Positions 1 through 64,000 of a stretch of 64,000 bases of DNA are shown piece by piece. The DNA is taken from the NCBI GenBank assembly GCA_034401135.1, contig JAWZSP010000008.1, forward strand, positions 3,100,001 through 3,164,000. Reading direction: 5' to 3'. Origin of the DNA: Volutella citrinella (taxonomy: Eukaryota; Ascomycota; Sordariomycetes; Hypocreales; Nectriaceae). A program made the position numbers and the translations under genes. The notes beneath the pieces were generated by a model. It did not search any database. It was not told the origin of the DNA and saw only the letters and a program-made list of their open reading frames with translations. The number at the start of each line of letters is the position of its first letter. Positions within the stretch are counted from its first letter, which is position 1.

Positions 1-1140
1 GGCGTACATGCTCGGCGCAACCGAACACCAATTACGACACATTTACGAAGTCGAGTCAAGGGGAATGGCCCCCTGGCGAGATGCTCCAGCCCAGGTCACT
101 GAACGTAACTGGCGGGACCTGCTTGGACAAAAGCAGTACCAGCGAGGGTATCTAGACTACTTCGAAGCTACGCTGGCTTCAAAGTTCTCGCACGACTGGA
201 ATAAGACGGTTGAACATTTCATACTTGAGGGAGAAAAACCCTTGATCAGCAGCGCCATTGGTGGTCGTACGTGCCCATAAGCCGTGGGCGCGGTTGATTC
301 ATTTCAAGCATCATGAATTGCTAATATCTCTAGTCGGACACCCACTCATCCACTTGGGATATGCCTACGAGATGAACTCCAAGGATATCGCCATGGAAGC
401 CCTTACCCTTACGGCCGTGCAGTACAACTACCTCCACAAATATATCGACGACAAGAAGTATACAGTACCCTCGGAATGGCAGTCAGACTCCCCGCTGGAG
501 ATTCTCAACCGGGTCGCGCAGGACAAGCGCTTCGACACACTATTCCAGCGGCCAGCGATATCCAATATCGATAGGCTGTTCGAGGCGCACGAAGAACTGG
601 TACTTGAGTACTGGAACGCGTGGGACCTCAGAGACCCCGTCGAGCAATTCGAGAAGTCCCAGGAGGCCGCTGTCGCCCTACTAACGGCCACGGTTAAGCC
701 TGGCAGCCATGCATACAGCTTTTTTATCGTCCACCTCCTTACGACGAGCCATACTGTCAGAATCCTACTACCCAGTATCCCGTCCAAGTTCCATATTCCC
801 CTAGTTAGGGGCTGGTGGCTTCTGACCTTGGCTGGGTATATTGCGCACCTCCGGCCTGCCATTAATCCAGACAATGTCGAGAAGGATGTGAAGGGACGTG
901 ATTGGAGATGGGTCGAGGAGCGCGCGCTGAATTCGGCGTATGCCACGGATGCTCACTATGTAAAAGGTGCGTGTGCTGCTACTGCTGCTTGTTGTGTAGA
1001 CAGGAACTTCCAATGCTGACAGGACCACAGCTATTCGGGCGATGAAGGAGGCTGCTAAGACTTGGGGCGATTCCCACGGGCAGTATCTCGCCTCCGCCGT
1101 GTCGTTTGCTGGCAACTTCCGCGGGTGGAGGTTCAGCTAG
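1..1140 (+). CDS. Questin oxidase-like protein (DUF4243 family), 5' end outside window
   Basis: The 3' part of a gene already open at base 2 (frame ...AYMLGATEHQL). Exons are 2..266, 334..966 and 1031..1140, with introns GT 267..AG 333 and GT 967..AG 1030, and all phases close. Splicing the first intron creates GLGHPLIHLGYAYE, a conserved motif of the questin oxidase-like family, and splicing the second gives HYVKAIRAMKEAAKTWGD before the stop at 1138..1140. Known members cleave anthraquinone rings in Baeyer-Villiger fashion in fungal polyketide pathways (GedK/AflY type), but many family members are uncharacterised. The N-terminal part lies upstream. No polyketide synthase is visible here, so the substrate is unknown. 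The next gene is another oxygenase on the same strand. Confidence 0.85.
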
Positions 1141-1537
1141 GCCGTTGACTTAAGAACGAGCCGTGCTCTTATGTATTAATGTTGGGTAGTGCGACCTGAG
1201 AAAAATGATGCACAATATGCTCTTGATGAGACCCGGAAATATGCCAACATGCATTGCCTGTCGATGTTGCGCTGAATTGCAACTGCGGATCTGCTTTTTG
1301 GCCTGCTGACGCTCTGTCATCCAATACTTTGGAGTCTCAAACCCCACCTCGGCCGCATTGCGTGATGGATGATTGATGCTCGATTGTAGCCGAGGCTCCC
1401 TGGCCTCCACAAGCGTCATCATCTGCATGGATTACGCGATTAGAACCCCTCCATCAACCACCCAGAACTAGAGGAGGTTCCAGCTCAATCACCACTCTTC
1501 CAGGGCAGCTATTATAAAGCTCCCAACATCTTGCGCA
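1141..1537. other. Intergenic, with TATA-like box
   Basis: No gene was found. A TATAAA lies at 1513..1518, only 20 bases upstream of the next start codon. It may be a core promoter element with a very short leader, or it may be chance. Confidence 0.35.
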
Positions 1538-2710
1538 ATGGCTACTTCAGTTCGACAAGGCGGTCCGGTCCTCAAGGGCCCATTCGATTTCCCTGATAGT
1601 CCACTCAGCCGTGCTGCCAGGCAACCTCTCATGCTCGGGGTATTTCTCAACCTGCAAGACATCAAGATTTCGACCCATCCAACTTCAAATTCATGGGACT
1701 TCGATTACAACCTCGAGGTGGTGCAGAAAGCCGAGGCACTTGGGTTCGACTTCGCCTTTAGTAGGACGCAGTGGTTGCCCAAAGGCGGCTACGACGGGGA
1801 GGCGTCGCTCGATGCCTTTGTCGCCCTTGGCGCCATGGCGGCTGCCACCAAGAGCATCCTGTTGATCTCAACCATGCATGTTCTGTACGGCCCGTTGCAC
1901 CCATTGCACATTGCAAAGTACGGAGCGACACTGGACCACATCGCCAAGGGACGATGGGGCATCAACGTCGTCACGGGCCATCGCGCCATTGAGCATGAAA
2001 TGTTTGGCTGGCAACGCATCGAGCACGACAAGCGATACAGTATGGCGGCGGAGCTGTTTGACGTGACCAACAGCCTGTGGGGAGAGACGGAGAACATCAC
2101 CTACGAAGGGCAGTCGAATCCTTGGAAACTAGCCAATGCGTGGATTACGCCCAAACCCTTATACGGCAGGCCCGTTCTCGTAAATGCCACAGGGTCGCCA
2201 GCTGGCATCGACTTTGCGGCTCGCTACTCGGACCTCATCTTCGTCACTTCTCCGGGAGGCTCACACATTGACAGCGCCCTCGAGACCCTACCCGACCATA
2301 TCAAGACCATCAAGGACGCCGCTAAAGGTGTGGGCCGTACCATCAAGATCATCATCAACCCAGTCATCGTTTCCCGGGACACGGCAGAGGAGGCCGAGGA
2401 GTATGCACTAAGTATTGCCAGGGGAAAGGAGTCAGAGAAGACGCGCGACTTCTCGGCTCCCAAGGCAGGATATGACAGTGATGCCCACGCCTGGCGAGGA
2501 CTACTCGACCCAAAGAACAAGCAGGGCCTAGGTCTGGGCGGGAACATTGAGATTATCGGGTCGCCCGAGCAAGTCGTGGAGAAGCTACAGGCACTTCACG
2601 ATGTTGGTATTGATGGAGTGCAGCTCAGCTTCTATGACTTCAAGGTCGACCTCGAGCATTTTGAGGACAAGATTCTGCAGTTGCTCAAGGAGGCTGGGCT
2701 GCGTCTGTAG
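1538..2710 (+). CDS. Luciferase-like flavin monooxygenase (RutA/SfnG-like group)
   Basis: An intronless 390-residue frame starting at ATG 1538. It matches the bacterial luciferase-like (LLM, PF00296) TIM-barrel fold throughout: an N-terminal strand (PLMLGVFLNLQ), then a stretch around residues 65-90 with AEALGFDFAFSRTQW, GRWGINVVTGHR followed by EHEMFG and HDKRYSMAAELFDV, and a C-terminal GSPEQVVEKLQAL plus GVQLSFYDF. This order of motifs resembles the pyrimidine, dimethylsulfone and related FMNH2-dependent monooxygenases (RutA, SfnG), which take reduced flavin from a separate reductase. No reductase gene is in the window. The length is normal for the family. The lack of introns and the strong likeness to bacterial enzymes leave bacterial transfer possible, but composition alone does not prove it. 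The substrate cannot be told. Confidence 0.88.
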   Translation: MATSVRQGGPVLKGPFDFPDSPLSRAARQPLMLGVFLNLQDIKISTHPTSNSWDFDYNLEVVQKAEALGFDFAFSRTQWLPKGGYDGEASLDAFVALGAMAAATKSILLISTMHVLYGPLHPLHIAKYGATLDHIAKGRWGINVVTGHRAIEHEMFGWQRIEHDKRYSMAAELFDVTNSLWGETENITYEGQSNPWKLANAWITPKPLYGRPVLVNATGSPAGIDFAARYSDLIFVTSPGGSHIDSALETLPDHIKTIKDAAKGVGRTIKIIINPVIVSRDTAEEAEEYALSIARGKESEKTRDFSAPKAGYDSDAHAWRGLLDPKNKQGLGLGGNIEIIGSPEQVVEKLQALHDVGIDGVQLSFYDFKVDLEHFEDKILQLLKEAGLRL

Positions 2711-4764
2711 TTGGTGTCAAGGAGATTACTAGATGGAAATTAAATGCCCTGGAAACATTCTTCAATTAATCAATTCTGAAGTAAGCTGTGGACCTCGCCG
2801 CCTCTCCCAAGGTTATTTGCCACGGAGAAAAAAGGGATTGCAGGTTTCACATAGGGTAGGCGCCACTATATTTGTCACAAATAATCACAAATATCCGAAT
2901 AAACACGAGACAGAAAAAGCCAATCTTGTCTTTAAAGCGACAACTCAAAAAACCTGCAGCTGTCGTCATTTATCCCAGATTATAGCTCAACAGTGCCTGG
3001 GCTATGTGTTGGTAGATGCGAGAAAACCGTTTGTTCTTTCAGTGAGGCATCACCATTCTATTCCAAGCCAATCTTCACCACTAATTACGCCGAGACCAGC
3101 ACCCGGCCCACGTGGAAATGGACTTGATTGACGCGTAATCGATGGTGACGCAGGTACAACCAGCCATTGGCTGGCCCGCACGAGGCACTCTGATTTCATA
3201 ACCACATCTCCTTAAGCACCCACAACCAGGTTCCGGGTAGATGTGGACGCGGATAAACCATGCCGCTTCTGGAGTGATGCCAAGGGCCCCTCCGCTGAGG
3301 GCTTCTAGCCTGTTTCGAAAATCCCAGCCTGTGGGTTCCTGATGGGCCAGGCTCGGTAACCTGGACGGGATTGACGACGGACGCGACGGGGACGGATAAC
3401 CACAAGCTTCAAATAGGGTTTACAGGCTTGAGTATCAAGTGCGGTGCGGCTGGATGGGCTGAAGGCACGTTTATACACGTTGGGATGCCACTTGTTCGCG
3501 ATGCCTCGGCCCCGCCGTCTACCGACCACGTGCGAAATCGAGGGATGCACCACAGGGGGCGGCAGCCGAACGGATTCCCCCACGCTTGCTGCACGACAGC
3601 CCTGAATCCTTCTTGTGCGAGCCAAAACCTAAAAGCTGGCGACGCCGCAGTTGGAGCATCTGCACATTGGCTGCCGCGTATTGCTGGGAGGGCCTGGGGC
3701 GGCGCAGATGGCCTGATGCGGGAATTTACTCGTTACCGTAGAGTGGCCCCCGAACCGGAGACGCTCTCAACGCGCGACCGTGGGACGGGAGCCGGGAGCA
3801 AGGGGGAAAGGTGGGATCGTGTCCGTCTTTGGCGCGTAAGACTCAGGGATGGGGTTGTATCCGGGAGTTCAAAGTCCCTGGGCCCTAATGGCCACTTAAA
3901 TCTAGTGTGCCTGTCACCACGCAAAAGGGGGTGGGCCGGACCATCAACCTCGAACAGATGACGGCTGCCAGCTCCTAAAAGAGCGCCGTCGACGGATAGG
4001 GTGGGGACAGGCCAAGGGCAGTGTCTGCACAACACGGCCGAGAGAACAGAGCAATGACCGGGCAGACCTGGTCCTCGTCGTATTGATCAGTGAGTCTTCT
4101 GGGTCTGGATAAACAAGAATGCAACCCTGCGGAACAATTCTGCCAAGCCCGGAGACGGCGTTTCTGAAACAGGGGACGGAGCTGGGGGCTCCGACTCTGC
4201 GGGCTTGCCCCAAGTCGTCGCATGTCCGTTCCCAGAGGTGCCCAGTCCAGCACCGCGCGTGGCACGATGCCGTCGTCGCCCTGCACGCCCGAGATCGTGG
4301 CGTGCTGGGCTCCCCCGGGGGCAAATTCCCCGGATTGTCCCCCTATGGGATGATGCCTGGGCAGCCACAGGCGACGGAGCATGGGTCCTCACCGTCCCGG
4401 CGTCCCCCCCTGCCGCAGACTAGCGTTGCACCATGTCGAAACCATGTCAGCAACTCCGATTCAGTGATTTCGTCCCCCTCCTGGCCCTCAGGCCCAGCAT
4501 CGACCCCGGTCCTGAAACGGCTTAGTTGCTCACACGGCCTGTCTCTTTGGTGGATTTTTTCTGGGCTGGACCTTGCTGGCCGCCCATCACCACCCTGGCG
4601 GCATGACTGGCAGCGCCTCTTTACCAGGCCGCTGTCCGTCCCCATCCTCTGGGTCCTGTTTCCCAATCTGACTGCCTCGAGAGAAACGCATTTTCGAACC
4701 CATCGTCCTTGTTTTTGTTTTCCCCTTTGGAAGTTGTGCGGCTACCATGACAAAGGGTTAAGCG
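2711..4764. other. Long intergenic region, no gene recognised
   Basis: About 2 kb. The first third is AT-rich and the rest GC-rich. Several overlapping open frames occur on both strands between 3196 and 4910, but none shows a known domain, a splice-consistent extension or a convincing start. A tRNA T-arm-like stretch near 3862..3880 has no matching acceptor stem. Part of the end is presumably the promoter and leader of the following gene. Confidence 0.5.
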
Positions 4765-6348
4765 ATGAATCCCTTCCCCCGCGCCGACAACTTCGACAAG
4801 AAGAAGGTTTACGTCTTTGTGAACCCGTACACGGAGCTCAATGTGGGATTATGGACGCTGTTCGCGGCCGCCAGCATCTTCCTGTGGCTGCGCATCTGGG
4901 TCAAGATTAACTGGCGGCATGGGCTTTGGTACGACGACTACATTCTCTTAGCATCGTGGGTATGTACCAAGGGCAACGGCACACAAGAACCCAAAGGATC
5001 TACCCGCATCCCTAACCAGATCTGCGTCGTCTAGGCTGTCCTACTCGCCAACAATTCTCTCATCGTCCACGAGTTCAGGACCGGCTACGTGCTCAACAAC
5101 TCAAAGGAGAAATGGGACGAACGAATGCGCATCCTCATCAACGTCTCGTCGTGCGGCACCCTCATCGGCCAGGCATGGACCAAGACTGCCTTTGGCGTGA
5201 CGCTGCTCCGGATCGGAAACACGTGGCAGATCTGCGTCATCTGGTTCTGCATCGCGACTATGAATATCTGGATGATCATCAAGGTCGTCTTCCAGTGGGC
5301 CAAGGTCTGCGGCGAGAAAACCTACCAGGGCTCGTACCTGCTCGACTTTTGCATCAACAAGAAGTTCCGCGAGGATTTTAAGGAGGGTGGAAATGGTGAG
5401 TAGACGCCAGTCGCAAGGGGCGCGACCGTGATGCTGACATGGCCGACCAGTCTGGAACATCATCATGGACTTTGTTTTCGCGTTTCTGCCCTGGCTCATC
5501 ATCTGGAAGCTGGAGATGAAGAGAATGGAAAAGATCGGACTGGGCATCACCATGGGCCTGGGAGCAGTGTACGTCATCTGGAGCACAGATGGCTGGATTC
5601 CAGCTAACAGGCAGTAGCGTTGCCATTGTGGCCGCGGTTCGAGTTGGGTGGAAGGATGACGGCAACCAGCGAGACGAATGGTATATCTGTAAGCTGCCAA
5701 CACGACCTGTGTGCCTTGGGTCATGCTAACCAACCACCAACAGGGCGCAACGCGCTATCACAAGTCTGGTAGGTCTTGAACTTATGGGACAGGTCCTATA
5801 CAGCGAGACTGACCGTTTGGTCCAGGTATTCATCTGAAATCACTGGAACTATCCTCGTCCAGTGCATCCCAGTCCTACGGACGCTCGTCCGGGACATGTA
5901 TTCCACCTACAACTCGAAGCGACTCACATCTACCGTCGACGGAAACAGCACGGGCATCACGAATCGATTTAGTATCAACAGGACGTCCGCCATCATCCAA
6001 ACCGAGGCCAGCAAGTCATATGCCGGCACCGAGCGAGTAGAGCTCCGCACCATTCCAGAGGACCAGAGCGAGCCCCTCGTCAAGAGCGCGGCCTGGTCAC
6101 CCAACTCTCCCGCCGGCCGCAGGTACGATCAATCACCGAGACTCTCGTCATGGCGGAAAGACGGCAGCCTGTCGGTACGAAGCCCAGACCTGCGGAGCCC
6201 AGATCTTCGGAGCCCAGACCTTCGGAGCCCACCCATGCGAGGCCCAGACCTGGAGTATGGCAGGACCCAACACCGCCCAAGCTCGAGGCTCAGCCTGGAG
6301 GAGTCTATAGATCAGGGTTTGTGGCCACCACCACGAAGTAAACGATGA
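4765..6348 (+). CDS. Fungal rhodopsin-like integral membrane protein (SAT4 family)
   Basis: Six exons: 4765..4959, 5035..5395, 5451..5568, 5618..5688, 5744..5768 and 5826..6348. All junctions are GT-AG and in phase, giving 430 residues. Transmembrane helices are visible at LWTLFAAASIFLWLRIW, AVLLANNSLIV, ICVIWFCIATMNIWMIIKVVF, WNIIMDFVFAFLPWLIIW, LGITMGLGAVVVAIVAAV and TGILVQCIPVLRTLV-like stretches. The WYDDYILLASW motif in the first cytosolic segment is typical of the plant-pathogen PTH11/SAT4-like family (fungal rhodopsin domain). The hydrophilic C-terminal tail from about residue 270 includes five near-identical 15-bp units encoding RSPDL. Family members are membrane proteins of largely unknown role, and some act as receptors. 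There is no N-terminal CFEM domain. Exon 5 is only 25 nt. Confidence 0.85.
6181..6255 (+). repeat. 15-bp tandem repeat in coding tail
   Basis: Five imperfect copies of a unit beginning AGCCCAGACCT, in frame, encoding RSPDL repeats in the cytosolic tail of the rhodopsin-like protein. Because the unit is a multiple of three, copy-number change would keep the frame. Confidence 0.85.
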
Positions 6349-8150
6349 AGACGGGGCGCGCAAAGAGGAGGGTGGGGGGGTGTAGCGATTGTTTCACAAC
6401 ACGAGAACATAGATTCGTTCCGATTCACGTCTCCAGAGTTGACGGGGGTGCTCTGGGATTTCATGTATCATATCAAGGGGACAAGGCGTCATTTGCAACA
6501 GCAACGTTTCTTTCGTGCGACGGAACCAGTAAAAACAGGCTTAGAATACCCGGTAATTGAACTCACATACGCTGACAGCCTGACACGCAACCCGCCACAA
6601 GGGATGAAGCCGCTGCAACACACCAAAACCCCACCATTGCTCACGGCGCTGCTCTCAGCCAAGGCACAGAGATTCATTCCCGTTTGGCCCTCATCTCCGG
6701 CACTTTCAGACAATCTCGATTTATGAGACCAAAATTGCGGGTTTGGCACGTGCTTGGAACCAGGGCCGTTTCAGCAAGCGGCGTGGCGCCATTTCTTGAC
6801 CCGCAGGTCGTCAGCCTTCTCCATACACGGGTCCGATCAACATCTGTGGCGCCGGCATGTGCTTGATGACAGCTGATGGATCACATGCCACGATGGCGTC
6901 ACCTTGCACTTGTTTTAACGGAGCTTCTTCTATGGATGTATTGTTTAGAAGTGTCGTATCTGGCAGCCATGGGCAGATGAGGCCCGTGGTGGCTGTGGGA
7001 CCGAATGCTATGACCAGGCGACCGTCATGTTTCAGGGCACTCGTTACATCTGATACGGCGATACCTCAGGAAAAGACGGAGAATACGTAAACCCCTCTGG
7101 AAGCTTGGGCTTCAATTGCACATGGTTAGGAGACCGCGCGACTGTGATAGGCTGCGATAGTGAAAGATTTAAAACAGGCCGTTATCGTTTCAACGCAATC
7201 GGACCATCCTCTTGAGCACATCAAGTGGTTTTTTGTGCCCTTTTGTGCCCCGTCGTATCTTCTTCCAGACTGGGGATCCGGGCCCGATTCATTTAGAGAA
7301 CCGAGACCTATGGAGTGCAGTGTGTAGCGGCGGGCGCTAATACAGGCCAGGGCAAACGGTGGGTGGTTCCGCTCCCAAGAAGGGGTAATGTCGCCCCGCC
7401 GGCCTCTAAGATGACAGACTTTACCTTGACGCTGACATGTTGAGGATTTGGCCGGCTAGCGAGATTAGGCACTAGCGGCGCAGTCTTAGTGCAGGAATCC
7501 AAGGATGGGCGGGTGCAGTGGTTAGACCGGTGTGTAACACATCGTCTGGATCAATGAGACGGCTTGAGAGGCTGGTTTGAGCGTGATAGTGACGGGATGC
7601 TGGATGCAAGGGATCCAATGGCTTGTGGCGGTGTCTCTGCCAATGTCGCCGTTGGCATGGGACGGGAACGTTTGGCGGGGAAGCGCTGTAGTTTTAGAGG
7701 CACTATTTAAAGTCGCATGATGGTGTTGGCAGGGGCATCCTAAGAAGCCGAGCCGCGGCAGGGCATGCCAATCGCGGCTAGGAGGGGTAAGAAAGGATGA
7801 CCTGGAAACGGGGATTTAAATAGAAACAGAGAACAGAACAGTCGCGCATGGTTTTAGCTTCTTTGCTTGCAAATTGCGAATGGAGCGATGGACGAAGAGG
7901 GATCCAGCTTCTTGCGACCCGCCCACTAGTACAAGTGTCCAGTTGACGGGGTCATCTGGCGGCAGGGCTGAAGCCGAGTCATATTGGTGATCTCCTCACA
8001 TGCTGGCTAGGACTGATGAATAAGAATCGCTTGTATCAGGGATATCCATTGATTTGCTGCTTGCACTGACACCAAAACGCGTCCAACCACTCCTCCAACT
8101 ACTCCCCAAGTCGCGCAACCGTATCTCAAATATGTATCTGTCACTACCGT
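6349..8150. other. Intergenic region, no gene recognised
   Basis: About 1.8 kb between convergent genes. Only short unrelated open frames occur, without splice partners or domains. No RNA gene was recognised. Confidence 0.5.
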
Positions 8151-9429
8151 CTATTGACGCGCCTCTGGAACTCCCCACGTCGTCCTCGACGACCAGCACA
8201 TCTCGGCAAACACGCGGTAGTTGTCCGGGTTGTTGAGCTTCCTCAGCGCACTCACCGGGTTGCCAAATTGATTCACCCCCCGACCACGCGCCAGGTCGTA
8301 CGCGCCCATGAAGCCGCCCGCCACGTCGTCGTCTACCCATCCGCGGTTAGCTCATGTATCCTTCGGGCTCTGTCCCACGCGACTGGGAACTAGGGGAGGG
8401 TACTTACATCCAGCCGGCGGGTCCCTGACGTGGCCGACGACGTGGGTCATCTCGTGGATCAGGGTGCCGGCGACGGTGTTGTAATGCGCCGCATAGGCGC
8501 GCGAGTTCGGCGGCCTGGGCGGAGCATCGAAATCCTTTGCCAGCGTGCTGTACGCCTCTAGGGGCTGTGGCTGCAGGTTCGCGTCCACGTGGTTGGCATA
8601 CTGGTTGGGGCACAGGATGATGCCGATGATGTCCTCGTTCTGGTGGCTGGCCGCCTTGCCCAACCACGTCTTCCCGGCATAGACGTCAAAGCCCTGCTCG
8701 GTGCACGGCTCTATGGTGTTACCTACGGTTTGCTTGTTTAGCTCCGAGGTCAGGTAAAGGATAAGAACACCACGCACCTCTGAAGGGACGAGGGATGATG
8801 TACTCGGTGAAGCCGGGTGCGCCGGGCTGGCCACCGTTGTTGTTGACGGCAGCATACCATACTTCTTGATTCTCGCCTATTGACAGGATTGAGCTTCATG
8901 TCCGTATATTGAATGGGACGATGAGGACTTACTCCAGCCTGGGATTCTGCCCCGTGTCAGACCACGGGTGCCGCACAAAAGATAGGCACGCTCCACGCCC
9001 TGCATTGTGAGCGTCTCTTCTAGGGACTTCTGGATGTCTGCGTATATGCCTTTTCGTTGGTTAGCCATTTGAATTTGAGTGCGTCCCAAGAGCTGCCTCA
9101 CTATTGACAAAGTCCATTGATCCTTCGGGATCGTCCAACCCCTTGTGGGGCGAGAAGTTGACGTTGAAGATGAAGTTTGAATTGGCGCCGGCATTCTTGC
9201 GGGCGGTACTGGCGATTGGCCTTCGGCCTTTGGTGGATTCAATCGAAGTCTGGGCGTTCTTGGTCATTTCTAGGGCAGTGTTCCAGACGTCATTCATGTT
9301 GACGGTGAGGGCTGGACGGCTTCCCTGCGGCACGTTCCAGTCGCCGTCACAGCCGATCCGCGTCCATGTGAATGCGAGACTCTGGCCCACTGCCAACGAG
9401 GACAGAACTGTCTTGAAAGCAATCTTCAT
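8151..9429 (-). CDS. Secreted zinc metalloprotease, aspzincin/M35-like
   Basis: Five exons on the minus strand: 9429..9102, 9049..8933, 8876..8778, 8722..8408 and 8350..8151. All are GT-AG and in phase, giving 352 residues. The start is MKIAFKTVLSSLAVGQSLAF, a clear secretory signal. The middle holds YADIQKSLEETL and VWYAAVNNNGG. The catalytic zinc motif HEMTH is at about residues 271-275 (bases 8442..8456), preceded by GTLI as in the fungal lysine-specific endopeptidase/deuterolysin-like domain. In that family an Asp downstream is the third ligand, and candidate aspartates follow in WVDDDVAGGFMGAYDL. The protein is probably exported and degrades extracellular protein. The C-terminus after the zinc site (about 75 residues) resembles that of fungal secreted putative peptidases. 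Substrate specificity is not predictable. Confidence 0.82.
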
Positions 9430-10757
9430 CCTGGGAGGGGAGTGAGACTACAACCTGTCGCCTAGTTAGATGTGGTTGGAGACTGGGTTGCCCAGAGACA
9501 ACTATTTGGGGGACTGGAAGCGACGGGCAGGCGGGGGAATATACCAGCCGTATTGCTTGAATAATAGGGCCAGGTAGTACTTATAGAACAGGCCCAACTC
9601 GGGGCGGCGGTCTGTCTATGGGTTGGCGATCGGGTTTAAAGACACAGCCGTGGGAAGCGAGTTTCCTCCGTTTACAAGGCACCCTGGGAGTGGCACTAGG
9701 TAAGGCAACATCGCATCTCTTCTGGCCCCCAAAGGCTGTGGAGGAAACGCGTCAACGGAACGTACGGAAGGATGAGAAAAAATATATTAATCGGCCAATG
9801 ACGTGCAACGGTCGGAGACTATTCTCTGCCGTTCGGGTCCGTCTGAGTAAGCCCAAAGCTCAGGTGGGCTCTCCCATGAAACAAACGCGCATATCATAGA
9901 CTAGTGCGCGGGAGCTATTCACGGCACCTTGACGTAGCCGTCTACAAGTACCGGTCGCTCGTGTCAGCGTGGCGTGCCGCGTACCAACTCATCAGGGCTG
10001 ACGCCGAGAATCCCTCGAGGGAGCATGTCAGCTGCATGCACACCATCAATCGGCTGCTGCAGGGGTCAGCCCAGAATCAGTCCTCTAGCCGCGTATAGCA
10101 ATTGATGCCGCCCCCCTTGTCCAGAGGTCATTGGCCAGCTGCATGTCAGATTCCTCCCTCCGCATTCAGGCACAGACCTATCCTCCACATTAGATCGTCA
10201 TCTGCACCAGACCTGCCGATCAATCCGACCAACACAGCCCCGAAGGATTTGAGATACCGTGATTGTCAGCAGATAACTTGCCCATTACAGACTTGAGACA
10301 TCTAGTACTGAGCTAGCGCCTCGGCTATCAAGCAAAGTGTTGGCATCCCGCGGTTTACGAGGGGGCTTGCATATGGGTGAAGGATTTGCAAAAGATCCAT
10401 TCGTCTACTCAGCCTGTGTGCTACCCCATGATTATTATCGTGACGAAGTGGCTGACGGCCAAGCCATCTCCCGAGCATCCTAGGCCCCAGGACATGATAC
10501 GCGGCTGGTTGGGGGCCACAGGGCGGAGGCTCGGCTGCGTCGGTATATTCACAAATTCTCTGGCAACCCAGTCTCCCGCAGTCCTCCTAGGCTGTTGTTC
10601 ATATAAAGTCAAACACACCATTAGTACAAGTCGCCCTAACCGTCCATCAGTGTCCTAGTTTGAGTCCCTGCTCGCTCTTGTCAGACTCAACACACTGGGT
10701 GATCTGCCATCGACCCAAGACATACTTCACTTCTAGCCCAGTTGGGGTATCTTCACC
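9430..10757. other. Divergent intergenic region
   Basis: About 1.3 kb between the divergent protease and repeat-protein genes, so it should hold both promoters. No gene, RNA or clear motif was recognised. Confidence 0.5.
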
Positions 10758-13700
10758 ATGAAGTTGGTGACAGCTTTCCTGCTCTCGGGCGCGGTCCTTC
10801 CCGCCGTCTTCGCAGGAAGCGTCCTTCAACAACGGACACCTGGGTATCAGGCTCCGTGCGGAGACCGCCCTATTCTGCCGGGTGAGACCTGCTGTAAAAC
10901 GCCGAATGGAAAGAAGAATATTTGCGGTTATGGTATGCTTGGCACCTCTTCCGTGGTGATAGTTTGATATCTTTCTGACTACTTTCTCCTAGGTACCACC
11001 TGTTGTAAGTAAAACACATGCATGATACTCCATGGCTATGTCTATGAGATCTTCCAATCTGAGTCCAACCCCCTCTATGGTTGACCACGACTTTTACCTA
11101 GGCCGAAACTGACGGTCTTCAGGTTTCTACGGTTGCTGCAATTATGGCCACGTCTGCCGCAAGGACGGCGCATGTGTTCCCAGGTACGGCGGCGGTCCAC
11201 CATCAGACCCTACTACCATTGATGAAGGGCCGTCTAGCACCACCAGGGGTGGCTCGGGTCCGAGTACAATCGAAGGTGGTAGCCCCCCTACTACCACCAA
11301 AGAGTCGGGAAACCCAGTCCCTACCACGGATGAGAATGGCAACCCTATCTCAACCACTCGCCAAGGAGGCAATCCACCAGGCACCACACAGGAGGGCGGC
11401 AGCCCCAACCCTACCACTGACGAGAACGGGAACCCTGTGCCTACTACTGACGTAAACGGAAACCCTGTCTCAACGACAAACCAAGGGGGCAGCCCGCCTC
11501 CAAGCTCGACCCGTGAAGGCGGCTCTGCTCCCACAACCGATGAAGGTGGAAACCCCATCCCGACCACGGATGAGAACGGCAATCCCGTGTCAACAACGGT
11601 CCAAGGAAACCCGCCACCCAGCACTACTGGTCAGGGAGGCCCGCCTGGTACCACCGACGAGGGAGGCAACCCAGTTCCTACCACTGACGAGAATGGTAAC
11701 CCAGTTTCGACAACCATCGGTGGTGGCCCGCCCCCAGGCTCAACTGTCGAAGGAGGAAACCCAGTCCCTACCACAGACGAGAACGGGAACCCCATCTCCA
11801 CAACGAGGGAAGGGGGAAGCCCTCCTCCTAGCACGACGGATCAAAACGGAAACCCGGTTCCTACCACTGACCAGAACGGAAACCCAGTCCCAACCACTAG
11901 CCAAGGTGGCAGCCCCCCTCCTAATACTACGAATGAAGGAGGTAACCCGGTCCCCACCACTGATGAGAATGGTAACCCTGTTTCAACCACCGGTCAGGGA
12001 GGTAGCCCTCCCCCAAACACAACGGATGAGAATGGTAACCCCATCTCGACGACAAACCAGGGAGGCACTCCTCCTCAAAGCACCACTGAAGGGAATGGAA
12101 ACCCTGTGCCGACGACGGATGAGAACGGGAACCCAATCTCAACCACTGGCGGCACCCCTCCCCCTAATACCACTGACGGCAACGGAAATCCTGTCCCTAC
12201 TACTGATGAGAACGGCAACCCCGTCTCAACTACGGCCGGTGCACCTCCCCCCAACACCACCGATGGTAGTGGAAACCCTGTCCCAACTACCGATGAGAAC
12301 GGCAACCCCATCTCAACGACAGGTGGCGCACCTCCACCCAACACCACTGACGGTAATGGAAACCCCGTCCCTACTACTGACGAGAACGGCAACCCAGTCT
12401 CGACTACTGGTGGCACTCCCCCCCCCAACACTACCGATGGCAATGGAAACCCTATTCCTACCACTGACGGGAACGGCAACCCCATCTCAACTACGGCCGG
12501 TGCTCCCCCTGGTACCACCGACGGTAATGGAAACCCTGTCCCTACCACTGATGGGAACGGGAACCCAGTCTCAACCACTGGTGGCGCCCCTCCCCCTAAC
12601 ACCACCGATGGTAACGGGAACCCGATCCCGACTACTGATGAGAATGGCAACCCGGTTCCAACAACACAGCCCGGAAATCCCGGTCCCTCTACCACTAACG
12701 GGGGTGGCAACCCTCCTGTCTCAACTGACGAGAACGGCAACCCGATTCCCACGACAATTCCGGGAGGCAACCCGCCCCCGAGCACCACTGAGGGGCCCTT
12801 CATCACTCATACCGACTTCCCCAAGGTCACTATTGTGCCTGTAAACACCGAAGTTCCCGATCCTACCTCGGATGACGACGATGACCCTGTCATTCCTTGT
12901 CTGGCTTGGTTCTTCTTTGTGAGTTGCAAAAGTCCAATCCTGCTGAAATCTTGTTAACTCGTTGGCAGATTTGCATCCGATGGGATGGCGGGCCCATCAT
13001 TGGTGGTTGGAAGATCACTCTTCCCCCTGGTGTATACCTCACGTAAGAGATCTTCCATTGTGTGCTTGTAACCTGACTGACAGAACTATACAGCGGACCA
13101 CCTGGCAGCATCGAGTGGCCGCCCGGTATCCGGATCGAAGGCAGCCTTCCGCCATGGCCCAAGTTCACGTAAGTTTGCCTGCGCTGCTGACTTTTCAACC
13201 CTAAGACTGCCAAGGCTAACAAATCGCTTGACAGCGTCGGACCGGATCACAAGCCTACCTATGAAGATAAACCCACCTCTTGTGAAACTAAGTCGGCCAC
13301 TATGCACATCACGACTACCTCGTATGGCGTCTCCGTTTCTGGCACTGTGACTTCCACGACGACGAGCCGAGTGCTTGAGACCAGCAACGTCATCCTCGGC
13401 TGTGACGTGACGGATGCGGGTGCCACCAGAACGGTGACGGGCGCTACTACTGCTACTGACGTGCCGGTTTACACTCCCGAAGTTGAATGGATCGGCCTCC
13501 TGCCAACGCTGGAATTTGACACCGCAGGTGCTGCGGCTGCGACGAGATATAGCGAGATCGAATCATTCTGGTCGTGTAAGTCTAGCAGGCTCATTTGCAT
13601 CTCGTCCCTTTATTCCATTGCCACCAGAAGTCGGGCCCCAGTCCTTTTCAAAGTCATTTACTGACCCTTGGTTTGCAATAGCGGCGGATGCTGAAGTGGA

Positions 13701-14419
13701 GTCAACAACTATGAGCACCATCATCACCACCACCTCGATTGACTTCCCGACACTCCCACCGCTAACCACGGCCAAGCCTACTACGCTTCCCATCCAGACA
13801 TCAGAAGGCAGCACATGTGCCTCCACTGTCACCACCTCTGTCTGCATGGTTCCTCGTGAGCCATGTGTATCCAGCCTCTCCTGCGCGAGCTGGGTTCCCA
13901 CATCCACGAAGCAGCCCGACCCTGAGCCAACACAGCCGGAAAAGCCTAAGTATTCATGGACCGCTGCGTTTTACAAGAACAGCTGCGACGGAGACATTGA
14001 AGAATACGTGAGTCAACGTCCCCAATGCCGCTTGACTCCTGCGGATCAAAGTTCTAACGCATTCGCTGCAGTACTCCCTCACAGGATATGGCGAACAAGG
14101 CCCGAACTCGCCCTGCATCAGGCTGAAGGACCCCAACCTGCCGCAGACTGACGACTACAAGACTTCGTGCCGGTTCTTCACCGAGGGCGGCTCCAAGTGG
14201 GGGCCGTGTTCTGGTGCCACCTTTGACGAGGTCAAGTCCTTTGTCATCAGGGGCGGCTTCTGCACCATCTGGGACAACGACACGTGCGATAACGGCGGCT
14301 TCGTACATGGTGGAATCAGCTCCGACTCCCACCAGGGGTGTACCAACAACGAGCCCAAGTTTAACCTAAAGAAGAACTGGAAGTCCATCAGTTGCTTTGC
14401 TTATCCGCGGGATTCTTAG
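10758..14419 (+). CDS. Large secreted Thr/Pro-rich repeat protein, cell-surface type
   Basis: Eight exons: 10758..10932, 10993..11004, 11123..12918, 12969..13042, 13094..13168, 13235..13575, 13682..14007 and 14072..14419. All are GT-AG and in phase, giving 1048 residues. Exon 2 has only 12 nt. The N-terminus MKLVTAFLLSGAVLPAVFAG is a signal peptide. A Cys-rich module of about 60 residues follows (CC, CC, CCFYGCC pattern), like small carbohydrate-binding or wall modules. Then comes a Thr/Pro/Asn/Gly tract of about 520 residues built on TTDENGNP units, an acidic DDDDD stretch, and a Cys-containing C-terminal domain with Trp- and Gly-rich segments (GPPGSIEWPPGI, TGYGEQGPNSPC). The repeat tract should be heavily O-glycosylated and extended. 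No GPI signal was seen at the end. It may be a wall protein or adhesin, but this is inferred from composition. No named family was recognised for the C-terminal domain. Confidence 0.8.
11290..12790 (+). repeat. Coding tandem repeat tract, TTDENGNP-type units
   Basis: Degenerate tandem units encode (V/I)PTTDENGNP(V/I)STT followed by a Gly/Pro-rich linker. The core TDENGNP occurs exactly 13 times, and variants (DGNGNP, DEGGNP, DQNGNP) fill the rest. Units in the second half (about 12100-12640) are the most alike and fall into longer double units, which points to recent local duplication. The bias leaves long open frames on the opposite strand as well. Confidence 0.92.
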
Positions 14420-14751
14420 GGGTTAAGAGATTTGGATGGATCCCGGGCTTGGGGATTCTTTGTCGCTGGAAGATATGCATGATTTAGTCTCAATTGGAAT
14501 AAATATGATGTACACGTTCTATTTTGGCCCTCAGCGTGACATCCCCTTGCCAACGCTGGATCCACTTGTGCGAAGCAACCGATTTCTATAACCCATACAA
14601 AGTAAATAAGCATCCGTCTATCCGTATTTCCTTCTCTCAGTTGGCTGTGTGCGTCTTGAACTTGTCTCGGGTGTCGAAAATCAATAGCCAGGGCGTACCA
14701 GGGCTGCGTTCAGTGTAGGCAACATCCAGCCACCATTGCCATCCATCGGTT
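14420..14751. other. Short convergent intergenic region
   Basis: Between two convergent genes. No gene seen. It presumably holds both 3' ends. Confidence 0.5.
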
Positions 14752-15363
14752 CTAGTGACGAGCAGTCATCATCTCTTGGTCTGAGAGCTTTCGCTGGCGA
14801 GTCTGGCGAAATTCGAGATATGTAACAGCGGCCATGTGCCAGGCAAGGATACTGGGGTCATCAAGTCAGTTGTTGTTCGTTGCAGAGTTTGGGCGTCGTG
14901 GTCTTTGGGGCTTCTTACTGCATGACGATGGCGAGCACGACAATTACCCAGCTCAGCGAGCAGTTCAGGCCCTGGCAGAACTTGATGTTGGCCGAAATCA
15001 ACAAGAATGCGACAGCCGCCCAAAAGACGATTTCGAGTGCGTTTAGGATGGCGTTGGCTTTCTTGCTTGACCATCGGTGCAGGGCAGTGACGTGCTCAGT
15101 CAACAGCTGATACGCAATGATGGCCAGCGACTTGGCGCTCTGTCGTTTTTTATCGTCAGCATATTTGGCTGGGCCATTTTCTTGGACGGGGAATCGTGTA
15201 CCATTCCGAGGGCCATCGTGTTGGCACGCGTTGGGGGTGCTCCGGCGGGCCGGTTGAAGAGGCGGACGACGGATAGGATGAGGACGACGATGATGATGAA
15301 GACCTCTGCCAGGTGGACAGGTAGCTTGAAGCGGGGGCTCAAAAGGGCCATCATGTTTGCCAT
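14752..15363 (-). CDS. Small four-helix membrane protein, uncharacterised
   Basis: This gene appears only after splicing. The exons are 15363..15202, 15130..14919 and 14851..14752, giving 157 residues in phase. Intron 1 (GTACAC..AG) and intron 2 (GTAAGAAG..CCCCAG, with CTGAC about 15 nt before the acceptor) both look genuine. The protein has a short basic N-terminus (MANMMALLSPRFKLP) and four hydrophobic segments: VFIIIVVLILSVVRL, LAIIAYQLLTEHV, VFWAAVAFLLISANI and LSWVIVVLAIVMHILAW. It ends in a hydrophilic tail (RQTRQRKLSDQE). The arrangement resembles small MARVEL-like fungal membrane proteins, but I cannot assign the family firmly. It lies downstream of and convergent with the repeat protein. 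Confidence 0.78.
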
Positions 15364-16157
15364 TGAATCGGTTTATTGCGGTTTGTAGTATAGAGAGTCA
15401 GTCGACGAACGAAGGCGGAAACTCGACGGAAGTGCTGGACAAAGGAGCGAATGCGGCTGTTGTTGGCAGAGAGAGCTTGGTGTGGTTGAATGGCAAAAAA
15501 AGATCTAGAAGACAGGAAGCCTGCTGCTTTATGCAGAATCTGTATTGCCATCATCATCGCCCTGTCGCGTATCTCTTGGTGCAACGTCTGAGACTGTTCG
15601 GTATCGGTATCGGATCCTGGGCTCCACCCGATTAGCTTTGCGTAGCCCTTGCTCCCTGCACCGTGGGCTGGCGCCGTTTCACGCTGGTCAAATCAACCAG
15701 ATACGACATCAGTCAGCACAGCCTTGTAGAAATGCACCCATAGGGCTGGGCTGCTTGCGTGGCCCCGTATCAGCATCCGGGGCCACGGATCACCCCGAGC
15801 CCGGGTCACTGTCGCGCATCGAATGAGGTTGATCTCGGCGAGACTGAGGGTCCAGACTCGAGTGCAACAAGAGTGAGTTACCAAGAATAAAGCACCAAGA
15901 CGGCAGCGGGTATGCCGGCCCCACATGGCGGGCGCAGCGCAAAAAAGCTTAGTTGGAGCGTACGTGCGTACGCGTACTGGTGGTGGTTTGACCCTGTTTG
16001 ACCTGGCATCTTGAAGCCTGTCCTCGACGTCCAAGGCAGATTTGGACGAGCCAGGGCCTGTTCTCGAGAGGCAGATATACCGACTGCTCGGCTTCGCATC
16101 GTGCAGAAGAGAAAGAAGGCAGGACCCGCCCATCAAACGGTGTTGTTCGTCGCAGCG
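15364..16157. other. Divergent intergenic region
   Basis: About 800 bases between divergent genes. The frame of the following regulator stays open upstream from 16011, but nothing there looks like protein sequence, so it is taken as leader. Confidence 0.45.
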
Positions 16158-17583
16158 ATGCCGAGACTAGGCCACAAGAAGTCGCGCCGCGGGTGCGTGA
16201 GATGCAAACAGAGGCGCGTCAAGGTGAGTTCAGGTTCTGCCAGACTGGCTGGACTCGACTGAATTGTGCATGCAGTGTGATGAAAAGGACCCTTGCTCTG
16301 CATGTGCTAGACACAAGGTGCAGTGCGTCTTCCCCGATGCCCAGGGCCACCCCTCCGAGCCCGACGCGAGAGCGAGATCGCCGCCGCTGGTTGCGCTCAG
16401 AGACAGAGACAGAGACAGAGACGGGTCCGCCTCAGCCCTGCCGCCCGATGACCGCGTCCAGGATGCCGCCTACGCGACGCACCACTCATCGCCGGCCGTG
16501 ACGCGCCAGAGCAGCAACGGTGGCAGCCCCTGGTCGCAGCCGGATGCAGGCTCAGGCCCCGACGGCATCAGGCCCAGCCCCCGGCCCCCGCACGGCCCGT
16601 CGCCGGCCGCCGTGTCCTCGGCCCCGGACAGCAGCCACGCCTCGGGCGACTCGTTCCCCTACTTTGCAAAGTTTGTCACGAGCGACGCCTTCATCGAGAA
16701 CGAGTGGTTGCGTGACATGGAGCTGATGCACCACTACACGGCGTCGACATACCTCACGCTGCCTCGCGCCGCAGACATCCCGCGCTTGTGGCAGCAGGAC
16801 GTCTCGCGCCTAGCCATGTCGAATCCCTTTCTACTGCACCAGATACTGGCCACGGCGGCCCACCACATGGCGTACCTGGATGCCTCGCGCCGCCACTTCT
16901 ACACGATATGTGCGTCGACCCACCAGAACAAGGCAGTCCTCGGCCTTCGGACGGCTCTGACGCAGATATCCAACGACAGCTGCCATGCAGCATTCGCCGC
17001 GTCTACGCTCTTATTCTTTTGTGGCTTCGCGAGCTACTCGAGCCAGGGCGACGACGCTGTCAAGCCCGTGATTGATGATTTACTCGACGTCTTGTGTCTG
17101 ATACGGGGCATGAACAGCATCCTCGAGTCGTACACGGAGACACTCAAGCAGGGACCGCTGGGCATGCTCTTTGAGCGCAGCCAACTGTACCCGCCGCCGC
17201 CGCCCATCATGTGGACGTTGGTAGAGCAGCTCAGACACGTGGCGCCGCTCCTCGACGACGGCTCCGAGGCGGCGCCTATATGCCAAGAGGCAATCCAGGC
17301 GACGATCCGATGGACAGAGAAGAATGTCAGCAGCACACACTGGCAGGACCTCCGGTTCACGCTGAGCTGGCCCATCAGCCTGTCCGAGGCCTTTATCGAG
17401 CTGTTGAGGCAGCACCACCCCATGGCCCTGGTGGTTTTGGCGCACTCTTGCGTCATACTGCACCACACGGGGAATATGCACTGGTACTTGTACGGCTGGG
17501 GACGGAGGGTGATACATCAGATGCGGGATACAATAGATGAGCGCTGGCTAGAGGCACTCAAGTGGCCAATCAGTATGGTGTAG
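16158..17583 (+). CDS. Zn2Cys6 transcription factor, Upc2/sterol-regulator-like type
   Basis: Exons 16158..16223 and 16276..17583 give 457 residues. The intron (GTGAGT..GCAG) falls inside the zinc cluster, just before the third Cys, a common place in fungi. The cluster is complete: C13, C16, C23, C29, C32 and C39, with basic QRRVK between C16 and C23. ATG 16158 is chosen because MPRLGHKKSRRGC is the usual start. The linker from about residue 45 to 150 is low complexity, including RDRDRDRD from a 6-bp repeat and Ser/Pro-rich stretches. The C-terminal half has the LMHHYTASTYLTL and ILATAAHHMAYL motifs seen in many sterol-uptake-control-like regulators. It probably acts in the nucleus. Its targets are unknown. 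The neighbouring genes are membrane and surface proteins. Confidence 0.85.
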
Positions 17584-20309
17584 GATAGGACATTCACTGG
17601 GCTAGACGGAACCAGTTGTAAGATTCATGCAGTATTTCGTCATTGTTGCTTTGTCAACCGAAATGAGAGCAGTCCTACAATCCAGCACGACGTCATCTTC
17701 ATCTTGACAGCACTTGCAGTCGGCATCGCGTTCGGGTTCGGTATCGCGGGCCGGACTAGCGCCCAGTGCCAAACAGGGTCAACGCGAGACGCTACAGCGG
17801 TCGCAGGGACGCACGGGCTACTTATGCCTCGCCAACGTCGCGGAGAGAGCCGTAATAGCGGGCGGTAAGTCTAATGATAAACGACGGGATCTACAGCATG
17901 CAATTCACATCTCGGTTGCCGGCAGGCCCCGGACAAGCTTGATTCTATTTTTAAGCTTGAGGTGGTTCCAGGACACATCAGCCAACAAGGAATAACGGCT
18001 GGGGACAGCTTCAGTTGGCCGACGCCCTAGTATTCTCGCTTCCAGGAGCGGGTTGGCGTGAATGTCCTCCGCCGCAGCCACGAGCGACTCAGCCACAGCC
18101 ACCGGCTCGCTAAAAAGGAGGCGGGCTTCGTTGTGAGGGCGACCACAGTCACCACTCACCACACGACCAAGAATAGCAAAAGTCAATCTCCAGCGCTCCC
18201 ACAACTGAATTTCAATCAACGGAAACGGCGGGCAGACTCTCCGTGCGGCGCCCCAGCTGAGCATACAGCCGTTCGGCCCTGTGCCACAGTAGACAGCGTC
18301 GACCACCTGTGAAGCACCGTCACCACCGGAGGAATGACTCGCGACCAGCACCCGCTCCCGTTCCAGTCGCACGCCGGCGTTGCGCATAGGCCGCTGATCT
18401 ACGTGCACCTCCTAGACGTGCAAACCGTGCTCTGAGCCCGGAGCGGCGTCGGGCGCGGGCTGGAGCAGTCGTGGCACAGGTCGGGGCACAGGTCGGGGCA
18501 GAGGTCGGCGACCCAGGCGAGGATCTGCACTGTCACCGGCTTCGATTTGTTGAAGGACCTCAGTCTGGACCTGTAACGCTGGTCAGTGGCCTCTGTGCTC
18601 GGTCCTCGTGGGTTTCTTCACCAATTTCTAGCTCCTTGGCGCTCCCAATTACAGTTTCACCACCAAGAGGCCGCGAGATCACTACGACAGTGATGTCGCC
18701 CGCTCCATCGTGAGAAATGGTCTTGTCGTACGTGTTGGGTTGTCAAATCCTAGGCCGGTGGCGTTGCTGATGGCGGTGGGCGTGGTGGCGTTTGGTTGAG
18801 CACGCGCACCGAACTGGAATGCTGCCAAGGTCGCCAACCCACTACAATGGCGTGTCGCTTATATGGATACATGCTGACTGCCGATGATTGGAGATTGATT
18901 CCGGTCGCACAAGGTTACATGGCGGTGACAGGACACGCAAAATGGTGGTCAGCACGTGAATATGCTAGCAGCTGACCGTGGGAAGATGAGTGAAATGATG
19001 GCTCGTACGAAGAGATTTTTTAAAGATTGATAAATTACCTAGAAATTATTGTCGCAAGGAGCGGAGATTTTGCTCCATTCAATCCCAGCACCATGGAATC
19101 GGCCAAGTGGAGAAAATCGGATAGCGGTCGGTAATAATACTCTGTATTTCTATAAAATAGCACAGAACAAACAGTAAACTGCCGATGCCAAGAGGATCCT
19201 CTTTACCTAATTACAATTTATTAGTCAATCGCCATTTGCGAATAGCCACACCACTGTCAGCATCACGATAGGTGTCTTTGATGAGAGAATATGACTCTCG
19301 ATGCGCCTACCCTAAAACCGTCGGCTAGCGCGTCTAGCCGCCACGAGGCTTGGAGAAGATGACAGCCAGGTTGCTTTGGGCAGGCATGGCGCATCCCTTT
19401 ATGAGGTGTCTGCCACTGATTCACGCTCAATGTTCCCTTGGCGTTGGCTGAGGCCGCCCAACAGACAGTGGCAGCATATTCTGGCATGCCGCTACCCCGG
19501 AGCCATTTTGGTCGTGGTGCAGAAACATGCAACAGGTGTCAGCCAAGGCGTCAAGCCATGGGCAACGGGTAGGCGGGTTAGTGACGGCTGGCAGGGAGGG
19601 CTTTTTTGGCGCACACCTTTTTCGGATCACGCACTTCTATCAGCGAGGAGGGAGGGAGGCAGGCCAAGCAACAGCGAGGGACTAGACCGGGCTATTCTCC
19701 GACAAATGCCACTGCCGCGGTAACATAAGCATGCTGCTAAGGAGAATGCAGCAATTGATCATCGGGCGTGTCCATGGCTCAGGCTTGGCTGCGCTGCCAC
19801 TGACCTGGACTTGGCGGCGGCAGTGCCGTCGTTCGGTATTGGAGCATCCGGGGCAGGACAACCAGCCTCGGAGCCTGGGTGGGCCAATCCAGACGCTGGG
19901 ATTCAGCCTTATAGTGGCCATGACAAGCTTAAAAATAAGATGTTGGTGCAAATATCTCAGCTGCAGGCCCTAACAGGCAATAGTCTCGCTGTGCGGCGTT
20001 CAGCTGGAGGCATAAGCGGAACCCCGATGCGAGTGGCGCCCAGTCCTAGACAATCTAGGCCCCGAACAGCTCGTCTAGTCAACGCCACGTCGCCAATGGT
20101 GGCCGCGACGGCCAGTTTTCCATCCCTCAATGTGTGCAAGGCGGAAAGGCCGCTGTCCCTTGTGGTCGGGCTGGTCGGGCTGAATAAAACCATAGAGATG
20201 CCACGCTGCAGCCCCCGTGCTGTTGTGCTTCATGTTGTGATTGCCCTCGACGGCTCAGATTGACCAACCTTTGCTGGACCTTGTCGCTGGTCTCCCACAG
20301 CCAGCAGCC
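17584..20309. other. Long intergenic region with unassigned open stretches
   Basis: About 2.7 kb. A 167-residue frame on the minus strand (17905..18408) has balanced amino-acid use (for example SEPVAVAESLVAAAEDIHANPLLEARIL), but no family, no ATG-based gene model and no splice partner was found, so it may be a relic. 18475..18510 has a short GGCACAGGTCGGG direct repeat. 18990..19250 is AT-rich. The last few hundred bases should be the leader and promoter of the DUF3433 gene. Confidence 0.4.
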
Positions 20310-23242
20310 ATGCAGCATCATCAAGAGACGGGCTATGCGCCCTACGAGAGCTACCCGCACCCGGAGCAGCTCCGACAGCAGCAGCAGAACTACCGCCAGA
20401 GCCAGCTTGAGGAGCCATACTCGACCAACAAGCACGACAGCTACGCGAAGCCCGAATCTCAACCGAGTGTCCTGCCCGTCGACAACAACTTCCAAGATGA
20501 CAAGGGACGCAAGAAGCGCCCCAACTACAAGCCAATCCCGCTGACATGGCCGTTTATGGTGCTGAACATCATAGTGCTCTTGGGCCTCGCCGGCACCGTC
20601 CTCTGGGCCACGCAGCATCTGAAGAACTCGGACAGCACCGCAACGCTGGAGAAGCGAGTCGTTGTCGAGGAGGTTTTCCAGCTCGTGCCGAGACAAACCA
20701 GTGCCCCGCCCCCGGCAGACAATGCCAACCCGCCTCCCGGCCAGAGTCCCGCCAACCCCAGCGCTCCGGGACCCAGCCCTGCCGACCCGAGCCCGAGTCC
20801 TCCTGGGCCGAGTCCTGCTAATCCAAGCCCGGCCAACCCGAGCCCGGCAGACCCAAGCCCCAACCCTCCGGGACAGAACCCTGCCGGCTCTAGCCCGCCC
20901 AACGCGAACCCTTCCAACCCAAATCCCTCCAACCCGAGCCCAGCAGACCCGAGCCCCGGGAGTGACAACCGGGCCAAGGACTCGCCTGCCGGGTCCAGCC
21001 CAAGCCCAAACCCTCCTAATCAGAATGCTCCCAAAGACAGCCCGACTCCCGGAACCGGGGGAGACAAGGCAAAGGAGACGCCCAAGGACAACCCCACTGT
21101 CACTGACGGCGGCGGACTGAAGCCCGGTGAGAAGCTGACGACGGGACCCATCGAGTCCCCAGTTGAGTACACCATGACCATTGCCGGCTACACGACAACC
21201 GAGGTGGTCAAGTCCCAATCCACAGGCTTCGGAGCCAAGACGGTCAGCACATCTGTGACGGTGGACTCCAGCGGCAACCAGCTGCCCCCAGGCCAACCAG
21301 GTGCGCCGCCACCGCCGGGAGCCTCAGTGGTGGGAACAGTCCTAACCACCCAGGGCCCCATCACGACCGAGGTGGACGTGACCAGGACGCGAACCGAGGC
21401 GCCCCAGGTCTACGTCTCGACGGGCATGACCAAGGTGTTCAAGGAGTACACCGTCGGCGCGGACGGCAAGCCAGTGCAGCCGCCGCAGACGCGACTCACC
21501 ACCAAGCAAGTCGTCGGCGGCGTCACGACCGTCATGGACCAGCCCCCGCCCGTCACGCAGGTTTCCACGCTGGCCAACGGACAAGTCACGACCATTGTCA
21601 GCACGCCGGCGCCTACACCCCGCGTGACGACAGTTCTGCCGGGCACGGTTGTCGAGACGGAAGTGTCGCGGCCTACCGACGGCGCGCGCATCATCGTCGA
21701 GGCCACCACGTACGAGCTCACCAGCGCAGACTACGTCGTCGGCAAGTTCCTGCCGGCCCTCGTCGCCGTGACGCTCGGCATCCCCATCCGCGCCATCGAC
21801 GAGTGCGTCCGGCAGTTCCACCCGTTTGCGGCCCTCACGCGGCGCACCGGCGCGGCAGGACGGGACTCGCTCATCGTCGACTTTGACGGCTGGCGGTCCA
21901 TCTCGCTGCCTTTTGAGCTGCTCGGTCACGGCCTGCCGCTGCCGTTCCTGACTCTTGTTACTGTCCTCGGGTCAAACGTCCTGACTCCGCTCGCCGTCGA
22001 GGCCATTGGCCTCAAACTGCACGGCAAGTGTCGCAAGGACGCCATCGAAGGCTGCGCAATCCAGCTGGGCGTCTCCCCGGTCGCCGCCTACGCCCTCGCC
22101 GGCCTCATGATCGCCCTCGCAATCTTCCTCACCATTGCCCTCGTCGAACTCGTCCGCCACTTCCAGACGGGCGTCGCTGCTAATCCCTGGTGTCCTGCCG
22201 CTGCCGCCGGCTTCGTCCGCAACCCGGCTCTGCAGGAGATCATGACGTCCAATGACTATCGCAGCGTGCGACGGGCCTTCAAGGAGAGGCAGTTCGCCAT
22301 GGGCTGGTTCCGCAACGCTGATGGCCGCCAGGAGTACGGCATTGTGCTCGCCGATCAGGAGGGCCAGGGCCTGTATGCGCACCAGCAGCCCGCGTACGAT
22401 CCCCACGCGCCTGCGCCGCCAAAGGGCGAGAGAGCGCTTCGACGCCATGCGCCAGATACCTTTATTGCGCTGGCCCTGTGGTGGCGACTACTTTTCCTCG
22501 TCTACGTGCTGGCCATCCTCGGCCTCGTCATCTACTACCAGATCGCTGAGAATAACCTGCCACAAAACCTCAAGAACTTTATGGAGAGCCAGGCTTTTGG
22601 TGTCAAGTTCTTCTTCTCGGGTCTCGGCGTCATTGTCATCATCTGCTGGGAATGTCTCTTTGCTAGTAAGTCCACTCCTAACTTTGATACTTGTTAATGT
22701 CTTGACTGACACGACTTCACACAGGTGTTGCCGCCGTCACCCCCTTCCGACGCATGGCCAACCGACCCCAACCCCCCGGACGATCCGTTCTCATGACGCC
22801 GCCGAGCAACCCCATCTCTGGTCTGTGGCAGGCCATCTGCTGCGGCGACTGGCTCCTCTTCTCCACCGCCTTCATCGCCATCATTGCGCACTTCCTCCCC
22901 ATCATCCTGGCCAACGTGCCCTACAACCTCACCCAGACTCGCCAAGTCCACGAGGTGTGTGCCCGCCTCAGCGCCGGCCTGCTCTTCCTTGTCGCCATCG
23001 CCACCTTTGCCAGCTTGTTCATCCGCTGGCCCGTCCTCCCGGCGGACCCTAGGACCCTGGCAGGAGCCATGTGGTACGCCTCGGATCCTTCTTGGGCTGG
23101 GTCGATGGAGGGCGCTGCCGAGACAAAGGCTAGCGATCGCAAGAATAACGTGAAACTTCTCACCGGAAAGTGGTCGTACGAGGCTGTGCCCAACTACAAC
23201 CAGTCCCGGCTGACTATTAGACTGCATGATAGGCATAATTAG
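20310..23242 (+). CDS. DUF3433 multi-pass membrane protein with Pro-rich extracellular stalk
   Basis: Exons 20310..22665 and 22725..23242 (GTAAGT..ACACAG, in phase) give 957 residues. ATG 20310 (MQHHQETGYAPYE) is preferred. The open frame continues 23 codons upstream with no better context. The cytosolic N-terminus is Gln/Tyr/Pro-rich. The first membrane helix is PFMVLNIIVLLGLAGTVLW (about residue 87 on). Then follows a Pro/Ser/Asn/Ala tract (NPSPADPSP units, about residues 140-270), then a Thr/Val-rich region. The C-terminal half holds several hydrophobic helices (LPALVAVTLGIPI, LAGLMIALAIFLTIALVELV, LLFLVYVLAILGLVIYY, GVKFFFSGLGVIVIICW, LLFSTAFIAIIAHFLPIILA). The segment with IRAIDECVRQFHPFAAL is typical of DUF3433. 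The family is fungal and of unknown biochemical role, probably in the plasma membrane with a wall-facing stalk. Confidence 0.85.
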
Positions 23243-23630
23243 GTGGGAGAAAAATTGGGAATCGAGTACATGAGTAGATATGAACTGTAATTAGTACACC
23301 CGTCACCCAGGCAATTGGGAGATATAATGACCATGATCAAATGGCGTTGAGCTTTATAAATAATTATTGCATTCGAATCAGAGAGATTAAGCATGGTTCT
23401 CATACGAGAAAATTGCCTGGCCTTGCACCTTGTCATCTTACATGTCCAATCAAGTGGTGATGGAGTCAGCTTTGACAATCAGCACCCGGGGTCAATGGTC
23501 AAATTTGTTTTGATGGCGATGAATTGAGTATCCTCTGGCTCTGAATAAAAAAGAGATCTCAAAAAGTGAGAGAGCTAAGCTGCAATGAAATAGAGATCCG
23601 GTGATCACAGCCAGTGTGCACTGGGGGCAT
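23243..23630. other. Convergent intergenic region
   Basis: AT-rich 3' region between convergent genes. No gene seen. Confidence 0.5.
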
Positions 23631-25330
23631 CTAAACCACGTGGGCGTCCTCCCCATGTCCAACAACACCAGCCTTCCTCTGCTTACGCCACTCCTCGGCG
23701 TATCTGACACCAAACCCATGGTCAAAAACGTCACGAATCTCCTCAAGTGTCATACCAGCAGCCTCTGGGTAGCAGAAAATGACAAAGATGTAACCAATCA
23801 GACAGAGGGCTGCGTAGAACCCAAACGTTCCAGAGGGAGAGATGCCTCGCATCATGGTCAAGAAGGTGGAGGAAACGATGATGTTGGGTCCCCAGTTGCA
23901 AATATTGATCAACATGGTTCCCGTAGCTCGAACCTCCATGGGGAGGAACTCGTTTGCCTGCCAAGGAACGCAGCCAAGGCCAGCAGCATACGAGGCCACA
24001 AACAAGATCATGCTCACAAGCACCACAATAGCCGGCCAGCCCACTGTTTCGTCTGTCAACTTGAGTGTATTCTGATCCAACGGAATTCTGGTAAAGACGC
24101 CTGCAGCCACAGTCAGGAAGACGGGCATCCCCCACATGGACCAGAGCAAGAGTCTGCGGCGACCGATTCGATCAATCAAGAAGATTGAGGCAAAGGTGAA
24201 GATCCAGTTGGTAGCCGTCACGATGGTTCCGACAGCAATGGGGTTGTCGAAGCCAACAATCTGGAACAGTGTCGCCGAGTAGTACATGAGGGTGTTGAAG
24301 CCGCAGAGCTGCTGGGTTGCCATGAGACCGCAAGCCACAATCGCCGCTCTCCGGTTGGGTGGGCTGGAAACAATGCTGACGAGCGACTTGCGCATAGACA
24401 TCTCGCCGTTGATGGCCTTGCTCTGAGCGACGCCCGTCTGAATGTGGATAACCATCTGCTGGACCTGCTGCTCTGTCGCTTTCGGGTACATCTTTCGAAT
24501 CACACCGACGCACTCTTCCTGGCGGTTGTGGAAAAGAAGCTGGCGAGGGGACTCTGGGCACCAGAAGAGCAAGACGCCGAGGACAATGGAGGGAATGCCT
24601 CCCAGGCCAACCATGTATCGCCAGCCGTGGGGGACGTGGTAGAAGGCCGCGTCGAAGCCATATGCCAACAGCGAACCAGTTCCGAGGAAAACCATGTCGA
24701 TCGAGATCATGCGGCCTCGATACTTTGCGGGGGAGATTTCGGCAATGTAGAGGGGGATAATCTGCGCACTTCAGCGTTAGCCTACGCCATTTCAAGCAAA
24801 TTGTAGCAAAAAGCGACGTACCATGGATGCTGAACCGACGCCGAGACCGACGAGCAAGCGCCCAACGCTCATCTGCGCGATCGAGTAGGAAGTTGCTTGA
24901 ACAAGAGCCCCGAGTGTGAAGAGAACGGATGCGAACCAGATGGCCGGCTTTCGTCCGAACTTGTCTGCCGTGAAACAGGCGACGATGGCGCCAATAAAAG
25001 CACCAGCGGCGCAAAGAGCGGTGATGAGCTCCTTTTCCGAGGGGGTCAGGAGGCGGCCGTTGAGGTCGGTCCCCAGAACGACCAGGACGCCAGAAATGAC
25101 ACCTACGAGGTGTCAACACTAATTGACTGAATAGTAAGGGGTTCAAATCACTCACCAGTGTCGTAACCGAACAGCATGCCACCGATGGCAGTTGCAATGA
25201 CGCACATGTTGATGAACAGGCCCGGCGAGGAGTCCTCAATGTCCGCGGCGGGAGCCTTGAGGTTGTCATCATGGTCCTCGACATGAGAGGCGTCGGGTTT
25301 GGCAACAATGCCCTCGTCTTTGGTCGCCAT
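23631..25330 (-). CDS. MFS sugar porter, myo-inositol transporter type
   Basis: Exons 25330..25156, 25102..24822 and 24761..23631, GT-AG and in phase, give 528 residues, the usual length for fungal inositol transporters. Twelve helices are expected. Signature motifs include GGMLFGYDTG in helix 1, DKFGRK after helix 2, PLYIAEISPAKYRGR at the helix 4/5 loop, PESPRQL in the central loop, QQLCGFNTLMYYSATLF in helix 7, DRIGRRRLLLW and CYPEAAGMTLEEI at the end. The ISPAKYRGR, QQLCGFNTLMYYS and GWPAIVVL context matches the ITR group rather than hexose transporters. It probably imports myo-inositol or a related polyol across the plasma membrane by proton symport. It diverges from an inositol-dehydrogenase-like gene across 1.07 kb, which supports this role. 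Confidence 0.88.
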
Positions 25331-26399
25331 GATGGTGGGGATTCTCGAGTTGAGTAGGAATACAAGTGTCGTTTTTGCGGGCTGGCGATGCTGGTGAGGA
25401 TCTCGGCCTGATTTCCGGCGGCGTAGCGTTTAGCTTTATACTTTTTTGTTCCTGGTAAACAAAATGAGTGTCTCTGCGTGGTTGGCCTCGGGCGTCAATT
25501 CCGACGGAGCAATCAGAAGACGGGTCCTTGCGTGTTGCGAGGTTTCGGTCAGAGCAAGGACACACCACCAGACGACGCATAGACAGAACTAGTCCAATCG
25601 GATGGATGCCAATTCTGGGCAACTCAGCGCGTTGCCTTCCCCGCTGCCTGTTATGGAGAAACCTGGGGTAGCTGATGTCGGGGCTGCGGATGCGCAAGTT
25701 CCCCCACGGGGATTGTGGGCGCTTGTATGAGAGGTGTTGAGGACAGGGCGCCAGTCTAGGAAGTCTGATCCGACTACGAAGTTTGGTCCGGATTTGCAGC
25801 AAGTCTACCCGTGGCCGATGTGGACCATTCGCACAGACTACGACATGTGTGGAGGAATGGCCCACTAGCCCCGTTCCCCGCACGCCGTTTCTCCTTAGCG
25901 GTCTGTTGAAGGAATAGTTTGGAGAAAAGAAGAAAGTGTTTCCGGGTGGAGGGTTCGTAAGCCATGGCCACGATGCACACCAATGTTTACCAACCAAGCC
26001 AAGACCTAGCCCACCCCGCTGCCCCAGACCTGGCCCTTGCCCCAGCCTGCTCGCCTACTGTGCAGCAAGTCTTTCCGTAGATCTGGCAAGGGTTTCCGTT
26101 GCAGGCGGACCCGTGGTGGGTTGGCTGCCCGTCAATCCGCTCCATCTTGGACCAAATCGACAAGAAGATCCCGCAGTGGAACCCGCGCGAACGCATCGAA
26201 ACTGCACGACGATGGCGGATGACTTGTTTTTTTGTCGCAGAGAAGCAACTTCCCACGAGGCAAGATGTGACAAGTCTGGGAAACATAAAGAGCAGCGCGG
26301 TCTCGCCATCTCTGGCCAGACCGTCTCCTCATCACACTCTCTCATCAACAACACCTCTCTCGCTCCCATAGCTCCAGCACGCCCGTCCTCCCTGCAATA
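25331..26399. promoter_or_regulatory. Shared divergent promoter of transporter and dehydrogenase
   Basis: Inferred from layout. The only space between the two divergent genes is this 1.07-kb stretch, so it should hold both promoters. No operator was identified with confidence. Confidence 0.5.
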
Positions 26400-27523
26400 A
26401 TGGCCCCCAAGAAGCTCCAGATGGCTGCCGCCGGCCTCGGCCGCATGGGCAAGCGTCACGCCATCAACTTCCTCAACAAGACCCCGCGGGCTGAGCTTGT
26501 CGCTGCCTTCACCCCTGACCCAACTGAGATGCAGTGGGCCAAGGCGAACCTCGAGCCGTATGGTGTCACGCTGTACGATGACTACAAGAAGATGATTGAG
26601 CAGCCTGGCCTTGATGGCGTCGTCATTGGCACCGCCACCTCTGTCCACGCCGAGGAGGCCATCCAGGCCATGCAAAAGGGCCTGCACGTCCTGGTCGAGA
26701 AGCCCCTGTCGACCGATATTGAGATTGTAAGCGCTCCCATCCGTGACTCGGTCCTCAACCAAGCTGACAATCCCACCATCAGTGCAAGGAGGTCGTCAAC
26801 GAAGCCAAGAAGCACCCTCACCTTAAGGTCATGTGCGGCTTCTCGCGTCGCTTCGACGACTCGTACCGCGACGCCCACGCCAAGATGGAGCAGGGTCTCA
26901 TCGGCCGACCATCCATCATCCGCAGCCAGACATGCGACAAGCACGACCCTTCGGGCTTCTTCGTCGCCTATGCCGCATGGTCGGGCGGCGTCTTCGTCGA
27001 CATGAGCGTGCACGATATTGACCTCACGCTGTGGTTCTTCGGCGACGACATTGTGCCCAAGAGCGTCTCGGCCCACGGCATCCGCGCCGTGCAGCCCGAC
27101 CTGGCCCAGTACGACGACTACGACAACGCCGTCGGCATCGTCGAGTTCTGGGGCGGCAAGGTCGCCTACTACTACTGCTCGCGCATGATGGCCCACGGCC
27201 AGGAGGACACGACCGAGGTCATTGGCACAGAGGGCAAGTTGACGGTCAACGGCAACCCGCAGTCCAACTTTGTCAACTACTACCATGCCGGCGGCATCAA
27301 CCGCGAGGTGCCTGCCCACTACTACGGCCGCTTCGAGCAGGCCTTTATCAAGGAGGCCAACGAGTTCACGGAGTCGTGCCTCGACGACAAGCCCCTGCCG
27401 CTCAAGCTCAAGAACGCTGTCCGCGCCGTCGAGATTGGAAAGGCCCTGCAGGAGGCCCTCGTCTCGGGCAAGCAGATTCACTTTGATGAGATTGGCCGCC
27501 GCATCGAGCCCGCCAAGTTGTAA
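26400..27523 (+). CDS. Gfo/Idh/MocA oxidoreductase, myo-inositol 2-dehydrogenase-like
   Basis: Exons 26400..26726 and 26783..27523 give 355 residues, the normal length. The N-terminal Rossmann domain has AGLGRMGKRH (residues 11-20). The EKP signature follows at residues 100-102 (LVEKPLSTD), with K101 expected to act in catalysis. In the C-terminal domain FVDMSVHDIDLTLWFFG carries the Asp and His that complete the sugar-site triad in this family. The enzyme should be cytosolic and oxidise a polyol or sugar with NAD(P)+. Inositol 2-dehydrogenase is the best guess because the closest motifs match that group and the divergent neighbour is an inositol-type transporter. A scyllo-inositol or other sugar dehydrogenase remains possible. 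Confidence 0.87.
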
Positions 27524-27663
27524 ATGCATAGAGAGCATGGCGGTTGGAGTATCAGGTTTGTTTAGGCAGTTAAGAATTTGATCTGAAGCAAGGATGGAGA
27601 TGAATATTGGGACCATTATTAAAACGAGTCGCCTTTAAAGGTTAGAATATACTGGCATGCATG

Positions 27664-29911
27664 TCATGACCCCAGTTCCATGTCAACCTCCCATTGCTCC
27701 TTAAGATGTAACCGGACTGGTACTGTGTTCCATCCCGTCTTTTGCTGCATATGGTCCAGGAAGTCGAGCACCATTTCCTGGTCCGCCTTGTCATTAAACA
27801 CGCCACCCCCTGTGATGCAGTTAGCCTTGCATTCGTTTTGTGTGAAAACTGATAGCAACACTCACAAACAGATAGTGAGTGCCGGGCCGTGAATAGCAAG
27901 TTTTCGCCCCTCGCGTTTGAGCCTGCCAATGCGATGATTTGGTATAGATGATGTCTGGCGATTTGCTACTGCAGGTTAGAATGTGGGTGTCAAGACAAGA
28001 AATTCTATGCAGGCGCACCTCGACTTTCTTTCCCCTTCGTATTTGGTCGTACACCGTCGCCGCGCCTAACGGGGCGGCCATGGAAAGCGATATCTTTGCA
28101 ATGTGGTAGTATTGCAACCCGACAGCTGGACCGTGTCAGTTCACCACAGTATTTAGCCGTCTTGCTAGGAAATCGTGACAAACCGTGGAAAGGCGACAGC
28201 ACCCATATTTCAGGAACGAGCCTGCCCTCTGACCGGTTCCGCTGCTGTTCGTGGATCGGGTGGAACGCCGGTGGCCTCGAGTCGAACCACGAGTCGATTT
28301 CGGCAGCGAGTGCTTCAACTCGGTCCGCCGAGCAGGGCTGGTCTGGGCAGAAGGCGCACGCGAGCACCTTTCCCAGCAGAAAGACCATTCTGCTGGCATA
28401 CGCGGCGTCGTCGCACCGACGAAACACATCTGACTGCCGAAATGTGTCGAGCTCCGTCCTTAGAGGTCTTTGTTTGACCATGGAGATGTAAATGTCTTCG
28501 CGCAAACACAGCCATGCCGCTGCCTCGCCCAGGCCTCCGTTGAAATCAAATATTGACATGGAGTTGACAATGCGTGATGTCCCAGTAAGATGCATCTCCC
28601 TGTCATCAGCTGCATCACGGTCAGATGTCTGTACAAGCAGCATCGCAGCCAAGGGACCATACCGTCCATCTCCTCATACTGCCTTAGGATTGCAATTGCT
28701 GCTAGAACCTCTTCCTCCACCTGCCCATCTTGGGCTGACACAGCTTCAATCAACAGCTGTAGGCACTTATCATAGTACTCAAGGGATGATGTGCTAGAGT
28801 CGGGATTATCGCGGTTCATGTGCCGTGATGAGAAGGCACAAACTGCATATCGTAGTACGGGGAATTGCAGCGCTCGACGCGGGACTTCAATCTCAAAGTG
28901 GCGTCTCACATCTGTCACATCGGCCTGTGTCGGTTAGCACGGCTTGTATCGTCATGTGCATCCGTCTCGACCCACCCAAAGTGCCATATTTTCGATAAAG
29001 TTCCTCATCAAGACGGCCTCTTGGGGATTAAAGGGGACTACAGGGGGCGATGAGGATGGGGAAAGCCCTTGCTGTGTAGAATGGCTCATGGATGAACCCT
29101 GCGACACTGGTCGCGCCCCTGGGGTTGCAGGGCTACTAGCCTCAGGAACATTGATGAGATGAGGGGAAGGGATGTTGCCCGGGGTTGGAGGCTGGGCTGG
29201 AGGTGATTCCTGGCTGGGTCGAGGTCTTTTCTGTTAGTCTCCTGTAGGATACAAGCTGCATGGATGACGACTTACGGAGGCTGCATCTCATCATTATGGG
29301 TGCTAATAGAACGGATCAGCATTAAGTATAGCTTTGCACATTCAAGCTTTTCATGCGTTACAGATGTTGGCACTTACTCAAACCTGTCCACCGTGGCGGT
29401 ATCATAGAGCTGCGATAGTTGAGGCGTCTCGTCGCGGTATTCAACTACAATCGGTGAGCTTGCTGAGCCAGACTAGAAAACCAGTCCAACTCACGATCAT
29501 TCTCCGGCTCTATCCATGTCTGGCTCTCGGAAAATGCATAGCCGTCATCGACACCGTCCAGCCCGTTTCGGAAGCGGACCTGGAGGGAGCGCACGCATTC
29601 GATGCCAGCCTTGACGCAGGCCAGACACGAGGGTGAGTTCTTGTCGCCTGGGAGTAATGTCAGTCAAGCGGAGCTGTGTACCGCAGGATGTAGATCTGCA
29701 TACATCGAACATGGCGAACTGTTAGCACGTTAGCTCGTGTTGCTGCCGGGGAGGCCTTGTCACTACTACCTCGACAGGCATTGCTAATGACGGGCAGATG
29801 GACGTCAGCGAGTGAGTCTCATGAACGGATGTCTCCTGGACGGGTCGGTGTCCAGCCTTACCATCCTATCGCGACTCTGCCATTCCTCCTCGGCCTATCT
29901 CTGCCGCTCAT
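27664..29911 (-). CDS. Zn2Cys6 transcription factor (Fungal_trans_2 type), 12 exons with microexons
   Basis: No long frame shows this gene. Exons, minus strand: 29911..29862, 29783..29770, 29718..29704, 29647..29495, 29444..29378, 29302..29276, 29225..28976, 28924..28663, 28609..28184, 28125..28019, 27965..27866 and 27809..27664. Every junction is GT-AG and the phases close to 538 residues. The start MSGRDRPRRNGRVAIG leads into a perfect cluster C17, C20, C27, C34, C37 and C44, assembled from four exons of which two have only 14 and 15 nt. A Pro/Ser linker follows, then a C-terminal regulatory domain (RRHFEIEVPRRALQFPVLRY, YYHIAKISL, LKEQWEVDME) of the ARCA-like group. It ends 140 bases downstream of the convergent inositol-dehydrogenase-like gene, so control of the inositol pair is plausible but not shown. 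The 29226 acceptor was chosen over a nearby AG because it alone keeps the frame. Confidence 0.82.
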
Positions 29912-30796
29912 GGTTGCTCGCAAGCACTGGTTGGAACGAGGGGCAACGTCCGGCTTGACTTTTTGGGGACAAATGGACTTGGGGCAGGCATCACGTGGGG
30001 AAGCTAATGTAATTAGTCGACCATGCCATAGGGGGGGTGGCCCGCTTCTCACCCCGCAGGAGGCGGGGTATGCTTGCTGGGGCAATCGGAAATCGAGAAT
30101 CCCCCAACCCGTCCAACCCGCCTAATGCGGCAGTGCCTAGTGCTCAGCCATCCACCACTGATATACCTGTAGGGATTTTTTGGCGTTGATTACAGGAGCT
30201 ATCAGTCTTGAGACAGAAACGGTCGTCATATTAGATGTGCGGCCGGAAGACCTACGAAGCTGGAACTGCCCAGCCAAGGTACGAAACAACGACTACCCTA
30301 AGCCGCTGTGGCCGCCACGATGAGTGGATTGGTATTCTTATCTTGACACAGGCGCAGTACGATGGCCTGAGAAAAAAATAGAATTTCACCTGCTTATCGG
30401 ATCTAACACGTTGAAGCGCTTGAGTTTGGCTCTGGACTTGGAAACCCCCAGGGTTGGGGTTGCCTTTGGGGCTACGGCACTTTCTGATCTGCCGGAATCG
30501 AAGGGACACTGATCTGTTAGAGATGAGTAGATGATAAGCAATATATGGGGTATCATATAGTCGTGAATCCGTAGCGGGTAGATTGATAAGCTTCAGGGAT
30601 CGTGATTAAGTTATTTATAGGATTACTGTACTTGCTCCTGCGCCCGACCATGCCACTCTATTCCTGTCCCAAGTATCCCGCACATACCGAGTTGCAAAAA
30701 AAAACAAAGGAAATTCTATCCCTCTCTACCGTTTGTTTACATATCTCTTATTCCCACATAATGTAACCAGTCCAATTGCTCGTCCATATCCCCTCC
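29912..30796. other. Intergenic region, no gene recognised
   Basis: About 0.9 kb, holding the promoter of the upstream minus-strand regulator and the 3' region of the RTA1-like gene. Only short frames without similarity occur. Confidence 0.5.
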
Positions 30797-31777
30797 TCAC
30801 ACAAGGCTAGAGTAGCTCGAATCATTGCGCTCCTCAGGCTCGGCCTTCTTGGGCTTCTTGGCGGTGAGCTCAAAGTTTGCCTCGGGCCAGCGGTGCTGGA
30901 AGGCGACACCCGGGTGGAACGCGGTCAGTACGATACAGGCGACCAGGATCATTACGCCTTCGAAGCCGAAGAAGAGGTTCTCGTCTCTCGCGATGGGGCT
31001 GTCGAATCCGCCGTTGAGCTCGGCTACTCGGAACGCCGTGCGGATCAAAATGCAGAGCGTGGCAACGGCCTGGGCTGTTGGAGGATGAGTTAGTAACTTG
31101 GCATCATCTGGGACGCTGCAGGCTGGGACTTGAATGAGCTCACCAATAAGGAACACCTTGAACTTGTTGGAAGACTGGAGAGAGCCAAACTGCGGGTTCC
31201 AAGTCTTCTGGTTGGTGTAGACGGAGTAGGCAAACTGGCACGATACCAGGACGTAGATGCAAATGGCGCCCAGGTGGACGCCGAGACCAGCCTTGAGGAT
31301 GGCCAGGGCAATGTCTAGCATTTCAGGATCGGCTCCGGTGGTGAGGGCGCCACCGCCGGACTGGAGAAGTAGCGCGAACAAGTCGGAGAGCATGAAGAAG
31401 ATGGTGATGGTGCGCGGTCGCAGATACGAAAGGTGCTGGCCGTAGACGGAGATGATGCGAGCGAGGGTGAGGTAGATGGCGGCGCTGACGAATGCTGGTC
31501 CAATTGCGATGCACACGATTTGCCTAGAGTCGTCAGCACTTCGAATGCGCTTATTCCAGGTGGTTGCTTACATGACTTGGTTACCGTCGTTTGCCGGGTT
31601 GTCATGCAACAAGACCCGACCCGTGTAGCCCAGGACCTCCAAGATGAGGCCGCACAGGGCGCCAAAGGAGAAGCCCCAAGTCCGGTACTTGATACCGAAG
31701 AAGACCTGGGGTAGAATGAGGATGGCGAACGCGGCGGCGAAGAAGGCATTGCCCTCGAGCTGGAATGTGACGACCAT
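30797..31777 (-). CDS. RTA1-like seven-helix membrane protein
   Basis: Exons 31777..31572, 31523..31144 and 31074..30797 (introns of 48 and 69 nt, GT-AG, in phase) give 287 residues. Hydrophobic segments are AFFAAAFAILILPQVFFGI, FGALCGLILEVLGYTGRVL, IGPAFVSAAIYLTLARII, IFFMLSDLFALLLQSGG, LGVHLGAICIYVLVSCQF, and one each around FLIAQAVATLCILIRTAF and VMILVACIVLTAF. EVLGYTGR, FVSAAIYLTL, FMLSDLFALLLQS and FRVAELNGG are hallmark motifs of the RTA1/RSB1 lipid-translocating exporter family. Yeast relatives confer resistance to 7-aminocholesterol (Rta1) or export sphingoid bases (Rsb1). The role here is likely in lipid traffic at the plasma membrane. The C-terminal tail is Lys-rich and cytosolic. 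Confidence 0.9.
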
Positions 31778-32782
31778 GGCGGATGGCGATTATGGTGACT
31801 GATGACGATTGATGCGGATTGTCGTGGTTGGATTGTTGGTATACACGAGCGATGGCGAAGCTGGTTGATTTGATCTGGACAAGACAGCAGTAAAGAGCAG
31901 CAGCAGAAGATATTTATGTCGAATTCCCCTTTAAACACCAAGAAGTGGAAGCGCGGTCGACTCCTATGCGCGTGCCACTCCGCCTCAAAAAGCCATCCCG
32001 TGTTAGGCGAACCGGCCAATGAGAGGCACGAGATGTGGCAGTCGCACTCTTTTGGGCAGATTCTCGCATTCCGTTGTGATTCGACGGCTCACGCAATCCG
32101 CGCGCCCCGCAACCGCGCTGGCTGACTGAGAGATGCGGGCAGGGAGGAAGAGTGAGACGGGACACGAAGGGCCTGCCAAGCCTGCAGCCCGTAGCGCGCC
32201 GTGCATGGAGCCGAACTGCCACTATGACGCTCAACGGCTCAGGGCTGTGTGAGTGCTCTCGTTTGGCGGGAGCAGCTGATTGGTTGTCTTGTCGAGCAGA
32301 CCAATCAAGGGGTCGAGAGGGAGCAATGTGGGTTACGAGCTTATGATGCTGATGGTGCGGCATCCCTGTCGCGCCGGGGCATATCGACAGATTCGCGGCC
32401 AGGGTTGGTCCCTAGCGAGGCCGTATTTTTGGAGTTTCAAGAGCAGATTCGTCCAACAAAGTGTATGCGGTAAGGCGGTGCATCCACTTTTGCCCGTCGT
32501 GACAACAAGCGTCTTCAGCCTTGACACGAACAGCCACATTGCCCTTTCATCATCAGATGCCAATCCGACGAACACGACGGACCCGACGAACCCGCCGCCT
32601 CTGCAGATTTCCGAATTGCACAGTACATATTCGGCTGCCACCAGCCAACAGTCAGCAGACAAGGTACACGAGCGGGGGCTCTCCCTCGGTCCATCCATCC
32701 ATCCATCCATCCTCGTGCTCCGTCTGTTCCACCCCCATCAGAGGCTGAGCCAGCCCTACGAGTGCCGTCCCAGCCAAGCCGC
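31778..32782. other. Divergent intergenic region with microsatellite
   Basis: About 1 kb holding promoters of the RTA1-like gene and the following regulator. A CCAT microsatellite lies near its end. The frame of the regulator is open upstream to 32762, but only from a GTG. Confidence 0.5.
32691..32712. repeat. (CCAT)n microsatellite
   Basis: About five and a half perfect copies of CCAT, 70 bases upstream of the regulator's ATG, in the likely 5' leader or promoter. Confidence 0.9.
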
Positions 32783-34387
32783 ATGCCGGACCCCTCGCCT
32801 CCGGTCCGCAAAAGGGCCAAGCACACGCGCTCCAACCTTGGCTGCGGCGTGTGCCGGATCCGACGCGTGCGCTGCGACCGCTCCGAGCCGTCCTGCAATC
32901 GCTGCTCGTCCACCGGCCGCGTGTGCGATGGATATCCCTTCCGTCCTGCCAACTCCCAGTCCCTCGTCCATCATCCTGCCAAGATCCGGATCCAGCTGGC
33001 GCCCAGGCCGCAGTGGCCGCTTGATGGTAATTACCCCAGGGGCCTGACCAATGACGAGGCCCGGTCATTTGTCTACTACCGCGAGGTGACAGCCTCTGAC
33101 CTGTCTGGTGACTTTGGGGGAGACTTTTGGACCTCGTTCGTTATCCAGGTCGGCCATCGAGAGCCTTGTATCCGGCACATGATCATTGCCCTCTCGTCGC
33201 TCTATGGGAGTCTGGCTCACAGCGGCTTCTCTGGTACCATTGCCTATCCTTCGAATGCTGCTCAGCTCGGCAGCCAGGCTGTGTCTCAGTATGCCAGGGC
33301 CCTGCAGCTGCTTAACCAGCACATTGCATCTAATCACGGCGCGGCACTGCCAATGACAATCCTCTGCTCGACCCTCTGCGTCGTCTTCGAGTGGCTCCGA
33401 GCAAACCACGACGGCGCGCTTATGCATCTGCGGAGTAGTCTCAGATTGCTGCATGAATGGTATGACGGCCTCTCCAGTGGCAACAAGGCAGCCAACACCA
33501 CCTCCTACTCGTCTCCCAGCGGGCACCTGATACGCTCCACCATCTTCCCGGCTCTGAAGCGTGCCATGATGGAGGCTCGATCCATTGGCGACTGCCAGGA
33601 CATGCTGCTGCCCCCGATCGACCCGGAACAGGTCGACAGGGATACCTTCTCCAGCATGGACCAAGCGAGAGAGAGTCTCTTTTCTATCCTCGGCGACGTC
33701 TACGGCTTCCACGCGGAGGCGCGCCCAGGGATCGAGTTGGCCTCCATCAATCGCAAGGACAAGCGCGGCGCCACCAACGTGCCGAGGACACCAGAGGCCC
33801 GATGGAAGCTCTGGTCGGCGCGGCTGGACCGGTTCCTCGCTGAGCACACGACGGAAAGGACTCTGCCGGCCGCGTTCACTCTTCGCATCTGGCAGCAAAC
33901 CACCAAGATCATGGTGAACCTCAAAGACACGCCCAGGGAAACAAACTTCGACCGGTACACCGACACATTCTCCGAAATCGTGAACCTGTCAACCAAACTG
34001 TACGCAATAAGGCGCACTGGCCTGTCGGCGGCCATGTCCATTGTCTCCGTCTTGTTCTACGTCGCAGTCAAGTGCCGGCATCCCGTCATACGGAGGCGCG
34101 CAGTGGCGCTGCTCACCACGACGCCTCGTCGCGAAGGCATCTGGCACAGCGAGGGCGCTGCGGAAGTAGCCATGCAGATGATTGCCATGGAAGAGGGCTT
34201 GGCCGGATGCGAGGTCCGCTCTGAGCGGGACATTTGCGAGGAGGCGCGGCTCAAGGATGCGCGGGTGAATCTGGGCGACGAGAACACCACGTGGAAAATC
34301 AGCGAAATTGAGGGAAGGGACGGAAGGGACTGTATCTGGGAGGAGGAGACGAGCGTGACGCCGGAAAGGACTCTGGGCTTGGATTAA
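32783..34387 (+). CDS. Zn2Cys6 transcription factor, intronless
   Basis: Single exon of 534 residues from ATG 32783 (MPDPSPPVRKRAKHT). An upstream GTG was not used because fungal genes start at ATG. The zinc cluster is complete: C21, C24, C31, C38, C41 and C48, with RIRRVR between C24 and C31 and a basic stretch in front. The middle region has YYREVTASDLSGDFG, followed by HREPCIRHMIIALSSLYG, a motif common in the regulatory domain of fungal-specific factors of the PF11951-like group. The C-terminus has predicted helices and an acidic end (DGRDCIWEEE). The regulator should be nuclear. It is convergent with the neighbouring sugar transporter, only 122 bases apart, and divergent from the RTA1-like gene. 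Its targets are unknown. Confidence 0.87.
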   Translation: MPDPSPPVRKRAKHTRSNLGCGVCRIRRVRCDRSEPSCNRCSSTGRVCDGYPFRPANSQSLVHHPAKIRIQLAPRPQWPLDGNYPRGLTNDEARSFVYYREVTASDLSGDFGGDFWTSFVIQVGHREPCIRHMIIALSSLYGSLAHSGFSGTIAYPSNAAQLGSQAVSQYARALQLLNQHIASNHGAALPMTILCSTLCVVFEWLRANHDGALMHLRSSLRLLHEWYDGLSSGNKAANTTSYSSPSGHLIRSTIFPALKRAMMEARSIGDCQDMLLPPIDPEQVDRDTFSSMDQARESLFSILGDVYGFHAEARPGIELASINRKDKRGATNVPRTPEARWKLWSARLDRFLAEHTTERTLPAAFTLRIWQQTTKIMVNLKDTPRETNFDRYTDTFSEIVNLSTKLYAIRRTGLSAAMSIVSVLFYVAVKCRHPVIRRRAVALLTTTPRREGIWHSEGAAEVAMQMIAMEEGLAGCEVRSERDICEEARLKDARVNLGDENTTWKISEIEGRDGRDCIWEEETSVTPERTLGLD

Positions 34388-34509
34388 TAAAATGCGTAGG
34401 AGCATACTACACTAAAAAGCCACATGATAGATTTCCGTCCTGGATATCAAGACACTGCTGTCCTTGGATCCGATCCACACCTTGATTTTGACTGGCAATA
34501 CTCTCCATT

Positions 34510-36235
34510 CTAGCAGACCTCTGACTTTTTATCAACATCCACTTTGGCAGCATTGTCCTTCAGGGCGTCTTCCCCATCGAAAACAACAGCTACCTCCTCT
34601 AGACTCATGCCACTAGTTTCGGGGAAGATAAAATATACAACGGCAATCCAACAGACCAGCAGGACAACAAAAACGATGTAATACTTCCAGCCCAGTGCCA
34701 GAAGCGCCGGAGGGTTGGCGAAAGCGTTGAAAATGTTGGAGCAGTACTGCGCCGTGTTGAAGATGGTGATGCCCTTGGCTCGGAGTGTGAATGGCAAGAC
34801 CTCGAGAAGGTAGGCCATTGGGATCGGGTTCATCGCAGCGTTGTAGAAAAAAAAGAAAACGAAGATCATGACGACGACGCCAATGCCCAGTCCCTTATTC
34901 TTGAGTCCTTGTTGTTCGTTGACGGCGGAGATGGCGGTCCAGATGACAAAGGCCGCAGCCATGCCGGTCGTGGAGAATAGGAACATTGACCGGCGGCCAA
35001 AGTTGTTGACGGTGAATGCAGCACCAATGGCAGTCAAGTAATTAAAGATTTGAAGGACGCCGTTGATAATGTTTTGGACCTCGGGGTCGGTGATGCCGAT
35101 GTTCTTGAGGACTTGAATTAGGTAGAAGGTGATGAGACCGTTGCCACACCATTGGATGAGGAAACCCATAATGACGCAGATGAGGAGACGGTGACGGTTG
35201 CCAGCTGGTGCGTGTCAGAGGAATTGAATGCAAAACAATTGGGGCTACACACCAGTCTTGAAGAAATCGAGGTACGATGAAGTGTTGAACATCTTCTCGT
35301 TCTCAATGGCCTGCACAATCTCGACCAGCTCGTACCGCACAAGTTCGCTGGGCTGTTCTGAGCCCGCGTGATACTTGGACAGGACCTTTTCGGCCTCCTC
35401 GACTCGTCCTTGTGAAACAAGCCATCGGGGGCTCTCTGGGTGGAAGTAGATGACGGCGGCCTGGATGATGCAAGGAACAGCCTGAAGCAAGGAGGGAATT
35501 CTCCAGCTCCAGCCACTATCCATCTTGAAGGTGCCGTAGGTGACCCAGGCGGCGACGATAGAGCCGAGGTACTATAAATGGATGGCTAGTCAGCATGAGA
35601 TCCCCAAGCGGCCACGCCTCCAACGTACCCATGAAGTATTGTAGATGGACGTGAGAATCGGTCGCTGTGTCGGATAGGCCATCTCAGCGAGCAACGGAGC
35701 CGAAGCAGTCGCCGTGAAGCCGTTGCCCATGCCCAAAAGGATGCGTCCGGCGATGAACATGCCGACGTTTTGCGCCGCCGTCTGGATGGCGGCACCGGCA
35801 ATGATGAGGAGTGACCCAAAGAAGATGGGGTGTCGGCGACCAAATTTGTCAGTGGCCCAGGGAGAAAGCGGCAAGGAGACGATACCGCCAAGGAGTTGAG
35901 ACATGCTGATGATGCTGAGCATCGTTCCTTGGGGGTTGTCAAAGTCTATTGCCCATTTGGTTAGAGACGCCCTCGTCTATTGAACACCACTCATAGACCT
36001 TGCCTTTGTTCCACACGGGCACGCTCTGCAACCCATTGAGCATGCTGCCATCGAAACCGGAGACGTAGCTCGTGAGTAGTGGGATCAGGAGGAACAGGTT
36101 GAGGCGCACGAGGTGCGGGACCTTGTACCACGGCTTGCCCAGGTCGGGGATGACATCCTGGAGGCGCCGCGGCTGTATCGCGGTTTCGACCAGGACGTGG
36201 TCGGGCTTGCTGTTATCTTCGGAGAGGCCAGCCAT
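34510..36235 (-). CDS. MFS sugar porter, lactose/hexose-permease-like
   Basis: Exons 36235..36004, 35945..35629, 35571..35253 and 35204..34510 give 520 residues in phase. Motifs: YVSGFDGSMLNGLQ in helix 1, SQLLGGIVSLPLSPWATDKFGRR, AGRILLGMGNGFTATASAPLLAEMAYPTQR, HPESPRWL, NNFGRRSMFLFS and FIFPETSGMSLEEVAVVFDG. These place it in the sugar porter family, near fungal lactose permease and hexose transporter-like proteins. Intron 1 needs care. The only donor giving a good junction (VPVWNKDFDNPQG) is GC at 36002..36003 in context AAG|GCAAGG, with acceptor TAG, that is, a GC-AG intron of 58 nt with CTAAC branch site. The alternative GT donor (T|GTTCAA) leaves a 40-nt intron and a longer loop. Substrate is a mono- or disaccharide, unproven. 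Confidence 0.85.
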
Positions 36236-36752
36236 TGATGTCGCTGTGTGATGTGGTTAAAACAAGCTGGATAAGGGAGATTGGTGGAAGTGATGTGATC
36301 AACGGAACGGTGGAGGGTGATACCGATGGCGTTCCTTATATGTCTGGGGCGAGGAGGCAGACGTAGCCACGCGAGACGGCGTCTAGATCCATCAATGTGT
36401 GTCCCGAGATGGGCTAGCCGTGAGTTGTCTCCCGATGCAACAGGTTGGACCCGTGTCTGGAGCCTGCAGGAGGCAGTTCAAGCCTGCGAAAATTTCCGTC
36501 CATCATGAACGCCGCGGGGCCCCATGGGCCAACGCCCCACAGGAACAGGGCGAAATGCTCCACAGCTTGTCACGCGGGGCTCAGACTAGTCATGATGCAT
36601 GAGTTTATCCGCGGCTGAATTGTGGAGGCCATGTCCATACTATCCGTGGATAATCTTAGCGTTTCATTCATCAAGTAATGTTGGTTGTTGGTGGAGACGC
36701 CATCCTTGTGGGCAGGTGTAACTCGGGAAGGCAGTGGCATGGATGGACAAGA
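36236..36752. other. Intergenic region upstream of the sugar porter
   Basis: About 500 bases, presumably the promoter of the transporter up to the border of the repeat element. No gene seen. Confidence 0.5.
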
Positions 36753-37204
36753 GAGTAGTGTGACAAACTGACCTCCCCCCCCCTCTCCCCCATGAAACCT
36801 GTGACCTGATCCCCTTGCAGTAGCTGACTTGACTTAGGTCAGTTCAGCTTAAGAATTAGATAAGTGCTGGATAGGAATTAGATAAGCACTACATAGGAAT
36901 TCGTTAATTACTACCTGCAAGACTAGACCACAGGCGCGCAAGGCAACGAGCCACCTGTAGCCACAGGGCCTGCAAGACCACGGGCGCAGGGCATAGGGTA
37001 GCTAGAGGCCCTGTATACCTATGGTGGCTCAGGGCCCTGCGCGCCTTGCAAGATCTTTGTACAAGCTTTAATGTATCTATTGATCAAGGATAGAATAGGT
37101 AACCTGACCTGACCCGACCCTATTTAAAACTTAACCTGACCCCCTTGCTGACCTAACCTGACCCAGGTCACAGGTTTATTGGGGGGGGTGGGGGGTCAGT
37201 TTGT
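36753..37204 (-). repeat. Repeat element copy A (MITE-like)
   Basis: Begins GAGTAGTGTGACAAACTGACC, then a C-rich run, then AAACCTGTGACCTGA. It ends in the complement (TCACAGGTTTATTGG, a G-rich run, GGTCAGTTTGT). So it has its own imperfect terminal inverted repeats. The interior has 22-bp direct repeats at 36853..36896 (GAATTAGATAAG-type) and a GC-rich core with CCACAGG and AGGGCCC motifs in both orientations. On the minus strand its right half is closely similar to copy B. Confidence 0.8.
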
Positions 37205-37365
37205 GTGTATACTCATGGACAAGAAGATCGCGATTGGTCAACAACGCAAAGGCCTGTTCGGGTCTTGTGGCTCATTTCAGCACAAGTTATGAATACCCCA
37301 TGATCACGCCCCCACTTGAAAAGAATCATTGGATGAGGGATGCAAATGTGTTGCCACGGAGCGTG

Positions 37366-38226
37366 CTAGTCCTTTTGCTCGGCGAGATACTTCCGGATCT
37401 CCTGAATAGCCAGCATATCACACTCGGCAGATGATTCCTTGAACTGACGACCCCTACCCGCCAGGGGTCCCTTCCAGCCAGTGACCAATCCGCCCTTGGT
37501 AATCGGGACACCAAAGGGGGCGCAAGCATCAAAGTCAATGAGTATTGCCCGTCCATCATCCAGCATAATATTGGACGGGCTGATGTCGTTGTGAGCAAGC
37601 CCCAACGAATGCAGATGTGCCACAGCTGCCTCAATCTCATCCATGTAAGCTGCATACTGCTCCGGAGTGGGCTTTTTTGACACGGTATAGAAGACGTCTT
37701 GCAATGATTGTCCAAACTTCTTGAAGGCCAGACGAACAAGCTGGTCTTGGTCCACAACGCAACCAAGATAGCAACCTATATTGGGATACAGGCTCGAGAG
37801 TAGGTTTTCGTGAATCTTGGCCTCATTGAGAAGGCGCGCGGCTAAATCGTCACTGCCGTCATCCTCATAATTGCCAATCCTCGGCGCCTTGAAGTACACG
37901 GCTGCGTCGTCACCCGACTCGTCTGGTCGGTACTGCGTGAGTTCCTGGCTTGAGAACTTGGGGTATATCTTCTCCCTGGGAATCGGCTGGAGGAGTTTGA
38001 TAAGCTCATCAAACTTAGAGAGATTACTCTGGACACCATCATTCGGCCAGTCTTTGCGATAAATTTCCCGAGGGAGGCGACCATACCAACCGTCAAAGCC
38101 ATCGTAGGCTTCAAAGTCGAGGAATCCGCCTTTTTGCCAGTTGATCTCGCGAGGATCTTGGGCAGCTTCCAAGATGTGCACAGTTGAGATGCAAATGGAG
38201 CGTGGCCTTTTCATGCCTAAAGGCAT
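37366..38226 (-). CDS. Protein-kinase-like protein, divergent catalytic motifs
   Basis: A single-exon frame. ATG 38226 (MPLGMKRPRS) gives 286 residues, and ATG 38214 is an alternative. The N-terminal half (WQKGGFLDFEAYDGFDGWYGRLP...) has no glycine-rich loop that I can recognise. The C-terminal half has kinase-fold features: LLNEAKIHENLLSSL like helix C, then HLHSLGLAHNDISPSNIML as the catalytic loop (HND in place of HRD, followed by the usual Asn), and AILIDFDAC (DFD in place of DFG). It ends shortly after the activation region, so the C-lobe is short compared with a typical kinase. It may be an atypical kinase, a small-molecule kinase or a pseudokinase. It sits between inverted repeat elements, which suggests it was carried or trapped there. 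Confidence 0.72.
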   Translation of the reverse strand: MPLGMKRPRSICISTVHILEAAQDPREINWQKGGFLDFEAYDGFDGWYGRLPREIYRKDWPNDGVQSNLSKFDELIKLLQPIPREKIYPKFSSQELTQYRPDESGDDAAVYFKAPRIGNYEDDGSDDLAARLLNEAKIHENLLSSLYPNIGCYLGCVVDQDQLVRLAFKKFGQSLQDVFYTVSKKPTPEQYAAYMDEIEAAVAHLHSLGLAHNDISPSNIMLDDGRAILIDFDACAPFGVPITKGGLVTGWKGPLAGRGRQFKESSAECDMLAIQEIRKYLAEQKD

Positions 38227-38570
38227 TGTCGCATTGTTAGTTTGGTGCAATCTGGACTTTAAGAGAAGTTGGGGGCCACTAACTAGCAAATGTATTCCAG
38301 ATCGCACAGGCAGTTAACTAGTTAAAATCTCTGTGAGAGTGGAGCAAATATGCAGGATTATAATTGATAAAACGGCAAAATAAAGCAAGCGTGCCATTAT
38401 GTAGACTATAAAGGCGGTGTGCCGCTATGTTACACAGCATGAAGCCCTTGATTATCATTCGGCAGCAGACTCACCCAATAGCAGCTCTCCAGTCATTGAG
38501 GAAGAAGGTTGTGTCTGCACGTACTCATTTGGATAGCCAAGATTTCGAGGAGTATACATACCAACTGGAC
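38227..38570. other. Spacer between kinase-like gene and repeat copy B
   Basis: About 340 AT-rich bases, probably the promoter of the kinase-like gene. No gene seen. Confidence 0.5.
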
Positions 38571-39161
38571 GAAACCTGTGACCTGACCCCCTTTTAATAG
38601 CTGACCTGACCAGGGTCAGGTGATCGAAAAAAAGGGGGTCAGATTAAGTTTTAAATAGGGTCGGGTCAGGTTACCTGTTCTATCCTTGATTAATAAATAC
38701 ATCAAAGCTGTGTATAAAACCCCTCGTAGATAAAGATCTTGCAAGGCGCGTAGGGCCCTAAGCCACCCATAGCCACAGGCGCACAGGGCCCCGAGCCACC
38801 CGTAGCCACAGGCGCGCAGGGCCCCGACCCACCACAGGCATACAGTGCCTCCAGATACCCTATGCTCCGCGCCCGTGGTCTTGCAGGCCCTGTGGCTACG
38901 GGTGGCTCGTTGCCTTATGTGCCTATAGTCTTGCAAGCCCTGTGGTTCTATAGCTATAGGTGGCTTAGGACTCTGTATATCTTGTAAGGTTTTTTATCTG
39001 CGGGTGGTTTTATACAAGGCTTCAATGTATATACTGATAAGCCTGATAAGCGAGAAAGCTGACCTGACCCTAGTCAGGTCAGCCACTGCAAGGGGGTCAG
39101 GTCACAGGTTTCATGGGGGGGGGGGGGGGGGGGGGGGGGTGGTCAGTTTGTCACACTACTC
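38571..39161 (+). repeat. Repeat element copy B (MITE-like)
   Basis: Begins GAAACCTGTGACCTGACC and ends with GTCACAGGTTTCATG, the 25-base poly-G, then GGTCAGTTTGTCACACTAC. Its first part (AGTTTTAAATAGGGTCGGG, ATCTTGCAAGGCGC, AGGGCCCT) reads as copy A reversed. Its GC-rich core at about 38760..38860 holds tandem units of about 37 bp built on GAGCCACCCGTAGCCACAGG. It lacks the outer C-run at its left end. Confidence 0.8.
39115..39139. repeat. Poly-G run of 25 bases
   Basis: A pure G homopolymer of 25 bases at the inner edge of the right terminal repeat. The exact length may be affected by assembly error. Confidence 0.9.
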
Positions 39162-39581
39162 GATTTCGAGTGACTCAGGGGGCAAAATAAACGAGAAAAC
39201 CGTCATTGTTCGCAGTTGTTCCATGAGTGGCTCTCACCCCTTAGCCAGTCGCGATGGCCTCGTAAATCGCCCATGTGAGAAGTGGTACTATTGATCTGTA
39301 AGCGCAGCCACTCGGCACCACTGTATCCCGACGCTAAACGCATAAGACACGCAATCCTTTGACGCTGGACTGTGGAGCGAGCGTCAAGGTTTGGCCGCGG
39401 CTGAATTATGGAGACGGTCTGAGGCTCGCCTTCAGGACAGAGAGGAACTAATCCGGGGGTTGTAACGCCAAGCTCCCATGCCCAGTGGCACAATTTTCCT
39501 ATTTGTATGCGACGCGGAACAATGCAGAGCCTGTGTGCGACAACACAAACAACACTTGCACGTCCCTCTTCTTCCCAAGCC
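39162..39581. other. Promoter/leader region of the GH3 gene
   Basis: No gene seen. In-frame upstream ATGs at 39507 and 39522 exist but encode a Thr/Ser-rich stretch unlike the family, so 39582 is preferred as the start. Confidence 0.5.
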
Positions 39582-42535
39582 ATGATTGTAGCCAAAGCGG
39601 CCCAGCCACTTAATGTGGACGACATCATCAAGCAGCTCACCCTTGATGAAAAGATTAGCTTGTTGGCGGGTAACACCACCTGGACCGTTCCTGGGATTGA
39701 GCGTTTAGGTGTACCCTCCATTACTGTAAGCATTGAGCTTAGAAGCCTCCGAAAGCCTCCGAGAAAGCAAAGCTCTGGGATTTTCACTTCTCATTGGCTG
39801 ATGCTGACATTTTCTGTCTAGACATCAGATGGACCACACGGAGTCCGTGGCACCACTTTCTTCAATGGCGTACGTTTATCCTACGCTGTACATCTCTGCT
39901 TTTCTGACACCAGTCTTTCTCTAGCCACCAGGATGTCTCCTCCCATCGGCGACCGCCATGGGGGCGACATTTGACACTGATCTTCTCTACTCCGCTGGGG
40001 AGATGCTGGCCGCAGAAGCAAAAGAAAAGAACTGCCATGTGATTCTAGGGCCAACTGTGTGTTTGACACGGTCTCCACTGCTTGGTCGTGCATTCGAAGC
40101 GTTCGGAGAGGATCCGGTAAGTGATTTCATGTCATGTTGAACCCGGCTTGGCTTCGACCATCGCTGCCCATGTCATCCTACACTTGTCCCATCTCAACAA
40201 TTTGAGTTTCCATACTCCCCAAACCCAACGCACCGACTCCCTGCGGGCTAACATGACAACACTTATAGGTCTTGAGTGGAACACTCGCATCCGCCTACAT
40301 CAATGGCGTCCAGAAACACGGCATTGGCGTCTCCATCAAGCACTACGCTGCCCACGATCAGTCTACGTGGTCACTTGAGGATGATATCTGCATGTCTGAG
40401 CGAACATTGTGGGAAATGCACCTCCTTCCGTTCCAAATAGCTGTCAAGCACTCGGATCCTTGGTCCTTCATGGCATCATACCACAAGATCAATGGCGTCC
40501 ACATCCCCGAGGATCCGTACTTGCTAGACAAAGTCCTTAGGAAAGACTGGGGCTGGGATGGGCTGGTTATGAGTGACTGGTACGGCACATACAGCACCGC
40601 AGAATCCGTGAATGCTGGCCTGGACCTCGAGATGCCTGGTCCCTCAAGGTGGCGAGGAGAACTTCTGAACTGGGCTGTGCAGAGCCGAAAAGTCAGCATG
40701 GACACTCTGGACGCTCGGGTCCGCAACGTCCTGAATCTTATCAGCAAAGTGCATCCATCCATCAATGGTGCTGAGCCCGCCAAGGAGCCTAAGGGCGACA
40801 CCCAGGCTAAGCGCGACCTTTGCCGCAAGGTGGCAAGCAACTCGATTGTTCTGCTAAAGAATGAGAAGAAACTTCTCCCCCTCGACCCAAAGCAGAAGCG
40901 AACCTACGGCCTGATCGGCCCTGGCGTGCGAACCCCTGGAGTGAGCGGCGGTGGTTCCGCTGATCTCGTTCCCTATTACATCAGCACTCCTCAAGATGCA
41001 ATCACCGAAGTAGTCGGGGCTGAGAACGTCAAGACAGCTACAGGATGTGTTGGTATGCTTGAGGACTCCATGGCCTGGTAGAGATTCGCTGACTGTAGTA
41101 GGACACGTATTTACGCCGCTGCTCCAGACGGACAACTTCCAGCCCGGAACCCAAGTACCGGGCTATGTCCTCGAATGGTTCAAGGAGGACCCTCGCGAGG
41201 TCCCTGGCCAAACGCCACTACACTCCACCACTACCACTCAGGCCCAGATGTACTTTGCCGATAACCTTCCCGAGGGCGTCCCTGGAGCCTACTGGCTGCG
41301 CACCAAGACTGTGTATGTTGCTCCCCGCACAGGGAAGATGATGCTTGGTCTCTGCGTCATTGGCAAGGGTATGCTCTACGTCGACGGCAAAGAAATGATT
41401 GATTTGTTCACGAGCCAACCGGAAAAGACGGTTGCCACGCCCATGTTCACCCAAGCCAGCATGGAGGTGACGGCCGAGTTGGAGATTGAACAAGACAAGC
41501 AGTACGAGATCACCGTTGTACTCAGGAACGAGAGTACTGTTCCGGGAGTTGGGGCCCTCAGTGCTGGAGGCCTCCGCGTGGGCCACAGTGAAGCTCTTGA
41601 TCCTGGAGTTGCCCTGGCCGAGGCGGTGGAGCTGGCGAAGCAGGTAGATGTCCCCATTATTGTCGCTGGTCTAAACGGCGATTATGAGGGTGAGGCTTTT
41701 GATCGCACCCATATGGATCTTCCTCCGCAGGTCAACGACCTGATTGAGGCGGTCCTCAAGGCCAACTCGAATACTGTAAGTCAAAGTTGATGCACCGTCG
41801 GCACCTGGTACTAACTGTCAAATATAGATCCTCGTTTCCCAGTCGGGATCACCAATCACTATGCCCTGGCTCGACGACGTCAAGACCATGGTGCACGCCT
41901 GGTTTGGAGGCCAAGAGACCGGCAACGCCATCGCGGACGTGCTGTTCGGCAAGGTCAACCCCAGCGGACGCATGTCCATGACCTTTCCAAAGCGGCTGGA
42001 GGACACTCCCGCTTTCTTGACATTTGGAAAGGCCGACGCCAAGTTGTACTACGGCGAGGGTGTGTTCATCGGACACCGCTACTTTGAGAAGCTCAAGAAC
42101 CGACCCCTTTTCTACTTTGGATACGGCCTTTCATACACCAGCTTCGAGTACTCCAACCTGGTCGTGCCTGGAACCCTGACTACCAAAGATGGAAACCTTG
42201 TTACCTTTGAAGTCACAGTCGACATAACCAACACCGGATCTGTGGATGGCCACGAGGTTGTACAGGTATACGTTTCGGACGACAAGGCATCAGTGCAGCG
42301 TCCCGTCAAGGAGCTCAAGGCCTACACGAAGGTGTGGATCGAGGCTGGCAAGACTGTGACTGCGCGCGTGACGCTGGACAAGTACGCACTGTCATTCTAC
42401 AACGAGTTGAGGGCTGGTTGGACCGCTGAGAAGGGGACCTTCAAGATCATCGTGAGCAAGAGCGCCGACCCGTTGGACGAGCAGCTCACCAAGCCGTGTG
42501 AGCTGAAGGAGGACATTTTCTGGACCGGCATCTAA
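39582..42535 (+). CDS. GH3 beta-glucosidase with PA14 domain, probably intracellular
   Basis: Six exons: 39582..39725, 39822..39869, 39925..40116, 40269..41052, 41102..41775 and 41828..42535. All are GT-AG and in phase, giving 849 residues. Order: the GH3 N-terminal barrel (LTLDEKISLLAG, TSDGPHGVRGT, HYAAHDQ), with the nucleophile Asp at about residue 231 in VMSDWYGTYS; then a PA14 insert (EWFKEDPREVPG..., GMLYVDGKEMIDLF); then the GH3 C-terminal domain, where LNGDYEGEAFDR carries the candidate acid/base Glu; and a fibronectin-III-like end (GHEVVQVYVSDDKASVQRPVKELKAY). There is no signal peptide at the chosen start. This layout matches fungal cytosolic or non-classically secreted beta-glucosidases. 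It would hydrolyse beta-glucosides such as cellobiose or glycosylated metabolites. A Zn2Cys6 regulator follows on the same strand. Confidence 0.9.
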
Positions 42536-43769
42536 ACTAGCATGGCGCTGCTAGAGCAGGCGTGTACATGTAAAGATGGACTAGAATTAGTAAGACCATT
42601 ACATTGCTTATAGACATGAAGATTGATTGGTTTCAGTTGGAGGGAATGCTAAAGCCATATTTCCAGCACTACCTGGGGCGCGTGCGATTTCCGCTTTTGG
42701 AAACATGAATCTTCTCGTCTGCACCTACTGACCACCGCGCGCTATCGACAGCGTAGCTATAACATCATTCATCATGCCCCACTAAGTTGTGCCGTGTTGA
42801 GCCCGGCAGTGGAGCTCCTAACTAGAGGACATCTGTACCGGAGAGACGTCTTCTGACTGATGGGCAGAACCATTCTGTAGGGTTAGTTCCCCAAGATGCC
42901 GATGCCTCGTACCATAAACCATTCTCCTTGCCGGCAAGGGGACGCTAAGGTGTCTGAAGCCTAGCCTCTCCTGCTGGTGAAAAGTGGCATCGCTGGATGG
43001 TAATAAATGCTCATGAAGGTGGGTCACACGCATACACATTGAGAAAGGTAATAAAGGTAATAAGAGCCGTGTTTCTATCAATAAGGGGCTGCGAAGCTCG
43101 CATGCCTCAAATAGGGGCGCGCTCGGGGGCATAGTCACGTGATCGGCATTGTTCGCTTTGGGCGGCGTTCACACTCCCCCTCGACTGATGCCTTCCGTCA
43201 AAGGAAAACATCAACAACACAAAAGAAATCCTAAGATAACATAAATCTGAAGGAAACAAAACAAATCCTAACCCGTCCCGAGCTACGCCTAAGCTGGGTG
43301 AGTCCGCAGAAGGAAGGCAAGGTTGGGCAATTCAAGCTCACCAGCCGCAGGTTCGGAACCAACGCATCGGTGCCTCGTCTTTGTCATTGGAGTAGCTTAT
43401 GGCGGTCGGGGCTTTCTCTCTGCCGGTGAGATACCAGAGAAAGTGGTGCCGAGGTCAGTACTGATGAAAGTCATCGTAGTCTCTCCTGCTGACCCCTGCC
43501 GCCCAAAGGGGCATTTCATGCCGCCGCACCTCGCAACAGATGGACATCTTGGACTAGCGTGGAAGAAACTCCACGGCTAAATTATTGAGTGGTGTGGTTA
43601 AGGCCGGAGTCCCCGCTGCGGATCCCCTTGGAGTCCTGCGCACGCCTTCTCGTCTCGTGAGGGGAAATGCCGCGGATGAAATATTTGCTGAAGGCAACCT
43701 CTTTTCCATTTCTCCGGTGTCCTACTCCACGCGCCCAAAGTGTGTCCCTCCGCTTGCGCTGTGCTCGTA
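42536..43769. other. Intergenic region, no gene recognised
   Basis: About 1.2 kb between two plus-strand genes. Only short frames occur. It should hold the terminator of the GH3 gene and the promoter of the regulator. Confidence 0.5.
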
Positions 43770-45697
43770 ATGTCAGCCCACAGGACAAAGCGAGCATGCG
43801 AGCAGTGCAGACGCCGCAAGGTTAAGGTGGAATGATACCCCCGTCTTTCCTCCTCCATCATCACCATGTTGAGCTTGCTTGGCTGACCACCGGCCAGTGT
43901 GAAGCATCAGTTCCCGTGTGCACCAACTGCAGGATCGCTGGGCTGACCTGCCAGTACACAATTCCTAGGCGACGAGGCCCGCGATCATCGAGAGCGCCTA
44001 AGCTCACAGAGTCGACGAGCCCAGAGAGCATCAACTTCGCCGAGCCAGGCCACCATGGAACCTTGGAAGTGGTCGAAAATGCCGCCGTGGTAACACCCAG
44101 CTCAATAAGCACTACAGCCTCAAGTAGCCAACCATTATGGCATTCCGCGCCCTCTCCCTGCGCTGCGTGGGCATCGAGCCCTGTCGTGCCCATCATCCGC
44201 GCGTCGCAGACTCCCTGTGGCATCTGGAGAGACTTGTTGGCGAACCTTGGGACCGTGATGCATGACAGACTGCCGATAGACATAATCAACGACTGCATCG
44301 CCCTCAGCGGACTGTATTTCTTCTCGGCCTGTCCGCTCTATCACGAACAGTCCCTCCGTGCGGTGGCCGTCCGCCTCGTTTCCAGAGAGCCGGAAGACTC
44401 AGATGCGAATATCGGGGCTGCTTTAGGCTTTCTGAGCCCTACGGAGCATGAACGCGTCACAGCATTGCGGGAGTTTACCCTCCTCACTGCGCTGTGTGCG
44501 TCCATGTGCTTCCTCATCCCCGACCATCTCTTTCCTCGAGGATCCGTTGCCGGCCCCTCATTTCTCGGGGCATCACGAAGTATGCTGCGACTTTTCGAAG
44601 ATTATGATGTCGAACACCCGGATTACTTGTCCATATCCTTTCGACTCTGCCTGTCCACGGCCGTCCAGAACTCGACAGGGAAGTCCGGGCTGGCGTGGCA
44701 TATCCTCGGACATGCTGGGCTTCTCGCCCAGAAGCTACGGCTTCATGACGAGGCGTCGCTGGCCAAATGCAATCCCGTCGAGGCGCAGCTCCTGCGGTGC
44801 ATGTTCTGGCACCTATACACCTGCGACAGGACTGCGTTGTTCCTTAAGTGCCGCCCGGTGGCTATTCACGAGTTCCTCTTTGACTCGCCCCTGAACTTGG
44901 AGTTCGATTGCGATCCCCACGTTCCACTGCTAGACATGGATCTGTCTCACAACGATGCAGCACAGGAGCATCGCATGATGGAAGGCTTTCGGATCAACTG
45001 CCACATCTGGAGGTTATCGGCCGACCTGTCTAGAGACATGGAGGCCTATGCGAGCCGCCGCGCAGTGGAGGAGACAGACAACGCATCAGGCGCTGACAAG
45101 GAGCTCGCTCGGCTGGCCGAGCTATACTTTGAGTTCATCGGCCTCCCCAGTACTCTACCGCCATGGCTGAAATCGCCAGACGACGTGGCAAGGGGATTAG
45201 GGGAGCGAGGTGACTATCTCAGGGCAGGCTTCTGGACGCATCGAACCTCGTTCCTTGTCACATTCCACTGCGTCAAGCTTCTGATACTGCGCACCGCCAT
45301 CCGTTGCAAGATCACCGAGATTCTGGGACTGAGCAACCATGCTCTAACGCTGTCCATGAAACTGGTCGAGTTTGGACAGGACTTTGTCGACGTGCTAGAG
45401 AGCGTGCCTTTTGATACGCTCAAGCTCGGTGCTGAGCCTTGCGTAAGTGTATCCATCAAATCTCAAGTGGTATAGCCTGTTGGCTTGGGCTAATACGCGA
45501 GGGAAAAGGTCGAAAAGGTGAGGCAAGTTGGAGGCTGTCTCCTGGAGACCATCCATAATGCCGAGAGTGAAGTCGTCAAGGGGCAGGCCAAGTCATGCGC
45601 AACCCGCCTCCTGGACATCCTCGCGCGGCTGGACTCGAAGGCATCGGACGAGCTTGAGAATTCGACACAATTCTTGCATACGCTCGGTGGTGATTGA
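43770..45697 (+). CDS. Zn2Cys6 transcription factor with Fungal_trans domain
   Basis: Exons 43770..43826, 43898..45442 and about 45518..45697 give about 593 residues. The first intron (GTGGAA..GGCCAG) interrupts the zinc cluster before the third Cys. The joined cluster is C10, C13, C20, C27, C30 and C37 with RRRKVK between C13 and C20. The regulatory domain (PF04082-like) has AWHILGHAGLLAQKLRLHDE and LRCMFWHLYTCDRTALFLKCRPVAIHE, the classic motif region of fungal-specific factors. The last exon (VRQVGGCLLETIHNAESEVV...LHTLGGD) is clearly in the same style, but its acceptor is uncertain. AG at 45516..45517 is used, while AG at 45501..45502 would add five codons. It may control the GH3 gene upstream or the four-domain gene downstream, as inferred from position only. 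Confidence 0.82.
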
Positions 45698-46084
45698 GAT
45701 TTTACACTACGGAAGAAGACGATGCGAGCTACATTGAGCGCACGTACTGTCCCCTGCAGTTGGCTATAAAGACGGCGGAAGACTTCAACTATCCCGACCA
45801 GAAAAAATTAGGGTTTTATCAATCACAAGGCATGGCCGATAATCACATGGAAACGTGGGATCATGACTGGCTTACAAGAAGAAGGACGTCTCAGTCAACT
45901 TCACCTTCGCCCTGGACGGCCAACAGCCACAAGACCCCATCAGAAACTACAGGGGCTGTGATTTCGAAGGTCTCCCTATCGAGATGAAAGTCACCCAACT
46001 TAAATAATTTGTATGAATAGCCCTGTAAATTGTATCAGGCGCAACTGGTGTTAGGCATCGAAAGAAGACAGCAAACCACGCCCT
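45698..46084. pseudogene. Coding-like fragments, possible gene relic
   Basis: Two short stretches in different frames look protein-like. 45697..45880 reads ASYIERTYCPLQLAIKTAEDF and on. 45870..46005 reads KKKDVSVNFTFALDG, then RNYRGCDFEGLPIEMKV, then stops. No ATG-based model or splice set joins them convincingly, and I do not recognise a family. It may be the remains of a small gene or an unresolved spliced gene. Confidence 0.3.
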
Positions 46085-49000
46085 CTACTTGCCGCTGTAG
46101 ACCAAGAGGCTGTGAACATGCACACCGCCGAAGCCACCGCTTCGCAGTGTTTCCCGCCCAAGGTGAGCCGGGAATTCGGCAATCACCATGACACTGACAT
46201 CCTCGAGCTTGGCCCCTGAATCAGCGAGCAGCTGTAGAATCGCACAGAGAGTCTCCCCGGAAGCGAGTACATCCTCCACAACCACGATGGGCTTACCACT
46301 TGCAATGGCATCTCGACCAATTTCTATCCTCATATCCTGATCCTCATCCGCCACTAGTGCCGAAACATGGGAAGTTGGCTTGTCCAGCGCAATGGTTGGG
46401 GGAGGAAGCTTACTGGCTACTCTGATCAATGCCAGAGGTACGTTGATTTGTGCTGCCAACGCCGGGGCAAACAGAAACCCACCAGCCTCACAACAGACAA
46501 TTGCGCAAACCTTGGCCCAGTCACCTGTAAACTGACTCTGAAGCAGAGACGTGCACAGCGCTAGCCCTCCCGGGTGCTCTGCGATGCCCAGTATATGACG
46601 AAAATCCACGTCTGGGGTTGGAAATCGTGGAATCACCCGCACCATATCAGCGATCGCGCCGAGACCCTCGTCAAAGAGCTTCATTAGGCGTTGGTCGGCA
46701 AACTGAACTGCAGCTTCGCTTCCTTGGGTGGTGTTGTCAAAAATGAAGGTTGGGCAATGTCCGAGATTTGTTTGGGCTGGTTCATTGGCCATGTCTATGA
46801 CTTCTGCCATCCGTCGACGGGCTTGCCGCACACCTTCGCTGGCTTGGACGTGGACTTCGATGAGCCGACTCTGGGGCACGAGATGTGACATGGTTGCTAC
46901 CGGAGCTTCCTCTGCCATGCCGGTAATCAGCAGAACATCCGTGTCCCCAGCGTTGGTAACCACATTGACGAAATGTTCTTGTGGTAGTTGAGGCCGTTGC
47001 TTCACTTGGTGCTGGAAGAACTCTGTCAATGCCGCACGATGCTCTTCTTTGTAGACACGGTCCGCTATTAGGCGGTTATACTCAGCGCCTGATTTCTTTG
47101 CATACTCTCGCTTCGTCTCATCGCTGATGCTGACAACTCGTGCCCTAATGTATTTGTCGAAGAAGACAGAAGTCCAGGTGGTAGCAACATAGTCCTTGCC
47201 CGCCCCATGCGCTCCAGTTACAAGGATGATAAGATGGGGCTTACTGGAGGCTTGAGGAAGTGGACAAGCATAAGCAAGCATGTTGTTGGGGTCCAGCTCG
47301 CGTTTGAGACGGGCCAATCGTGCCAAGTTTGGCCCAAAGGCATAAGCAGCCAATGCCTGGTCTCGAGGGTCGGGCCCGAGATCTGCACCATAGACACCGG
47401 TAGAGAAAGGAAGTAGCTGCATGGCTAACTCATAGACCCAGAGGGTAACGGATTTGGAGATTGCGGTATCGTCTTCGGCACGGGGCCAGACTCCAGTCAA
47501 GACACAGGCAAACTCCCAGTCTCGACAGCCAAACGCTGTGTCCGTAGGCTTCACTTCACCGACTGCTCCGCCGCCATGCAGGATATGGACGTAGCACAAG
47601 GGCGACGGCCGATTCGCTATCGCCTTGAACAAGATATCAGCCACCTCTGTTGCCGCAACTTGCTTCAAGAACACGCAGCGCTTAAACGCTGATGTCTTGC
47701 CGCCTCCGTGCCCGCCGTGCATTTTGGACATGTACATATCCGTATCGAACAGCTCGACAATATCGGCGACCTGGGATGTGCCATCGGCTCCCAGAACCTC
47801 CCTGGCTGCGACGGAAGTAGATGCAGGAAGCGATGTCAGATCAGACTTGCCGCTTTCATACGCTTCGTACATGGTCACCCCAAGATTCATTTGGTCGGCG
47901 TCCCAGTAAAGATAGGCGTCAGCGGAACGGTTGGGTGGAAGTATTCTGGCAGCATGGTTGTCGAATTCGATGAGTGTTTGTGTCGCTTCTGCCTGATCTT
48001 TGAGTGGGAAAATCCAGTTCCGAACGACAAATTTCAGAGCAGGGAAGGTTTTGAACGTGACGCTGATGACGATGCCCATGTTGGTTCCCGCGCCCTTCAA
48101 CGCCCACAGCCAGTCCTCTTCGTTATCCGGGCGTAGAGCATCTGCGGGAAGACATTGTTTGGGTACATGACCAACAGCCATCACTTCTCCAGACGCTACA
48201 GAGACCACCACGGCCCCAATGATGGCATCACAGGCAAGGCCATGCAGTCTGGCCAAGTGGCCGATGCCACCCTGAAGCCAGAGCCCTGCGCCGACGCTGG
48301 GGCGGGACCCCAAAGGGACGACTAGGCCCATGGCAGCCGCGTTGCTGATGATGTCTCCCGTGCTACAGCCTGCCTGGGCGGTGACGACGTGTTCACACCC
48401 CAGGTCTTCGTGGGCTGGTAGCACCTCAACTTGATTGAGGCCTCGCATGTCCATGGCCAGAACAGACGGCTGAAGACAATGTCCGCTGTGCCCACCACCA
48501 ACCATAGTGAGAGTGAAGTTGTGCTTTGAAGCCCATCGGACACAGAGTTGAACGTCTTTTATTGAAGTGGGCTTAAAAACCCTAGCAGGGAGATGAAGGC
48601 GGGCTTGCGGGCTTTTCACCACTATTTGATCGCTCAACAACGGCAACATGGTGCAATCCTTGGCCGCATGAGAGTTGAAGGCTGCGATGACGTCGGGTGC
48701 GCTGAATACGAGATGGCCAGCGTCTGTCTCGTCTCGACGTCCAAGGCGGCCAAAGATTCGGCGCCATTCCAACTGAACCGTGCCGTCGGATCCATGGTGC
48801 GGTGAGCATCCGGCAATGAAGGAAGCAAGTGAATCGATTTCGACGTCATTGTCTGCAATACGAACAACGCCTTGAGGAAACAAGGCAATCTTCTGGCTGA
48901 TCAGACCATCCAAGTCCAGGGAATCGCGGCGATGGCAAACGATGACGAGCCCATCGTCCGGAGCTTCAACCAGCATTTCGAGTGCTTGTTCAATGTATGC

Positions 49001-49576
49001 TCGCTTCGGGTTCATGCCGTACATACTGTGGCAGAATAGGACCACGTCGAACTTTTGCTGGCAATTGCCCTCGGTGCTTGAAGCTCCCTCGTCGCCGGGG
49101 AGACGGAACCGCACCTGGTGGATTTCGGCTGAGCCTGCGAGTTGGGGAAAGGGGGTCGCGGTAGACGTTGCGTCAAACGTCTTCTCCAACCGGGCGGCAA
49201 ACAGGCTACTGGGCTCAAATGCCACATACCTCCGGATCTTGTGCCGGATATGATCGGGCAAGTAGCTCAGCACCGTCTTGGGACCGGGTCCAATCTCCAG
49301 AACAGAGATGCCGCTCCGAGATCTGGAGAGAGGAGAGAGGAGCTGGGACAGCTGGGGAATAATGAATTGTTCATACGTCTGCCAGCCCGGGCCCTGCAGC
49401 AACAAGTCAAAACCAGCGCTGTACTCGCTGGAAGACAATGATCTGGTGGCGGAGACATCATCTATCGGGATGGCCTTTCTCAAAGCGCCCGTGACGGCGT
49501 CGAGGGTAGCCATGTGCGCGAAGGGATCGTAGTTGTGACAAGAGCTTCGGGGTGAAGAAAGAGAGCCGCGGTTCAT
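46085..49576 (-). CDS. Four-domain fusion: methyltransferase, BBE-type FAD oxidase, PMK-like P-loop, phosphoribosyltransferase
   Basis: One uninterrupted exon of 1163 residues from ATG 49576. Residues 1-310: class I SAM methyltransferase-like, with VLEIGPGPKT at 92-101 (glycine loop) and FDVVLFCHSMYGM at 176-188. Residues 328-772: FAD-linked oxidase of the berberine-bridge type, with MVGGGHSGHCLQ at 358-369 (the His position that can hold FAD), SRPSVGAGLWLQGGIG at 424-439, and the C-terminal BBE motif RLARLKRELDPNNML at 753-767. The second covalent Cys of BBE enzymes appears absent. Residues 780-975: P-loop domain with VTGAHGAGKDYVA (786-798) and EYAKKSGAEYNRLIADRVYK, matching animal-type phosphomevalonate kinase (PF04275). 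Residues 985-1163: type I phosphoribosyltransferase with PRPP loop IVVVEDVLASGETL (1097-1110). Together they suggest an enzyme that modifies a nucleoside- or phosphate-bearing metabolite, but the pathway is unknown. It diverges from a Zn2Cys6 regulator. Confidence 0.85.
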   Translation of the reverse strand: MNRGSLSSPRSSCHNYDPFAHMATLDAVTGALRKAIPIDDVSATRSLSSSEYSAGFDLLLQGPGWQTYEQFIIPQLSQLLSPLSRSRSGISVLEIGPGPKTVLSYLPDHIRHKIRRYVAFEPSSLFAARLEKTFDATSTATPFPQLAGSAEIHQVRFRLPGDEGASSTEGNCQQKFDVVLFCHSMYGMNPKRAYIEQALEMLVEAPDDGLVIVCHRRDSLDLDGLISQKIALFPQGVVRIADNDVEIDSLASFIAGCSPHHGSDGTVQLEWRRIFGRLGRRDETDAGHLVFSAPDVIAAFNSHAAKDCTMLPLLSDQIVVKSPQARLHLPARVFKPTSIKDVQLCVRWASKHNFTLTMVGGGHSGHCLQPSVLAMDMRGLNQVEVLPAHEDLGCEHVVTAQAGCSTGDIISNAAAMGLVVPLGSRPSVGAGLWLQGGIGHLARLHGLACDAIIGAVVVSVASGEVMAVGHVPKQCLPADALRPDNEEDWLWALKGAGTNMGIVISVTFKTFPALKFVVRNWIFPLKDQAEATQTLIEFDNHAARILPPNRSADAYLYWDADQMNLGVTMYEAYESGKSDLTSLPASTSVAAREVLGADGTSQVADIVELFDTDMYMSKMHGGHGGGKTSAFKRCVFLKQVAATEVADILFKAIANRPSPLCYVHILHGGGAVGEVKPTDTAFGCRDWEFACVLTGVWPRAEDDTAISKSVTLWVYELAMQLLPFSTGVYGADLGPDPRDQALAAYAFGPNLARLARLKRELDPNNMLAYACPLPQASSKPHLIILVTGAHGAGKDYVATTWTSVFFDKYIRARVVSISDETKREYAKKSGAEYNRLIADRVYKEEHRAALTEFFQHQVKQRPQLPQEHFVNVVTNAGDTDVLLITGMAEEAPVATMSHLVPQSRLIEVHVQASEGVRQARRRMAEVIDMANEPAQTNLGHCPTFIFDNTTQGSEAAVQFADQRLMKLFDEGLGAIADMVRVIPRFPTPDVDFRHILGIAEHPGGLALCTSLLQSQFTGDWAKVCAIVCCEAGGFLFAPALAAQINVPLALIRVASKLPPPTIALDKPTSHVSALVADEDQDMRIEIGRDAIASGKPIVVVEDVLASGETLCAILQLLADSGAKLEDVSVMVIAEFPAHLGRETLRSGGFGGVHVHSLLVYSGK

Positions 49577-50257
49577 GGGTGACTGTGCATCCTGTGTTGA
49601 TATGAGCGCGGCTTCAAAGCACTTTATGGGTTAGCCGTCTTAGTGTTCCTATTCTCCCGCGGTCTCTGAAACTTGTGTACTACGGTCGGGATTATCGTAA
49701 AGGTTGTGCATTGCTACACATGGCTACAGCATCCACGGTCGATGGGTCTGTGACTGTTTGCTCCTCTCCTCGCCTATGGTTGGATATAAATCCTCCGAGA
49801 CCGTTGCATCCGTGCGTCAAACAATGAGTTGCGCAACATGTAGTCCAGTGTCGCACATGCTACAGTATCATGCGCTCCAATAGCCGCAATAGGGGGTACC
49901 CAACACCAGCCGCCAATGGCGACCCTTCACAGTAATGCACGACTCAGGCCCCTCCCTCAACTGCCGCTAACACCTCCACAGCGTGGTTGGATCCATGGCG
50001 CCCTCCGTTGACCTGAAAGCCCCGCTAGGCGATTACAGGCTGGGCCGTTTTCCGCTATCGCACGTGCCCTTGGTCCCCTCCCCAGGCTCCCCCACACTCC
50101 TCTCCACCGTCGCCGTCTGCTGCTATGGATCTCCTCCCCCCCCAGTATTTGATCGATATAGCCAGAGACAGGCCGATAAACCAGGACCTGCATTCAGGCT
50201 CCAATTAACTGTGCGGAACCTCGAAAAGAAACCCGCTAGCCGCCAGCAGTCGCTACA
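49577..50257. promoter_or_regulatory. Shared divergent promoter of the fusion gene and a regulator
   Basis: The 680 bases between the divergent four-domain gene and the Zn2Cys6 gene must hold both promoters, by layout. No specific operator was identified. Confidence 0.5.
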
Positions 50258-52152
50258 ATGATGGCGACGGAGCATCGCCCAGCGCCGCCACCCACGGCCC
50301 CGGCCCCAAGCCTGCGCCGGCGTCGACCGATTCTCCGGGTCAGGACCGGCTGCTTCACGTGTCGCACGCGCAAGAAGAAGTGCGACGAGGTCAAGCCCAT
50401 TTGTTCCGGGTGCAGACGAAATAGTCTAGCCTGCCAATGGCCGGAGGATTCATCTGGCGGCGAGAAGCGTCAAGAGCGCCGGGGTTCGCGCTGCGATAGC
50501 ATTACCACCAAGGTTCCGGGCACGCCTGGGTCCACGACGGAGTCGCAGCATCGATCAAACAGGCAAGGGATGTCGGGATCGTCACAAGGGACGGCAGACG
50601 CCCGCATGGACCTAGACCAGCAGGATTCACCCAGGCGTCCAAGCACGACGCCTTCAACGGCACCAAGTTCAGCCTCTGACAACAACCATTCCCTCTCCAG
50701 CTCCCCCAGCTCTACAAGCCCTCCAATCACGGGTCCATTCGAAGCCTTGCATGCAGGACCAGATGTTCCGTCCCTGTACAGCGACATTATGGACGCCGAC
50801 GTCGTCGAACTGGAGAGTATCCCACCCGCCGACGACTATCCAGACCTCGCTCTCATGCTCCGTCCTCGCGCACCCAGCGACGGTAACGCTCACTTGAACC
50901 TATTCCCGTCTGTCCCCCGCACACTCTCGATAATTCCAGGTCTCGGCAGCCAGTCCTACGACCTCATGGGCCACTACCTCAATCGCACAGCACACTGCAT
51001 GGGCAACGGGTCGACAGTGGCCAACCCCTTCATTGTGCAGCTGGTCCCGCTGTCCTTTGTAAACGAGGTCGTCCTCGACTTGCTGCTCTCTCAGAGCGCT
51101 GCCAACCGCGCAAACTACCTGCAGCTCGAAGCCGCCGGCTCGGCCAAGGCACTGGCGCAGAAGCATTACACCAAGTCGATACGTCTCTTCCGAAACCTCA
51201 TCAACGAGTATCTAGCCGGGAGCGAGTCCAGTCCCTTGTGGATAGCCATTGGGGGTCTCATCATGTGCTTTACAGAGGTACTGTCCCTCTCGAAAATCTG
51301 TGTGAACTGCTTAGCTGACCATGCCAGACTGCCAAGGGTGATACCAATGGTGTGGTGTTCGACCACCTGCATGCCGTCGGACCCCTGTTGGTCGACCTCA
51401 TCACCAAACACAAGGATGTAATTCGAGAAGATCTCAAAAACTTTATCGTGGAATACTACATTTACACAGCGGTAACCAGCATGATCTCCATCGATCCGTC
51501 CGTCGGCACCGTGCCACTGATGCGGTCTGAGATACGTGGCGAGGCGCAAGCCCTCGTCACCTCGGGATACATGGGGCAATTGTGCGGCTGCTGGATGCAG
51601 CTGCTGCTCCTGATTCCGCAAATTTTCGGATTTGGCAGTCGACGAATGTCTGGCAATGCCGATCCGCCATTCCCCAGTGCCGACGACTTTATGCAATTCT
51701 CTCAGCTGCAGACCGAGATTCTCAGCTACATGCCCTCTCCGTTTGCCAACTTTGAAGTCACGCTGGTCGGCTACATCTTCCAGCAGACAGTCTACATCTA
51801 TCTGCTCTCAGTCTTCGGAGTGGGCGGGCAGAGCGGCGGGCTGCATCAGACGAGCATCCAAGAAGCCATTGACAAAACGCACATGTACCTCGACCAGCTG
51901 CCCGCGACTGCGCAGATAAACACCAGTCTTTGCTGGTCATTGGCCGTGATCGGATGCTGCACTACAGACGAGTCTCAGCGGGAAAAGCTGCAGCAGCGGT
52001 TGGATACAATGTTTGTGACACTCGGGCTGGGCAACGTGCGGTTGACATCGGCTCTGCTGTCGCGCATTTGGGCAAAGCCTTTGGAGGAGCAGAACCCGTG
52101 GGCGCTCTGCCAGGTAATGCAGGAATATGATCTATGGACGTCATTTGCTTAG
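50258..52152 (+). CDS. Zn2Cys6 transcription factor with Ser/Thr-rich linker
   Basis: Exons 50258..51277 and 51328..52152 (GTACTG..TGCCAG, in phase) give 614 residues. The first two codons are both ATG, and either may start. The zinc cluster is complete: C32, C35, C42, C49, C52 and C59, with RTRKKK between C35 and C42. The N-terminal RRRR stretch may serve nuclear import. Residues 65-150 are Ser/Thr/Pro-rich and likely disordered. The C-terminal regulatory domain contains FVNEVVLDLLLSQSAANRA and HYTKSIRLFRNLI, as in fungal_trans_2 (PF11951) factors. It is divergent from the four-domain fusion gene, so it is the best candidate for a dedicated regulator of that gene. Confidence 0.86.
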
Positions 52153-52861
52153 GCCTGGATATTTTGTAGTCTTGCCTGTCAGTTGATAGTGCCATGCTTT
52201 GTTTTATCCAACCCTTATGAATGCCGACAGTGTGCATATCTAAATGTGAAATCTGATGAATCAAATTTCTTGGGAAGAGTCAGGAAAGAAAAGAAGAAAG
52301 CCAAGTATTGATTGTGGCGCACTAGGGGCCCGGGGAGACTTCCGTGCCGTCACAGCAATTTTAGCCCCGTCGTGGGAGTGTAACCATCTTACCAGCAGTG
52401 ACTCGGTGAGCAAGGCACCCAACGCCGCCGCAACGCCTCACTCCAGTCAATTCAAGCTATGTGGGTTTAATAACTCTACAATTTAGGACTGTAATAAATT
52501 AATGTTAATGTTGCCTCGCGAATCTGGCTTGACTTGATCTATGGAGAGGCGTGAATTGAACTGACTTGAGTTAGTTGGCTACGAGTTGCGTTGGGCCGCC
52601 TTACAGGTTACACGGCAGTTTTAGCTCGCTCTTGGAAGTGAGCGCATCTTGACCAGACCAGCAGTAAGCAAGGTGGCCAACACCCAGGTGACACTTCGCT
52701 GGGGGCAAGGGTGCTAGCCGATAGTTGCATCATCTTTATTCCTTGAGCCAGAGCTAATCACGAGTGGACACATCAACTGCTTCAAATCGTCAAGAGGCAA
52801 TCTTGCAATTTGTCTTGAACTTTGCATTTTTATTTTTCTAGTGCCAAGTCTGGTTCATAAC
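52153..52861. other. Convergent intergenic region
   Basis: About 700 AT-rich bases between convergent genes. A related phrase recurs at about 52359..52395 and 52618..52655 (TTTTAGC then a GTG..GTAACCATCTT / GAGCGCATCTT stretch), suggesting an old local duplication. No gene seen. Confidence 0.4.
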
Positions 52862-53871
52862 CTACTGGCCCTGGTTCTGAGGGGGCTGAGTCGCCGGACC
52901 TTCAGCCGTAACGTAGGCCTTGGTCAAGCCACCATCAACGACAAAGTCGTGCGCGTTGACGAAGCTGCTCTCGTCGCTGGCCAGGAACAGCGCCGCCTGA
53001 GCCTGCTCGATGGCCTCACCAAATCGGCCAGAGGGGAAGTGGACCTCGCGACGAGAACGCTTGGCCTTGTCATCTCCGAGGAAGGCTTGCAGCATGGGGG
53101 TGCTGTGCATGTTAGCTTCTGATGCCTTGACACAGGGGTGGTAGAGTGAGCTCGACATACTTGAGGGGGGCCGGGCATAGTGAGTTGAAGCGGAATCCTA
53201 GAACAGCGTCAGTGAAGCCCGATGAATCAACGAATCAGCCAGTTCTTACCCTCCCGAGCGTGCACAATGGCCATCTCACGGGTATAAGCCAGGACAGCGC
53301 CCTTGCTGGCCGTGTAGGCAACCTGTGGCGTCGCCGCACCCACGATGGCCACCATGCTAGCCGTGTTGATGATGCTGCCCTTTGTCTTGCCGTGCTTCCG
53401 CAGCGAACGCACAGCATGCTTGGAGCCGTACCACACGCCCTTGACGTTGATGTTCATGGTCAGGTCCCAGATGGCGTCGGAGCACTCCTCCGAGTCGCCG
53501 TCCTTGGGGTGCATGATGCCGGCGTTGTTGAACATGACGTCGACGCCGCCCCAAGCGTCCAGGTGGGCCACGGCGGCCTCGACCTGGTCTTCCTTGGACA
53601 CGTCGACGGCCTTGGTCTCGATGCGGCCCTCGGGGCTGGGGACCACAGCCTTGACCTTGGCGAGGGCCTTGGCGAGGGCCGCCTCGTTGACGTCGGTCAT
53701 GAGCACGGATGCACCCTGTTGAGCGAACAGGATGGTTGATTCGAGGCCAACGCCACTGGAGAGCAGTCAGTACTACCCCGCGGTACGATGTTGCGATGTT
53801 GCAGTTTGGTGTAGAACCTACCCAGCGGCGCCGGTGATGATGGCGTTCTTTCCAGAGAGTCGTCCAACCAT
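52862..53871 (-). CDS. Short-chain dehydrogenase/reductase (SDR)
   Basis: Exons 53871..53822, 53755..53250, 53197..53161 and 53102..52862, GT-AG and in phase, give 277 residues, the normal size. The cofactor loop TGAAGGVG is rebuilt by the first splice. NNAGIM (helix 4 region), INTASMV (catalytic Ser) and AYTASKG (catalytic Tyr and Lys) form the classical SDR site. [14 protein letters not shown], made by splicing the 37-nt exon 3, is the usual segment after the active site, and VVDGG near the end is typical. The enzyme should be a cytosolic NAD(P)-dependent alcohol or ketone oxidoreductase. The substrate is unknown. Divergent from an aldehyde dehydrogenase across 700 bases, so the two may act in sequence (alcohol to aldehyde to acid). 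Confidence 0.88.
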
Positions 53872-54569
53872 TGTGATGCTTGTGTGGAGAATTATTAGCT
53901 AGAAGAAGACTTCTAAACGCTCCAGTCGAGTGAGTGTGATCCTGCTCGTGAGGTTCTGCTGCTATCGTCTTTCGACATTTGAATCTATATACCCCATGCC
54001 GCATCCACCATCTCCAATCTTGTCGCTTCCTGATCGGGCCCATGGCCGCCAACAGCCGGGCGGACATCTGTGACAGGGTACCCACATGCAGCGCGGTCCG
54101 TGATTCCATTGGTACTCGCGGCGCAACTAGCGAGATGCCGTCCCGCGCTACTGATCCCGACACTGGTCCGCGCGGGATGTCGTGGGGCGGTCCCCGAAGC
54201 GCATGCGTCGCTTCCATCTCAAGTGTCTTGTGACAATCAGCGCGACGCGCCCTGATTACAGCCGCGATACGGCGGACCGGCTTTCGGCGGACTTTAGACC
54301 GACAGAAGCTCCTGGGTACCAATCACACTCGTTTACGCTGGTGGCTACTGCATGTCCCCGCGCCGCACCAAGAGCCGGACCCGGCAGTGTATCATGGGAT
54401 CACGCACATCCGCACCCATGGACACGCTTCCGTCTGCCAATGCCGGGTTTCAAGTACCGGCTGACTTCAAATATCGACCGCATGGTCTTGTTGAGCCGCA
54501 TCAGATCGGTCCATCTCGCATCAACAGCTCCCATCCACCTCATTCCCACAAATCGTCAGGATAATCAAG
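53872..54569. promoter_or_regulatory. Shared divergent promoter of SDR and aldehyde dehydrogenase
   Basis: The only stretch between the two divergent dehydrogenase genes, so it holds both promoters. No gene or defined operator seen. Confidence 0.5.
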
Positions 54570-56131
54570 ATGGCTACCACGATCCGCACCATCTCGCCCT
54601 CCACCAACCAGGTCGTCTGCGAACGGCCCGAAACAACTCTCAATGAGGCCCGCGACATTTCTGCCCGCTCAGCGGTGGCCTTCCAGGCTTTCCGCAAGGT
54701 CCCCTTTGCCGAGCGACGGGCCATCGTGGAGAAGGCCTTGAAGGCCATCCAGGACCGCAAGATGGAGCTCGGCCGTGAGCTCTCTGAGCAGATGGGCCGA
54801 CCCATTGCTTACAGCCACAAGGAGATTGAGACGATGCAGAAGCGCGCTGACTACCTCCTCGATACTGCTGAGGAGGCCCTGGCCACCCTGCCCGGCCGTC
54901 CCGAGAACGGCTTCCGACGAGAGATCAAGAAGATTCCCGTCGGTCCGACACTGATTGTATTTGCTTGGAATGTCAGAACATCTTTCAGATTTCAACGGCG
55001 AAATACGTGTAGCTAACACGATCGTTTAGTTCCCATACCTCATCATCGTCAACGCCCTCATCCCCGCCCTCCTCGCCGGCAACTCGGTCATCCTCAAGCC
55101 CTCCCCCCAGACGCCCCTTGTCGGCGAACGCATCGCCGAGATCTTCAACGCGGCCGGCCTCCCTACGGACGTTGTGCAGGTCATCCAGTCCGGCAACCCC
55201 GCCGCCCTCAAGGAGATTGTCAAGCTCCCCGAGCTGGGCCTTGTCAGCTTCACCGGCTCTACCGCCGGCGGGCTTGCAATCCGCGAGGCGCTGGCCGACC
55301 GCACCATCCCCGTGAACCTCGAGTTGGGCGGCAACGATCCCGCCTACGTGCGGGCCGATGCCGATCTCAAATACGTCGCCGCGCAGTTGGTGGATGGTGC
55401 CGTCTTCAACGCCGGACAGTCCTGCTGTGCCGTTGAGCGCATCTACGTGCACGCCGATGTGCACGACGCCTTTGTCAAGGAGCTGCAGGAGGAACTCAAG
55501 ACGTATGTTGTACTCTGCCGCTGGCTGATCTGCATTGACTGACAAACTCCCCACAGATACAAGCTTGGCGATCCTCTCGACGAATCTACAATGGTTGGCC
55601 CTGTCATCTCCCGCGCTGCGCAGCAGGCCATCAACGCTCAGGTCCACGATGCCCTGGCCAAGGGCGCCGTAGACGCTACTCCCCGCAATGAGACGTTCCT
55701 CGCTACCCCTCGAGCAGGCAACTATGTAGCACCAGTTCTTCTCACCAACGTGACACACGATATGGAAGTCATGCGGGAGGAGACATTTGGCCCCGTAATT
55801 CCCGTCGCAAAGGTAGCCAGCGACGATGAGGCTATTCGCCTCATGAACGACACCGAGTACGGCCTCACTGCTAGCGTCTGGACCAAAGACATCACGCAGG
55901 GCGAGGAGCTGATTGAGCAGCTGGAGGCTGGCACCGTCTTTGTCAACCGATGCGACTACCCGAACCCGGTAAGTCGCCTGCTCGTATGTCCTGTTTCCTC
56001 AACTAACATGTGCCCAGGACCTCGCTTGGACCGGCTGGAAGAAGTCGGGTCTGGGGTGCACGCTTGGACCGCGCGGGTTTGATGCCTTTTTCAAGCTCAA
56101 GAGCTATCACGTCAAGGAGGTCCACGGCTAG
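54570..56131 (+). CDS. NAD(P)-dependent aldehyde dehydrogenase
   Basis: Exons 54570..54971, 55030..55502, 55557..55968 and 56018..56131, GT-AG and in phase, give 466 residues. Motifs in order: the cofactor site VFAWNFPYLIIVNALIPALLAG-type region; SVILKPSPQTP (the Lys that contacts the cofactor); GSTAGG; the general base Glu232 in LELGGNDP; and the nucleophile Cys266 in FNAGQSCCAVER. Near the end come FGPVIPV, YGLTASVW and TVFVNRCDYPNP. The length is slightly short of the usual 480-500, mostly at the N-terminus. It oxidises an aldehyde to the acid, and the group resembles succinate-semialdehyde or general aldehyde dehydrogenases. The substrate is unproven. Convergent with the D-serine-dehydratase-like gene. 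Confidence 0.9.
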
Positions 56132-56735
56132 GCAGTTATGTCAAGAAAGTAATTGAAAACAAGTATTACGGGGACTCTGTACCGGAATCCCAAAGAATTA
56201 CTCTGCCTGGTTGTCCACATGGGCGCAAGCTTTAGTCAATTTGTGGCTCCTCGTACCTAACTCTAACCCCCAATTTTGAGGGTAAAGCGCACTATATTGA
56301 CTAATTTCATAAAGCTGGTGCGTTTTGCCGCATTTCGCTGCCGAGAATCCGTATTAAGCCGTCCTCGTCACCAGCAGGCGCGGAGTTGGCTTCATACTCG
56401 CGCTTAGGGTAGCACTCCCAGCCCAATTCACAGCTTCAGGCAGCATGCCTTTCTCACTAGGACCGACTATCTAAAACCTCTTCCTGCATATTCAAAACAC
56501 TAGGAACTTTGTCCTGGTCGTTCCGGCGCATATTGAAGCGCAGAGTGTATTTTGCAATCTCGAGGGCGACGTTGCTGGTACAAAAGGAGAGGAATCAACT
56601 CCCAGCGTTTCGTAACCAACCTTCTTCGTAGCTCCCCCTTGCTCGTACTAGTAGCCTCTCTAGCAAAATCAGCCGTAGGAAAATTGAATAATCGTTTAAG
56701 TTGAAGAACTTTTATTTTTTTATACTTGAGCACTC
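56132..56735. other. Convergent intergenic region
   Basis: About 600 bases between convergent genes, without a recognised gene. Confidence 0.5.
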
Positions 56736-58014
56736 TTACCAACCCTTCCATGGCACCCAAGTGTCCACCACGGTATCATTCTCATCTACTATATAGTAAG
56801 CGAAGAAGGCTGCAGCAGTAATACAAGCATGGTTGCAGAAAAGCTGGACCTTCTGGCCAACCTTGAAATCACCAGTCGCCTTGAGCTGGGCATTCTGCGT
56901 GCTCAAAATGCCGTGCTCCTGGGACAGACGAACGACAGCCCAGTCGGGCTGGCCGACAACCCGTCCGAATCCTGGGTAGGCGGCGCTCGCCTCGCGGGAC
57001 AGTGCAATGACGCCGGCGTTGAGTAGCACCTCGTTTCGCTCTTCGTACACGCTGCAGACCTCGGCGGCCACTCGGACAGCCTGGTCTTGTTCTGTGACCA
57101 CAGCGGTAGAGACTTGCTGGAGGTCGTTGGCGGGGAAGTTTCCTGCGTGTAGCTCGAGCTTGACGTTCGAAGGCAGAGTCGCCTTGAGCTTGCTGACGAT
57201 GTGCGCTGTAGGCGTGGATCCGACCGAGACCCGAATCTGGCGCGTCGACGGGAGGAGCTTGGAGGCCTGCACTACGCCCTCGACTTCATCGTGCAGCGTC
57301 TTCTCGGCCTCTTCTGGTGTTCTTCCGGCATATGAGTGGCCTGCATGGCAGTAGAAGCCAATCAAATTCACGGCGGATGACTTCTCGGCACGCTCGACGA
57401 GGGCGCGTAGAGAGGGTGACGCAAGCTCAACGCCAGCACGGTGGGAGCCTACGTCGATCTTGATGAAGGCGTCCCATGTCAACGAAGAATCATGGGCCTC
57501 GAGAGCAGCAATCTGCTGTTCATTGTCCACCATGAGCTGGATACGGATCGACTTGCGCAGCTCAACGAGCGCAGACAGAGCGCCAGGGTAGATGGGGAGT
57601 CCATACAGACACTGGACGGTGTGTGAGTCAAGGTGTCAATGTATCTGAGGATGCGGGGTAGGATTCACCTCGTCGAGAATGCCCTCTTTTACTAGAGGTA
57701 GGGCACCACGGATCTCTGCAAGGGTCGAGGCTACGATGGAGCGGTACCTGCCCCCGCCAAGCATCAGCCGAGTCACCTCGATGGTCTGGTCATTGGTCAG
57801 TTCAGTTCTGGTGCGCGGGAGCGGGGTCTAATTGAACACACACCTTGAGAGTCTTGACGTGGGGTCGGAAGGCAAGGCCGAGGCGGTCGACATCCTGGTG
57901 CAGCCTCGTGACATTGTTCTGGACAATTGGTAGGCTGATGACGAGTGAGGGAGTGGGTAGCTCCGACACCTTCTTGCCAATGTAGGCCTTGTGGTTTTCT
58001 AGGGCGTGATCCAT
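56736..58014 (-). CDS. D-serine dehydratase-like / D-threonine aldolase-family PLP enzyme
   Basis: Exons 58014..57844, 57785..57669 and 57611..56736, GT-AG and in phase, give 387 residues. The N-terminal alanine-racemase-type barrel begins LPTPSLVISLPIVQNNV. The PLP lysine motif reads RPHVKTLK, where most relatives have KTHK. HAGHSY and SVGSTPTAH follow, then LHAGNFPANDLQ. The C-terminal domain (D-ser_dehydrat, PF14031) keeps the metal-binding His-x-Cys in CNHACITAAA. Relatives (yeast Dsd1) convert D-serine to pyruvate and ammonia with PLP and zinc, and other members are D-threonine aldolases. The His-to-Leu change beside the PLP lysine may alter substrate choice. ATG 58014 (MDHALENHKAYIG) is used. 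Confidence 0.88.
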
Positions 58015-58525
58015 CGCGACGGGCGGATTGCTCTGAATTGATGCGTTATCTGAGGTTTTGACTGAACTGTGACAGCGCAATTGTGTTGTTAGGGACGCTG
58101 GAGCAGAGGCAGCTCATAGATGAGGGTATTTGTCCAGAGTTTCCCGCGGAAACCTGGCTTGTCCGGCAAAGTCGGGCAGCCTGGCTGCTAGGTGCCCCGC
58201 TGTTATGAGGGGTCGGACATCAGTTCCGCCCGCGGCGCTGGGGCGGATCTTGATCTAGCCCCGTCCAGGGTGACACATGATACCGATGGACCGCGGACTC
58301 GAGTCCACGCAATGCCACCATGTCCTTCAGCGGGTCTGAGCGGGCGTCGACAGGCACACTGAGTGTTTATTCTACCACTACCGACAACTTGAGAGACCCA
58401 CGTTACCAAACTAGAGTTTGGCTGTTATTTTTTCCCACCCAACTGCTATATTTAGTGGAGAAGAGACTGAAGACCAATCCGTGCAAACAACTACCGATCA
58501 AGCCCCTGTTGCCAAAACTGCCGAA
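58015..58525. other. Intergenic region
   Basis: About 500 bases upstream of the D-serine-dehydratase-like gene, probably its promoter. No gene seen. Confidence 0.5.
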
Positions 58526-59828
58526 TCATTCCTCAACATCATCAAGCAAGGCCATCGCTTGGCTATATGGTATGACGTCTTCTCCATTATCAGGATGCTC
58601 CTCCTTAGTAATGGTGAACGTCCTTATAAGTCGGATGGCATCATCTGGCACCCAACATCCTTTCAGTCTGACAGTCCTTACGTTTGGCATACTCCAGAGA
58701 GTCTGCACCATGGTCTTCCAATCCTGCCTGCCGGTGGTTCCTTCTTCGCCCTGCAATTCAATCCGCTCTAGTGTGATGTGGCGAAGTGTTGCCCGATGGC
58801 GGCATAGGAGGCGCCGAAGTGTAGCGGGCTGCGTCGTAGTATTAAAGAGCTTGAGCACTTGCAATGTGGGTATGGAGATTACAGCATGCATGGCCGTGAA
58901 TATACCACCCCGATCGGGGATGCCCCTAGCGCCACCGAATGACAAGCCAAAGTGCGATAGCCTAGGGAAGTAGCTTAGAAACTTGTTGAGGTCCAATGGC
59001 CATTCATCGCCACAGATGGTCGGGGGACGGTGAACGCTGATTAGGAGGCTGAGGTGTGTCAGGTATGGGACTGATGTCGTAATCGCAGGGGGGTAGAGCA
59101 GGTATCCTATTTCCAAGGGAACAGTGTTCCACGAAAACCCGTCCAGCCCAATCTCGATATCTAGCTTTTGTAGCGGGAGCCCGCTGCGAACTACCGCTTG
59201 AAGCATTACATCCAAGGTCTGCTTCATGTGCGTTTGAACCTCGGCATAGCTAATCTCAGTTGAGTTGCTTGTTGGGTTTGAGCCATCGTCTGGCGAGGCT
59301 ACTGCATCTTCAGGCTGATGCGAATCTGTCAGAACCAGAGCCGTGCATCTGGGAAGGTTCCTGAGAATCTCAACGAGATAGGTGAGGTCCTTGCCTTGCC
59401 AGAAGAAGCAGCCTCGGTCCTCCCAGCTCTGGCTGTACATTGAGCGAGCACAGACACCCTTAAAATTCCCATCATTTCCAAGCGGCTCATCTGGGTAAAG
59501 TGAGGCCCGCGCCTCCACGCAGGAGCACTGCCTTGGCTGACTCCTAGGACGAGCCTGGCGGTCGTCATGTGTGAGATGGTGCACACAAATGATCAACTCG
59601 TGGATGGTGGTGCGAAATATGGGGTGATGGGCCATGGCTAAGATAGTCGTCAAGCCTGTGAGGCTCGAGCATCACATATCGCCTATTGGTGCAAACTGCC
59701 TTGAACGCATCTCGGCTCTTTTCTTCCAGCACTCGGCACGTTTGACGAAGGGAGATGAGAGATTCCTTGGGAAGAAACTTGCCCACGTTGCTGATGACCT
59801 CGGCCGGCAGTTCGATGAGCCTGACCAT
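58526..59828 (-). pseudogene. F-box protein gene with an apparent frameshift
   Basis: ATG 59828 opens MVRLIELPAEVISNVGKFLP, a good F-box motif (LP..vI..i..fL), and continues CTNRRYVMLEPHRLDDYL before this frame runs into a short out-of-place end. The rest continues in another frame from about 59653: AMAHHPIFRTTIHELIICVHHL and on for about 370 residues to the stop at 58526, with leucine-rich-like segments (LTHLSLLISVHRPP, LQVLKLFNT). Fungal F-box proteins of this type read RRxxxLEP...hpxF...v.eL.ic..hL without a break, so the two parts belong together and a one-base shift at about 59648..59654 separates them. No GT-AG intron fits the gap. It may be an inactivated gene or a sequencing error. 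Intact, it would recruit substrates to an SCF ubiquitin ligase. Confidence 0.7.
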
Positions 59829-61008
59829 GGCTGGGTTGGTGAAGGGGTGTCCCAGTTGAGGTCTTTACTGGAACTGAGGGACAGAGAGCACGACTTGTCG
59901 CTGAAACGTGTTGGATGTGAAGCGTCGAGTACTCGTATTGAGTATGGAAATGGGAGTTTCATGAAGCATTGTACGCGCCCTCGCGTTTGTTTGTACGTAA
60001 CGCGTTATTTGCTTGGAAATAAACGCCACCAATGAACAGCGCCAATCATATGCGACTCAACTCGTAGCACACTTGGCGTCCCATCCTGCCTCCTACTCGG
60101 CATTCCCAAGTACTGACTGGAAATATAATACTAAAACCTTCAGTATACGCAGGGGACTCAATCCGAGTTTCGCTTGAGGGGGTGGTGCTTCAAGTTGGCG
60201 ATGCAAGTGGCCATACTCTTGGAGGTGTTCGCACCTGGAGTCACCCGGCTGAAGCCACCAAAAACCAAAGGCCTGACTCAGTGAGGCAGCCCTGATTGCG
60301 GGGCGGATTTACTGGGCCTTTTGGCGCGGAAACGTCTTTGATTGGCCCAACTGCAGCGGCCTCAAGGCCGACGACGCCCACCCACCACTCACCACCCAAA
60401 GTCCCAAACCCTGAGCAGTGAGGAAGAGTAAGGTAGATGAGCCGTCATCATCCTCCCTGGCCAGCTAATATAGCGAGTCACCATCCGCATGTTTTTAAGC
60501 TTTGTTGGTCTGGAATAAGACCAAACCGTGTGGCGCGCAAGGCCGCCCCAGCCAATGGCTTCACTTTGCGCGACCCCCAGGTTTTCGAGAACAACCGGCT
60601 GTTGCGGCTACCACCTGGTCGGTCCACTTCCCCATGGGCGCGACCGATGGCTCCCGGATTGCGTTCGAGATGTGCTCTGGATCCTTGCTCCCACGTCGCG
60701 GGCGTTCGTTATCTCTGGGTCTGCAAGCGCGCAGGGCCTGGGTCATAGATAACAATCTTGCACGGATCAGCACATCCCATGGGCTGCACGGCACCGAAGC
60801 GGGCGAGAGCTTGCACTGTGCAGATACAGCTATTCTGGCGAGACACGACTTGGCTTGAAAAGGGGCACCCTCCCTTGTCTTGACGTTTTCCCTCTCTGCC
60901 ATTATATCCTCAACTCATTGATCTCTAATGGTCCTCAGATGACCTGTACAGTCACTTGCCATATCCTCTTTACCTCGTGACAGATACACCAAGCCTTCAC
61001 CATCCAAG
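59829..61008. other. Divergent intergenic region, no gene recognised
   Basis: About 1.2 kb between the divergent F-box and permease genes. Several overlapping short frames occur at 60437..60900 on both strands without domains. Confidence 0.5.
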
Positions 61009-62683
61009 ATGCGGCCGGACAGCATCGAAAAACCAGACCCTGCTGGCGAGAGAGACGCAGGTCTTGGTCGATCCGAGTCTGTCAATGGTAAGCCTCTTCC
61101 TGCTGTTGCCTTATACCAGCAAACCCACTGACAAACAGCCGGGCCTCAAGTCGGCCACGTCCCAGAACTCAGGAAGAACTTCTCCCTCTTTTCTGTCCTC
61201 GGCATCGGCTTCTCCCTCGCAAACTCGTGGTTTGGCATCTCGACGGCCCTCGTCACAGGCATCAACTCGGGCGGACCCGTGCAGCTCGTGTACGGACTCA
61301 TACTCATCACAATCGTCTGTCTGGCCATTGCCGTGTCCTTGTCTGAGCTGGCCTCGGCCATGCCGGATGCGGGTGGGCAGTATTTCTGGACCAGCCAGCT
61401 CGCGGGAAAGCGATACGGCCGCTTCATGTCATATCTCACCGGGTGGATCGCCTGGGCTGGATCACTCTTTACGTGTGCCAGCATCGCGCTCGGGGTCGGG
61501 AACCTGGTCATGGGGTGCATCCAAATTGCACATCCTTCGCTGTACGTTTACTTCTTACACCGCGCAACATGTTGGTTAACGCATCTCCAGGGTCATCAAA
61601 CCGTGGATGAGCTTCGTCAGCTACCAGATCATCAACCTCTTCTGCGCACTCTTCAATTTCTCAAGCCACGCCCTCCCAACCGTCACCTTCTTCACCTTAT
61701 GGACGTCTATAATATCCTTTCTCGTCATTATCCTCACTGTCCCTTCCAAGGCAGAGACCCACCAGTCAGCCAAGTTCGTCTTCTCCGAGTTTGTCAATAA
61801 CACTGGCTGGCCCAATGATGGCATCGCATACATTGTCGGCCTCATCAACTGCAACTGGGCCTTTAACGGGCTCGATGGCGCGACTCACATGGCCGAGGAG
61901 GTTCTGAACCCAGAGAGGACTGTTCCAATTGCTATTCTGGGTACAGTCGCAATCGGATTCGTGACGGCGTGGCTGTTTAGCATTGCAATGATGTTCAGCA
62001 TCAAGGACTTTGACGCCGTCAGCACTACCCCGACTGGAGTTCCCATCCTGGAGCTATTTAACCAAGCGCTCGGAAACAAGGCGGGAGCCATTGTTCTATG
62101 CTCGCTGATCGTGCTGACAGGCTGCGGATGTCTCATAGCCTCGCACACCTGGCAGGCCCGTTTGTGTTGGTCCTTTGCTCGGGATAGCGGCTTGCCTGGA
62201 TCCAGCTATCTGAGCCGAGTGCACCCCAAACTCCGCGTGCCTATTTACGCACACGTTGTCAGCTGCACAATTGTGGCCATTTTGGGATGTCTATACCTCG
62301 CTTCATACAGCGCCTTCAACAGCATGGTGACTGCCTGTGTCGTTTTGCTTTATGCTTCCTACAGCATTCCTGTTGTTTGCCTGCTCATCAAGGGACGCTC
62401 CACGCTGCGTCATGGCCCCTTCTGGCTGGGGAAGCTTGGAATGGTATGCAACTACGTGCTTCTTGCCTGGTTGGCTTTTTGTCTAGTTGTGAGTTGCCTC
62501 TTTTACGCGGGTACTTCATTTGCTAATTCATAACAGATGTATTCCTTCCCTCCCGTCTACCCAGTCAAGGGCGACAACATGAACTACGTGTCAGTCGTTT
62601 ACGTTATCACTTTTGCGGTATTGACGTCTTGGTGGTTTATTCGAGCAAAGACGGACTTCCGACCACTGGGTGTTGTCATTTGA
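61009..62683 (+). CDS. APC-family amino-acid/choline/GABA permease
   Basis: Exons 61009..61087, 61139..61541, 61591..62488 and 62537..62683, GT-AG and in phase, give 508 residues, the usual length. A hydrophilic N-terminus leads into RKNFSLFSVLGIGFSLANSW, the signature start of fungal choline, GABA and related permeases (Hnm1/Uga4 group). MPDAGGQYFWTSQLA and YLTGWIAWAG are conserved loops. GLDGATHMAEEVLNPERTVP is the diagnostic AAPP-family stretch, and SRVHPKLRVPIYA is the typical later loop. About twelve helices are expected. It imports an amino acid, GABA, choline or polyamine at the plasma membrane. Substrate cannot be settled from sequence. It lies convergent with a glutamine-synthetase-family gene. 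Confidence 0.9.
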
Positions 62684-63184
62684 ACCCGTTTTGGATGGGT
62701 TTTATTCATGTATTATCAAGCAGGTCAATGGATCATTCTGTATTAACTTAGTGATGTCTACATACTGCCCGCAGGGAGGGGCAACAGAATCGTAGCAACA
62801 ACATTTACTTTCTTGTTTATACAAATTAAGAACTTGTTTAAATCTAATTCTACTGATAGTTGTATATTTGCTGGTTGTTTGCTAATGTTAGAAGGGATAT
62901 AAATGATACGACCGAGGGGCCTCGAGGAGCCAAGCAGCGCAGTATTGAATAGCGGTTGTTGTTATCAGAACTTGAGATCAGAAGGATATGAGCATCTTGT
63001 GACTTTCTAATTTGGACACAATTTGTAATTAGGCTAGTAGGTCGCGGTATGTAATGAGTTCTTTGTTTACTATAAACTGGCATGGCACTTCGCGCCATGT
63101 GTACAATGGCGTATATCTCGAGCAATCTTCCATTGATCCCTTACTCATTGCTAAGTGTCACGGCATTATTATACCTACGGAAGC
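62684..63184. other. Convergent intergenic region
   Basis: About 500 AT-rich bases holding two 3' regions. No gene seen. Confidence 0.5.
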
Positions 63185-64000
63185 CTATACAGTCTCGATG
63201 TATCGGTTAACCTCCCTATAAGCAACAGGGTCAGTATTTACCTCTTCACCACACAGTCCGATTCGGGGAACTTACCAATCCGTCACCGCCTCCCTCCACT
63301 CCTTCAGTTCATGGCGTCTCGTCAAGGCGTAAAACTCGACAAACTCGTCTCCAAAAAGCTGTCGGGAAACGCTCCCTTTGGCACTGAACCGCGCCAGTGC
63401 AGTTTCGAGGCTGTTTGGCAACAACTCAGCCGGCGTATCTTTGGGTCGGTGGGACTCTGGGGGCACCGGGATTTCCATCTTGTTCTTGATTCCACGCAGG
63501 CCGGCCTGGAATATGGCATTCAATGTGTAGTGGGGGTGCAAGTCCGCGCCCGGGGTCCGGATCTCGAAGCGCGTGGCTCCTGGCTTGCAACTCGGCGGAC
63601 CAACGATTCGAATCGATGATAGGCGGTCCTCGAACCCCCAGCTCACGGAAACTGGCGCCCAGTAGTTCTCTATGAGGCGCTTGTAAGAGTTGACGTTGGG
63701 TGCGAGCATGGGCATGATGCTCGGAAGCGCATCAAGCAGACCGGCCAAGAAATAGCGGCCAGTGTCGGAGATGTTGGCGAGGTCGGGCCAGGGCGCATTC
63801 TCGTCGGGCGAGTCGCGCACAAACATGTTTTTTCCATCGAGATCTGTCAGAGACACATGGACGTGGCCCGAGTTACCGGGAAGCCCGTAAATGGGCTTGG
63901 CCATGAAGCAGGGAGTGATTTCATGCTCAACGCCAAGCGACTTGCAGAGAAGCCTGTGTGGGATGTCAGTCAACTAAGTACGTTAGAGCAGAGGCGAGCA
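63185..64000 (-). CDS. Glutamine synthetase-family ligase, 5' part outside window
   Basis: The last two exons are 63953..63276 and 63215..63185, joined across a GTAAGT..TATAG intron, giving the end WREAVTDWEVNRYIETV. Upstream of 63953 a CCACACAG acceptor, with GACTGAC before it, shows that an intron runs to or past the window edge. The visible part has the GS catalytic domain (PF00120): a GLPGNSGHVHVSL stretch with metal-site His, NSYKRLIENYWAPVSVSWG, and RFEIRTPGADLHPHYTLNAIF. Such fungal proteins are relatives of GS-I and of gamma-glutamyl-amine ligases (PuuA-like, FluG C-terminal). They join ammonia or an amine to glutamate using ATP. The neighbouring amine/amino-acid permease fits a catabolic or polyamine role, which is inference. 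Confidence 0.85.

Follow-up and report, generated by a model that had tools for sequence, protein, structure and literature searches.

The described enzymes closest to the four parts of the protein reported here are histamine N-methyltransferase (HNMT), the flavin oxidases of the VAO superfamily that share the EncM/6-hydroxy-D-nicotine oxidase/berberine bridge enzyme (BBE) fold, the animal-type phosphomevalonate kinase and adenine phosphoribosyltransferase (APRT). That an N-methyltransferase fold and a BBE-type oxidase occur together brings to mind the alkaloid route of plants, where an N-methyl group is first introduced and afterwards oxidised. Fungal database entries with labels such as ‘phosphoribosyl transferase domain protein’, ‘adenine phosphoribosyltransferase’ or ‘CAZyme family AA7’ were found to be this four-domain protein as it occurs in further ascomycetes, each entry taking its name from one domain. 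The combination had been called unfamiliar in a preliminary description, and the literature agrees with this: among the papers listed from one open-access library, none deals with the four-domain architecture, judged by title and start of abstract.

The window analysed, a 64,000-nt stretch of the Volutella citrinella genome (45.1 Mb in 26 contigs), contains an open frame of 1163 codons plus a stop at positions 46085–49576 of the minus strand, on which all features of the gene given below also lie. The preliminary description had placed four enzyme types in a single frame; this was confirmed, with the strand corrected to minus; the opposite strand of 46085–49576 is closed. When the starts of 26 relatives were aligned, 25 began at the position of Met22 (49511–49513) and the remaining one two codons upstream; the predicted start of the fusion protein is therefore probably Met22. 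Profile searches and the predicted structure identify four enzyme-like folds in one chain, with the predicted cofactor sites kept. Profile support varied among the domains: PF01565, PF04275 and PF00156 were recovered, whereas PF08031 and Methyltransf_23 fell below their cut-offs.

A protein search with the fusion returned 1057 relatives. All of the 120 listed carry PF04275, PF00156 and PF01565, measure 1118–1257 residues and have the same domain order, a comparison that the preliminary description had suggested. In this search the window copy is 53–56% identical to the 120 relatives, with 94–99% of the query covered; in a further comparison it is 55–58% identical to them, and the relatives are 65–99% identical to one another (median 77%); on these identities, the window protein is an outlier of the family. 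It matches 405 of the 460 columns conserved at 95% or more and departs at the other 55, the most striking departure being Ala888 (46913–46915), which is Arg in all 120 listed relatives. The predicted cofactor residues Gly96, Gly98, Lys794 and Asp1102 are present in 120/120 of the listed relatives, and His363 in 119. In nine pairs compared domain by domain, the four domains lay within 3 to 13 identity points of each other, so none of the domains has escaped selection. Between the window copy and Trichoglossum, identity was 49% for the methyltransferase and 58–62% for the other domains, the methyltransferase being the most diverged part of the window copy.

The named hosts include Orbilia, Trichoglossum, Geoglossum, Venustampulla, Lasallia, Xylographa, Glonium, Daldinia, Xylaria, Trichoderma, Aspergillus flavus (record P0083) and Penicillium roqueforti. 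Six Pezizomycotina classes were confirmed among the hosts by taxonomy look-up, which covered the class labels of 14 species; several of the relatives' records are metagenome-derived assemblies. The sequence and the structural model leave little doubt that this is a conserved, intact, single-polypeptide four-domain enzyme of filamentous ascomycetes. Because none of the 120 listed relatives departs from this architecture, the four domains very probably work together in one protein; this part of the earlier interpretation stands. A conserved protein some 1160 residues long that has kept its cofactor motifs must be useful, though databases name it after only one of its domains.

The methyltransferase domain (residues 43–302; 48671–49450) has an HNMT-like predicted fold of the class I SAM methyltransferase type, with a glycine-rich SAM motif in which Glu94, like Gly96 and Gly98, is found in all 120 listed relatives. 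It scored 25.2 bits (whole protein) and 26.4 bits (domain piece) against Pfam Methyltransf_23, below the cut-off of 27, and its profile found nothing significant among PDB sequences, HNMT included. The FAD oxidase domain (residues 302–778; 47243–48673) contains FAD_binding_4 and has an EncM/BBE-like fold over its whole length, whereas the BBE Pfam domain (PF08031) scored 18.7 bits against a cut-off of 20.6. His363 (48488–48490), within a GGGHS motif and kept in all but one of the 120 listed relatives, aligns with the His that links the flavin in EncM and 6-hydroxy-D-nicotine oxidase, and the same role is predicted for His363. Structure matches of the oxidase also included sorbicillin, tirandamycin and oligosaccharide oxidases. 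The structure search with the whole model was filled by matches to this domain, and the identities of the kinase and phosphoribosyltransferase parts come from sequence profiles.

The phosphoribosyltransferase domain (residues 971–1162; 46091–46666) is APRT-derived. It matched PF00156 (E 7e-18) and the NCBIfam APRT models, the best with E 1.1e-22 and the others more weakly, all below their cut-offs; for the TIGR01090 equivalog the score was 77.2 bits against 185.85. The PRPP-binding motif (IVVVEDVLASGETL; residues 1097–1110, 46247–46288) keeps the pattern hhhhDDhhA[ST]GxT, with Asp1102, Gly1107 and Thr1109 in 120 of the 120 listed relatives; its first acidic residue is Glu1101 in the window copy and Asp in 119 of them. 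The pyrophosphate loop (residues 1030–1034; 46475–46489) is altered, reading EAGGF where APRT has [S/A]RGF. Gly1032 replaces the loop Arg in the window copy and in all 120 listed relatives, whereas the Arg is present in 80/80 bacterial APRTs compared and in the genome's own APRT. The catalytic-loop Glu and Tyr of APRT were present in 79 of the 80 bacterial enzymes, the other being gapped; in the 120 listed relatives the place of the Glu is taken by Ser throughout and that of the Tyr by His, Tyr or Asn (106, 10 and 4), although the loop is longer in the fusion than in APRT, making the alignment there less sure.

Exon matches to a canonical APRT were found on another contig (C7), in two pieces, each of which alone scored below the cut-off. 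Because of this separate canonical APRT, and of the missing pyrophosphate-loop Arg and catalytic-loop Glu, the fused domain is not a salvage APRT of the usual kind, and ordinary adenine salvage was set aside as its role. The salvage step proposed earlier is to that extent revised. The altered domain raises the question of whether the APRT fold can still function, or serve in sensing, once the usual pyrophosphate-loop arginine is lost. A scan of genome contigs for a bacterial source of the kinase–phosphoribosyltransferase part confirmed 475 loci; none of the 80 listed covers the kinase P-loop, 79 matching from query residue 153 on (the phosphoribosyltransferase part) and one (L045) from residue 108.

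The best reading of the whole, put forward tentatively and at somewhat less than an even chance, is that of a four-in-one enzyme making or processing an N-heterocyclic, nucleotide-like metabolite; a nucleotide-type pathway is given the same tentative weight. All four parts would work on a single small ring that contains nitrogen. The APRT-derived part would use PRPP to attach phosphoribose to this ring, the base or the chemistry differing from that in adenine salvage, and the kinase would add a further phosphate; the methyltransferase would carry out an N-methylation, and the flavin oxidase would oxidise a carbon beside a nitrogen, perhaps that of the N-methyl group itself. The end product would be a modified nucleotide-like metabolite, and the nucleoside-like product proposed in the preliminary description is possible. 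Several points weigh against this reading. With the Arg of the pyrophosphate loop and the Glu of the catalytic loop missing across the family, transfer of ribose phosphate may not take place at all. Polyketides and sugars, too, are substrates of EncM and BBE-fold oxidases, and the methyltransferase, only 16% identical to HNMT, was not linked to it by the sequence profile. In the window copy, moreover, a conserved Arg of the kinase is replaced by Ala888, and no other domain has diverged as far as the methyltransferase. A broader proposal, that a whole short pathway within one polypeptide (N-methylation, flavin oxidation, phosphorylation and either a ribosylation of altered chemistry by the APRT-derived part or PRPP gating) would provide a nucleotide-like metabolite or signal across filamentous ascomycetes, as a self-contained unit mobile between classes, is viewed as doubtful.

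The main rival is PRPP sensing by the phosphoribosyltransferase part. The APRT-derived domain would sense PRPP without any transfer and would control the methyltransferase, the oxidase and the kinase. Retention of the PRPP motif alongside the family-wide loss of the Arg and the Glu speaks for such gating, as does the match of the domain profile to PurR, the bacterial purine repressor that senses PRPP, in a search of the PDB (E 1.1e-9). APRT structures, however, came far ahead of PurR in the same search (E 1.3e-25), and Arg1052, Lys1056 and other residues of the domain are still invariant; we consider PRPP gating unlikely. Less probable still is a role in the breakdown or repair of modified purines, in which the oxidase, in the manner of cytokinin oxidase, would strip an N-alkyl group from a modified adenine-like base, which the phosphoribosyltransferase and kinase would then feed back into the nucleotide pool. 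In its favour, the fusion sets an APRT-derived domain beside a kinase of the nucleotide-kinase fold and a flavin oxidase of an amine-oxidising type; such a role would suit a gene present in fungi of many habits. It leaves the methyltransferase without a clear place, however, and the fused phosphoribosyltransferase has lost the APRT hallmarks in a genome that holds a normal APRT.

The kinase domain (residues 783–957; 46706–47230) matched PF04275 at residues 786–900 (E 8e-21), with 74.5 bits against a gathering score of 33.8, and its likeness to phosphomevalonate kinase, as first described, is to that extent borne out. In its Walker A P-loop (GAHGAGKDY; residues 788–796, 47189–47215), Gly788, Gly793, Lys794 and Asp795 are found in 120 of the 120 listed relatives; the window copy's own kinase may be weakened through Ala888. 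In an exon-by-exon search, which does not prove absence, the fusion gene was the sole match to PF04275 in the genome. The domain's profile search also matched solved phosphomevalonate kinases (E 2.8e-9). This match, and the naming of PF04275 after the animal enzyme, would fit a mevalonate or terpenoid role, in which the kinase would convert isoprenoid-like alcohol phosphates to diphosphates while a terpenoid would be tailored by the other two enzymes, the oxidase and the methyltransferase. Against it, TIGR01223 gave only 31.5 bits at residues 783–957 (E 1.5e-7; equivalog cut-off 188.15), the P-loop departs from that of the animal enzymes, and the APRT-like part would have no place. Further, exon matches to an ERG8-type phosphomevalonate kinase were found elsewhere in the genome (contig C1), in three pieces, each alone below the model cut-off; because of these, the fusion kinase is unlikely to be the mevalonate enzyme, and the terpenoid role as a whole is very improbable. 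According to PMC3202784, the A. flavus phosphomevalonate kinase has GHMP domains. A. flavus also has the four-domain fusion.

That the gene is an artefact, whether a pseudogene, a set of separate genes sharing a frame or a chance read-through (the last already discounted in the preliminary description), is scarcely credible: shorter or split versions do exist in other fungi and the window copy departs at many highly conserved positions, but its 1163 codons are stop-free, all 120 listed relatives are full-length and most of the conserved positions are kept. The shorter records in other fungi (P0123, P0129, P0163, P0166, P0182, P0187 and P0199) come from 120 listed of 170 matches in one search and from all 86 matches in another. 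Some hold only the kinase and the phosphoribosyltransferase (for example in Elaphomyces, Endocarpon, Monosporascus ibericus and Venturia), and most of these start at a Met just before the kinase; in others, the conserved N-terminal start is joined straight to a later part. They are scattered in the gene tree amid full-length relatives, except for a divergent group next to the window copy, to which Venturia, Polyplosphaeria and Cercospora belong. These short records may represent genuine two-domain forms, genes that have been broken, or errors in the gene models.

Among 50 named relatives compared by class, median identity was 75.8% for the 222 pairs from one class and 74.8% for the 1003 pairs that span two classes. 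The proteins of Trichoglossum, one of the Geoglossomycetes, and Venustampulla, one of the Leotiomycetes, share 89.7% identity, against 74% for two Trichoderma species and 73% for two Penicillium species. The nearest relative belonged to another class for 23/50 rows, or 20/47 once Orbilia, the sole representative of its class, and two rows with uncertain class labels were set aside. The gene tree and the AU tests used 41 of the 50 relatives plus the window copy (42 rows), leaving out P0024, P0027, P0031, P0035, P0039, P0057, P0075, P0092 and P0093. The tests rejected a single clade of Leotiomycetes (p 1.7e-8) and one of Lecanoromycetes (p 0.0011), but not one of Sordariomycetes (p 0.061), while Eurotiomycetes and Geoglossomycetes each formed one group; the tests were run after the tree had been inspected, on classes known as groups beforehand, and conflict was judged against class labels. 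This conflict between the gene tree and the fungal classes suggests horizontal spread between lineages. Horizontal transfer is the simplest reading, and duplication with loss is the alternative. DUF3435, a marker of Starship-type mobility, gave no match here and none in 14 controls, and is uninformative. The tangled tree makes the gene a candidate for studying the transfer of self-contained enzyme genes among fungi.

A whole-protein search detected no second copy of the fusion in the genome, the six further matches covering only the FAD or the phosphoribosyltransferase part. GC3 of the fusion gene was 0.588, lower than in nine further ORFs of the window (0.637–0.764); this could reflect weak selection on codon use or a foreign origin. 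Of the 87 window ORFs of at least 130 aa, 10 were run against Pfam and the others assessed by eye. No PKS, NRPS or terpene genes were found among these 10; a biosynthetic cluster around the fusion was rejected on this count, and the natural-product tailoring that had been proposed for the fusion found no support there. Genes for Zn2Cys6-type transcription factors lie on either side of the fusion gene, at 43832–45475 and 50258–52152 (both plus strand). Genes resembling those for a short-chain dehydrogenase, an aldehyde dehydrogenase and a D-serine dehydratase lie at 53227–57533, and an amino acid permease gene followed by a glutamine synthetase-like gene at 61607–63973; both sets look like genes for amine or amino acid use. 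At 11437–12957 (plus strand) lies a gene for a long Thr/Pro/Gly-rich repeat protein, with units such as TTDENGNPVSTT and with open frames on the other strand as well; it may be a protein of the cell surface.

The locus is of value for its widespread, uncharacterised four-in-one enzyme, whose APRT domain is altered and whose history is tangled, and the fusion offers a ready test case: one gene and one protein with four predicted cofactors (SAM, FAD, ATP and PRPP). Compared with known systems, its methyltransferase resembles HNMT in predicted fold at the low identity given above, and its oxidase is about 22% identical to members of the EncM/6-hydroxy-D-nicotine oxidase/BBE fold. The kinase shares the Walker Lys and Asp of animal-type phosphomevalonate kinases (PF04275), and a YKE motif with the human enzyme (3ch4), but has a GAHGAGKD P-loop where the animal enzymes have GKRKSGKD. 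The phosphoribosyltransferase is like APRT in fold and sequence over residues 971–1162, has APRT as its best profile match in both NCBIfam and the PDB, and shares its PRPP motif. It differs from APRT in being joined to three further domains, in its longer catalytic loop and in carrying Gly in place of the Arg and Ser in place of the Glu.
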